Source of the DNA: Tetradesmus obliquus
Lineage: Eukaryota; Chlorophyta; Chlorophyceae; Sphaeropleales; Scenedesmaceae
Assembly (NCBI GenBank): GCA_030272155.1
Contig: CP126193.1
Span: forward strand, 7,130,001 to 7,194,000
Length of the DNA: 64,000 nucleotides
Reading direction: 5' to 3'
Shown: positions 1 through 64,000 of the stretch, piece after piece
Layout of the letters: each line of letters opens with the position of its first letter
Position numbering within the stretch: position 1 is the first letter of the stretch
Made by a program: the position numbers and the translations under genes
The notes under the pieces: model-generated
Seen by the model: the letters and a program-made list of their open reading frames with translations, nothing else
Told to the model about the DNA's origin: nothing
Database searches by the model: none

Positions 1-347
1 GCCGATGTAGCATATATGTTCAGCCCGCATTTTGACTCAACGGTGCTTGCCAGTCAAGCATGCATCCCCGCTGCCTTGTTGACCCATTTGGGTATCCGGT
101 ATAATATGTGACATCATGATTCATGTGGTTGCTGTGCTAGAGTTGTTGTGCAGACTGCACACTACCCTGGTAACAACAACGATGCTCCTTTTTTATTGCC
201 ACCATGGTAGAGAAACAGCCTCTGACTGAGAATTTTAGTCACAAGGGACTGATGTTGTAAGTTTACCAGAACCAATCACCAAAGTAGGGCCACAGGCCCA
301 CCCACCAAGCAGCCAGACAAGGCCCATGGGGTCCACTAAGAAGTAGT
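1..347. other. Intergenic, downstream of the MYND gene
   Basis: This stretch lies beyond the stop codon of the minus-strand MYND gene and should hold its 3' UTR and polyadenylation region. I see no coding signal, no RNA gene and no clear TGTAA polyadenylation motif on the minus strand. Confidence 0.5.
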
Positions 348-2413
348 TCAATCCAGGGTGGGAGTCAGCCAACCAGCTGCTGTCACTGCTGCTGCCGCGC
401 TCTGCAGGCGCTTGCATGCTGCCTTGTGTCCCGCCTTCCAGCGGGCCACCTGGCAGTCGCGGCTGCAGTACCTGCAGCAGCAGCAGCAGCAGCAGCAGCA
501 GCACAGAGACAAAGTCAGGCAGGTTCTTGCCTGACATACGTGGTGGCAGCAGAGCAACAAACGCGTAATTTGCACCGGCCGGGGGAAGCATCTGCTACAC
601 TGCGTGCCACCTTGAGTACGGTGTAGTTATGATGTGCAAGAGTAGTGCTGCGCCTGCTACACGTCGTCATGGCTGCACAACACCCTGTGATGCGCAATGA
701 CAGCCTTCAGACTGCAAGGTGCACCATCACAAGCCAGGCTAGCATGTATGCCGACTTGGACTTGCACCCAGTATTGGGTGTGAGGACACTGCGCATGGTG
801 CAACTGTCATCTGCATGCACATCAGTGCTGCTGAGCAGCCCACCTTGCCATCCTGCAGCCAGAGCAGGTGCCATGCTTGCCAGCCACCTGCCGCTGCTCA
901 CCCCGCATAAGACCAGGTGTAGGGGCAATGCGCACAATATAATCTGCCTACTTATCAGTAAAGCTACGCAGCCCACCTTGCCATCCTGCAGCCGGAGCAG
1001 GTGCCGTGCTTTCCAGCCACCTGCCGCTGCTCACCCAACCCATCCAGCGCCAGGCACTGCACGTTGTTGCAGCAATACTGCACAGGCAGTGCAGCGCACG
1101 CAGCAGTGCCAAGCGCCTGCAGCTGCTGCCCAAGCAGCAGCAGCTGAGGAGCCACACGCTGCCTGATGCTTGTGGAAGTGCTGGAAGCTTGGTCATAATC
1201 TTGCCGCAACTCGCTGCACAGCTGCAGTAGCTCTGTGCTAGCAGCTTTCACTGCGTGTGCACAAGCTGCTGTGTGGCGCTCCGCAGCTGCCACTTCTTCT
1301 GCAGAGCCTTCTGCATGTGCTGTGAGGCCTCGCACATCAGCTTCCACTCCCTCAATCATTCGCTGCAGCAGCCTAGCCAGCCCCAAAGCACTCTGCCTGC
1401 TCGTGCTGCGTAGGAAGACAAGGCTGCTTACAGGGCACGTCACAGTATCTGCTGCTACGCCAATCAGCAGGCTGCCAGCATGCACCAGCGCTCGTGCTTT
1501 CATCACAGCCAGCAGCTGCAAACGCTGCAAGCTGTCAACCCCCAGCTGGCTGCTGCTGCTGCTGCTGCTGCCAGTCAGGCTAGTCAGGCCAGTCCTGAGG
1601 TCTGCTGCAGCTGCTGCTGCACCCCAAGCTGCGCCACAGCAGGCTAGTGTGTCACAGCCAGTGTCAAGCAGCACCATCAGGAAAGCACCAATCTGTTCTT
1701 CCTCCAGGGCTGGGTGTGTCCCTGATGCCAACGCCTTGATGCCAACTCCACATGCTTTCTGGCAGGTGGCCAGCAGCGACAGCAGCGGCAGCTCCCAGTC
1801 GCTGCTGCTGCTGCTGCTGCTGCTGTCGCTCTGCTCCTGTGCAAATGCCCCAGCGTCCCGCAGAGCCCTGCAGAGGCCGAGCACAAAGTTGAGCGCCTGC
1901 CCGCTGAACAGGCAGATGTTTTGGGCCTGCTGCCCAGCCTGGTGCCGTATGCCGGCCTCTAGCACAGCAAAGCATGCACCCAGCGGCTGCTGTGCAACTG
2001 CTGCTGCAATGGCTGGCATGCTTGTTTCGGCGGTTGCCAGAGCTGCGGCAGCAGAACCAGCAGCAGTGCAGTGTCCAGAGCAGTAGCTTTCAGCATGCAC
2101 GTTGGCTGGTCGCGCTTGTGAGGAAAGTGCCGACTGGTGCTGCTGAGTGCCGACAGTACTGAGCTTGCTTGGTGCAAACATATAATCATTAAGCTGTGCG
2201 TTTCACGCGAGCAGAGCACCATTGCAGAGAACCGTTGAGCGAGCGGCTGCATGTCAGCAAGACCATCACAGCTAAGTTGGCTGCAGCAACTCGATCAAAC
2301 AACAAGCAGCACCCTCACCTGCCTCCATCAGGTGGGCAGCAGCAGCTGCCGAGGAGTCAGCAATGCAGTTGCCACTGATGCTTGGAGAAATGGAACCAAA
2401 GTGACCTCCTCCA

Positions 2414-2479
<66 letters not shown>

Positions 2480-2985
2480 GCGACTGTGCTAGCCTGCTCT
2501 CCTTTCCGTGCCGACTGCTTCAGCTGCTGCAGTACCAACGGGGCCAAAGGCCCCAGCACAATGGGTGCCACAGCCTGCCCTGCCTGTCTCGACAATGCAC
2601 TCTGTGCAGCTGCGCGGCGGCCCGGCTGCTGCTGTGACACAGGGATGCACAAATGCATGTGTGACACAAGGGTGCAGCTCACACCTAGGATAGAGCTCAG
2701 GCAGCCTCTCTTGCTGCCGCCAGCGCTAGCAGCAGCAGCCGAGGGTGACAGCGCCAGCTCCAGCACCACCTGCAGCAGCGGCTGCCACACTGCTGCCATA
2801 TCAAGAGCCGCTGCTGGGTGCTGCGGCAGCAGGTGCTTGCACTCCTGCTGCTGGTGCTGCACTTGCACTGCAAGCGTTTGCTGTATATCCGGAGGGCCAT
2901 TCTGCTGTGCGTCACGCAGCGCAACAACCTTCATCAGCGCACAGAGCGCCAGCTGGATCTTTTCTGGCCTGCTGGAGGCTGAGGC

Positions 2986-3016
<31 letters not shown>

Positions 3017-3101
3017 TGCTGACTACTGGTTGGTGTGGGAAAGCAGGCACCCAGGCCAGCAGCCAACAACAGCCGTTCTTGCAGCGCTGCTTGCAGCTGC
3101 A

Positions 3102-3143
<42 letters not shown>

Positions 3144-4500
3144 CTGCTGCTAGCTGCCTGGCAAGTAGGGCCAGGTGCACTACCAGCAGCAGCAGTGTGT
3201 CATCGCTCAGCAGCAGCGGCACGAGAGCTGGATGCAGCTCACTGTTTGTAAGCACTGGCACCAGCGTCTCGCTAGTGAATGTTAGTGCTTGCTGGGCTGC
3301 CAGCGCATAATCCTCGAGCTCAGCCTCTCTGCTGCTGCTGCTGCTGTTGCTGCCTTGAGTTGCTGCTCCAGCAGCTGCTGCCAGTGACCATGCGCGCAAC
3401 AGCGCGGCATTCACTACCACCACAGGATAAGCTGCCAGAGTGTAGTCGCAGCACCTGCCCATGCGGCTTTCAGGCGCTGTCACCTTTGCGTGAGCCATCA
3501 ATGTCCATTGCTGCACCATGCACAGAGCTAGCTTGACACAGCTGGCAGGCAGTTGCTCTGGCTGCCGCTGCTGCCGCTGCCGCTGCTGCTGCTTCTGTGC
3601 AGCCTGGTTCTGCTGCAGCTGCCGACGCTGCTGCTGCTGCTGGTGCCAAAGATTGATTGCGCTGCCAAGCTGTGCACAGGTTTTGCTGACTGGCATGCAT
3701 AATCCTGCAAGAGGGCAATGCACATGACGCGTTGAGTGAGCAGCCTGCCTTAGTAAGCAGTGCTGTTGCCCATGACACCCATTGCACTCAGCAACATCTA
3801 TGGAGGCAGATTGTGTGGTCAAGCTTATAGGGATATTGCCTCCTATCCTGCGTGCAAAGATGTGCTCACACTATGCTCAGCAACATTTCCTGCAGCTAAG
3901 TCAATGACTTGCACAACACGGTGTGGCCCAGGACCGCAGCAGGCGCTGCAGGCGCTGCATCATGCTGCTGTAGGTTGCCGCCATGACTGGACTGGATTCA
4001 ATGTCAACATTCAAACCCAACAATGGTCATGACGCGTTGACAGCATATTTCGGCGCTAATCCAGCAGATATGCACCAGCCAACATACAAAGCAGGGCCCG
4101 GCTCCGGCAGTGGCTCACCTTTGCCAAGCATGAGTTTTGCCAGCTCCTGCTGCTTGACGCTGCCCCTCTTGCAGCCTATAGAGCTGGTGCATCCAACCAC
4201 CGCGTTATCGAGGGCAGTTATACCCTCCATTGCCGGCGCATCGAGCAGAGCAGCAGCGTGCTGCAGGCCATGGGTAGTCAGCTGTATCAAGCAACACTGC
4301 TCAGCTTCAAACAGGTTGCCGAGGAAGCGCTGACCGTCTTCATTCTGCGGGTCCAGCACATCCCCGTATTTGCACAAGTCGCCGTTCATGTCCTGGATGT
4401 CGCGGAGAGCAAGGTATGCCTTCTGCTGCTGTAGGTTCTTGGCCTTCGCAACGCGCGACAGCAGGCCATCCCAGCGGTTCCTGAGATTCCTAGTGTTCAT
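348..4500 (-). CDS. MYND-type zinc-finger protein with poly-Gln/poly-Ser tracts (4 exons)
   Basis: Proposed exons on the minus strand are 4500-4119, 3704-2319, 2042-977 and 471-348. All junctions are GT-AG (G|GTGAGC, G|GTGAGG, AAG|GTGGGC donors; TTGCAG, CCGCAG, CTGCAG acceptors), phases agree, and the sum is 2958 nt, giving 985 residues. The last two exons join into a MYND finger at about residues 913-963: a paired Cys motif, CSGC, YCSRDC and a final HKAAC supply the zinc ligands. MYND fingers are usually protein-interaction modules, so a role as scaffold or regulator is likely but unproven; no SET domain is visible. The middle is alpha-helical low complexity with two Gln runs and a run of about 20 Ser, all encoded by CAG/AGC repeats. 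The start at 4500 (MNTRNLRNRWDG) is preferred; an in-frame ATG at 4560 would add 20 residues. Large families of such MYND proteins occur in chlorophycean genomes. Confidence 0.8.
473..503. repeat. (CAG)n run forming the 3' splice tract of the MYND gene last intron
   Basis: On the minus strand this is a run of CTG ending in CTGCAG|G, directly before the last exon. The CTG run takes the place of the usual pyrimidine tract. Confidence 0.75.
2414..2478. repeat. (CTG)n/(CAG)n microsatellite in MYND exon 2
   Basis: About 21 uninterrupted CTG units. On the coding minus strand they are read as AGC and give the poly-Ser tract. Shorter runs at about 2990-3014 and 3102-3142 are read as CAG and give poly-Gln, so the same repeat unit produces different homopolymers by frame. 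Confidence 0.9.
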
Positions 4501-6195
4501 GTGTGCCTTACTTTGTACCACAATTAGAAATAGAGACGCGGAGCGGCTGGTGAGTGTCAATGGCGTGAGAAGACCTGCCAGGCTGGCCGAGTCTATCGGT
4601 CAGCACAACACCTTTCGTTCACATCATGCAAAAGCCAACAGACTTTAATAGAAGCTTAAATCGAAGTAGTCTCAGGAACTAGATAGGCGTGCCCAAGCAG
4701 GGTAGCACCGCTAGTCAAAACCCTAGCTGTAGCTGGTGGGCTACATCTGCAGCTCCCTCCCCAGCCAGGCTAGGCCTGACAGGCAGTGCTTGGGACTTGC
4801 GAGAGTCAGTGCTGATGTAACAAGGACTGTACTGCTGCAGAAACGTTTTAGAACTCGAAGTCCTGCTGCAGCAGCAGTTGCCAACATGTGACGTCACATA
4901 TGTGACATGCGCGTTGACTGGACAGCGTGCGGACATATGCCGCGCAGAACCAGCTAGCTGCAAGTGCAGGCGTTTATCTGCTATTACAGTGCTCATACGG
5001 CGCAGGCCCGCAGCACCCGGCACCACATGTGTACAGCAGTGCATCGGCTGCTGGCGCCAGCAGCATCAGTACTGATCAGTACTAGCAGCAAGGCTTCGCA
5101 GCATTCAGCACAGTTCGTCCTTTTACGTGGGACTTAGTTGTCAGGCCCTGACCAGTATGGTCCTGGAGGGACGGACATGAGTTGTTATTGACAAGTCTCT
5201 CGAATGCATTAGGACGTAGGTGGTTACGTGTACCCATGGTGGCACCGCAATGCTTTCTCAGATGCCAAGCACCAGCACGCGCACAAACTTCAGTTTGCAT
5301 GGTGTTGCCTCCCCGTCCTGCAGATCTTGCAGGACGAGTGTCACAGGCTGCGTGATTGGTAGTAGAACAGCCTGCAGCAGACAGTGGCATCTCGGAACTG
5401 GAAGGCAGCTGATTGATGAACGGATATACGATCTATTTGGTGTCTGCAGACGACTGATATGAAACCATTCATGTAAGCCCATACAGGCGTCGACACACAC
5501 GTCAGCAGTTGCGGTACTGCAGTTACAGGCAGGCGGTGCCAGCTGCTGCGTCTGCTCAGACACGTGCTGCTATACGGCCCAGAACAAAGCATACATATGA
5601 TTTATAATAGTACTTGCAGTATGGCTGGCCGTTGGCAGCCACTTGCCAGTCACCGTGTGTTGAATTGCTTTGCGTGCACAGTTGACACAGCCCACTGTGC
5701 CGTACCCGTGTACTGCCGCCTGCCGGCACAGGAAGATCACACCGACCGTCGAAAACCTCAGCTGCAAAAAAGATACACGTGAGTTTTGTCAGTACCTGAA
5801 CTTGTTCAGCTTACGCGTAGTTCGACGAGTCCGAGGTTTGCTGCGGCCACGGCTGATCGGAGCCCCGAAGGACGTTGCGTGCTCTGTGCATCTCAATGGT
5901 AGCACTTATCTTGCTGCAGCTCTTTGTAGTTCAATCAGCGATACTGAGGGTTTGCGCGACAAAATCGCTTCACACGCCCATCATGTTGATCAAGTAGCTG
6001 CAGATGCTCAACCAACTGGCAGTACTGCCGGCCCTGCAAACGAGTACACCCGCATGATGCAAGCGCACATCACTCTAAGAGCACTTTCCGATGCATCTTC
6101 AGCCTGCTGCAGCGATGTTTGCCTGTTTGCAAGCGTCGACAGCGACCAAGCTGCAGATGCTGTTGCCAGCAGCATAACAGTGCAGCCTGCTGCAG
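4501..6195. other. Intergenic between the MYND gene and the hydrolase pseudogene
   Basis: This is a divergent intergenic region expected to hold the MYND promoter on the minus strand and the lost promoter and first exon of the plus-strand hydrolase copy. An open frame covers 5670-6356 on the plus strand, but only its 3' part (from 6196) is similar to the paralog. I saw no other gene. Confidence 0.5.
4887..4898. promoter_or_regulatory. Perfect 12-bp palindrome TGTGACGTCACA (CRE/bZIP-like)
   Basis: The palindrome contains the TGACGTCA core bound by many bZIP factors. It lies about 390 bp upstream of the MYND start codon in a divergent intergenic region, followed by a second TGTGACAT half-site-like sequence. 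The position suits a promoter element, but a chance palindrome cannot be excluded. Confidence 0.3.
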
Positions 6196-9100
6196 CAATT
6201 GGAGACCGTGTGCATGGCAGCATCGAAGCCCTGGTGCTGCTGACACTGTCCAAGCGCCCTTTTGGGCCACTGGTGAAGCTGCCAGCTGAAGTCACACACG
6301 GCATACCAGGTAGCTGCAGGCAGGCTAGCTCAAGTGCTGTGCTGCTGCAGTGCTGACTTGGCTGCAGTACCTTGCAGACATGCAGTGCTGCAACGCCGCG
6401 CTGGCTTGTGGTCGTAGCATACATCAGCAGCATGTATACTGTACAGGTCGAGTCACTCATCACGCACATCCCTGCAAGTTACATGTTCGACTGACAGCGT
6501 CAACCACATGCCCAGCCACTTCAAATGCCACCTGCAGGCTCTCCCCAAGTGGTTGCTATCCTGAGCGCAGCCTTCCTGCCCTGTGACAAGCCACAGCCAG
6601 CGCTTGCAGAGGTAAAACTGCATCAGATTTCAGGCATCTGCTGTTACATCAATCTGGTGCTGTGTGGTGTAGCTGCTCTGGAGCCTACAACTCGTGTACC
6701 GCATTATGCTGCAGTGGATCAGTGCAGCCCAAACTCTGGGGTGTGATTGCCGCGTGTGTCCTATGCGTATGATGTACTGCAGTACTCCTGCGGTACACGT
6801 ACCTGGCTGTTGATGCAAGCCTCTGTGGCAGCGCCGTGTAGCACTGCATCTAGGCAAAGCAGGGGATTGCGCAGCAGAGCCCAATCTCCCACATGCAATG
6901 CCTTACACTGCCTTTTCCAAAACCTACTTTGCCGCTGCATGTGAAGATTGTGGCTGTGCTAGGGCCTGGCGCTGTAGCTCTTGCCTCACACACGCAGCAG
7001 CCAACCACAGCAGCATGGGACATGTACGGGCTTCCACACACCACCCCCAAATGCCTATGCCTGACACTGACTTGCCGCAAACCTGTCTGTCGCATATCAC
7101 CCTCTGCATGTGCAGGTCGTGGCAGTGCTTGGACCCGGCGCTGCTGCGCTGGCCTCACACACGCAGCGGCCAGCGCAGCGCTTTGTGGTGGACCAGTATG
7201 CACTCAACAGCAGCACCGGCTGCTGGACCCTGCATAGCACATCTGTGGAGCTCGCAACATACCTGCACAACAAGGGCTTGAAGATCGCCTTAGTGCCAGA
7301 TGTCAAGGCTGCAGCTGCTGCAGCAACAGCCTTTTGGACAGCTTCTGCATCGGGCCAGGCAGCAGAAGAGGTGCTAGAGGCAGTGAAGCTGCCTAACATT
7401 GTGGCAGTTGCAATGGGGCTGCGCAGTGCGCAAAGCACCAACAGCGTGCTCATGGTGGCACCTACTGCCTTTGGCTTCAACGAGCAGGCTGCACAGGACA
7501 ACAGCTTCATGACTGCAGCAGAACAGCCCCAGAAAGACAGCAGCTTGACTGCAGAGGTGAGCCCCCTAGGTCAGATGTTTGTTGCTGTTGTTATCAGGGG
7601 AGACGAAATCCTGCTGGCTCATCACCTAAGCACATGGCGGGTCAGGTTGGCCTGCTGCTCTGCATGCTTGCACTCGCTGCTGTGAGGCTGCTGGCCTGCT
7701 GGCAGCCAACTGGTGCCACACAGTGGCTGCATGCTGCTGCAGCAGGGAGCATAACAACATGGCTGACCACGTGCCAGCAATACTTGGCTGCTGCTTGTGC
7801 CAGCGCTGCAATGTGTTATATTTGTTGCTGCTGGGTTAACAGCAGCCACATAGTCCTGCAAGCAGCTGTGGTGCTGGGAGGTGCTGCATATCTGGCGGCC
7901 TACTCGCTGTGTAACACACCATGTAACGCCTGCATGGTGTGCGCCGCTATGCACTTTCTGCACGCCTGCAGGTGTGCTCTGAGTTTGCTGAGCTGCACCG
8001 GCAGCTGACTGACGTGGCTGGCGTGAACGTGAAGCTGTTCCAGCACCACCTGCGCCACGGCACGCCAGACGCGGTCTTCCCCAACAACAGGTTCTCCACA
8101 CACACCGCAGGTGAGGGCAGCGGCAGGTGCAGCAGCATGCAGCATATTTCAACCAGCCGCCCACTTGCGCATGCCCGCTGCTTGCACCTGCTTGATGCTT
8201 TTGTTCGCCGCTTGTTTGCACACTGTTTTTGGGAAGTTTCGATTCTAGTACTTGCTGCTCGTTCACTGCCCTTTACACTATGCGCGCTGCTGCTCTTGTG
8301 CTGCTGCAGGCGAGGCTGCTGGCGGCGTGTCGCGCCCCACGCTGGTGCTGTACCCCATGAAGTGCCCCAACCGCGCCGCTGAGCGCCGCCCCGAGATCAT
8401 CCAGGTGCTGCGCCAGGCGGGCTACGAGCGCGTGCTGGACATGTCCGGGCACGAGAAGCGCGACAAAGCCTATTTCGAGGGCACAGGTGGGCGGGAGGGG
8501 GAGGAGCAGTGGTCATGTTGACCATTTGTGCTTGTCAAAAAGTGCCCAGACTGGTGTTGACAGGGTCATGACAGCGCAGGATGGGTGGATCCTGCTCTGC
8601 TGCACTACGACCGTTTCCTGCTCTGCTGCACTATGATCGTTTGTCCAACACAACCTGCCTGCAGGCGTGCTGGTGCTGGACCGCGTGAACGGCGTGGCGT
8701 AAGTGGCGCTGTCTGAGCGCGCTGACCGCAAGCTTGCTGAGGCGTGGGTGCACAGCCTGGGCTACAAGGAGCTGGTGGCCTTCAGCAGCAGCGACGGCAG
8801 GGGCAAGCCTGTGTACCACACCAACGTGATGATGGCCATCGGCACAGATGTGGCAGTAGTGTGCGCAGACAGCGTGACAGACCCCAAGGAGAGGCAGCAC
8901 TTGCTGGTGCGTGGCAGCGGGGGCGTGCTGCGCGCTGTGTCTCATGTAGATGATGCTTGAAGTCGTTGCTGCTTGCAGTACTACATGAGCTGTGTGGTCG
9001 TCTGCTGCTGCTGCTTCTGCCTCATACGCACCTTTTACACAATGGGCTCCTGCAGCTGCTGGTTACCAAGTTGACTGCTTCTGTGCATTCTCAAGCTGGG

Positions 9101-9398
9101 CTAATGCGTGCCTTTTCCCTCCCTTCTGCCCCTCCCGCAGTCCAAGCTGTCTGCAAGCCACGAGGTGGTGCAGATCAGCAGCGCGCAGATGGATGCGCTG
9201 TGCGGCAACGTGCTGGAGCTGCAGGGCGGCAAGGGCCTGCCCGTGATGGCCATGTCCAGCCAGGCCTACCACGCCTTCAAACCAGAGCAGCGCGCCGTGC
9301 TGCGCCGCCACGTGGCGGAGCTGGTGCACGCGCCAATCGACACACTGGAGAAAGTTGGCGGCGGCGGCGTGCGCTGCGCGCTGGCGGAGCTGTTCTGA
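6196..9398 (+). pseudogene. CtlX/dimethylargininase-like hydrolase paralog, nonsense codon in exon 7
   Basis: Exons that match the intact minus copy are 6196-6309, 6538-6611, 7116-7556, 7972-8110, 8310-8486, 8665-8906 and 9141-9398; all have GT-AG borders and the same phases as the paralog. The product would contain the amidinotransferase-fold hydrolase domain starting at VLMVAPTAFGFNEQ, the YHTNVM motif with the catalytic His, and GGGGVRC near the end with the catalytic Cys. In exon 7 the codon at 8700-8702 is TAA where the intact copy has TAC (Tyr), which removes the His and Cys motifs. No equivalent of the presequence exon 1 could be found upstream, and exon 2 is 30 nt shorter than in the paralog. 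Exons 5-8 are nearly identical to the paralog while exons 2-4 are strongly diverged. It is probably a pseudogene; a sequencing error at one base is the alternative. Confidence 0.8.
6935..7020 (+). repeat. Partial duplicate of the start of hydrolase exon 4
   Basis: Inside intron 3 of the plus hydrolase copy, this stretch encodes IVAVLGPGAVALASHTQQP, closely similar to the beginning of exon 4 (VVAVLGPGAAALASHTQRP at 7116). It then loses similarity. It looks like a short tandem duplication of an exon start rather than a used exon, as it lacks a CAG acceptor. Confidence 0.65.
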
Positions 9399-11118
9399 GG
9401 TTTTGGTGATTGGTTGCTGATGTGTGGGCTGGCGTAAGAGTTTTCACGCTGCACACAGCGCCTATGAACCACGTGCGACGGGGTTTGGTGGCAACGGGTT
9501 TTGGTGGCAGCGGCGTTTGGTGGCAAGCCACATGTATACTAGAAATAGTAGTATTGTGCACCTGAGGGTGAGTGGTGGTGAGCGTGTGCGGAGCACCAAG
9601 TGCATGCGTATGCTGCAAGTTTCAGTATGCAGGTGGCCAATACCTGTGCGCTACCCGACAGCATTGGCAAGAGAGATGCTCAGTTGCTGCATTTGGTCGC
9701 CGACATGATGCTGAGTACCACCAGCAGGTTGTTGGTGACGCTGTCATTGCGTTCATGATCATGGCGATCTTTGCATTTTGTCCAGGCCCTAAGGCCCCGG
9801 GGCAGCGAGCTGCTTCCTTGCTGTAGAGAAGCAGACACACACGCACCCTCTTTCCTTGAGAGCTGCAATGTGCTCACTCTTTGCATGACCGATATCTGTA
9901 CAAGAATTAGCGTTGTTATGAATTGCTGCAACCGGGTGATCTTTAACTAGCAATGCGCAAGCGCTACTACCACCGACGCAGGCAGTACATGCAGTACAGG
10001 TTACACAAAAGAAGCCTTGACCCCAACAAAGCAAGGCAGTCTTGTGCAATCTGCTCAGGACACACATGGCGCCACAGAAAGGCAGTTGCAGCTACTGCGT
10101 CGGCTGGCATCACGAACTGAACCAGGGCTAGGTGAACTTCACGAAACAGCAGCACTACCATGTGACACACAAGGCAACAGCAGAAGCACAGTGTACCAAT
10201 GCTGTGAATCAACGTGCAGCCTTCAAAACACCTGGCACTGTGCGCCACAGCGCTGAACACGCTCCATTCGCAATCAGCATGACACCACGTGCAATGCAGG
10301 TGCCAACATGCATTCACCTCACAAGTTACCGCATGTCAAGACCCCTCAACCGTGCGCCCATCCCTAACTTAAACTCTCTGCCATACTATGCCATCCAGCC
10401 ACCAGGGCGGCTCTGAACCCCCACACAAACCCACTTTGACCCATGCCACGCAAAATACGATGCTCAAGACCAGCATGCACATGCAGCAGTCCATACAAAC
10501 AATGATGATGTCTGTTAACGCACAGCAGCACAGCAGCTGATCTCTGTTGAGCACTAGCACCGTGCAGCCCTCTCTCCATACAGCGCACACAGCAAGCACA
10601 GGCAATGCAACACCCACACACGATGGAGACAAGCCAGGCGCCTGCTGCTTGATAGCAGATGCAATGCAAAAAGGCACAGCAACATGCTGCAGCCGTTGAT
10701 ACCAAATCTACATCACAGCGCTGTCAGCAAGGCAAGAAGGCCTTGCAGCAGCGTTGCGTGCTGTGTTCAATTTGTATCGAATGTAACATGCAGGCGGCAC
10801 AAGCAATGTGATATGCATGCTCAATATCGATGCAGCATGAGTGCAGCATGATCAAAGACCTCTGTTCACGTTCCCTCTTAGGCCGGGCTGTCACTGCTTG
10901 ATAGCAGCATCCTTCACCCGCCAGCAGCCCTCGCAGGCTGCCACACTTGTAACAAATGCCACTTTGCATCTGCAGCAGCTTCCGCACTGGCGATGCGCAT
11001 GCCACATGGGCATACACACCGCCAATGCTTCCACCCTGACCTCATCTGCCCGCTGCAACCCTCGCGCCTTGGCACACATCTCATCTCATATCAGACTAAT
11101 GAGCGTCCAATCAGCTGC
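9399..11118. other. Intergenic between the two convergent hydrolase copies
   Basis: The region separates the 3' ends of the two convergent paralogs. Open frames on both strands here are short, and none shows a recognisable domain. A small G-rich tandem repeat lies at 9479-9529. Nothing else was supported. Confidence 0.5.
9479..9529. repeat. Three imperfect copies of a ~16-bp GGTTTTGGTGGCAAC unit
   Basis: Three successive units share the core TTTGGTGGCA with variable spacers. The repeat is G-rich on the plus strand and sits about 80-130 bp after the stop codon of the plus hydrolase copy. Confidence 0.6.
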
Positions 11119-14100
11119 TTAGAACAGCTCGGCCAGCGCGCAGCGCACGCCGCCGCCGCCAACCTTCTCCAGTGTGTCAATGGGCGCGTGCACCAGCTCC
11201 GCCACGTGGCGGCGTAGCACTGCGCGCTGCTGCGGCGTGAAGGAGTGGTAGGCCTGGCTGGACATGGCCATCACGGGCAGGCCCTTGCCGCCCTGCAGCT
11301 CCAGCACGTTGCCGCACAGCGCGTCCATCTGCGCGCTGCTGATCTGCACCACCTCGTGGCTCTGAGACAGCTTGGACTGCAGGAGGGGCAGAAGGAGAGC
11401 AAGAGGAGGTAAGTGATGCACATACATCAACAAGGGTGCAGTACCACATATAAGGCAGCAGACGCAAGCAACAGCTGCCACAGAACCACAAAACTTTCTA
11501 CTCTGCCATCAGGCCATCTACGTGGTGCAGCAGGACATGCGCGCACGCCGTGCCTCACAGACAAAGCCACAATCACGCAACTCTGAATAGCATGCTGCCT
11601 GGCCACAGCTGCATGCCGCAATGCACACAGCACGCCCCCTGCCGCTGCTCACCAGCAGGTGCTGCCTCTCCTTGGGGTCTGTCACGCTGTCTGCACACAC
11701 CACCGCCACGTCTGTGCCGATGGCCATCATCACGTTGGTGTGGTACACAGGCTTGCCCCTGCCGTCGCTGCTGCTGAAGGCCACCAGCTCCTTGTAGCCC
11801 AGGCTGTGCACCCACGCCTCAGCAAGCTTGCGGTCAGCGCGCTCAGACAGCGCCACGTACGCCACGCCGTTCACGCGGTCCAGCACCAGCACGCCTGCAG
11901 GCGGGTTGTGTTAAAACAAACGGTCACGTAGTGCAGCAGAGCAGGAGCGGCCCATTGTGCGCTGTCATAACCTGGTCAACACCAGTCTGGGCACCGTCTG
12001 CAGTCAAAGCACATGTTTCTCGATACAACCGCCCCAGCCCCACCCCACTGCTCCCTCCCCTCCAATGCACACCTGTGCCCTCGAAGTAGGCCTTGTCGCG
12101 CTTCTCGTGCCCGGACATGTCCAGCACGCGCTCGTAGCCCGCCTGGCGCAGCACCTGGATGATCTCGGGGCGGCGCTCAGCAGCGCGGTTGGGGCACTTC
12201 ATGGGGTACAGCACCAGCGTGGGGCGCGACACGCCGCCAGCAGCCTCGCCTGCAGCAGCATGAGAGGCAGCACGCACGGTGTGAATGCCAGCAAACACCC
12301 AACACGTGAATGGAGTACTAGAAACATATGAGCATATGCACACGAACAACAAGCAAAGCATCAAGCAGGTGCAAGCAGCGTACAGAACAAGTGCCGCCAC
12401 TGCAGTGCTGCTGTATGCATGCTGGGCATGCACGGCTGCGGGCGGTTGCCGAAGTTGTTACATGCTGCTGCACCTGCCGCTGCCCTCACCTGCGGCGTGT
12501 GTGGAGAACCAGTTGTTGGGGAAGACCGCGTCTGGCGTGCCGTGGCGCAGATGGTGCTGGAACAGCTTCACGTTCACGCCAGCCACGTCAGTCAGCTGCC
12601 GGTGCAGCTCAGCAAACTCGGCACACACCTGCAGAAGAAGCAGCGCAAAAGAGGGTGCATGATGCAGGCATGTGTCATCAAGTGAATGGAGCACCTCACT
12701 GCATCACAGCTGCTTGCAGGAAAGCAATATGCTGCACACCAGTGCCAGACACAGTAGCCCTGCAAGCTAGCAATGGCTGGTGCACGCTCGCCTGCCGTGC
12801 GGCCGCAACTGCAGCCATGGGGCATGCTGCCTGATCCACAGGTACTACTGTCCTGCAGGCACTACTGTCCTGCAAGCTGTGCGTGTCCTGCAAGATGCCC
12901 CTGCTCGTGCCTGTCCTACTCGCTGTGCCTGTCCTGCAGACTACCCTTCTCGTGCCTGTCCTGCAAGATGCCCCAGACCATGCCTGTCCTACTTGCTGTG
13001 CACTCTCCAGCAAGATGCCCTAGCCCATGCCTGCTCTGTATGCCGTGTCTGTCCTGCAAGATGCCCATGCTCGTGCCTGTCCTGCAAGATGCTCCTGCTC
13101 ATAACAGTGGTGCGTGTCCTGCAAGATGCCCCTGCTCGTGCCTGTCCTGCAAGCTGAGCCTGTCCTGCAAGCTGCACAGGCCACACAGGTGCTCGCCTGC
13201 AACCGCACAGCCCGCCCAACACCACCCGCAACCCCACCACATCCACCCCAGGCCCCGCTGCTGCAGCTGCTGCTGCTGGGGCTTGCAGCCCACGGCTCCT
13301 GCACTGTCCTGCAAGCTGATGCACCTCCAGCCCCGCCAAGCCCCTCCCGCACCTTAGCAGTGAGGCTGCTGCTCTCCTGTGGCTTGTCTGCCGCGTGCAT
13401 AAAGCTGTTGTCCTGTGCAGCCTGCTCGTTGAAGCCAAAGGCGGTAGGCGCCACCATCAGCACATTGTTGGTGCTCTGCATGCTGCGCAGCTTGGTCACG
13501 CCTGCCAGGCTGTTTGGCAGCATGGTTTTCGTCTCAGGCCTGCCTGCAGCTGCTGCAGCTGCAAAGGCCTGTGCCACATCTGGCACCAGGGCGACACGCA
13601 TGGATTTGCGGTTGAGGTATGTAGCCAGCTCTGTGGCAGGTGTCTGCAGGGCAAAGCTGCCACCACTGCCGCGCGTGTACTCATCAACCAGCAGACGCTG
13701 CGCCGGCTGCTGTGTGTGTGCTGCCAGCGCCACAGCAGAGGTGCCAAGCGGCGCAAGCACCTGCAGGAGCAGCGTGTGCATGCCTGGTAAGCATCAGCTG
13801 ACGCTGACGCACATGCATGATGATGCACCAATCTGCTGCTGTGCATGGCGACTAGTGCTGCCTGTGCTGTGCACAGCCATGCAGCATGGTGCCGTTGAGC
13901 ACATGATAGATGGCTGCTGGCATAGTAAGCTGCTGTGGAAACCATCACGCCATCCAGCCGCATAAGGAAAGCTGTATGATCAACTGGAGAGAAACTACTG
14001 CTGGCAACTGCTTCGCCAGGTGACTCACCTCATTCAGCAGGGGCTGGGCTTCATCAAAGGGCAGGAACGCCGGCCTGATGACAGCCACGCGCTTGGCACT

Positions 14101-14523
14101 CCCTGCTGGCAAAAGCAAAGGTCAGACAGGCTGTCCTGCCGGAGTACCGACACCCAACTGCTGACCTGTGCTATGTCAACCCCCCGCACCTGCGATGCTC
14201 TTTGCCACTTCTTCGGGAAGTGATGCAGTGGCTGCAAAAGGCCTTTGAGGCAGTGATATCAGCAGCGTCTCGTCTTCGTGGCCTCCACGCAGCGTGATTC
14301 CGTTCTCTTCCAGTGCTGCCGTGGCGTGAACAACTGCAAGGGCAGCGTAAAAGCCAACAAGGTTATTCATAACGTAAAGATACAAAAACGTCATGCAATT
14401 AGATCGCAGCCCACCTGGCTCGGGCAGCGAACTGAACGCCCGGCCCAGGCTGGCTGCCGCCCACGTTGCCACGCCGGATTGGCACATCGCAATCCGCGAA
14501 GCTCCCGCAAGCGTGGACAACAT
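11119..14523 (-). CDS. CtlX/dimethylargininase-like guanidino hydrolase, probably mitochondrial (8 exons)
   Basis: Exons on the minus strand: 14523-14415, 14333-14190, 14102-14029, 13760-13353, 12628-12490, 12249-12073, 11894-11653, 11376-11119. Lengths sum to 1551 nt, giving 516 residues, with consistent phases and GT-AG borders. Residues about 207-516 match the amidinotransferase-fold CtlX/DDAH group, which hydrolyses citrulline- or methylarginine-like guanidino/ureido compounds through a Cys-His pair. Visible motifs are VLMVAPTAFGFNEQ at about residue 209, YHTNVM with the catalytic His, and GGGGVRC with the catalytic Cys at about residue 510. The N-terminal ~30 residues are Ala/Ser/Arg rich without acids, as in mitochondrial presequences. 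About 170 residues before the hydrolase domain are extra compared with bacterial CtlX (about 300 residues) and are of unknown function. The stop codon is TAA. The exact substrate is not shown by the sequence. Confidence 0.82.
12838..13190. repeat. Minisatellite of ~28-30 bp units in intron 4 of the hydrolase gene
   Basis: Many imperfect units built on GTCCTGCAAGATGCCCCTGC followed by TCGTGCCT are arranged head to tail. The array lies within the intron between exons 4 and 5 of the intact hydrolase gene. It gives several spurious Cys/Pro-rich open frames. Confidence 0.9.
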
Positions 14524-15612
14524 AGTGACTCTGCTCAGTGAAGTTCAAATCCAAAGGGCCCTGAGCAACTGCAGAACGTCTCTTGCTTGTAATGTGACGA
14601 GTGATTCCCAAACCAAAGCAACAATGAAGCGTGTGTCGTGGAAGATCAGGACATATACCCAATCAAATGTACTGCCATCCACATGGGCCCTGCAGCAAAG
14701 TCAGTAACAGCACATGGGGATGTTACAGATGTTACTGCTGTGGGTTTGAACCGGGTACTGCGCAGCTGGCACTTGCCCGACAGCGTGTCACAGTTCAGTA
14801 TTTGTGGGTTCAAGCAACGTGTTACCTTCATGTGTTGCTGACCTACACCCTACTCATGCATGTGCCTGCATGCTGACTCAGTCACTGGTCCCCCACTGGG
14901 CCAGTGCTGTGTGCAAGCGCATGCTTGTGCTGCTGTCTTCTGCTGCTGATACAGACCAGCCTTCTATGAAGCGTTAGAGCTTTCTTCTCCAAAGCTACGC
15001 TAACCAGAAATTGAGCCACCCACTGCATTGCTGCAGGCTCGCAGCAACTTGAATGCTGTCACGATGAGGTGCACAGCAATGAATCATGGCAAGCAAGAAG
15101 CAGAGTTACCCGTGAGTGATACTTGACAGCACGTGATTGCAGATCGCCGCTTGCGCTTTTTGTAGATCGCAAAAGCACATGGCGCTGCATGCATGCGACA
15201 GTGGGTGGCAGCGTGTATGACGTAACATACTAGCGCTTGGCAGATAGGCGCCAAGCCTGACTGTAACCCACTCTGAACAGTACTTCCAGGCATAGCTGAC
15301 ACTGGCAACACTGCCGTTACGGTTACACCACTGCCGTTGACTGACTTTCAACTGTTGGCACAAAGTGCCTTGGGAGAGCCCTGGTTACTGGCACCAAACA
15401 ACCCCCCTGAACAACACACAAAAGCTGGCGGAGGTGTGTTTGTTCACAACCTGCCAGTAACATCACACTACACACTCCAGATGACTGAAACACAATCCTG
15501 CAACCACACGGCTGTGAATTCACAAATCTGAACCTGAACATACTATGCAACCTTCGCAAATCAACATTGCCAGAACTGTCAAGATGCTTAATCGCACCAC
15601 ACCACAGTGCAC
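14524..15612. other. Intergenic upstream of the hydrolase gene
   Basis: This stretch should contain the promoter of the minus-strand hydrolase gene and the 3' region of the 451-codon ORF. No RNA gene, domain or obvious core promoter element was recognised. Confidence 0.45.
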
Positions 15613-16968
15613 TCACGCAACTGCGTCACCAGCAGCCACTGCGAGCTGACGCGCATTGCACTTGCAGTGCCGCAGCTGCTTGTGGCACTTCGCAAGCTGA
15701 TCCTTGAGCTGCTGCTCCCTTTCAGCACTCTGCTGCAGCTGCTCTCTCAGCCCATCATTCACTGCTTTGAGAGCTCCCACCTGCATGCTCATATCTGAGA
15801 TCTTGCCCCACTTGTCATCCACATCCCTGCGGTGCACCAGGTACTCCTGGCTGCTGTGCTGCACCATGAGGCGGATGGAGCGGTGGTCTTCTGCAGCTGG
15901 CACAGGCACTGACACTGGCGCGCCGGCTGTCACAGCGAAGCCGCTTGCTGGCAGCAGCAACTGCTGCTGTGCACAGCCCAGTGGCGTCACTGCTGCTGCT
16001 GCTGAAGGTACTGCAGCCTCTGCAGGCTGCAGCCGCTTGCTGGGCACATCTGACAGCAGAGCCCCACTGCGCTTGCCAGGGGTGATTGGGTGCACCACTG
16101 CTGGTGCTGGTACTGCTGCTGCAGCTGCAACTCCTGCAGCTGACTGCTGCTGCTGCTGCTCCTGCTGGTCACGGTCTCGCTGCAGCTGGCGGGTTTCTGC
16201 CTGTTTGGTGAAGCTGTATGGGTTGCAGATCGACTGCTTCCAGAGCACATGGCGCAGCTGCGGGCTGTTCTCCGGAGTGGCACCTGCCCCAAAGCTCAGG
16301 GTGAGTTTGCCCAGGGCTTTGCAGTCGTTCGTGCTGGTGATGTGGTTGATGGTGCCATGCAGCACACAGAACTTTGGAGGTGGCTGGCCAAAGCCCCCTC
16401 TGCACCTGAGCAGGGAGCCTGCACCTGAGTTGTAGTCTGCCCTAGCCTTTGCCAGCAGCAGGCGGATGTCACTGCCCTCAACGCAGAAGTTCTCCTCCGC
16501 ATACTGCAGCATGCTCTTGGCTGTGGCGCGTACTTGGTCGAAAGGAAAGCTTGCTGCTCCCCACGTCAGCTGCACCGTTGCCTGCACATACTGCTGCCCT
16601 GCCGGGTGCTCAAGAAAGGGCTGGCTCATGAAGTCACCAGCCTTTGTGCAGGCTGGGAAGCCGGTACCTGCAGGGTACAGCTTTACTGCTGAGGAGCCGC
16701 TGCCAACCGTCACGAGCTGGTGGTGCTGCTGCGCAGGTGCTGGCGCAGGCTCCTCAGGCCGTCCCTGGGACTGCTGAGCATCCTCTTCTGCATCATCCTG
16801 ATGTCTCTGCGCTGTGTCCTGCTCTGCCTGCATCCTGTGCTGCAGCCGCCTTTTTACACCGCTGTCTTCACTACATGACAGGTTGATGTGCTCTGAGGCG
16901 GTTTGTTCCTCGGTGTCTGCCATACCTGCTGGCATACAGAGCGGTAGCAGACAGGCAGTGGCAGCCAT
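15613..16968 (-). CDS. Unknown 451-residue protein next to the retroelement pol
   Basis: A single uninterrupted frame of 451 codons without introns, unlike the host genes nearby. I do not recognise a family. The N-terminal ~80 residues are acidic and Gln-rich. A central block (about residues 85-260) looks globular, with a conserved-looking run of aromatic and basic residues. A Gln/Ala/Pro-rich linker follows, and the last ~70 residues predict a coiled coil (repeated Leu/Gln/Glu heptads) ending in a Cys/His-containing basic stretch. It begins 220 bp after the stop of the retroelement pol on the same strand, so it may be an accessory or gag-like product of that element; a separate host gene is the alternative. 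A second in-frame ATG lies at 16923 (MADTEEQ). Confidence 0.55.
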   Translation of the reverse strand: MAATACLLPLCMPAGMADTEEQTASEHINLSCSEDSGVKRRLQHRMQAEQDTAQRHQDDAEEDAQQSQGRPEEPAPAPAQQHHQLVTVGSGSSAVKLYPAGTGFPACTKAGDFMSQPFLEHPAGQQYVQATVQLTWGAASFPFDQVRATAKSMLQYAEENFCVEGSDIRLLLAKARADYNSGAGSLLRCRGGFGQPPPKFCVLHGTINHITSTNDCKALGKLTLSFGAGATPENSPQLRHVLWKQSICNPYSFTKQAETRQLQRDRDQQEQQQQQSAAGVAAAAAVPAPAVVHPITPGKRSGALLSDVPSKRLQPAEAAVPSAAAAVTPLGCAQQQLLLPASGFAVTAGAPVSVPVPAAEDHRSIRLMVQHSSQEYLVHRRDVDDKWGKISDMSMQVGALKAVNDGLREQLQQSAEREQQLKDQLAKCHKQLRHCKCNARQLAVAAGDAVA

Positions 16969-17187
16969 AAGGATAGTTTAGCTTTGCGGAGTTTCTTTTA
17001 TTGTTTGTTTGTGCTTTGGGCATTTGCTGCTTGTCAGCATTTGCTGTCGGGTCGCACTGCTGACTCACATCTGCTGAAGTTCTGATTGCTAGACTGCTAT
17101 TGCTGCTCGCTGCAGCTGTTGCTGCACTGCCAGGCGCAGGCACCCCGCTGCTGCTGGTGGTGGTAGCCTGGCAGTGTTGTAGGTGGC

Positions 17188-20100
17188 TCATGTTGAGGTG
17201 CTTCGCCTGGCAAACGCTGCGTCGTTGGGCAGCGTGATGCCTGCAGGCAGTACAGCATTGGGCGGTTGCAGGTGCTTCTTAGCCTCAGCAACTGTGTATT
17301 GATAAATGTCGCCATCCTCAAAATACACATCGTAGTAGCGTGGGCGGCGCTGTTCGCCCTTGTAGTGCAGCCTGCCCCAGAAAGGACGCAGTTCGTTTGT
17401 GCTGCGATCCCTGAAGCTCTGCTTGATGAGGCGGCCATGCAGCTGACCCGCTGTTGAATCACGTTGCCTCATTGCTTTGTCAGGGAACAGGTTGGGTGCT
17501 GCATCAAGTGCCTGCTGCGTTTTGCGCTGTGCTACAGCGGACTGAAGCTGTGCAGCTGTAATGCCGTCTGACACGCACCTTGGGCAAAGCCAGTCGCCAT
17601 CCGGCACTGCCGTCAGCTTGGGATCAAGACACTTCATGTGCCAGCCTGCATCGCAGTAGTCGCAGAGCAGGATTGCATCTTCTTGAGTTGATGTGGGGGA
17701 GTTGCAGGATTCGCACACTATCTCAGCAGGCTTGTCTGCCAGTGTGGGGTCTATGGTTGCGTCGATGCCAGGCAGGTGGCAGGGTGCGCACTGTGACATG
17801 TGCCTGTCAGTTGTGCGGCCGCATCGGCCCTGCAGGATGAGGCGCCCTGATGGCCTGACTTCGGTTACTCTGAGTATGGCAGGCTTGGCACGAGGCTGCA
17901 ACGCACTGTGCGTGTTTGCATACGCTGTGTACACAAAGTCGCCCACCTCAAACTTGGCGTGCTTGGGCTCATAGGTCCCTGAGCGGATGTGCGCGTAGCG
18001 CAACTTGTCTCTGTGCTGCGCAATGGCCAGGTTGTTCATGGCTTCAGGGCAGATGCGCTTGGCCAGTTCCCTGCGGTGCAGCAGCGAGGCAGTTGCCGCA
18101 TCGGGTGAGTCCAAGTTGACGGGCTCCTGCATTGCTTCAGCAGTTGCAGGTGGCACTTCGGGTGTGTGTGCGTAGAGCAGCTCATAGGGGCTGTAGCCAG
18201 TGCTGCGCTGCGGGCTGCAGTTGTAGCCAAGCAGCAGCCATGGCACCTCCATGTCCCAGTCACGGGTGTTTTGGCGCTGCAAGCACACTTTCTTGAGAGC
18301 AGTTTTGACAATGTGAACGCTTTTCTCTGCTGCGCCGTTGGCTGCAGGATGGTTTGCTGATGTTGACAAATGCTCCTGCCCATTCGCCGCCCCTGTCATG
18401 ACAGCACTCCGCCATTGCCCCGTACTTGCCTAGGACATGGTGCAGGAACGCATATGCTGTGCACTCAGGAGTCTTGTCTGCGATTGGCACAGCAATGATG
18501 TGCTTGCTGAAATGCTCAACTGCAATGAACAGGTACTTGTGGCCCCTAGCAGTCTCTGGGAATGGCCCTGCTAGGTCCACCCCCCAGCGGTACATCAGAC
18601 CTTTGATTGGTAAGGGCTGCAGCTCAGCTGGCTTGGCATTGAAAGTGGCACGCACGCGGCTGCATTCCTTGCACGCACTCACCACAGATGCCGCGTCCGC
18701 CTGGATGCCATGCCACCACCAGGTGTGTAGCAGTAGCGCTGTGGTGCGGCGGATGCCAAAGTGCCCTGTGCGGTCGTGGCAGTCCTTGACTAGCTGCAGG
18801 CGCTCTGATGGTGGAGGCACCTTGCGTGTGCTGTTGTCAGGCATTAGGCGCAGCACCTTGCCATCACGCCAAGTGTAGTATTGCAGCCGCTTGTTGACAC
18901 GGCTTTTCTCAGCAGCTGTGACATCGCTGGGGAAAGCGCCCTGCTGCAGCAGATGCTGTGCAACGGCATCATGCCAGATGTCAGTGTGATTGGCATCAGG
19001 CTTCTGCATCACCTCCTGCGCAGCTGCAGCGGTTGCTAAAGCGCAAGCAACAACATATCTGTGTGCATCTGCGCAGCTGGTGGCTGGTGTCTCGTCATGC
19101 TGTGGCATGCATGCGCTGCTGCACTGTTGGGGACTTTCTGCTCTCCACCACGCGCGTGTGATGGCAAACAGGCACTGCATGCAATGGCTGTCCATGCACT
19201 CGCCCAGTTGCGGTGCGGCGCTGCTGTTCAGTTACGCCTGGTGCAGCTGTGCTGCCGTTTGCATATCCCAGCGCAAACTCTCGCTCAGCTGCCGTGGGCT
19301 GATCGTGCTCACCGGTGCTGGTGGTAACACTGCCAGGCTGTCCCGGCCTGAAGGCGTAGGAGCTTGGGTGCGCCATGAATGTAGGCCAGGCTGTCATTGG
19401 CTGTCCTGGCTTGTTGCAGCAGTATCTTGGTGGCCTGTCGGCGGACTTGACCTGCTGGGGAAAGCGCCCTGAGCCCAATGCGATGCTCACAGTGCGGTTT
19501 GCGGGCCTCTCAACTTGTGTTGCTGCAGCACAAAGTTGCGTGGGCGTGCACAAGTTAGACCAGAAGTTGCGCACTCGGTGTGCCAGGCTGCCAAACTGCG
19601 CTGCATCAAGCACAGTGGGTTGGCCGATCATGCTGCAAATGCGCGCATAGTCCTGCTGCGCTATTGCTGGGTTGCTGTGAAACTGCATAGCCACATTCTC
19701 AATGATGTAGCCAGGTGGCATCTCTGGCTGGAGCTGCTGCAGTGCGCCTATCACGCGCACGAGGTCTTGCAGGAGACTGGAGCGCTCACCTTGCAGCCCT
19801 GCGCCGGCGCCTGCTAGCGAGAGGTCCTGGCATGGCCACCCCGCGACCAATAGCCAAGGGTGCTTGGGTGCACTGGCGCCGGCCGCTATCAGGTCACGCG
19901 TGGTGAGCTGCCGTATGTCTTGTGGAAGCGCAAAGGCGTTCTGCACAGCACCTGCAGTCAGCAGGCGCGGGTACAGTGCCATGAGCTGCTGTATGCGGTG
20001 AGCAGCGATGCGCCTGCTGGTTGAGTTGGTGTCTAGGTAGTAGTACTGCTTGACTGCCGTTCCATTGCGTAAGGCCATTTCGAGCCCAGCACACAACCCC

Positions 20101-20234
20101 CCGAACGGCTCAAGCAGGACTACGCCGTCTGCCGCCGCGGGGAAGAAAGTGGAGGCAACAGGCGCCGTGCGCAGCTGGGTGCTGCGGCGGACACCAAAGC
20201 TGTCAGGCTCACCAGTGGTTGCGCCAGCCGTGTC
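17188..20234 (-). pseudogene. Retroelement pol: C5-DNA methyltransferase fused to Ty3/gypsy-type integrase, PHD finger and Tudor-like tail
   Basis: The frame opens after a TAG at 20237-20235 and runs through three registers separated by two +1-type frameshifts. From 20234 to about 19210 it encodes a C5-cytosine methyltransferase: motif I around EPFGGLCAGLE, motif IV GWPCQDLSLAG with the catalytic Cys, motif VI ENV, and motif VIII HRVRNFW. The motif X part (LGECMDSHC) is in the next register, which continues without a stop through a ~50-residue linker into the integrase. There the zinc-binding HHCC region (GHFGIRRTT ... CKECS) is followed by the DDE core (WGVDLAGPF, then CHDRGGEW). After the second shift near 18370-18390 come ANGAAEKSV with the catalytic Glu, a C4HC3 PHD finger (CESC ... 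CPRC) and a Tudor/chromo-like end (YYDVYFEDGD). No protease, reverse transcriptase or RNase H is present. Confidence 0.85.
19210..20234 (-). pseudogene. C5-cytosine DNA methyltransferase domain of the retroelement
   Basis: Domain-level entry for the methyltransferase part of the pol frame. The motif order I, IV, VI, VIII is the canonical one for 5-methylcytosine transferases; GWPCQDLSLAG ... G.RS resembles the GFPCQ style of bacterial and phage enzymes more than the plant DRM or animal DNMT3 form. A single extra base around 19205-19215 throws the C-terminal motif X out of frame: without it ACCGCACTGGGC would continue into LGECMDSHC. As it stands the enzyme is probably inactive. Confidence 0.8.
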
Positions 20235-20837
20235 CTAACGTGCATAACGTAACTCACGTAACTCACATCATCACATCGAACATTCAGATCCTCCCTGATC
20301 GACCTCACCAAAACATCACAAATCCTCCAAGGATATCTACTAAGCAGCACAAGTGCTGCTCAGTGACCAACAGCACATTGGCTGTGGGAACAGTACTTCA
20401 CTTGTCAAAGGCAGTACACTACATGATGACAGAAGGGCAGCATGACCAGGCTAGCCCCAATCGGACAGAGAGCCAATCGGTCCTGTCATGTACACCCTGC
20501 AAGCATGACGTCACCAACGTCGCTGTGCAGCCGGCTTTGAAATCATATGCATGCAGCATGATGTTGCATGTGCACACAAGCCATGCCTGATGAATGGCAT
20601 GCACATTGTTCAGTAACCCAGCGGCTGCAGGCTTCATTCGGCAGTGTGAAGCAGCGCCTGCTGCTGCCATACAGATATACATACACGCTGGTTGACACTG
20701 CTGCCCTGCACACCTTCTTTGTGATACAGGTATGTATAAGAACGAATTTATGTCTGTTGCTTGAATGACATGCTTCCAGACTGCTGCGCCTGCATGAGAG
20801 CCCACTCAGAGCATCAGGAGACTTGGCGCGGGGGCCC

Positions 20838-20860
20838 CCAGGAGACCGGGTCTCCTGGCC
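20838..20860. repeat. Near-perfect inverted repeat CCAGGAGACC / GGTCTCCTGG
   Basis: Arms of about 10 bp surround a one-base centre. The arm contains GAGACC, the same hexamer that forms the left end of the T element of the repeat array, but nothing else of T is present. It may be a simple hairpin. Confidence 0.5.
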
Positions 20861-21043
20861 CAGCGCCGCTTTTCGCATTGCTCCAAGGTGCGCAACCATG
20901 CATCGACTGCCACAATTGTATGTTTACATGCAAGCGCCCTGATGCAACGACACCACAGCAGCCTTAGTGCCGTAGAGCTGGTTTTTTCTTACACTCACCA
21001 CTTTTTGCTGTCGTGATACGAGGCCATGCAGAGGTTGATGGCT

Positions 21044-21050
21044 TATATAA
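21044..21050 (+). promoter_or_regulatory. TATA-box-like sequence TATATAA
   Basis: An isolated TATATAA in an otherwise GC-rich stretch, 62 bp upstream of an ATG at 21112. Without a supported gene downstream it is only a candidate. Confidence 0.2.
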
Positions 21051-21937
21051 CCCGTTCAAACTTGGTCAAATGAGGAGTGGACACTGCTCTCTCCTCTCCC
21101 TTTACTCTTAGATGGGGACTGTCATATTGGTATGCTGCCTTACTCACATATGTACTTGCTGCTGTTTGTGTATCGTCTGCAAGTCGAGTGTGACATGCCG
21201 GCAGGAGTGCTGTAGTGTGCAGCGCGTCACTGGCCTGGAGGGGCAGGTGCTTGGCGCCATGGTGCCCGACACCATTGGCACCATACTCGTTGCGCTGCAC
21301 TGTGTTGCGTGGCTGCTGCAGTGTTTGCTCCCTGGACCAAGGCCAGTCATCATCTGCAGGCATGCGTGGCCTTGCAGGGCCAGCACTCTGTGCAGCCGGT
21401 GCTGTCATCTTGCAAGCTGCTGCCGCCACAGCCAGTCGCTGTCACCACGCCCAGGACAACATGGCGCATGCATTAGGTGTGGTTGGTGTGACGCATGCTG
21501 GTGGGATATGCTGTGGCAGCGGCTGTGGGGCTGCGGGCAGCACCCGCCAGTTGGTAGCTGGCAGCTGGCAGCTGGAACAGTGTTTTACACTGCAGCCGCA
21601 GGCGTGGGGCTGCACAGAGACTGCAGCAGCTTTCTAAGCAGGCGGTAAGCTGCCACATGCGCCAGAAGGTGAATCTTCAGGCTTATCACTAGCCAGGCAG
21701 ACAGAGGCTGGCTTGGCTAGCCATGGCTGGCCAGTGACTGGCAGTACACAGAAGTGACAAGGAGGTTTGGAAGTGACGGACCCAGCTCCTGATAAGTTCA
21801 TACCTAGAAGCTTGGTAATCACACCGTTCACTGGTTCACTGTTGTCCACTCCTCGCTTCACACTTTCGAGTGCCCTTCCGCCACGCTGCTTCATTGGGTG
21901 GATTCCTGCGATCAAGCTCCACGTCGTCGCGATCAAG

Positions 21938-24009
21938 ATGAATGACTTGATGGTGAAGTTTTTTGTAGCGGGCCTTCTGGGTGGCGCTCTTGTTGCAGGT
22001 AGGTGGAATGCCTGTTTATACTGCACTTCCAAAGGCTGCGAACTTCCCCAGCAGTGGACAGCATGCTGAAACAGCTACAGCAAGTCTCTCGTATGGAATA
22101 CTGTGCGATGTTGTAAGCATGGTGACAGGTCGCCACGAGTTTCGATATGCTGGCCTGCCAGGCCTATTTTGTCTAACTTATGCCGACTGAGCACTGACGT
22201 GCCCATGCGGGTGTCCAACTCACGTGGCTTGCTTAATGCATGGTTTAAGCAGCGATGCGTCTTGCAGCACGCAGGCTGACCAATCTGCTGCACCCCAGTA
22301 CTGCCAGGGTGGCACTGGGATCTCAGTCTGCTGAAGATGCATCTGCCTAGCGCAGCACACAATCAAAGAGCTCAACAGCGCAATAGAGTGTCAAGCATTG
22401 TGACCAGCTGCAGTACGCACACAGGAGCAGGCACTGTCAGAATCTTCACAGCCTGGCAGCAGTGCTGCACCACAATACGTATTGCAGTGCCAGCAGTCAC
22501 ATGCCACACTGCAGTATAAGTGGCCCTGAGGCACTCATGAGTCAAGATGCTGACATCTGCTGTTCATTCTTTGCACAACTTACCGCCTTCCAGCCCAAGT
22601 GACGCCGGCCCTGACGCTGGATCCAGGATGCTCTCCCACAGAGCCCAACAACTGCGGCACTCCCAGTGCACCAATCTGCGTCGACCTGGGCTCAAATGAG
22701 GACTACTGCGGCAAGTGAGTATACATGGCGTGGCAGCACTATTGATGCTATTATTTGTAATGAACTGATGTCGCTGGGCATGCACTGGGTGTGAACTGCA
22801 GGTATGGCATGGCTCAGCGGTGTGCCTGCTATGCATTGTCGTGTGCAGTTATGTGCTGCATCAACAGCCTGTTCCCAAAGCAATCATCAGCAGTGCGCGT
22901 AGCATATGCAGCCACTGCATATGCAGCCAGCTTGGCAGCTGTGACAGCAAGTTGCACTGGGCCACGATGCAGACCTGCTTGCTCTGTGGCTCAGCAGTTC
23001 TCCCTCTTCTACTGCTGCTGCTTCTGCTGCTGCTGCTGCTGCCGCTGCTGCCGCTGCCATCCTTCCACGCCACAGCTGTACCACAAAGTGCAGCGGCTCT
23101 CAAGTATGCGTCCAAGGAGAATGCGTCTGCTCAAAGAACTGGCCCAACAGCTGCACTTACAGCAACTCCACTGGCAGCATCACCGTCTGCCACAACTTCA
23201 CAAGGAGTGAGGTCGCCTGCGGGAGGTGCCTCAACACCTGCTCTTCCAAGACAGAGTGCATTTTGGGCGAGTGCAAATGCAGCTCACCAACCGCAACACG
23301 CTGCGATGACAACACGACCACGCCCATATCCACATACTGCGTCAAGAACATCACCACCAGTGACGAGCACTGCGGTGTTTGCTTCAACACCTGCCCCACT
23401 GGCCAGTCCTGCCGCAACAGCGCATGCACGTGCCCCTCCAACAAGCCCAAGCAGTGTCCCTGGGGCGCTACCAGCATCTGCGTCAACACCAACACCAGCG
23501 AGAACCACTGCGGGGACTGCTGGAAGCGCTGCAACTATGATGAGAAGTGTGTTGCAGGTGTATGCACCAATTCCTGCCTGGGTGATGCAACTGAGCTGTG
23601 CCCAGTGCCGGGGTTGACAGGCGTGACGCTCTGCGCCAACACCAAAAAGGACGCGTTTCACTGCGGCAAGTGCTTCAACGTCTGCCCCCGCTCCCAGATC
23701 TGCAAGGATGGCTCGTGCCAGTGCAGCCGTGGCAAGACTGCGTGCCCTGTTGGCTCACCCTCATCCATACGCTGCGTGGACATACGCACATCTGATGTGG
23801 CGTGCGGCGGGTGCGGCAAGGTCTGCCCATCCAATTTGGACTGCAGGGACAGCCAGTGCAAGTGCCCTCGCGACAGGCCTAACGAGTGCCCCACAACAAC
23901 TGGCCAAGTCCTCTGCTTCAACTTCAAGTCTGACAAGAGCGCCTGTGGCGGCTGCTTCAACCAGTGCGCAGCGAGCCAGAAGTGCAGGGATGGCAAGTGT
24001 GTCAACTGA
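21938..24009 (+). CDS. Stig1-like cysteine-rich secreted protein (3 exons)
   Basis: Exons 21938-21998, 22594-22714 and 23076-24009 sum to 1116 nt, 371 residues, with phases 1 and 2 at the two introns and GT-AG borders (GCAG|GTAGGT, CCAG|CC; GGCAA|GTGAGT, CACAG|C). Exon 1 is almost exactly a signal peptide (MNDLMVKFF followed by a Leu/Gly/Ala core). The mature protein has seven modules of the pattern CGxC(x)3C(x)5C(x)4-5CxC, for instance DYCGN|C across the second intron, then ACGRC, HCGVC, HCGDC, HCGKC, ACGGC and ACGGC. This spacing resembles the plant Stig1 family and related algal Cys-rich extracellular proteins, so a cell-wall or surface role is likely; no enzymatic motif is seen. A TGTAA polyadenylation-type motif lies at 24313-24317. 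The family name is a best match by pattern only. Confidence 0.8.
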
Positions 24010-24059
24010 GGGATGGCTTTTGGGACATGTGTAGCGCTGCTGTGGGGTTCGCATGGTGA

Positions 24060-24370
24060 AGTGTGAGCTGCTGCAGGCGAGTGCTGGCTACTGTGTATGA
24101 GTGCAGGGCCAGTGCTGTGCTGCTGCTTGCCAGCTGGCTACTGCACTGCAGCTGGCTACGGCAGACAAGTGCTGACCTACTGCATGGCAGCTGGCTGCTA
24201 CTTATGAGTGCTGGGCTGCTGCATGCCAGCTGGGATATGGGGTGCTGGGTCATCACCAACGTGCTTGGGAGTGCTGGGCTGCTGCATGACAGCCGGGATA
24301 CGGGTGCTGGGTTGTAATCATACTGCCGGCATGTGCTGGGCTACTGCATGCCAGCTGGCTGCTGTTTTGA
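24060..24370 (+). repeat. Imperfect tandem repeats of TGCTGGGCTGCTGCATGCCAGCTG-type units
   Basis: Several diverged units share GCTGGGCTGCTGCATG(A/C)CAGC with 40-65 bp spacing, in the 3' flank of the Stig1-like gene. Confidence 0.6.
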
Positions 24371-26639
24371 ATGTCTGCTACAGTTGTAGTTACAAAGAAG
24401 GTTGAGGATGACAGAATATGTTGCCACCAGATGTGGGTGATGGGAATTTTGCCTCGTCCAGGTCAGTCTGTATGTGCTTGCTGCTAGCAGCTGCACATGT
24501 CCAGTGGTTAGGCACAGCAGATGTTTGACGATTTCGGGGGGTTGTGGGCGCATAAACGATAATAAGAGTGTGTTTTGATTTGAAAGGCTCGCCCATAATG
24601 TCTTCAGCGACAAGCACAAGGGGTTGTGAATGATGTGGGATGGAAACAGTGTGTGCCACCAGTCCCTGCACCAATGTGCCAATGAGGATGCACAGGCATA
24701 TCTATCTATCAGATTCTCCTTCTGGCACTCTGCACAAATGCACTCCGGTTTGTGCCTGCTATATTTTACAGTGACTCTGTGGCTTGCAATAAGCGTCTTT
24801 TGGTTATGGTTTCGTCAGAATGTTGAGCATCCTCGCCACCCATGACAGCAGCAGCAGCAGCAGCAGCATCCAAGTCAGCAGCATCAAGCTGCAACAGCTG
24901 CACCTGCTGCTTCATAAGCAGCTGTACGCTGCATCTGCTGCTGCTGTTGTGGCTGCCGGGTGCCAGCCCCCCAGCTTGTTTGCTGCAGCAGCTGGCTGCA
25001 CAAGTGCTGGCAGCAGTGGTGTATCGCGCTGGGGCCTCACACCGTCGTGATGATGTACTCGCAGCCTGCTGCACCCCCCGCCCCACACTGGACGTTTAGC
25101 TTCCTGTGCTTGCATCATTTGGAGGCATCTGAGGCGCTGCGCGAGGGCTTTGGTTTTTCACATTCAGCACACTTGTGCAATGCAGCAGGCAGTCTCTCCC
25201 GCATGGCTGCGGCACCTGGTGCAGCAGGGGTGCGGGTGGTAGGGCATCATGTTGTGGCGTTACTGCCACATCCCATGTGAGTGACGCCCCCACACTGCTG
25301 TACTCCACGCTGGGAATTCAGGGCTTTCTGCCGTTGCATTCGCGCATCAGCAGCGCTGTGCACAACCGTGGGGTGTTCAAGTGCGAGGACAGTTTGTGCG
25401 ATGCAGCAGGTTGGTTGCAGCTGATTTGTAGTATGTCACACACTGGTGCCGCATGTTTGGTGTTCTCCTTGCGTTTAGTTTGATACTGCATGCTTTGCGT
25501 CTGCCCCTAGAGCTGAGAGTTTTTTTCTCGTCCGGCGATCCTGTGTTCTTATGTCGGCTGATGTTCGTACAGGGACGGTAGATGGGCATTGTTGTACAGC
25601 TGTGCAGCACGCGTTGCAACTGCCCCACTGTTGCAAGGCAGTAGAGACGTGGTGGGTTGTGCAGCTGTAATACGTGCACAGCAGTATTGCAGCTCTTGCA
25701 GCAGTGCAGCTAGCACGGCTGCTCCCGAAATGTGGACTTTGTGCGTTGATGAAAGCTGTGAGGCAGTGTTCAGTTGGTGGCACACTGTGGTTTTAGTAGT
25801 AGCAGCTGGGTGTGCTCGAGTTTGTGCTTTTGTACACTTTTTACAAGTCACCTGTTGTGCAGTGACTTGTTGTGTGCATCGATCAACGCCTGTGCAGCAG
25901 AACGATTTGAGGATAAGTATGGGGCCGAATAGCAAGTGTTCCCGGCTCTGGCTGCTGCTAAACATGGCGGTGCGGTGAGTCAGCACTTGCAACAGATTGA
26001 TATGATGATGTGCTGCTACAACAGCACGCCGTTGCTCAGTGCAACAAAATGTTATGCTGAGAAAATAGACCAAACGGCAGACACGAGCCAGCAGGCGCAA
26101 CACTAGCCGGGTGTTGATCAATTGATCAAGCATCATGATGCTGGGATCCGTTGCCAACGCCGGGCTGCTGCTGCTGCTGCTGCTTTTCTTGTGGACTCAT
26201 GCATGGCGTAAGGCACGTGTGTGCTTGGCAAAGCAGCATGGCTGCGATTGATGTGGCTCTGCAGCGATGCTGCATGCAGCAACAGCGAATATACCAACTG
26301 CGCAGCAGCCAGCAGACTCTGCTCACAAGTGCAGTACGTACTGCTTGCACAGACAGTATATGTTCGTGGGTCAGGCCAGCACTCCCGGCCTTCATGTAAA
26401 CCTTTCGTGCAGCAGACGTGCTGACACAAAGTAGGTGACGCACCAGGCCTGCTTCAGTGACTTGACCATGCCTATCATGACATGTTGCCAACAGCACGTC
26501 AAGCAGCACGTACGTACAGGCCTGTAGCCACGTGGTCTAAAGGACAGAAGGCAGTGCATGGATGCTCTCCTGCACCTTTAGTAAACGTTAATCGAGATAG
26601 AGTTTTGGGCGCCGTGCACGGTTAGAATACACCTGCTTT

Positions 26640-26658
26640 CAGGGGGTCGATAACCCCC
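26640..26658. other. Hairpin with 7-bp stem AGGGGGT / ACCCCCT
   Basis: A perfect short inverted repeat with a 5-base loop (CGATA), about 205 bp upstream of the signal-peptide exon at 26863. Function unknown. Confidence 0.5.
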
Positions 26659-26862
26659 TCGTGCTGTAACAAGGTGTCATATGTGCTTTCTGAACCACTA
26701 GGCGCTGATACATCGTTGGATGCCATACGTATGAACTTATAGCTCTTAAAAAGTCCTTGATGATCGCATTTTACAGTCTTAAGCCGACATTTCTGTCTGC
26801 CTGCCTTCCTGTCCGGAAGTCCGTGGACTGGTTTCCGCTGTTTTGACTGCACGATAGTTAGC

Positions 26863-26923
26863 ATGTACAAATTTATGTTCAAGGCGGTGGTTCTGTGCCT
26901 GCTGGGTGGTGCATTCGTTGAAG
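26863..26923 (+). pseudogene. Signal-peptide exon 1 of a second Stig1-like gene, cut by the repeat array
   Basis: This 61-bp exon has the same length and the same end phase (phase 1, GAAG|GTGGGT) as exon 1 of the intact Stig1-like gene at 21938. It encodes MYKFMFKAVVLCLLGGAFVE, similar to that gene's signal peptide (shared LLGGA.V). The intron runs only 20 bp before the first X block starts. No continuing exon on the plus strand follows directly; exons of matching phase occur only inside T blocks, the first on the wrong strand. The gene is therefore either broken or depends on splicing across the array. Confidence 0.6.
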
Positions 26924-26943
26924 GTGGGTTGGACATCTGCATT

Positions 26944-27666
26944 CAGCTGGGCATGGTACAAACGTAGCATCTGCATTTTGCAACAAATCAACACAGCTTG
27001 CAAGCAGACAGCCATGCTGGCATAGCAACCTGCTGTATGTGGCAGGCACAGTAAGGCACAGCTGCCAGTGCTGCTGCTTTGGTTTGCTTGCATCCCAACT
27101 GCACAGCAGGGCCCCAACCTGCCAGCAGCAGCAGCTTCAAACTGCTAGTAATTTTGAGCTCCAGAATTCGCCTTGATCACACAAGAAGGATGTTTGCAGG
27201 AAACTGTGTAGAATACTAGTCCTCAACAAAGTCTGTGCAGCCACACTAGCTGCACGCGCGCAGCAGCTGCCGGTGGGCCTGAAGCGGTGTTGCGCACTAT
27301 GTAACAGATATGACAGTTGAAACTGTATGTGCAGCGCACAGCGCCAAGCAGCAGAGCGCAACAGCAGCGGCAGGGCACTTGGCACACCAGAACTGCAGTG
27401 CCTGATCAGCCAGCAAGGGAAGCCCAGAAGTGTTACACTACACATCAAAACATGTTGCAGGCAGCAGCACCCACAGCAACACTCTACAGCGCAAGTTAAC
27501 ATATGTAACAGCCGAGTCGGGGCACTTCAGGGCAACGTGTTTTTAGCACTTTTCTTGCAGCACACTGTGCCACTGCTAACAGCTCAAATTGATTTAGATT
27601 CGTCGTTGAAAGCTTGACATTTATATGTAGGCCACTTGTTCGCTACGTTTGTACCATGCCCAGCTG
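26944..27666 (-). mobile_element. X block 1 (reverse): 723-bp non-autonomous TIR element
   Basis: Both ends carry a perfect 25-bp inverted repeat beginning CAGCTGGGCATGGTACAAAC. The interior holds no convincing gene; the 121-codon frame it contains is Cys/Leu-rich and domainless. This is the outermost copy, sitting in intron 1 of the second Stig1-like gene with ATT to its left. It may be a MITE-like passenger; I cannot tell which transposase would move it, since its ends differ from those of T. Confidence 0.75.
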
Positions 27667-27774
27667 AGACCGGTCAAACTCCACGATGCCGCAGGCTGTT
27701 GTTTGACCTGACCAGTTACTTCTGTTCACACTGCTGCTAGAAGCACAGCTAACATATCCATATGTTTTGGATTC

Positions 27775-29977
27775 ATGCCTGCAGGGGGGCTGTCCATGGT
27801 GCGCAAGCACCCTTCAGGATGGAAGAGCAACCGCAGCACCACGGCCATGAGGGTGGCGGCGGTGGTGTGTGTGATAATGGCTTTGACCACAGCTGACGAA
27901 AAGTTTACGCCCGCATATTATTACAGAGAGCAGTACCCTGACTACGCCAAGGAGGTACACGGGGACCTGAACCGGTTCTGCAAACTCATCACAAGAACTT
28001 CACAGCAAACGGCACAGTGGCTACACCCAAGCATGGCGGCAGGCCCTCAAATGTCCCACATGCTGTCGCCTTCCATGCCAGCACAATATTCAAGGCTGGC
28101 AAGGTGGTAAAGGCCTACCCATCTGCAGATTCAAAGAGACAGGTTGATGTGCACGTGTGGTGGACTTCAATCGAAGTCGCATGTCAGGAAAATGACACAC
28201 TGCGCCAGCTGTGCACTGACTACAACATCACACCCAAGAGACTGCTGAAGTACATGAAATGGGCTGACCCCGACCTGGTGCGCAGGAGAATAGATGTGAA
28301 GCTGGACTTGACAAAGATACAGAAACAAAGGCGAAAAGCAGCAGCTGCGGCGCTGTGGCAGAAGTACCAAAGTGACCCCGACATGCTGCAGCGCATATAA
28401 TTCATTGATGAGTGCAAATTCTGGATGTCAGACCTGGCAGGCGGCTCCGTCAAGGTCTATTGTGATGCACACGATGAAAACGTGCATGCTGTGCTGCCAT
28501 GCAAATGGATGCGCAAGGGCAAGGACGCAGAGCCGGTCAAGTTGCACTTTGTCTGCGCCGTCAACGCTGTGCACGGGCCCGTCTACTGCAAGTTTGTCAC
28601 CGGCACAACAGACAACAAGGACCATGCTGGCAACCTCAATGTACCGTACATGGTGAGTGTGCGCTGCTACTGCGCAGGCGCCTGCCATCGAAAGACATGC
28701 CAGCCCTGCTGTACTGTGTAGTAACAGTCCCGCAGTGCTTTTTTTAATGCTGTAGTGAAGCTGCAGCGCTGCCCGTCCTCTGCTGTGAACATAACAGCAG
28801 AGTAACTTGGTGACAGTACAATGACACTACCTGCAGCAGCAAGCTGGAAACCAATGTGCAAGGATTGGTGCATGTCAAATCCGCGCGTGCTCACGCGCAG
28901 CACAGTGCCCCCTGGCTGCAGCCAGTTGTCATATGCTGCAGCGCAGAACTCAAAGTCGCGCTCCAGCACCTGCTGCCTGCTGCTGCTGTAATAACCCTTG
29001 TCATGACATGAGCCATCAGCTTGAATCAGCATGTTGTGCTGTGCATGGAGGAAATCAATCCGCCCATCCCACCAGTCCACTGCTACCTGAGCACACATAC
29101 TGCTGCTGATGCCTAACCAGTACAGCATGCACACCAGCTGCTCCTCGCTTGTGTGCATGTAGCCCATGCATGTGCCAACCATATCAGCCAGCACACACGC
29201 ACACATCTTGCATTGAAGCGCTGCTGCTGTGGCGACTGCACGCGGCGCGCAGAACTTGAAGTGCTGCACACCTGGCAAGCAGCCAGTCAAGCCCCAGAAC
29301 AATCTCTGCCCCCTCATAGACTTGGTGATGTATCTGACCTTGTCTGCACTGAGCCTGATGTAGAAGCGTCCCATCGCATCCATCCACACCGCTGCGTTGC
29401 GCTCCTGCGCTGCTAACAAGGCTGCGCGCTGCCAATCCGGCAATTCTTGCACCTGCAGTTGAAGGACAAACCAACCCAGCAGGCCAAGAGCATGACTCAG
29501 CTGGAGTTTGTTCACTGCATGATGGAGATCAAAGACATAGCCAACCAACAGCAGGCGCAGCGCGGCACTACGCCGCTGTACATCTTTGACAACCCAAGTG
29601 TTCACCTGGGGAAGGATGGCCTACAGATGTTGGTTGCAGGTGGCATCAATGAAGATCAACTGCTGCACATTGCACCCTACTCCCCAGATTTCAACAAGCC
29701 CATTGAACATGCATTTGGCAGCCTCAAAGCAGCCTTCCGCAACTACTTGTATAACAGCTGCCAGCTGGGTGGTGCTGATGTGAAGCCGCGAGACCTGCAG
29801 CACGGCCTGTACAACACCTTCATGAAGATCACAGCTGCATCTGTCATGGCTGATGTATTGAAGCTGCCAGATTTATGGAACATGGTGCGCAGCCGCAAGA
29901 GGAGTCTTTGTGTGTGCCGAGACGGGAAGCAGCGCCGCGGCACTGCTGGCGACTACCCCAGGAAAGACCAGCGCTGA
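27775..29977 (+). pseudogene. Tc1/mariner-like DDE transposase, frameshifted and with an internal TAA (T block 1)
   Basis: Exon 1 runs from about 27775 to 28652 and exon 2 is 29459-29977, with a phase-0 intron ATG|GTGAGT ... CTGCAG|TTG of 806 bp. The N-terminal part (KHGGRPSNVPHA region, basic) looks like a DNA-binding segment. The catalytic residues are the Asp in FIDECKFWMSD, the Asp in YIFDNPSVHLG and the Glu in PYSPDFNKPIEHAFG; 38 residues separate the second Asp and the Glu (DD38E). Two defects are visible: the register changes between about 27960 and 27995, and TAA at 28398-28400 stands directly before FIDE. A 41-bp intron could formally repair the first, but is improbably short. The same defects occur in every other T copy, so none here can make a full transposase. 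The 5' start is uncertain. Confidence 0.8.
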
Positions 29978-30161
29978 GTCTGCTGTAGTGCTGCTGCAGG
30001 GCATGTAGGGATTGTGGCTGTCAGCTGCATGCAAGATGGCTGGCCAGCAGTGCACAGGGTGTCACTCAGAGAGCCCTTGAGCTCACCTGTTTGAGGGCAC
30101 CTGCGCTTGTCGCCGTCCTGCATGTTCGCACCGCCCGGGGCTTGGGAGGTGCTGGCACCAT
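28667..30161 (-). CDS. Putative DUF559/Vsr-like PD-(D/E)XK nuclease, antisense and interleaved with the transposase (T block 1)
   Basis: Exon 1 is 30161-30087 (25 codons, MVPAPPKPRAV...), donor CAAACAG|GTGAGC; exon 2 is 29452-28667 (CTGCAG|GTGCAAGAA ... TAG), phase 0, total 286 residues. An in-frame TAA precedes the ATG, although a CTACAG acceptor there leaves room for more exons. The C-terminal half has RIDF at about residue 156, IQADGSCH at about 168-175, an ERDFEFC helix and GTVLRV, in the order and spacing of DUF559/very-short-patch-repair-type endonucleases (D ... ExDG..H ... G..VLR). Gln replaces the usual Glu in ExDG, which could weaken metal binding. The remaining N-terminal ~150 residues, with several Cys, are unrecognised. 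Unlike the transposase it is open in every copy. It may be a homing-type nuclease or repair helper of the element; activity is unproven. Confidence 0.6.
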
Positions 30162-30410
30162 GCTGCTGTAGGGTGGTTACTTCCTGGTGTTCACCTGAGA
30201 GCGAGTGTGGGAACAAAATGGCATGTTCAGAGGCTTATTGTATGAGTAAACTACATGTGGATGTTGTGCTTTGGTGCTCAGACTTGTCAGGAGTGGTTCC
30301 TGCTTCAAACGACTGCTGCAAGGCAGCAAGGCACTTGGTGGCCATTTCACATACAGGCATTTGCAGTCATGCTGAATTGCCGAATGTAATGGTAAAATTC
30401 CTGGCATAAT

Positions 30411-30808
30411 TCAACTACGCTCGTAGCTCTTGAACATGGCTCCTGCTGCTGTCACTCGCGTTAGTTGTGACGACTGTTGGCCTGCCAAGCGATATGCACG
30501 GAGCCTGCAAGAAACCTCGCGGTAAATTAACTTTTATATTTGATGATTGATTTAAGCATGGCTTGAGCCGAAATAAACTGCGGTATGGTGAAGAACTTCA
30601 AGACGGAAAGGTGCCCTGAAACAAGCCTGCTCCGAGCCACACAGCTGCCACGCTCCCAACTTTTCATCGTCGACACATTATGCAACGTACCTTTGGTTGA
30701 AGCACAAAACCAATCCTGAAGGGCCCTCGCAAGCCCACGTTGCAGGTGAGCCTGACGGGTCAACACGGATGTCCAGAGCACTGCAGCTCGATCGCGTTGC
30801 TGCAGCAC
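30411..30808 (-). pseudogene. Captured Stig1-like exons inside T (block 1 copy)
   Basis: Exon-like segment 30808-30691 has TTTGCAG| and AAAG|GTACGT borders with phase 1 in and phase 2 out, exactly as exon 2 of the intact Stig1-like gene (118 against 121 bp). It reads VDPSGSPATWACEGPSGLVLCF, faintly like LDPGCSPTEPNNCGTPSAPIC of that gene. A second segment 30504-30411 (CTTGCAG|G ... TGA) would close a short protein of about 90 residues if joined to the 26863 exon. Another frame of 30808-30691 gives an amphipathic Arg/Leu-rich helix instead, so the reading is tentative. The same segments lie at equal offsets in every T copy. Confidence 0.35.
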
Positions 30809-31224
30809 CTGCAAACAATTTGTAATGAACATTAAACGGCGTTAAACACAGCGCTGTACTGAAAGCCTTCGCAAAAAAATTAGGTAGCAGCAGTGAGGCA
30901 CCTGCTGGCACATGCTGCTGCTGTCACGCCCACCAACAACTGCTGTTGAAAAACACATGCCACCGTGATTCAAAGCACACATAGCTGTAACGTTTCCTGT
31001 TGTCTGCTGCTGCTGCTGCTCCTGCCCAGGCAGATATCATATATTGCAAACAGTGCTACTGCCGCAGTAAAATCAGCTGCATACCCAGCAGCAGCAGGAG
31101 CACATCAGCCATAGCATGAAAAGGTAGGTGTGCACTTCAGGCACCAAGTCCAGGAACAGCAACAGAAGGGATGCAGTGCAGGCTAAGAACTGCTGCAGCA
31201 AAGGCTGGCATGCAATTACAGTCT

Positions 31225-31947
31225 CAGCTGGGCATGGTACAAACGTAGCGAACAAGTGGCCTACATATAAATGTCAAGCTTTCAACGACGAATCTAAATC
31301 AATTTGAGCTGTTAGCAGTGGCACAGTGTGCTGCAAGAAAAGTGCTAAAAACACGTTGCCCTGAAGTGCCCCGACTCGGCTGTTACATATGTTAACTTGC
31401 GCTGTAGAGTGTTGCTGTGGGTGCTGCTGCCTGCAACATGTTTTGATGTGTAGTGTAACACTTCTGGGCTTCCCTTGCTGGCTGATCAGGCACTGCAGTT
31501 CTGGTGTGCCAAGTGCCCTGCCGCTGCTGTTGCGCTCTGCTGCTTGGCGCTGTGCGCTGCACATACAGTTTCAACTGTCATATCTGTTACATAGTGCGCA
31601 ACACCGCTTCAGGCCCACCGGCAGCTGCTGCGCGCGTGCAGCTAGTGTGGCTGCACAGACTTTGTTGAGGACTAGTATTCTACACAGTTTCCTGCAAACA
31701 TCCTTCTTGTGTGATCAAGGCGAATTCTGGAGCTCAAAATTACTAGCAGTTTGAAGCTGCTGCTGCTGGCAGGTTGGGGCCCTGCTGTGCAGTTGGGATG
31801 CAAGCAAACCAAAGCAGCAGCACTGGCAGCTGTGCCTTACTGTGCCTGCCACATACAGCAGGTTGCTATGCCAGCATGGCTGTCTGCTTGCAAGCTGTGT
31901 TGATTTGTTGCAAAATGCAGATGCTACGTTTGTACCATGCCCAGCTG
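31225..31947 (+). mobile_element. X block 2 (forward)
   Basis: Same 723-bp sequence as the block at 26944 but inverted. It separates a forward T from a reverse T, so it forms the loop of a large inverted repeat with 3558-bp arms. Confidence 0.75.
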
Positions 31948-32363
31948 AGACTGTAATTGCATGCCAGCCTTTGCTGCAGCAGTTCTTAGCCTGCACTGCA
32001 TCCCTTCTGTTGCTGTTCCTGGACTTGGTGCCTGAAGTGCACACCTACCTTTTCATGCTATGGCTGATGTGCTCCTGCTGCTGCTGGGTATGCAGCTGAT
32101 TTTACTGCGGCAGTAGCACTGTTTGCAATATATGATATCTGCCTGGGCAGGAGCAGCAGCAGCAGCAGACAACAGGAAACGTTACAGCTATGTGTGCTTT
32201 GAATCACGGTGGCATGTGTTTTTCAACAGCAGTTGTTGGTGGGCGTGACAGCAGCAGCATGTGCCAGCAGGTGCCTCACTGCTGCTACCTAATTTTTTTG
32301 CGAAGGCTTTCAGTACAGCGCTGTGTTTAACGCCGTTTAATGTTCATTACAAATTGTTTGCAG

Positions 32364-32761
32364 GTGCTGCAGCAACGCGATCGAGCTGCAGTGCTCTGGA
32401 CATCCGTGTTGACCCGTCAGGCTCACCTGCAACGTGGGCTTGCGAGGGCCCTTCAGGATTGGTTTTGTGCTTCAACCAAAGGTACGTTGCATAATGTGTC
32501 GACGATGAAAAGTTGGGAGCGTGGCAGCTGTGTGGCTCGGAGCAGGCTTGTTTCAGGGCACCTTTCCGTCTTGAAGTTCTTCACCATACCGCAGTTTATT
32601 TCGGCTCAAGCCATGCTTAAATCAATCATCAAATATAAAAGTTAATTTACCGCGAGGTTTCTTGCAGGCTCCGTGCATATCGCTTGGCAGGCCAACAGTC
32701 GTCACAACTAACGCGAGTGACAGCAGCAGGAGCCATGTTCAAGAGCTACGAGCGTAGTTGA
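32364..32761 (+). pseudogene. Captured Stig1-like exons inside T (block 2 copy)
   Basis: Exon-like segments 32364-32481 and 32668-32761, here on the plus strand and so in the same direction as the signal-peptide exon at 26863. If spliced to that exon (61 + 118 + 94 nt) the product would be 90 residues and in frame. The joining intron would have to span X, a whole inverted T and another X, so this is a possibility only. Confidence 0.3.
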
Positions 32762-33010
32762 ATTATGCCAGGAATTTTACCATTACATTCGGCAATTCAG
32801 CATGACTGCAAATGCCTGTATGTGAAATGGCCACCAAGTGCCTTGCTGCCTTGCAGCAGTCGTTTGAAGCAGGAACCACTCCTGACAAGTCTGAGCACCA
32901 AAGCACAACATCCACATGTAGTTTACTCATACAATAAGCCTCTGAACATGCCATTTTGTTCCCACACTCGCTCTCAGGTGAACACCAGGAAGTAACCACC
33001 CTACAGCAGC

Positions 33011-34505
33011 ATGGTGCCAGCACCTCCCAAGCCCCGGGCGGTGCGAACATGCAGGACGGCGACAAGCGCAGGTGCCCTCAAACAGGTGAGCTCAAGGGCT
33101 CTCTGAGTGACACCCTGTGCACTGCTGGCCAGCCATCTTGCATGCAGCTGACAGCCACAATCCCTACATGCCCTGCAGCAGCACTACAGCAGACTCAGCG
33201 CTGGTCTTTCCTGGGGTAGTCGCCAGCAGTGCCGCGGCGCTGCTTCCCGTCTCGGCACACACAAAGACTCCTCTTGCGGCTGCGCACCATGTTCCATAAA
33301 TCTGGCAGCTTCAATACATCAGCCATGACAGATGCAGCTGTGATCTTCATGAAGGTGTTGTACAGGCCGTGCTGCAGGTCTCGCGGCTTCACATCAGCAC
33401 CACCCAGCTGGCAGCTGTTATACAAGTAGTTGCGGAAGGCTGCTTTGAGGCTGCCAAATGCATGTTCAATGGGCTTGTTGAAATCTGGGGAGTAGGGTGC
33501 AATGTGCAGCAGTTGATCTTCATTGATGCCACCTGCAACCAACATCTGTAGGCCATCCTTCCCCAGGTGAACACTTGGGTTGTCAAAGATGTACAGCGGC
33601 GTAGTGCCGCGCTGCGCCTGCTGTTGGTTGGCTATGTCTTTGATCTCCATCATGCAGTGAACAAACTCCAGCTGAGTCATGCTCTTGGCCTGCTGGGTTG
33701 GTTTGTCCTTCAACTGCAGGTGCAAGAATTGCCGGATTGGCAGCGCGCAGCCTTGTTAGCAGCGCAGGAGCGCAACGCAGCGGTGTGGATGGATGCGATG
33801 GGACGCTTCTACATCAGGCTCAGTGCAGACAAGGTCAGATACATCACCAAGTCTATGAGGGGGCAGAGATTGTTCTGGGGCTTGACTGGCTGCTTGCCAG
33901 GTGTGCAGCACTTCAAGTTCTGCGCGCCGCGTGCAGTCGCCACAGCAGCAGCGCTTCAATGCAAGATGTGTGCGTGTGTGCTGGCTGATATGGTTGGCAC
34001 ATGCATGGGCTACATGCACACAAGCGAGGAGCAGCTGGTGTGCATGCTGTACTGGTTAGGCATCAGCAGCAGTATGTGTGCTCAGGTAGCAGTGGACTGG
34101 TGGGATGGGCGGATTGATTTCCTCCATGCACAGCACAACATGCTGATTCAAGCTGATGGCTCATGTCATGACAAGGGTTATTACAGCAGCAGCAGGCAGC
34201 AGGTGCTGGAGCGCGACTTTGAGTTCTGCGCTGCAGCATATGACAACTGGCTGCAGCCAGGGGGCACTGTGCTGCGCGTGAGCACGCGCGGATTTGACAT
34301 GCACCAATCCTTGCACATTGGTTTCCAGCTTGCTGCTGCAGGTAGTGTCATTGTACTGTCACCAAGTTACTCTGCTGTTATGTTCACAGCAGAGGACGGG
34401 CAGCGCTGCAGCTTCACTACAGCATTAAAAAAAGCACTGCGGGACTGTTACTACACAGTACAGCAGGGCTGGCATGTCTTTCGATGGCAGGCGCCTGCGC
34501 AGTAG
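33011..34505 (+). CDS. PD-(D/E)XK-like nuclease (T block 2)
   Basis: Exons 33011-33085 and 33720-34505, 286 residues, same protein as in T block 1. Its intron contains the whole second exon of the antisense transposase (33713-33195). Confidence 0.6.
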
Positions 34506-35397
34506 CAGCGCACACTCACCATGTACGGTACATTGAGGTTGCCAGCATGGTCCTTGTTGTCTGTTGTGCCGGTGACAAACTTGCAGTAGACGGGCCCGTG
34601 CACAGCGTTGACGGCGCAGACAAAGTGCAACTTGACCGGCTCTGCGTCCTTGCCCTTGCGCATCCATTTGCATGGCAGCACAGCATGCACGTTTTCATCG
34701 TGTGCATCACAATAGACCTTGACGGAGCCGCCTGCCAGGTCTGACATCCAGAATTTGCACTCATCAATGAATTATATGCGCTGCAGCATGTCGGGGTCAC
34801 TTTGGTACTTCTGCCACAGCGCCGCAGCTGCTGCTTTTCGCCTTTGTTTCTGTATCTTTGTCAAGTCCAGCTTCACATCTATTCTCCTGCGCACCAGGTC
34901 GGGGTCAGCCCATTTCATGTACTTCAGCAGTCTCTTGGGTGTGATGTTGTAGTCAGTGCACAGCTGGCGCAGTGTGTCATTTTCCTGACATGCGACTTCG
35001 ATTGAAGTCCACCACACGTGCACATCAACCTGTCTCTTTGAATCTGCAGATGGGTAGGCCTTTACCACCTTGCCAGCCTTGAATATTGTGCTGGCATGGA
35101 AGGCGACAGCATGTGGGACATTTGAGGGCCTGCCGCCATGCTTGGGTGTAGCCACTGTGCCGTTTGCTGTGAAGTTCTTGTGATGAGTTTGCAGAACCGG
35201 TTCAGGTCCCCGTGTACCTCCTTGGCGTAGTCAGGGTACTGCTCTCTGTAATAATATGCGGGCGTAAACTTTTCGTCAGCTGTGGTCAAAGCCATTATCA
35301 CACACACCACCGCCGCCACCCTCATGGCCGTGGTGCTGCGGTTGCTCTTCCATCCTGAAGGGTGCTTGCGCACCATGGACAGCCCCCCTGCAGGCAT
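33195..35397 (-). pseudogene. DDE transposase pseudogene (T block 2)
   Basis: Exon 1 about 35397-34520, exon 2 33713-33195. It has the same frameshift and the same TAA (34774-34772) before FIDECKFW as the reference copy. Confidence 0.8.
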
Positions 35398-35505
35398 GAA
35401 TCCAAAACATATGGATATGTTAGCTGTGCTTCTAGCAGCAGTGTGAACAGAAGTAACTGGTCAGGTCAAACAACAGCCTGCGGCATCGTGGAGTTTGACC
35501 GGTCT

Positions 35506-36228
35506 CAGCTGGGCATGGTACAAACGTAGCGAACAAGTGGCCTACATATAAATGTCAAGCTTTCAACGACGAATCTAAATCAATTTGAGCTGTTAGCAGT
35601 GGCACAGTGTGCTGCAAGAAAAGTGCTAAAAACACGTTGCCCTGAAGTGCCCCGACTCGGCTGTTACATATGTTAACTTGCGCTGTAGAGTGTTGCTGTG
35701 GGTGCTGCTGCCTGCAACATGTTTTGATGTGTAGTGTAACACTTCTGGGCTTCCCTTGCTGGCTGATCAGGCACTGCAGTTCTGGTGTGCCAAGTGCCCT
35801 GCCGCTGCTGTTGCGCTCTGCTGCTTGGCGCTGTGCGCTGCACATACAGTTTCAACTGTCATATCTGTTACATAGTGCGCAACACCGCTTCAGGCCCACC
35901 GGCAGCTGCTGCGCGCGTGCAGCTAGTGTGGCTGCACAGACTTTGTTGAGGACTAGTATTCTACACAGTTTCCTGCAAACATCCTTCTTGTGTGATCAAG
36001 GCGAATTCTGGAGCTCAAAATTACTAGCAGTTTGAAGCTGCTGCTGCTGGCAGGTTGGGGCCCTGCTGTGCAGTTGGGATGCAAGCAAACCAAAGCAGCA
36101 GCACTGGCAGCTGTGCCTTACTGTGCCTGCCACATACAGCAGGTTGCTATGCCAGCATGGCTGTCTGCTTGCAAGCTGTGTTGATTTGTTGCAAAATGCA
36201 GATGCTACGTTTGTACCATGCCCAGCTG
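35506..36228 (+). mobile_element. X block 3 (forward)
   Basis: 723-bp copy with intact inverted ends, abutting T on both sides with junction CAGCTG and no spacer. Confidence 0.75.
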
Positions 36229-37291
36229 AGACTGTAATTGCATGCCAGCCTTTGCTGCAGCAGTTCTTAGCCTGCACTGCATCCCTTCTGTTGCTGTTCC
36301 TGGACTTGGTGCCTGAAGTGCACACCTACCTTTTCATGCTATGGCTGATGTGCTCCTGCTGCTGCTGGGTATGCAGCTGATTTTACTGCGGCAGTAGCAC
36401 TGTTTGCAATATATGATATCTGCCTGGGCAGGAGCAGCAGCAGCAGCAGACAACAGGAAACGTTACAGCTATGTGTGCTTTGAATCACGGTGGCATGTGT
36501 TTTTCAACAGCAGTTGTTGGTGGGCGTGACAGCAGCAGCATGTGCCAGCAGGTGCCTCACTGCTGCTACCTAATTTTTTTGCGAAGGCTTTCAGTACAGC
36601 GCTGTGTTTAACGCCGTTTAATGTTCATTACAAATTGTTTGCAGGTGCTGCAGCAACGCGATCGAGCTGCAGTGCTCTGGACATCCGTGTTGACCCGTCA
36701 GGCTCACCTGCAACGTGGGCTTGCGAGGGCCCTTCAGGATTGGTTTTGTGCTTCAACCAAAGGTACGTTGCATAATGTGTCGACGATGAAAAGTTGGGAG
36801 CGTGGCAGCTGTGTGGCTCGGAGCAGGCTTGTTTCAGGGCACCTTTCCGTCTTGAAGTTCTTCACCATACCGCAGTTTATTTCGGCTCAAGCCATGCTTA
36901 AATCAATCATCAAATATAAAAGTTAATTTACCGCGAGGTTTCTTGCAGGCTCCGTGCATATCGCTTGGCAGGCCAACAGTCGTCACAACTAACGCGAGTG
37001 ACAGCAGCAGGAGCCATGTTCAAGAGCTACGAGCGTAGTTGAATTATGCCAGGAATTTTACCATTACATTCGGCAATTCAGCATGACTGCAAATGCCTGT
37101 ATGTGAAATGGCCACCAAGTGCCTTGCTGCCTTGCAGCAGTCGTTTGAAGCAGGAACCACTCCTGACAAGTCTGAGCACCAAAGCACAACATCCACATGT
37201 AGTTTACTCATACAATAAGCCTCTGAACATGCCATTTTGTTCCCACACTCGCTCTCAGGTGAACACCAGGAAGTAACCACCCTACAGCAGC

Positions 37292-38786
37292 ATGGTGCCA
37301 GCACCTCCCAAGCCCCGGGCGGTGCGAACATGCAGGACGGCGACAAGCGCAGGTGCCCTCAAACAGGTGAGCTCAAGGGCTCTCTGAGTGACACCCTGTG
37401 CACTGCTGGCCAGCCATCTTGCATGCAGCTGACAGCCACAATCCCTACATGCCCTGCAGCAGCACTACAGCAGACTCAGCGCTGGTCTTTCCTGGGGTAG
37501 TCGCCAGCAGTGCCGCGGCGCTGCTTCCCGTCTCGGCACACACAAAGACTCCTCTTGCGGCTGCGCACCATGTTCCATAAATCTGGCAGCTTCAATACAT
37601 CAGCCATGACAGATGCAGCTGTGATCTTCATGAAGGTGTTGTACAGGCCGTGCTGCAGGTCTCGCGGCTTCACATCAGCACCACCCAGCTGGCAGCTGTT
37701 ATACAAGTAGTTGCGGAAGGCTGCTTTGAGGCTGCCAAATGCATGTTCAATGGGCTTGTTGAAATCTGGGGAGTAGGGTGCAATGTGCAGCAGTTGATCT
37801 TCATTGATGCCACCTGCAACCAACATCTGTAGGCCATCCTTCCCCAGGTGAACACTTGGGTTGTCAAAGATGTACAGCGGCGTAGTGCCGCGCTGCGCCT
37901 GCTGTTGGTTGGCTATGTCTTTGATCTCCATCATGCAGTGAACAAACTCCAGCTGAGTCATGCTCTTGGCCTGCTGGGTTGGTTTGTCCTTCAACTGCAG
38001 GTGCAAGAATTGCCGGATTGGCAGCGCGCAGCCTTGTTAGCAGCGCAGGAGCGCAACGCAGCGGTGTGGATGGATGCGATGGGACGCTTCTACATCAGGC
38101 TCAGTGCAGACAAGGTCAGATACATCACCAAGTCTATGAGGGGGCAGAGATTGTTCTGGGGCTTGACTGGCTGCTTGCCAGGTGTGCAGCACTTCAAGTT
38201 CTGCGCGCCGCGTGCAGTCGCCACAGCAGCAGCGCTTCAATGCAAGATGTGTGCGTGTGTGCTGGCTGATATGGTTGGCACATGCATGGGCTACATGCAC
38301 ACAAGCGAGGAGCAGCTGGTGTGCATGCTGTACTGGTTAGGCATCAGCAGCAGTATGTGTGCTCAGGTAGCAGTGGACTGGTGGGATGGGCGGATTGATT
38401 TCCTCCATGCACAGCACAACATGCTGATTCAAGCTGATGGCTCATGTCATGACAAGGGTTATTACAGCAGCAGCAGGCAGCAGGTGCTGGAGCGCGACTT
38501 TGAGTTCTGCGCTGCAGCATATGACAACTGGCTGCAGCCAGGGGGCACTGTGCTGCGCGTGAGCACGCGCGGATTTGACATGCACCAATCCTTGCACATT
38601 GGTTTCCAGCTTGCTGCTGCAGGTAGTGTCATTGTACTGTCACCAAGTTACTCTGCTGTTATGTTCACAGCAGAGGACGGGCAGCGCTGCAGCTTCACTA
38701 CAGCATTAAAAAAAGCACTGCGGGACTGTTACTACACAGTACAGCAGGGCTGGCATGTCTTTCGATGGCAGGCGCCTGCGCAGTAG
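37292..38786 (+). CDS. PD-(D/E)XK-like nuclease (T block 3)
   Basis: Exons 37292-37366 and 38001-38786. The translation is identical to the reference nuclease. Confidence 0.6.
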
Positions 38787-39678
38787 CAGCGCACACTCAC
38801 CATGTACGGTACATTGAGGTTGCCAGCATGGTCCTTGTTGTCTGTTGTGCCGGTGACAAACTTGCAGTAGACGGGCCCGTGCACAGCGTTGACGGCGCAG
38901 ACAAAGTGCAACTTGACCGGCTCTGCGTCCTTGCCCTTGCGCATCCATTTGCATGGCAGCACAGCATGCACGTTTTCATCGTGTGCATCACAATAGACCT
39001 TGACGGAGCCGCCTGCCAGGTCTGACATCCAGAATTTGCACTCATCAATGAATTATATGCGCTGCAGCATGTCGGGGTCACTTTGGTACTTCTGCCACAG
39101 CGCCGCAGCTGCTGCTTTTCGCCTTTGTTTCTGTATCTTTGTCAAGTCCAGCTTCACATCTATTCTCCTGCGCACCAGGTCGGGGTCAGCCCATTTCATG
39201 TACTTCAGCAGTCTCTTGGGTGTGATGTTGTAGTCAGTGCACAGCTGGCGCAGTGTGTCATTTTCCTGACATGCGACTTCGATTGAAGTCCACCACACGT
39301 GCACATCAACCTGTCTCTTTGAATCTGCAGATGGGTAGGCCTTTACCACCTTGCCAGCCTTGAATATTGTGCTGGCATGGAAGGCGACAGCATGTGGGAC
39401 ATTTGAGGGCCTGCCGCCATGCTTGGGTGTAGCCACTGTGCCGTTTGCTGTGAAGTTCTTGTGATGAGTTTGCAGAACCGGTTCAGGTCCCCGTGTACCT
39501 CCTTGGCGTAGTCAGGGTACTGCTCTCTGTAATAATATGCGGGCGTAAACTTTTCGTCAGCTGTGGTCAAAGCCATTATCACACACACCACCGCCGCCAC
39601 CCTCATGGCCGTGGTGCTGCGGTTGCTCTTCCATCCTGAAGGGTGCTTGCGCACCATGGACAGCCCCCCTGCAGGCAT
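37476..39678 (-). pseudogene. DDE transposase pseudogene (T block 3)
   Basis: Exon 1 about 39678-38801, exon 2 37994-37476, with the shared frameshift and TAA. Confidence 0.8.
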
Positions 39679-39786
39679 GAATCCAAAACATATGGATATG
39701 TTAGCTGTGCTTCTAGCAGCAGTGTGAACAGAAGTAACTGGTCAGGTCAAACAACAGCCTGCGGCATCGTGGAGTTTGACCGGTCT

Positions 39787-40509
39787 CAGCTGGGCATGGT
39801 ACAAACGTAGCGAACAAGTGGCCTACATATAAATGTCAAGCTTTCAACGACGAATCTAAATCAATTTGAGCTGTTAGCAGTGGCACAGTGTGCTGCAAGA
39901 AAAGTGCTAAAAACACGTTGCCCTGAAGTGCCCCGACTCGGCTGTTACATATGTTAACTTGCGCTGTAGAGTGTTGCTGTGGGTGCTGCTGCCTGCAACA
40001 TGTTTTGATGTGTAGTGTAACACTTCTGGGCTTCCCTTGCTGGCTGATCAGGCACTGCAGTTCTGGTGTGCCAAGTGCCCTGCCGCTGCTGTTGCGCTCT
40101 GCTGCTTGGCGCTGTGCGCTGCACATACAGTTTCAACTGTCATATCTGTTACATAGTGCGCAACACCGCTTCAGGCCCACCGGCAGCTGCTGCGCGCGTG
40201 CAGCTAGTGTGGCTGCACAGACTTTGTTGAGGACTAGTATTCTACACAGTTTCCTGCAAACATCCTTCTTGTGTGATCAAGGCGAATTCTGGAGCTCAAA
40301 ATTACTAGCAGTTTGAAGCTGCTGCTGCTGGCAGGTTGGGGCCCTGCTGTGCAGTTGGGATGCAAGCAAACCAAAGCAGCAGCACTGGCAGCTGTGCCTT
40401 ACTGTGCCTGCCACATACAGCAGGTTGCTATGCCAGCATGGCTGTCTGCTTGCAAGCTGTGTTGATTTGTTGCAAAATGCAGATGCTACGTTTGTACCAT
40501 GCCCAGCTG
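39787..40509 (+). mobile_element. X block 4 (forward)
   Basis: Copy of the 723-bp TIR element between two reverse T blocks. Confidence 0.75.
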
Positions 40510-41572
40510 AGACTGTAATTGCATGCCAGCCTTTGCTGCAGCAGTTCTTAGCCTGCACTGCATCCCTTCTGTTGCTGTTCCTGGACTTGGTGCCTGAAGT
40601 GCACACCTACCTTTTCATGCTATGGCTGATGTGCTCCTGCTGCTGCTGGGTATGCAGCTGATTTTACTGCGGCAGTAGCACTGTTTGCAATATATGATAT
40701 CTGCCTGGGCAGGAGCAGCAGCAGCAGCAGACAACAGGAAACGTTACAGCTATGTGTGCTTTGAATCACGGTGGCATGTGTTTTTCAACAGCAGTTGTTG
40801 GTGGGCGTGACAGCAGCAGCATGTGCCAGCAGGTGCCTCACTGCTGCTACCTAATTTTTTTGCGAAGGCTTTCAGTACAGCGCTGTGTTTAACGCCGTTT
40901 AATGTTCATTACAAATTGTTTGCAGGTGCTGCAGCAACGCGATCGAGCTGCAGTGCTCTGGACATCCGTGTTGACCCGTCAGGCTCACCTGCAACGTGGG
41001 CTTGCGAGGGCCCTTCAGGATTGGTTTTGTGCTTCAACCAAAGGTACGTTGCATAATGTGTCGACGATGAAAAGTTGGGAGCGTGGCAGCTGTGTGGCTC
41101 GGAGCAGGCTTGTTTCAGGGCACCTTTCCGTCTTGAAGTTCTTCACCATACCGCAGTTTATTTCGGCTCAAGCCATGCTTAAATCAATCATCAAATATAA
41201 AAGTTAATTTACCGCGAGGTTTCTTGCAGGCTCCGTGCATATCGCTTGGCAGGCCAACAGTCGTCACAACTAACGCGAGTGACAGCAGCAGGAGCCATGT
41301 TCAAGAGCTACGAGCGTAGTTGAATTATGCCAGGAATTTTACCATTACATTCGGCAATTCAGCATGACTGCAAATGCCTGTATGTGAAATGGCCACCAAG
41401 TGCCTTGCTGCCTTGCAGCAGTCGTTTGAAGCAGGAACCACTCCTGACAAGTCTGAGCACCAAAGCACAACATCCACATGTAGTTTACTCATACAATAAG
41501 CCTCTGAACATGCCATTTTGTTCCCACACTCGCTCTCAGGTGAACACCAGGAAGTAACCACCCTACAGCAGC

Positions 41573-43067
41573 ATGGTGCCAGCACCTCCCAAGCCCCGGG
41601 CGGTGCGAACATGCAGGACGGCGACAAGCGCAGGTGCCCTCAAACAGGTGAGCTCAAGGGCTCTCTGAGTGACACCCTGTGCACTGCTGGCCAGCCATCT
41701 TGCATGCAGCTGACAGCCACAATCCCTACATGCCCTGCAGCAGCACTACAGCAGACTCAGCGCTGGTCTTTCCTGGGGTAGTCGCCAGCAGTGCCGCGGC
41801 GCTGCTTCCCGTCTCGGCACACACAAAGACTCCTCTTGCGGCTGCGCACCATGTTCCATAAATCTGGCAGCTTCAATACATCAGCCATGACAGATGCAGC
41901 TGTGATCTTCATGAAGGTGTTGTACAGGCCGTGCTGCAGGTCTCGCGGCTTCACATCAGCACCACCCAGCTGGCAGCTGTTATACAAGTAGTTGCGGAAG
42001 GCTGCTTTGAGGCTGCCAAATGCATGTTCAATGGGCTTGTTGAAATCTGGGGAGTAGGGTGCAATGTGCAGCAGTTGATCTTCATTGATGCCACCTGCAA
42101 CCAACATCTGTAGGCCATCCTTCCCCAGGTGAACACTTGGGTTGTCAAAGATGTACAGCGGCGTAGTGCCGCGCTGCGCCTGCTGTTGGTTGGCTATGTC
42201 TTTGATCTCCATCATGCAGTGAACAAACTCCAGCTGAGTCATGCTCTTGGCCTGCTGGGTTGGTTTGTCCTTCAACTGCAGGTGCAAGAATTGCCGGATT
42301 GGCAGCGCGCAGCCTTGTTAGCAGCGCAGGAGCGCAACGCAGCGGTGTGGATGGATGCGATGGGACGCTTCTACATCAGGCTCAGTGCAGACAAGGTCAG
42401 ATACATCACCAAGTCTATGAGGGGGCAGAGATTGTTCTGGGGCTTGACTGGCTGCTTGCCAGGTGTGCAGCACTTCAAGTTCTGCGCGCCGCGTGCAGTC
42501 GCCACAGCAGCAGCGCTTCAATGCAAGATGTGTGCGTGTGTGCTGGCTGATATGGTTGGCACATGCATGGGCTACATGCACACAAGCGAGGAGCAGCTGG
42601 TGTGCATGCTGTACTGGTTAGGCATCAGCAGCAGTATGTGTGCTCAGGTAGCAGTGGACTGGTGGGATGGGCGGATTGATTTCCTCCATGCACAGCACAA
42701 CATGCTGATTCAAGCTGATGGCTCATGTCATGACAAGGGTTATTACAGCAGCAGCAGGCAGCAGGTGCTGGAGCGCGACTTTGAGTTCTGCGCTGCAGCA
42801 TATGACAACTGGCTGCAGCCAGGGGGCACTGTGCTGCGCGTGAGCACGCGCGGATTTGACATGCACCAATCCTTGCACATTGGTTTCCAGCTTGCTGCTG
42901 CAGGTAGTGTCATTGTACTGTCACCAAGTTACTCTGCTGTTATGTTCACAGCAGAGGACGGGCAGCGCTGCAGCTTCACTACAGCATTAAAAAAAGCACT
43001 GCGGGACTGTTACTACACAGTACAGCAGGGCTGGCATGTCTTTCGATGGCAGGCGCCTGCGCAGTAG
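41573..43067 (+). CDS. PD-(D/E)XK-like nuclease (T block 4)
   Basis: Exons 41573-41647 and 42282-43067; same 286-residue product. Confidence 0.6.
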
Positions 43068-43959
43068 CAGCGCACACTCACCATGTACGGTACATTGAGG
43101 TTGCCAGCATGGTCCTTGTTGTCTGTTGTGCCGGTGACAAACTTGCAGTAGACGGGCCCGTGCACAGCGTTGACGGCGCAGACAAAGTGCAACTTGACCG
43201 GCTCTGCGTCCTTGCCCTTGCGCATCCATTTGCATGGCAGCACAGCATGCACGTTTTCATCGTGTGCATCACAATAGACCTTGACGGAGCCGCCTGCCAG
43301 GTCTGACATCCAGAATTTGCACTCATCAATGAATTATATGCGCTGCAGCATGTCGGGGTCACTTTGGTACTTCTGCCACAGCGCCGCAGCTGCTGCTTTT
43401 CGCCTTTGTTTCTGTATCTTTGTCAAGTCCAGCTTCACATCTATTCTCCTGCGCACCAGGTCGGGGTCAGCCCATTTCATGTACTTCAGCAGTCTCTTGG
43501 GTGTGATGTTGTAGTCAGTGCACAGCTGGCGCAGTGTGTCATTTTCCTGACATGCGACTTCGATTGAAGTCCACCACACGTGCACATCAACCTGTCTCTT
43601 TGAATCTGCAGATGGGTAGGCCTTTACCACCTTGCCAGCCTTGAATATTGTGCTGGCATGGAAGGCGACAGCATGTGGGACATTTGAGGGCCTGCCGCCA
43701 TGCTTGGGTGTAGCCACTGTGCCGTTTGCTGTGAAGTTCTTGTGATGAGTTTGCAGAACCGGTTCAGGTCCCCGTGTACCTCCTTGGCGTAGTCAGGGTA
43801 CTGCTCTCTGTAATAATATGCGGGCGTAAACTTTTCGTCAGCTGTGGTCAAAGCCATTATCACACACACCACCGCCGCCACCCTCATGGCCGTGGTGCTG
43901 CGGTTGCTCTTCCATCCTGAAGGGTGCTTGCGCACCATGGACAGCCCCCCTGCAGGCAT
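41757..43959 (-). pseudogene. DDE transposase pseudogene (T block 4)
   Basis: Exon 1 about 43959-43082, exon 2 42275-41757, same defects. Confidence 0.8.
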
Positions 43960-44067
43960 GAATCCAAAACATATGGATATGTTAGCTGTGCTTCTAGCAG
44001 CAGTGTGAACAGAAGTAACTGGTCAGGTCAAACAACAGCCTGCGGCATCGTGGAGTTTGACCGGTCT

Positions 44068-44790
44068 CAGCTGGGCATGGTACAAACGTAGCGAACAAGT
44101 GGCCTACATATAAATGTCAAGCTTTCAACGACGAATCTAAATCAATTTGAGCTGTTAGCAGTGGCACAGTGTGCTGCAAGAAAAGTGCTAAAAACACGTT
44201 GCCCTGAAGTGCCCCGACTCGGCTGTTACATATGTTAACTTGCGCTGTAGAGTGTTGCTGTGGGTGCTGCTGCCTGCAACATGTTTTGATGTGTAGTGTA
44301 ACACTTCTGGGCTTCCCTTGCTGGCTGATCAGGCACTGCAGTTCTGGTGTGCCAAGTGCCCTGCCGCTGCTGTTGCGCTCTGCTGCTTGGCGCTGTGCGC
44401 TGCACATACAGTTTCAACTGTCATATCTGTTACATAGTGCGCAACACCGCTTCAGGCCCACCGGCAGCTGCTGCGCGCGTGCAGCTAGTGTGGCTGCACA
44501 GACTTTGTTGAGGACTAGTATTCTACACAGTTTCCTGCAAACATCCTTCTTGTGTGATCAAGGCGAATTCTGGAGCTCAAAATTACTAGCAGTTTGAAGC
44601 TGCTGCTGCTGGCAGGTTGGGGCCCTGCTGTGCAGTTGGGATGCAAGCAAACCAAAGCAGCAGCACTGGCAGCTGTGCCTTACTGTGCCTGCCACATACA
44701 GCAGGTTGCTATGCCAGCATGGCTGTCTGCTTGCAAGCTGTGTTGATTTGTTGCAAAATGCAGATGCTACGTTTGTACCATGCCCAGCTG
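44068..44790 (+). mobile_element. X block 5 (forward)
   Basis: Copy of the 723-bp TIR element between two reverse T blocks. Confidence 0.75.
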
Positions 44791-45853
44791 AGACTGTAAT
44801 TGCATGCCAGCCTTTGCTGCAGCAGTTCTTAGCCTGCACTGCATCCCTTCTGTTGCTGTTCCTGGACTTGGTGCCTGAAGTGCACACCTACCTTTTCATG
44901 CTATGGCTGATGTGCTCCTGCTGCTGCTGGGTATGCAGCTGATTTTACTGCGGCAGTAGCACTGTTTGCAATATATGATATCTGCCTGGGCAGGAGCAGC
45001 AGCAGCAGCAGACAACAGGAAACGTTACAGCTATGTGTGCTTTGAATCACGGTGGCATGTGTTTTTCAACAGCAGTTGTTGGTGGGCGTGACAGCAGCAG
45101 CATGTGCCAGCAGGTGCCTCACTGCTGCTACCTAATTTTTTTGCGAAGGCTTTCAGTACAGCGCTGTGTTTAACGCCGTTTAATGTTCATTACAAATTGT
45201 TTGCAGGTGCTGCAGCAACGCGATCGAGCTGCAGTGCTCTGGACATCCGTGTTGACCCGTCAGGCTCACCTGCAACGTGGGCTTGCGAGGGCCCTTCAGG
45301 ATTGGTTTTGTGCTTCAACCAAAGGTACGTTGCATAATGTGTCGACGATGAAAAGTTGGGAGCGTGGCAGCTGTGTGGCTCGGAGCAGGCTTGTTTCAGG
45401 GCACCTTTCCGTCTTGAAGTTCTTCACCATACCGCAGTTTATTTCGGCTCAAGCCATGCTTAAATCAATCATCAAATATAAAAGTTAATTTACCGCGAGG
45501 TTTCTTGCAGGCTCCGTGCATATCGCTTGGCAGGCCAACAGTCGTCACAACTAACGCGAGTGACAGCAGCAGGAGCCATGTTCAAGAGCTACGAGCGTAG
45601 TTGAATTATGCCAGGAATTTTACCATTACATTCGGCAATTCAGCATGACTGCAAATGCCTGTATGTGAAATGGCCACCAAGTGCCTTGCTGCCTTGCAGC
45701 AGTCGTTTGAAGCAGGAACCACTCCTGACAAGTCTGAGCACCAAAGCACAACATCCACATGTAGTTTACTCATACAATAAGCCTCTGAACATGCCATTTT
45801 GTTCCCACACTCGCTCTCAGGTGAACACCAGGAAGTAACCACCCTACAGCAGC

Positions 45854-47348
45854 ATGGTGCCAGCACCTCCCAAGCCCCGGGCGGTGCGAACATGCAGGAC
45901 GGCGACAAGCGCAGGTGCCCTCAAACAGGTGAGCTCAAGGGCTCTCTGAGTGACACCCTGTGCACTGCTGGCCAGCCATCTTGCATGCAGCTGACAGCCA
46001 CAATCCCTACATGCCCTGCAGCAGCACTACAGCAGACTCAGCGCTGGTCTTTCCTGGGGTAGTCGCCAGCAGTGCCGCGGCGCTGCTTCCCGTCTCGGCA
46101 CACACAAAGACTCCTCTTGCGGCTGCGCACCATGTTCCATAAATCTGGCAGCTTCAATACATCAGCCATGACAGATGCAGCTGTGATCTTCATGAAGGTG
46201 TTGTACAGGCCGTGCTGCAGGTCTCGCGGCTTCACATCAGCACCACCCAGCTGGCAGCTGTTATACAAGTAGTTGCGGAAGGCTGCTTTGAGGCTGCCAA
46301 ATGCATGTTCAATGGGCTTGTTGAAATCTGGGGAGTAGGGTGCAATGTGCAGCAGTTGATCTTCATTGATGCCACCTGCAACCAACATCTGTAGGCCATC
46401 CTTCCCCAGGTGAACACTTGGGTTGTCAAAGATGTACAGCGGCGTAGTGCCGCGCTGCGCCTGCTGTTGGTTGGCTATGTCTTTGATCTCCATCATGCAG
46501 TGAACAAACTCCAGCTGAGTCATGCTCTTGGCCTGCTGGGTTGGTTTGTCCTTCAACTGCAGGTGCAAGAATTGCCGGATTGGCAGCGCGCAGCCTTGTT
46601 AGCAGCGCAGGAGCGCAACGCAGCGGTGTGGATGGATGCGATGGGACGCTTCTACATCAGGCTCAGTGCAGACAAGGTCAGATACATCACCAAGTCTATG
46701 AGGGGGCAGAGATTGTTCTGGGGCTTGACTGGCTGCTTGCCAGGTGTGCAGCACTTCAAGTTCTGCGCGCCGCGTGCAGTCGCCACAGCAGCAGCGCTTC
46801 AATGCAAGATGTGTGCGTGTGTGCTGGCTGATATGGTTGGCACATGCATGGGCTACATGCACACAAGCGAGGAGCAGCTGGTGTGCATGCTGTACTGGTT
46901 AGGCATCAGCAGCAGTATGTGTGCTCAGGTAGCAGTGGACTGGTGGGATGGGCGGATTGATTTCCTCCATGCACAGCACAACATGCTGATTCAAGCTGAT
47001 GGCTCATGTCATGACAAGGGTTATTACAGCAGCAGCAGGCAGCAGGTGCTGGAGCGCGACTTTGAGTTCTGCGCTGCAGCATATGACAACTGGCTGCAGC
47101 CAGGGGGCACTGTGCTGCGCGTGAGCACGCGCGGATTTGACATGCACCAATCCTTGCACATTGGTTTCCAGCTTGCTGCTGCAGGTAGTGTCATTGTACT
47201 GTCACCAAGTTACTCTGCTGTTATGTTCACAGCAGAGGACGGGCAGCGCTGCAGCTTCACTACAGCATTAAAAAAAGCACTGCGGGACTGTTACTACACA
47301 GTACAGCAGGGCTGGCATGTCTTTCGATGGCAGGCGCCTGCGCAGTAG
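45854..47348 (+). CDS. PD-(D/E)XK-like nuclease (T block 5)
   Basis: Exons 45854-45928 and 46563-47348; same product. Confidence 0.6.
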
Positions 47349-48240
47349 CAGCGCACACTCACCATGTACGGTACATTGAGGTTGCCAGCATGGTCCTTGT
47401 TGTCTGTTGTGCCGGTGACAAACTTGCAGTAGACGGGCCCGTGCACAGCGTTGACGGCGCAGACAAAGTGCAACTTGACCGGCTCTGCGTCCTTGCCCTT
47501 GCGCATCCATTTGCATGGCAGCACAGCATGCACGTTTTCATCGTGTGCATCACAATAGACCTTGACGGAGCCGCCTGCCAGGTCTGACATCCAGAATTTG
47601 CACTCATCAATGAATTATATGCGCTGCAGCATGTCGGGGTCACTTTGGTACTTCTGCCACAGCGCCGCAGCTGCTGCTTTTCGCCTTTGTTTCTGTATCT
47701 TTGTCAAGTCCAGCTTCACATCTATTCTCCTGCGCACCAGGTCGGGGTCAGCCCATTTCATGTACTTCAGCAGTCTCTTGGGTGTGATGTTGTAGTCAGT
47801 GCACAGCTGGCGCAGTGTGTCATTTTCCTGACATGCGACTTCGATTGAAGTCCACCACACGTGCACATCAACCTGTCTCTTTGAATCTGCAGATGGGTAG
47901 GCCTTTACCACCTTGCCAGCCTTGAATATTGTGCTGGCATGGAAGGCGACAGCATGTGGGACATTTGAGGGCCTGCCGCCATGCTTGGGTGTAGCCACTG
48001 TGCCGTTTGCTGTGAAGTTCTTGTGATGAGTTTGCAGAACCGGTTCAGGTCCCCGTGTACCTCCTTGGCGTAGTCAGGGTACTGCTCTCTGTAATAATAT
48101 GCGGGCGTAAACTTTTCGTCAGCTGTGGTCAAAGCCATTATCACACACACCACCGCCGCCACCCTCATGGCCGTGGTGCTGCGGTTGCTCTTCCATCCTG
48201 AAGGGTGCTTGCGCACCATGGACAGCCCCCCTGCAGGCAT
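46038..48240 (-). pseudogene. DDE transposase pseudogene (T block 5)
   Basis: Exon 1 about 48240-47363, exon 2 46556-46038, same defects. Confidence 0.8.
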
Positions 48241-48348
48241 GAATCCAAAACATATGGATATGTTAGCTGTGCTTCTAGCAGCAGTGTGAACAGAAGTAAC
48301 TGGTCAGGTCAAACAACAGCCTGCGGCATCGTGGAGTTTGACCGGTCT

Positions 48349-49071
48349 CAGCTGGGCATGGTACAAACGTAGCGAACAAGTGGCCTACATATAAATGTCA
48401 AGCTTTCAACGACGAATCTAAATCAATTTGAGCTGTTAGCAGTGGCACAGTGTGCTGCAAGAAAAGTGCTAAAAACACGTTGCCCTGAAGTGCCCCGACT
48501 CGGCTGTTACATATGTTAACTTGCGCTGTAGAGTGTTGCTGTGGGTGCTGCTGCCTGCAACATGTTTTGATGTGTAGTGTAACACTTCTGGGCTTCCCTT
48601 GCTGGCTGATCAGGCACTGCAGTTCTGGTGTGCCAAGTGCCCTGCCGCTGCTGTTGCGCTCTGCTGCTTGGCGCTGTGCGCTGCACATACAGTTTCAACT
48701 GTCATATCTGTTACATAGTGCGCAACACCGCTTCAGGCCCACCGGCAGCTGCTGCGCGCGTGCAGCTAGTGTGGCTGCACAGACTTTGTTGAGGACTAGT
48801 ATTCTACACAGTTTCCTGCAAACATCCTTCTTGTGTGATCAAGGCGAATTCTGGAGCTCAAAATTACTAGCAGTTTGAAGCTGCTGCTGCTGGCAGGTTG
48901 GGGCCCTGCTGTGCAGTTGGGATGCAAGCAAACCAAAGCAGCAGCACTGGCAGCTGTGCCTTACTGTGCCTGCCACATACAGCAGGTTGCTATGCCAGCA
49001 TGGCTGTCTGCTTGCAAGCTGTGTTGATTTGTTGCAAAATGCAGATGCTACGTTTGTACCATGCCCAGCTG
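48349..49071 (+). mobile_element. X block 6 (forward), at the second orientation switch
   Basis: Full 723-bp copy lying between a reverse T on its left and a forward T on its right, the mirror of the arrangement around 31225-31947. Confidence 0.75.
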
Positions 49072-49179
49072 AGACCGGTCAAACTCCACGATGCCGCAGG
49101 CTGTTGTTTGACCTGACCAGTTACTTCTGTTCACACTGCTGCTAGAAGCACAGCTAACATATCCATATGTTTTGGATTC

Positions 49180-51382
49180 ATGCCTGCAGGGGGGCTGTCC
49201 ATGGTGCGCAAGCACCCTTCAGGATGGAAGAGCAACCGCAGCACCACGGCCATGAGGGTGGCGGCGGTGGTGTGTGTGATAATGGCTTTGACCACAGCTG
49301 ACGAAAAGTTTACGCCCGCATATTATTACAGAGAGCAGTACCCTGACTACGCCAAGGAGGTACACGGGGACCTGAACCGGTTCTGCAAACTCATCACAAG
49401 AACTTCACAGCAAACGGCACAGTGGCTACACCCAAGCATGGCGGCAGGCCCTCAAATGTCCCACATGCTGTCGCCTTCCATGCCAGCACAATATTCAAGG
49501 CTGGCAAGGTGGTAAAGGCCTACCCATCTGCAGATTCAAAGAGACAGGTTGATGTGCACGTGTGGTGGACTTCAATCGAAGTCGCATGTCAGGAAAATGA
49601 CACACTGCGCCAGCTGTGCACTGACTACAACATCACACCCAAGAGACTGCTGAAGTACATGAAATGGGCTGACCCCGACCTGGTGCGCAGGAGAATAGAT
49701 GTGAAGCTGGACTTGACAAAGATACAGAAACAAAGGCGAAAAGCAGCAGCTGCGGCGCTGTGGCAGAAGTACCAAAGTGACCCCGACATGCTGCAGCGCA
49801 TATAATTCATTGATGAGTGCAAATTCTGGATGTCAGACCTGGCAGGCGGCTCCGTCAAGGTCTATTGTGATGCACACGATGAAAACGTGCATGCTGTGCT
49901 GCCATGCAAATGGATGCGCAAGGGCAAGGACGCAGAGCCGGTCAAGTTGCACTTTGTCTGCGCCGTCAACGCTGTGCACGGGCCCGTCTACTGCAAGTTT
50001 GTCACCGGCACAACAGACAACAAGGACCATGCTGGCAACCTCAATGTACCGTACATGGTGAGTGTGCGCTGCTACTGCGCAGGCGCCTGCCATCGAAAGA
50101 CATGCCAGCCCTGCTGTACTGTGTAGTAACAGTCCCGCAGTGCTTTTTTTAATGCTGTAGTGAAGCTGCAGCGCTGCCCGTCCTCTGCTGTGAACATAAC
50201 AGCAGAGTAACTTGGTGACAGTACAATGACACTACCTGCAGCAGCAAGCTGGAAACCAATGTGCAAGGATTGGTGCATGTCAAATCCGCGCGTGCTCACG
50301 CGCAGCACAGTGCCCCCTGGCTGCAGCCAGTTGTCATATGCTGCAGCGCAGAACTCAAAGTCGCGCTCCAGCACCTGCTGCCTGCTGCTGCTGTAATAAC
50401 CCTTGTCATGACATGAGCCATCAGCTTGAATCAGCATGTTGTGCTGTGCATGGAGGAAATCAATCCGCCCATCCCACCAGTCCACTGCTACCTGAGCACA
50501 CATACTGCTGCTGATGCCTAACCAGTACAGCATGCACACCAGCTGCTCCTCGCTTGTGTGCATGTAGCCCATGCATGTGCCAACCATATCAGCCAGCACA
50601 CACGCACACATCTTGCATTGAAGCGCTGCTGCTGTGGCGACTGCACGCGGCGCGCAGAACTTGAAGTGCTGCACACCTGGCAAGCAGCCAGTCAAGCCCC
50701 AGAACAATCTCTGCCCCCTCATAGACTTGGTGATGTATCTGACCTTGTCTGCACTGAGCCTGATGTAGAAGCGTCCCATCGCATCCATCCACACCGCTGC
50801 GTTGCGCTCCTGCGCTGCTAACAAGGCTGCGCGCTGCCAATCCGGCAATTCTTGCACCTGCAGTTGAAGGACAAACCAACCCAGCAGGCCAAGAGCATGA
50901 CTCAGCTGGAGTTTGTTCACTGCATGATGGAGATCAAAGACATAGCCAACCAACAGCAGGCGCAGCGCGGCACTACGCCGCTGTACATCTTTGACAACCC
51001 AAGTGTTCACCTGGGGAAGGATGGCCTACAGATGTTGGTTGCAGGTGGCATCAATGAAGATCAACTGCTGCACATTGCACCCTACTCCCCAGATTTCAAC
51101 AAGCCCATTGAACATGCATTTGGCAGCCTCAAAGCAGCCTTCCGCAACTACTTGTATAACAGCTGCCAGCTGGGTGGTGCTGATGTGAAGCCGCGAGACC
51201 TGCAGCACGGCCTGTACAACACCTTCATGAAGATCACAGCTGCATCTGTCATGGCTGATGTATTGAAGCTGCCAGATTTATGGAACATGGTGCGCAGCCG
51301 CAAGAGGAGTCTTTGTGTGTGCCGAGACGGGAAGCAGCGCCGCGGCACTGCTGGCGACTACCCCAGGAAAGACCAGCGCTGA
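49180..51382 (+). pseudogene. DDE transposase pseudogene (T block 6)
   Basis: Exon 1 about 49180-50057, TAA at 49803-49805, exon 2 50864-51382. Confidence 0.8.
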
Positions 51383-51566
51383 GTCTGCTGTAGTGCTGCT
51401 GCAGGGCATGTAGGGATTGTGGCTGTCAGCTGCATGCAAGATGGCTGGCCAGCAGTGCACAGGGTGTCACTCAGAGAGCCCTTGAGCTCACCTGTTTGAG
51501 GGCACCTGCGCTTGTCGCCGTCCTGCATGTTCGCACCGCCCGGGGCTTGGGAGGTGCTGGCACCAT
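50072..51566 (-). CDS. PD-(D/E)XK-like nuclease (T block 6)
   Basis: Exons 51566-51492 and 50857-50072; same product. Confidence 0.6.
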
Positions 51567-52740
51567 GCTGCTGTAGGGTGGTTACTTCCTGGTGTTCACC
51601 TGAGAGCGAGTGTGGGAACAAAATGGCATGTTCAGAGGCTTATTGTATGAGTAAACTACATGTGGATGTTGTGCTTTGGTGCTCAGACTTGTCAGGAGTG
51701 GTTCCTGCTTCAAACGACTGCTGCAAGGCAGCAAGGCACTTGGTGGCCATTTCACATACAGGCATTTGCAGTCATGCTGAATTGCCGAATGTAATGGTAA
51801 AATTCCTGGCATAATTCAACTACGCTCGTAGCTCTTGAACATGGCTCCTGCTGCTGTCACTCGCGTTAGTTGTGACGACTGTTGGCCTGCCAAGCGATAT
51901 GCACGGAGCCTGCAAGAAACCTCGCGGTAAATTAACTTTTATATTTGATGATTGATTTAAGCATGGCTTGAGCCGAAATAAACTGCGGTATGGTGAAGAA
52001 CTTCAAGACGGAAAGGTGCCCTGAAACAAGCCTGCTCCGAGCCACACAGCTGCCACGCTCCCAACTTTTCATCGTCGACACATTATGCAACGTACCTTTG
52101 GTTGAAGCACAAAACCAATCCTGAAGGGCCCTCGCAAGCCCACGTTGCAGGTGAGCCTGACGGGTCAACACGGATGTCCAGAGCACTGCAGCTCGATCGC
52201 GTTGCTGCAGCACCTGCAAACAATTTGTAATGAACATTAAACGGCGTTAAACACAGCGCTGTACTGAAAGCCTTCGCAAAAAAATTAGGTAGCAGCAGTG
52301 AGGCACCTGCTGGCACATGCTGCTGCTGTCACGCCCACCAACAACTGCTGTTGAAAAACACATGCCACCGTGATTCAAAGCACACATAGCTGTAACGTTT
52401 CCTGTTGTCTGCTGCTGCTGCTGCTCCTGCCCAGGCAGATATCATATATTGCAAACAGTGCTACTGCCGCAGTAAAATCAGCTGCATACCCAGCAGCAGC
52501 AGGAGCACATCAGCCATAGCATGAAAAGGTAGGTGTGCACTTCAGGCACCAAGTCCAGGAACAGCAACAGAAGGGATGCAGTGCAGGCTAAGAACTGCTG
52601 CAGCAAAGGCTGGCATGCAATTACAGTCTCTGAGACCGGTCAAACTCCACGATGCCGCAGGCTGTTGTTTGACCTGACCAGTTACTTCTGTTCACACTGC
52701 TGCTAGAAGCACAGCTAACATATCCATATGTTTTGGATTC

Positions 52741-54943
52741 ATGCCTGCAGGGGGGCTGTCCATGGTGCGCAAGCACCCTTCAGGATGGAAGAGCAACCGC
52801 AGCACCACGGCCATGAGGGTGGCGGCGGTGGTGTGTGTGATAATGGCTTTGACCACAGCTGACGAAAAGTTTACGCCCGCATATTATTACAGAGAGCAGT
52901 ACCCTGACTACGCCAAGGAGGTACACGGGGACCTGAACCGGTTCTGCAAACTCATCACAAGAACTTCACAGCAAACGGCACAGTGGCTACACCCAAGCAT
53001 GGCGGCAGGCCCTCAAATGTCCCACATGCTGTCGCCTTCCATGCCAGCACAATATTCAAGGCTGGCAAGGTGGTAAAGGCCTACCCATCTGCAGATTCAA
53101 AGAGACAGGTTGATGTGCACGTGTGGTGGACTTCAATCGAAGTCGCATGTCAGGAAAATGACACACTGCGCCAGCTGTGCACTGACTACAACATCACACC
53201 CAAGAGACTGCTGAAGTACATGAAATGGGCTGACCCCGACCTGGTGCGCAGGAGAATAGATGTGAAGCTGGACTTGACAAAGATACAGAAACAAAGGCGA
53301 AAAGCAGCAGCTGCGGCGCTGTGGCAGAAGTACCAAAGTGACCCCGACATGCTGCAGCGCATATAATTCATTGATGAGTGCAAATTCTGGATGTCAGACC
53401 TGGCAGGCGGCTCCGTCAAGGTCTATTGTGATGCACACGATGAAAACGTGCATGCTGTGCTGCCATGCAAATGGATGCGCAAGGGCAAGGACGCAGAGCC
53501 GGTCAAGTTGCACTTTGTCTGCGCCGTCAACGCTGTGCACGGGCCCGTCTACTGCAAGTTTGTCACCGGCACAACAGACAACAAGGACCATGCTGGCAAC
53601 CTCAATGTACCGTACATGGTGAGTGTGCGCTGCTACTGCGCAGGCGCCTGCCATCGAAAGACATGCCAGCCCTGCTGTACTGTGTAGTAACAGTCCCGCA
53701 GTGCTTTTTTTAATGCTGTAGTGAAGCTGCAGCGCTGCCCGTCCTCTGCTGTGAACATAACAGCAGAGTAACTTGGTGACAGTACAATGACACTACCTGC
53801 AGCAGCAAGCTGGAAACCAATGTGCAAGGATTGGTGCATGTCAAATCCGCGCGTGCTCACGCGCAGCACAGTGCCCCCTGGCTGCAGCCAGTTGTCATAT
53901 GCTGCAGCGCAGAACTCAAAGTCGCGCTCCAGCACCTGCTGCCTGCTGCTGCTGTAATAACCCTTGTCATGACATGAGCCATCAGCTTGAATCAGCATGT
54001 TGTGCTGTGCATGGAGGAAATCAATCCGCCCATCCCACCAGTCCACTGCTACCTGAGCACACATACTGCTGCTGATGCCTAACCAGTACAGCATGCACAC
54101 CAGCTGCTCCTCGCTTGTGTGCATGTAGCCCATGCATGTGCCAACCATATCAGCCAGCACACACGCACACATCTTGCATTGAAGCGCTGCTGCTGTGGCG
54201 ACTGCACGCGGCGCGCAGAACTTGAAGTGCTGCACACCTGGCAAGCAGCCAGTCAAGCCCCAGAACAATCTCTGCCCCCTCATAGACTTGGTGATGTATC
54301 TGACCTTGTCTGCACTGAGCCTGATGTAGAAGCGTCCCATCGCATCCATCCACACCGCTGCGTTGCGCTCCTGCGCTGCTAACAAGGCTGCGCGCTGCCA
54401 ATCCGGCAATTCTTGCACCTGCAGTTGAAGGACAAACCAACCCAGCAGGCCAAGAGCATGACTCAGCTGGAGTTTGTTCACTGCATGATGGAGATCAAAG
54501 ACATAGCCAACCAACAGCAGGCGCAGCGCGGCACTACGCCGCTGTACATCTTTGACAACCCAAGTGTTCACCTGGGGAAGGATGGCCTACAGATGTTGGT
54601 TGCAGGTGGCATCAATGAAGATCAACTGCTGCACATTGCACCCTACTCCCCAGATTTCAACAAGCCCATTGAACATGCATTTGGCAGCCTCAAAGCAGCC
54701 TTCCGCAACTACTTGTATAACAGCTGCCAGCTGGGTGGTGCTGATGTGAAGCCGCGAGACCTGCAGCACGGCCTGTACAACACCTTCATGAAGATCACAG
54801 CTGCATCTGTCATGGCTGATGTATTGAAGCTGCCAGATTTATGGAACATGGTGCGCAGCCGCAAGAGGAGTCTTTGTGTGTGCCGAGACGGGAAGCAGCG
54901 CCGCGGCACTGCTGGCGACTACCCCAGGAAAGACCAGCGCTGA
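52741..54943 (+). pseudogene. DDE transposase pseudogene (T block 7)
   Basis: Exon 1 about 52741-53618, TAA at 53364-53366, exon 2 54425-54943. Confidence 0.8.
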
Positions 54944-55127
54944 GTCTGCTGTAGTGCTGCTGCAGGGCATGTAGGGATTGTGGCTGTCAGCTGCATGCAA
55001 GATGGCTGGCCAGCAGTGCACAGGGTGTCACTCAGAGAGCCCTTGAGCTCACCTGTTTGAGGGCACCTGCGCTTGTCGCCGTCCTGCATGTTCGCACCGC
55101 CCGGGGCTTGGGAGGTGCTGGCACCAT
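53633..55127 (-). CDS. PD-(D/E)XK-like nuclease (T block 7)
   Basis: Exons 55127-55053 and 54418-53633; same product. Confidence 0.6.
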
Positions 55128-56190
55128 GCTGCTGTAGGGTGGTTACTTCCTGGTGTTCACCTGAGAGCGAGTGTGGGAACAAAATGGCATGTTCAGAGGC
55201 TTATTGTATGAGTAAACTACATGTGGATGTTGTGCTTTGGTGCTCAGACTTGTCAGGAGTGGTTCCTGCTTCAAACGACTGCTGCAAGGCAGCAAGGCAC
55301 TTGGTGGCCATTTCACATACAGGCATTTGCAGTCATGCTGAATTGCCGAATGTAATGGTAAAATTCCTGGCATAATTCAACTACGCTCGTAGCTCTTGAA
55401 CATGGCTCCTGCTGCTGTCACTCGCGTTAGTTGTGACGACTGTTGGCCTGCCAAGCGATATGCACGGAGCCTGCAAGAAACCTCGCGGTAAATTAACTTT
55501 TATATTTGATGATTGATTTAAGCATGGCTTGAGCCGAAATAAACTGCGGTATGGTGAAGAACTTCAAGACGGAAAGGTGCCCTGAAACAAGCCTGCTCCG
55601 AGCCACACAGCTGCCACGCTCCCAACTTTTCATCGTCGACACATTATGCAACGTACCTTTGGTTGAAGCACAAAACCAATCCTGAAGGGCCCTCGCAAGC
55701 CCACGTTGCAGGTGAGCCTGACGGGTCAACACGGATGTCCAGAGCACTGCAGCTCGATCGCGTTGCTGCAGCACCTGCAAACAATTTGTAATGAACATTA
55801 AACGGCGTTAAACACAGCGCTGTACTGAAAGCCTTCGCAAAAAAATTAGGTAGCAGCAGTGAGGCACCTGCTGGCACATGCTGCTGCTGTCACGCCCACC
55901 AACAACTGCTGTTGAAAAACACATGCCACCGTGATTCAAAGCACACATAGCTGTAACGTTTCCTGTTGTCTGCTGCTGCTGCTGCTCCTGCCCAGGCAGA
56001 TATCATATATTGCAAACAGTGCTACTGCCGCAGTAAAATCAGCTGCATACCCAGCAGCAGCAGGAGCACATCAGCCATAGCATGAAAAGGTAGGTGTGCA
56101 CTTCAGGCACCAAGTCCAGGAACAGCAACAGAAGGGATGCAGTGCAGGCTAAGAACTGCTGCAGCAAAGGCTGGCATGCAATTACAGTCT

Positions 56191-56913
56191 CAGCTGGGCA
56201 TGGTACAAACGTAGCATCTGCATTTTGCAACAAATCAACACAGCTTGCAAGCAGACAGCCATGCTGGCATAGCAACCTGCTGTATGTGGCAGGCACAGTA
56301 AGGCACAGCTGCCAGTGCTGCTGCTTTGGTTTGCTTGCATCCCAACTGCACAGCAGGGCCCCAACCTGCCAGCAGCAGCAGCTTCAAACTGCTAGTAATT
56401 TTGAGCTCCAGAATTCGCCTTGATCACACAAGAAGGATGTTTGCAGGAAACTGTGTAGAATACTAGTCCTCAACAAAGTCTGTGCAGCCACACTAGCTGC
56501 ACGCGCGCAGCAGCTGCCGGTGGGCCTGAAGCGGTGTTGCGCACTATGTAACAGATATGACAGTTGAAACTGTATGTGCAGCGCACAGCGCCAAGCAGCA
56601 GAGCGCAACAGCAGCGGCAGGGCACTTGGCACACCAGAACTGCAGTGCCTGATCAGCCAGCAAGGGAAGCCCAGAAGTGTTACACTACACATCAAAACAT
56701 GTTGCAGGCAGCAGCACCCACAGCAACACTCTACAGCGCAAGTTAACATATGTAACAGCCGAGTCGGGGCACTTCAGGGCAACGTGTTTTTAGCACTTTT
56801 CTTGCAGCACACTGTGCCACTGCTAACAGCTCAAATTGATTTAGATTCGTCGTTGAAAGCTTGACATTTATATGTAGGCCACTTGTTCGCTACGTTTGTA
56901 CCATGCCCAGCTG
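56191..56913 (-). mobile_element. X block 7 (reverse)
   Basis: 723-bp copy in the same orientation as the outermost block at 26944, again directly left of a forward T. Confidence 0.75.
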
Positions 56914-57021
56914 AGACCGGTCAAACTCCACGATGCCGCAGGCTGTTGTTTGACCTGACCAGTTACTTCTGTTCACACTGCTGCTAGAAGCACAGCTAAC
57001 ATATCCATATGTTTTGGATTC

Positions 57022-59224
57022 ATGCCTGCAGGGGGGCTGTCCATGGTGCGCAAGCACCCTTCAGGATGGAAGAGCAACCGCAGCACCACGGCCATGAGGG
57101 TGGCGGCGGTGGTGTGTGTGATAATGGCTTTGACCACAGCTGACGAAAAGTTTACGCCCGCATATTATTACAGAGAGCAGTACCCTGACTACGCCAAGGA
57201 GGTACACGGGGACCTGAACCGGTTCTGCAAACTCATCACAAGAACTTCACAGCAAACGGCACAGTGGCTACACCCAAGCATGGCGGCAGGCCCTCAAATG
57301 TCCCACATGCTGTCGCCTTCCATGCCAGCACAATATTCAAGGCTGGCAAGGTGGTAAAGGCCTACCCATCTGCAGATTCAAAGAGACAGGTTGATGTGCA
57401 CGTGTGGTGGACTTCAATCGAAGTCGCATGTCAGGAAAATGACACACTGCGCCAGCTGTGCACTGACTACAACATCACACCCAAGAGACTGCTGAAGTAC
57501 ATGAAATGGGCTGACCCCGACCTGGTGCGCAGGAGAATAGATGTGAAGCTGGACTTGACAAAGATACAGAAACAAAGGCGAAAAGCAGCAGCTGCGGCGC
57601 TGTGGCAGAAGTACCAAAGTGACCCCGACATGCTGCAGCGCATATAATTCATTGATGAGTGCAAATTCTGGATGTCAGACCTGGCAGGCGGCTCCGTCAA
57701 GGTCTATTGTGATGCACACGATGAAAACGTGCATGCTGTGCTGCCATGCAAATGGATGCGCAAGGGCAAGGACGCAGAGCCGGTCAAGTTGCACTTTGTC
57801 TGCGCCGTCAACGCTGTGCACGGGCCCGTCTACTGCAAGTTTGTCACCGGCACAACAGACAACAAGGACCATGCTGGCAACCTCAATGTACCGTACATGG
57901 TGAGTGTGCGCTGCTACTGCGCAGGCGCCTGCCATCGAAAGACATGCCAGCCCTGCTGTACTGTGTAGTAACAGTCCCGCAGTGCTTTTTTTAATGCTGT
58001 AGTGAAGCTGCAGCGCTGCCCGTCCTCTGCTGTGAACATAACAGCAGAGTAACTTGGTGACAGTACAATGACACTACCTGCAGCAGCAAGCTGGAAACCA
58101 ATGTGCAAGGATTGGTGCATGTCAAATCCGCGCGTGCTCACGCGCAGCACAGTGCCCCCTGGCTGCAGCCAGTTGTCATATGCTGCAGCGCAGAACTCAA
58201 AGTCGCGCTCCAGCACCTGCTGCCTGCTGCTGCTGTAATAACCCTTGTCATGACATGAGCCATCAGCTTGAATCAGCATGTTGTGCTGTGCATGGAGGAA
58301 ATCAATCCGCCCATCCCACCAGTCCACTGCTACCTGAGCACACATACTGCTGCTGATGCCTAACCAGTACAGCATGCACACCAGCTGCTCCTCGCTTGTG
58401 TGCATGTAGCCCATGCATGTGCCAACCATATCAGCCAGCACACACGCACACATCTTGCATTGAAGCGCTGCTGCTGTGGCGACTGCACGCGGCGCGCAGA
58501 ACTTGAAGTGCTGCACACCTGGCAAGCAGCCAGTCAAGCCCCAGAACAATCTCTGCCCCCTCATAGACTTGGTGATGTATCTGACCTTGTCTGCACTGAG
58601 CCTGATGTAGAAGCGTCCCATCGCATCCATCCACACCGCTGCGTTGCGCTCCTGCGCTGCTAACAAGGCTGCGCGCTGCCAATCCGGCAATTCTTGCACC
58701 TGCAGTTGAAGGACAAACCAACCCAGCAGGCCAAGAGCATGACTCAGCTGGAGTTTGTTCACTGCATGATGGAGATCAAAGACATAGCCAACCAACAGCA
58801 GGCGCAGCGCGGCACTACGCCGCTGTACATCTTTGACAACCCAAGTGTTCACCTGGGGAAGGATGGCCTACAGATGTTGGTTGCAGGTGGCATCAATGAA
58901 GATCAACTGCTGCACATTGCACCCTACTCCCCAGATTTCAACAAGCCCATTGAACATGCATTTGGCAGCCTCAAAGCAGCCTTCCGCAACTACTTGTATA
59001 ACAGCTGCCAGCTGGGTGGTGCTGATGTGAAGCCGCGAGACCTGCAGCACGGCCTGTACAACACCTTCATGAAGATCACAGCTGCATCTGTCATGGCTGA
59101 TGTATTGAAGCTGCCAGATTTATGGAACATGGTGCGCAGCCGCAAGAGGAGTCTTTGTGTGTGCCGAGACGGGAAGCAGCGCCGCGGCACTGCTGGCGAC
59201 TACCCCAGGAAAGACCAGCGCTGA
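57022..59224 (+). pseudogene. DDE transposase pseudogene (T block 8)
   Basis: Exon 1 about 57022-57899, TAA at 57645-57647, exon 2 58706-59224. Confidence 0.8.
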
Positions 59225-59408
59225 GTCTGCTGTAGTGCTGCTGCAGGGCATGTAGGGATTGTGGCTGTCAGCTGCATGCAAGATGGCTGGCCAGCAGTGC
59301 ACAGGGTGTCACTCAGAGAGCCCTTGAGCTCACCTGTTTGAGGGCACCTGCGCTTGTCGCCGTCCTGCATGTTCGCACCGCCCGGGGCTTGGGAGGTGCT
59401 GGCACCAT
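57914..59408 (-). CDS. PD-(D/E)XK-like nuclease (T block 8)
   Basis: Exons 59408-59334 and 58699-57914; same product. Confidence 0.6.
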
Positions 59409-60582
59409 GCTGCTGTAGGGTGGTTACTTCCTGGTGTTCACCTGAGAGCGAGTGTGGGAACAAAATGGCATGTTCAGAGGCTTATTGTATGAGTAAACTA
59501 CATGTGGATGTTGTGCTTTGGTGCTCAGACTTGTCAGGAGTGGTTCCTGCTTCAAACGACTGCTGCAAGGCAGCAAGGCACTTGGTGGCCATTTCACATA
59601 CAGGCATTTGCAGTCATGCTGAATTGCCGAATGTAATGGTAAAATTCCTGGCATAATTCAACTACGCTCGTAGCTCTTGAACATGGCTCCTGCTGCTGTC
59701 ACTCGCGTTAGTTGTGACGACTGTTGGCCTGCCAAGCGATATGCACGGAGCCTGCAAGAAACCTCGCGGTAAATTAACTTTTATATTTGATGATTGATTT
59801 AAGCATGGCTTGAGCCGAAATAAACTGCGGTATGGTGAAGAACTTCAAGACGGAAAGGTGCCCTGAAACAAGCCTGCTCCGAGCCACACAGCTGCCACGC
59901 TCCCAACTTTTCATCGTCGACACATTATGCAACGTACCTTTGGTTGAAGCACAAAACCAATCCTGAAGGGCCCTCGCAAGCCCACGTTGCAGGTGAGCCT
60001 GACGGGTCAACACGGATGTCCAGAGCACTGCAGCTCGATCGCGTTGCTGCAGCACCTGCAAACAATTTGTAATGAACATTAAACGGCGTTAAACACAGCG
60101 CTGTACTGAAAGCCTTCGCAAAAAAATTAGGTAGCAGCAGTGAGGCACCTGCTGGCACATGCTGCTGCTGTCACGCCCACCAACAACTGCTGTTGAAAAA
60201 CACATGCCACCGTGATTCAAAGCACACATAGCTGTAACGTTTCCTGTTGTCTGCTGCTGCTGCTGCTCCTGCCCAGGCAGATATCATATATTGCAAACAG
60301 TGCTACTGCCGCAGTAAAATCAGCTGCATACCCAGCAGCAGCAGGAGCACATCAGCCATAGCATGAAAAGGTAGGTGTGCACTTCAGGCACCAAGTCCAG
60401 GAACAGCAACAGAAGGGATGCAGTGCAGGCTAAGAACTGCTGCAGCAAAGGCTGGCATGCAATTACAGTCTCAGAGACCGGTCAAACTCCACGATGCCGC
60501 AGGCTGTTGTTTGACCTGACCAGTTACTTCTGTTCACACTGCTGCTAGAAGCACAGCTAACATATCCATATGTTTTGGATTC

Positions 60583-62785
60583 ATGCCTGCAGGGGGGCTG
60601 TCCATGGTGCGCAAGCACCCTTCAGGATGGAAGAGCAACCGCAGCACCACGGCCATGAGGGTGGCGGCGGTGGTGTGTGTGATAATGGCTTTGACCACAG
60701 CTGACGAAAAGTTTACGCCCGCATATTATTACAGAGAGCAGTACCCTGACTACGCCAAGGAGGTACACGGGGACCTGAACCGGTTCTGCAAACTCATCAC
60801 AAGAACTTCACAGCAAACGGCACAGTGGCTACACCCAAGCATGGCGGCAGGCCCTCAAATGTCCCACATGCTGTCGCCTTCCATGCCAGCACAATATTCA
60901 AGGCTGGCAAGGTGGTAAAGGCCTACCCATCTGCAGATTCAAAGAGACAGGTTGATGTGCACGTGTGGTGGACTTCAATCGAAGTCGCATGTCAGGAAAA
61001 TGACACACTGCGCCAGCTGTGCACTGACTACAACATCACACCCAAGAGACTGCTGAAGTACATGAAATGGGCTGACCCCGACCTGGTGCGCAGGAGAATA
61101 GATGTGAAGCTGGACTTGACAAAGATACAGAAACAAAGGCGAAAAGCAGCAGCTGCGGCGCTGTGGCAGAAGTACCAAAGTGACCCCGACATGCTGCAGC
61201 GCATATAATTCATTGATGAGTGCAAATTCTGGATGTCAGACCTGGCAGGCGGCTCCGTCAAGGTCTATTGTGATGCACACGATGAAAACGTGCATGCTGT
61301 GCTGCCATGCAAATGGATGCGCAAGGGCAAGGACGCAGAGCCGGTCAAGTTGCACTTTGTCTGCGCCGTCAACGCTGTGCACGGGCCCGTCTACTGCAAG
61401 TTTGTCACCGGCACAACAGACAACAAGGACCATGCTGGCAACCTCAATGTACCGTACATGGTGAGTGTGCGCTGCTACTGCGCAGGCGCCTGCCATCGAA
61501 AGACATGCCAGCCCTGCTGTACTGTGTAGTAACAGTCCCGCAGTGCTTTTTTTAATGCTGTAGTGAAGCTGCAGCGCTGCCCGTCCTCTGCTGTGAACAT
61601 AACAGCAGAGTAACTTGGTGACAGTACAATGACACTACCTGCAGCAGCAAGCTGGAAACCAATGTGCAAGGATTGGTGCATGTCAAATCCGCGCGTGCTC
61701 ACGCGCAGCACAGTGCCCCCTGGCTGCAGCCAGTTGTCATATGCTGCAGCGCAGAACTCAAAGTCGCGCTCCAGCACCTGCTGCCTGCTGCTGCTGTAAT
61801 AACCCTTGTCATGACATGAGCCATCAGCTTGAATCAGCATGTTGTGCTGTGCATGGAGGAAATCAATCCGCCCATCCCACCAGTCCACTGCTACCTGAGC
61901 ACACATACTGCTGCTGATGCCTAACCAGTACAGCATGCACACCAGCTGCTCCTCGCTTGTGTGCATGTAGCCCATGCATGTGCCAACCATATCAGCCAGC
62001 ACACACGCACACATCTTGCATTGAAGCGCTGCTGCTGTGGCGACTGCACGCGGCGCGCAGAACTTGAAGTGCTGCACACCTGGCAAGCAGCCAGTCAAGC
62101 CCCAGAACAATCTCTGCCCCCTCATAGACTTGGTGATGTATCTGACCTTGTCTGCACTGAGCCTGATGTAGAAGCGTCCCATCGCATCCATCCACACCGC
62201 TGCGTTGCGCTCCTGCGCTGCTAACAAGGCTGCGCGCTGCCAATCCGGCAATTCTTGCACCTGCAGTTGAAGGACAAACCAACCCAGCAGGCCAAGAGCA
62301 TGACTCAGCTGGAGTTTGTTCACTGCATGATGGAGATCAAAGACATAGCCAACCAACAGCAGGCGCAGCGCGGCACTACGCCGCTGTACATCTTTGACAA
62401 CCCAAGTGTTCACCTGGGGAAGGATGGCCTACAGATGTTGGTTGCAGGTGGCATCAATGAAGATCAACTGCTGCACATTGCACCCTACTCCCCAGATTTC
62501 AACAAGCCCATTGAACATGCATTTGGCAGCCTCAAAGCAGCCTTCCGCAACTACTTGTATAACAGCTGCCAGCTGGGTGGTGCTGATGTGAAGCCGCGAG
62601 ACCTGCAGCACGGCCTGTACAACACCTTCATGAAGATCACAGCTGCATCTGTCATGGCTGATGTATTGAAGCTGCCAGATTTATGGAACATGGTGCGCAG
62701 CCGCAAGAGGAGTCTTTGTGTGTGCCGAGACGGGAAGCAGCGCCGCGGCACTGCTGGCGACTACCCCAGGAAAGACCAGCGCTGA
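60583..62785 (+). pseudogene. DDE transposase pseudogene (T block 9)
   Basis: Exon 1 about 60583-61460, TAA at 61206-61208, exon 2 62267-62785. Confidence 0.8.
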
Positions 62786-62969
62786 GTCTGCTGTAGTGCT
62801 GCTGCAGGGCATGTAGGGATTGTGGCTGTCAGCTGCATGCAAGATGGCTGGCCAGCAGTGCACAGGGTGTCACTCAGAGAGCCCTTGAGCTCACCTGTTT
62901 GAGGGCACCTGCGCTTGTCGCCGTCCTGCATGTTCGCACCGCCCGGGGCTTGGGAGGTGCTGGCACCAT
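61475..62969 (-). CDS. PD-(D/E)XK-like nuclease (T block 9)
   Basis: Exons 62969-62895 and 62260-61475; same product. Confidence 0.6.
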
Positions 62970-64000
62970 GCTGCTGTAGGGTGGTTACTTCCTGGTGTTC
63001 ACCTGAGAGCGAGTGTGGGAACAAAATGGCATGTTCAGAGGCTTATTGTATGAGTAAACTACATGTGGATGTTGTGCTTTGGTGCTCAGACTTGTCAGGA
63101 GTGGTTCCTGCTTCAAACGACTGCTGCAAGGCAGCAAGGCACTTGGTGGCCATTTCACATACAGGCATTTGCAGTCATGCTGAATTGCCGAATGTAATGG
63201 TAAAATTCCTGGCATAATTCAACTACGCTCGTAGCTCTTGAACATGGCTCCTGCTGCTGTCACTCGCGTTAGTTGTGACGACTGTTGGCCTGCCAAGCGA
63301 TATGCACGGAGCCTGCAAGAAACCTCGCGGTAAATTAACTTTTATATTTGATGATTGATTTAAGCATGGCTTGAGCCGAAATAAACTGCGGTATGGTGAA
63401 GAACTTCAAGACGGAAAGGTGCCCTGAAACAAGCCTGCTCCGAGCCACACAGCTGCCACGCTCCCAACTTTTCATCGTCGACACATTATGCAACGTACCT
63501 TTGGTTGAAGCACAAAACCAATCCTGAAGGGCCCTCGCAAGCCCACGTTGCAGGTGAGCCTGACGGGTCAACACGGATGTCCAGAGCACTGCAGCTCGAT
63601 CGCGTTGCTGCAGCACCTGCAAACAATTTGTAATGAACATTAAACGGCGTTAAACACAGCGCTGTACTGAAAGCCTTCGCAAAAAAATTAGGTAGCAGCA
63701 GTGAGGCACCTGCTGGCACATGCTGCTGCTGTCACGCCCACCAACAACTGCTGTTGAAAAACACATGCCACCGTGATTCAAAGCACACATAGCTGTAACG
63801 TTTCCTGTTGTCTGCTGCTGCTGCTGCTCCTGCCCAGGCAGATATCATATATTGCAAACAGTGCTACTGCCGCAGTAAAATCAGCTGCATACCCAGCAGC
63901 AGCAGGAGCACATCAGCCATAGCATGAAAAGGTAGGTGTGCACTTCAGGCACCAAGTCCAGGAACAGCAACAGAAGGGATGCAGTGCAGGCTAAGAACTG

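Follow-up and report, generated by a model that had tools for sequence, protein, structure and literature searches.

The window (the 64,000-nucleotide stretch of Tetradesmus obliquus DNA that was analysed) contains a unit, T, in which two genes on opposite strands are nested in each other: an exon of each gene lies wholly within the predicted intron of the other, both in the sequence itself and in an alignment of the subfamily present in the window (T1) with a diverged one (T2). We consider it highly probable that T is a cut-and-paste transposon related to the IS630/Tc1/mariner (ITm) group, with two convergent, reciprocally nested genes that have one CTGCAG acceptor in common. Its features are as follows.

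27667-31224: unit T, 3558 bp; most T copies are set apart by a 723-bp repeat, M
27775-28652, plus strand: transposase exon 1, with an ATG at 27775, a GRP motif and the first predicted catalytic D (in ...FIDECK); its homologues are P0030-P0038
28653-29458, plus strand: predicted transposase intron, 806 bp, GTGAGT...CTGCAG, holding the nuclease main exon
29459-29977, plus strand: transposase exon 2, with the second predicted catalytic D (FDNPSVH) and the E (PIEHAF), 38 residues between them
30087-30161, minus strand: nuclease exon 1, 25 codons, ATG at 30161, phase 0, encoding the basic peptide MVPAPPKPRAVRTCRTATSAGALKQ
29453-30086, minus strand: predicted nuclease intron, 634 bp, GTGAGC...CTGCAG, holding all of transposase exon 2
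28667-29452, minus strand: nuclease main exon, 261 codons plus stop, the C-terminal half weakly Vsr/DUF559-like
29453-29458, both strands: predicted shared palindromic 3' splice site CTGCAG, the sole overlap of the two introns

Reciprocal nesting and the shared acceptor

The mutual exon-in-intron layout had been proposed in a sequence-only reading of this DNA, and its coordinates are confirmed on the sequence. The transposase intron (28653-29458, plus strand) encloses the whole antisense main exon (29452-28667), leaving 14 bp free at one end (28653-28666) and 6 bp at the other (29453-29458), and the nuclease intron (30086-29453, minus strand) encloses all of transposase exon 2 (29459-29977, stop codon included). 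To this gene model the present analysis added nuclease exon 1 (30161 down to 30087). The introns have just 6 bp in common, namely the palindrome CTGCAG. It supplies an AG acceptor on both strands and is followed by TTGAAG on the plus strand and by GTGCAA on the minus strand; each acceptor is preceded by sequence that belongs to the coding region of the other gene. Since one CTGCAG would be the acceptor both ways, there is almost no waste, and no main-exon base codes on both strands. Because the genes lie on opposite strands, the shared acceptor would never be contested on one RNA.

The same reading held that two products would be made from the two strands by separate transcripts, and this is supported. 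Its further claim, that each mRNA discards the other gene, stands for the coding sequences and probably fails for the UTRs: the UTRs of the two mature mRNAs probably overlap, whereas the coding sequences do not. With only 14 bp between the nuclease stop codon and transposase exon 1, a 3' UTR of ordinary length would be antisense to that exon. TGTAA is a green-algal polyadenylation signal, of which a few chance occurrences are expected; the first such motifs downstream are at 27921 (minus strand, present in T2 too) and 30385 (plus strand), and polyadenylation there would make the mature mRNAs complementary. Regulation of T by dsRNA is possible.

Architecture of the array

A tandem array of one element fills the window from 26944 onwards, and its first complete copy has the following parts.

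26944-31947, plus strand: first complete element, M'-T-M, 5004 bp, with ends CAGCTGGG...CCCAGCTG
26944-27666, minus strand: M', the left long inverted repeat, 723 bp, with the 25-bp terminal repeat CAGCTGGGCATGGTACAAACGTAGC on both sides
31225-31947, plus strand: M, the right long inverted repeat, 723 bp

The 25-bp terminal repeat forms the outer ends of this copy. Because M has the repeat at both of its own ends, it could move alone, as a MITE-like unit. The array occupies C3:7156944-7216161 in contig coordinates, with 26944-64000 as its part in the window, and both orientations are present: the window has nine nuclease exons, which divide five to four between the orientations. The 28400-30200 segment occurs in 14 identical copies within the array. 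Similar arrays were found on several other contigs of the genome that was searched for copies (104.66 Mb in 17 contigs, the window being on contig C3); the C3 copies are identical to one another, and other T1 copies are 97-99% identical to them.

Between the nuclease start and M lies about 1 kb (30162-31224) in which no gene was identified. Beyond 30160, T1-T2 identity drops to 38-72% per 60-column alignment window and is below 65% in 13 of 18 such windows; it is 38-48% over 30160-30330 and 57-72% from about 30800 to 31217.

Diverged relatives and selection

The second subfamily, T2, was found with the homologue P0010 as arrays on C4, C10, C13 and C14 and as two single copies on C6. T1 was aligned with L069 (C13), L070 (C4) and L071 (C6, a relic). 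All four retain the two donors and the common acceptor, T1, L069 and L070 also retain both start codons, and both frames are kept in L069 and L070; the predicted spliced T2 products have 468 and 286-288 residues. T1 and T2 are 68% identical in the transposase and 59% in the nuclease main exon. Relatives in which the minus-strand frame is not conserved had been named in advance as evidence against the nesting; the frame is kept in T2 (L069, L070) as well as in protein homologues. That diverged relatives keep this layout suggests that it is a genuine solution for fitting two proteins into a small element. Searches of the genome with P0005, P0034 and P0027 gave only T1- or T2-type loci among the scored candidates (146 of 281, 125 of 478 and 150 of 394, respectively), and other subfamilies are possible.

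Rates of change were compared between T1 (L023) and T2 (L069). In the right frame the transposase has no stops and a pN/pS of 0.455 in exon 1 and 0.48 in exon 2, and the nuclease main exon likewise has no stops and a pN/pS of 0.58 (bootstrap 0.46-0.75). The other five frames of each exon have 1 to 13 stops and values of 0.57 to 1.44, the lowest of which (0.57, 0.66 and 0.70) belong to the opposite-strand frame with coinciding third positions. In the survey of antisense main exon copies (282 candidates, 146 scored), 132 of the 146 have no internal stop and 14 have one; transposase exon 2 is free of stops in 150 of 150 scored copies, and exon 1 in 125 of 125 scored matches, none of them on C3.

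Both strands here have long frames that are open by chance, and the antisense frame could in principle be one of them and no gene at all. The chance of this is negligible in our judgement, as it is contradicted already by the conserved diverged relatives. The protein has 16 homologues down to 55% identity, with invariant residues; a pN/pS of 0.58 without stops is found in the nuclease frame only; and the frame is open in the great majority of scored copies. Moreover, the nuclease exon is intronic for the transposase gene, so its conservation cannot be a by-product of coding on the plus strand.

Broken and intact copies

The transposase frame is broken twice in all nine window copies: a single-base lesion disrupts it near 27985, and at 28398-28400 it runs into a TAA. 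The TAA is present at this site in all C3 loci examined, and the antisense gene is intact in the C3 copies. Intact transposase copies occur on other chromosomes. Ten T1 loci outside C3 were translated (L023, L024, L025, L027, L028 and L030-L034): an open 465-aa transposase is found in nine, the exception being L031, and a 286-aa second protein in seven, while in the three C17 loci L032-L034 it ends seven residues short. Residue D133 of the nuclease main exon, invariant in 17 of 17 aligned sequences, is replaced by N in five of the ten loci (L024, L025, L027, L028 and L030). The lesions are thus split: C3 copies combine a broken transposase with an intact second gene, the five copies on C7, C8 and C16 combine an open transposase with D133N, and L023 has both genes open.

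Relatives in the protein database

The DNA-level comparison covers one genome, and other lineages are represented at the protein level only. A profile of the spliced transposase matched nine proteins, all of them exon-1 products (P0030 is T1-like, P0031 is T2-like and the other seven belong to other lineages). All nine run to ...PY(M/Y/H), continue with Val-Ser and end within 26 residues; Val-Ser after exon 1 is consistent with what the same donor would give. Transposase exon 2 has 13 homologues, which start inside the exon, except that P0017 starts four codons before it. None of the nine profile matches spans the exon junction, although the 465-aa product is within the length limits, and these proteins therefore give no cDNA-like support for splicing.

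That no spliced product is among these matches, and that the window copies have a broken transposase, would fit an element without any transposase intron, in which insertion of the antisense gene destroyed the transposase and the copies are relics. We find this very unlikely, because the copies on other chromosomes and in T2 have both halves open, in phase and constrained, and because the exon-1 relatives all end alike at the donor.

The nuclease has 16 homologues, 55-94% identical. Six of them (P0006 and P0008-P0012) begin precisely with codon 1 of the main exon, P0005 and P0007 start within one residue of it, and six others start later; P0001 (94% identical) extends upstream like the window frame. 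Such start positions are the choice of a gene caller and weigh little alone. P0003, P0018, P0010, P0032 and P0034 derive from metagenome contigs; the database entries of P0003 and P0018 share one source and each give 2947 bases for the longest contig. In scans of viral contigs, the nuclease alignment gave 14 pattern stretches, the exon-2 alignment 47 and P0032 four, none of which was confirmed.

The nesting might also run one way only, with an intronic antisense gene that starts in its main exon or is read from unspliced RNA, and a second intron that is not used. On the one hand, L069 and L070 have an in-frame ATG upstream of the acceptor, so that translation of an unspliced nuclease would be possible in T2, and this counts against a strict need for exon 1. 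P0007 begins with Met at about the exon start, and the few codons of exon 1 do not permit a firm test of its rate (pN/pS about 0.7, with a wide interval of 0.34-1.50). On the other hand, in T1 the unspliced frame lacks any ATG before the acceptor, its first Met being residue 24 of the main exon, and the 25-codon exon 1 is kept in T1 and T2 with its ATG and in-phase donor, as is the acceptor of the nuclease intron. Exon 1 is also kept at the protein level: P0015, from a rearranged third lineage, begins with a 25-residue nuclease exon 1 followed by VS. It is identical to T1 at 10 of 25 residues and to T2 at 12 of 25 (T1 and T2 share 13 of 25), and at most 1.5 in 100,000 shuffles matched these identities. 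One-way nesting seems improbable to us.

Assignment of the second protein

Nuclease is a weak label for the second protein. The window protein scores 14.2 bits with DUF559, below the cut-off of 20.6, and the L070 protein and P0005 (11.9 and 12.8 bits) are likewise below it. A DUF559 match at E <= 1 was obtained for 11 of 16 members (the window protein and 15 homologues), the best at 0.0018, and 5 of the 16 homologues bear the database name 'very-short-patch-repair endonuclease'. Run over T's own genome, the DUF559 model gave no matches among six scored candidates, so this profile is blind to T's nuclease family. In Vsr/DUF559 endonucleases the residue two before the DG..H motif is usually acidic, whereas all 17 aligned sequences here have Gln at this position. 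Profile matches and homologue names liken the protein to these endonucleases, and the sub-threshold score and the Gln set it apart.

The structure models are weak (pLDDT 57). With the first, Foldseek returned no PDB match at E <= 0.001 and 417 at E <= 10; in the second comparison (VIA-align, also with a weak model), 1vsr was the top fold. No TnsA entry was among the best 50 VIA-align matches listed, which excludes nothing. Neither profile matched a solved structure at E <= 1 in sequence searches, and NCBIfam gave one irrelevant family for 1 of 16 members. We think that the second protein is probably an accessory endonuclease. Mariner elements bearing nucleases are described in PMC3627910, and T resembles them in having a mariner-type transposase and a separate endonuclease in one element. 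Unlike in T, the nucleases in passages of that paper are of the GIY-YIG or EcoRII-C type and the duplications are TA; these passages describe neither interleaving nor a shared splice site, and the main text does not contain the word 'intron'.

Transposase class and mode of movement

The predicted spliced T2 transposase matches DDE_3 with 28.9 bits (cut-off 28.6), and window exon 2 alone scores 23.9 bits, below the cut-off. By sequence, the triad would be D212, D337/340 and E376/379, with 38 residues between the last two. T shares with the ITm group the DDE_3 domain, the D-D-38-E triad, the GRP motif and the terminal inverted repeats. However, all 11 sites at which both ends were examined (including L072-L074 and L075-L092) have perfect 3-bp target duplications: ATT (at the C3 array ends; window 26941-26943), AAT (C7:338k), GGC, ATC, GCA, TCT, TCA, TAC, GGT, TTG and AAC. 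None is the TA of the Tc1/mariner superfamily proper. Duplications of 3 bp without TA preference are unusual for an IS630/Tc1/mariner-type transposase.

Zator elements are characterised by a 3-bp duplication together with a Zator-type transposase; T has a 3-bp duplication, and DDE_3 is the only Pfam family that its transposase matches at E <= 1. From the ITm group (Tc1/mariner, pogo, Gambol, Zator and Sailor), T differs in its varied 3-bp duplications instead of TA, in the second, reciprocally nested gene, and in 723-bp inverted repeats that themselves bear the terminal repeat on both sides. To judge from these features, T is related to IS630/Tc1/mariner elements and is not a standard Tc1/mariner. 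The ITm duplication types named in passages of PMC7386202 and PMC8533490 are TA, TAA, TAAA and TATA.

Where M is missing between two adjoining T units, the 723 bp are replaced by exactly three bases, CAG or CTG. This applies to two of the eight T-T junctions in the window (at 52613 and 60455), one with each triplet. Nine examined loci without M at a junction (L006, L007, L008, L019 and L021 on C3, in the window; L030, L048, L049 and L050 on C16) comprise five with CAG and four with CTG. Excision of M with a 3-nt stagger would produce such junctions, which resemble Tc1-type footprints and, in their 3-nt CAG/CTG form, those of Sleeping Beauty.

Proposed mechanism and wider context

The anatomy, its conservation, the selection, the target duplications and the footprint-like junctions are read from the sequences themselves; we infer the promoters, the splicing and the activity and role of the nuclease as follows. 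A plus-strand promoter at the left would drive the transposase, and removal of 28653-29458 would bring all three catalytic residues, D, D and E, into one protein and discard the nuclease exon, which is antisense there. The second gene would be driven from a minus-strand promoter near 30200, and removal of 30086-29453 would provide the nuclease with a start codon and a basic N-terminus and discard transposase exon 2. With the one palindrome as acceptor both ways, almost no base would be wasted. The two convergent transcription units would have about 1.3 kb in common, and each pre-mRNA would carry the main exon of the other gene in antisense and remove it as an intron. The transposase would act on the 25-bp ends and cut with a 3-nt stagger, and the second protein would most likely be a Vsr/restriction-type endonuclease aiding transposition or repair.

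A bolder proposal, which we put forward as doubtful though conceivable, is a two-subunit machine in reciprocal introns hinged on one palindromic acceptor: a DDE transposase would be paired with a Vsr-like nuclease responsible for cleaving the opposite strand, in the manner of TnsA/TnsB. Sense and antisense transcription across the shared 1.3 kb would determine the proportion of the two subunits and, by way of dsRNA or transcriptional collision, keep the copy number down.

Gene nesting, the ITm group and Mariner elements that carry additional nucleases are all known already. In eukaryotic nested or interleaved pairs, a gene lies within an intron of another gene, on the opposite strand, as in T; however, in T the nesting is reciprocal, has one 6-bp shared acceptor, sits in a mobile element and is kept between subfamilies. 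Among the titles and abstract openings listed for open-licence literature we found no transposon with reciprocal nesting and a shared palindromic acceptor, retained here across 59-68% protein identity, which is not proof of absence. If the predicted splicing is true, a small eukaryotic transposon fits two full-size genes with non-overlapping main frames into about 2.4 kb, with the intron of each gene given over to the other. Internal regulation by convergent transcription and a shared splice site would then become testable, as would the role of an accessory Vsr-like nuclease in Tc1/mariner-like transposition with 3-bp duplications. Gene finders would call such elements as separate partial ORFs, and this is how they appear in the protein database that was searched.
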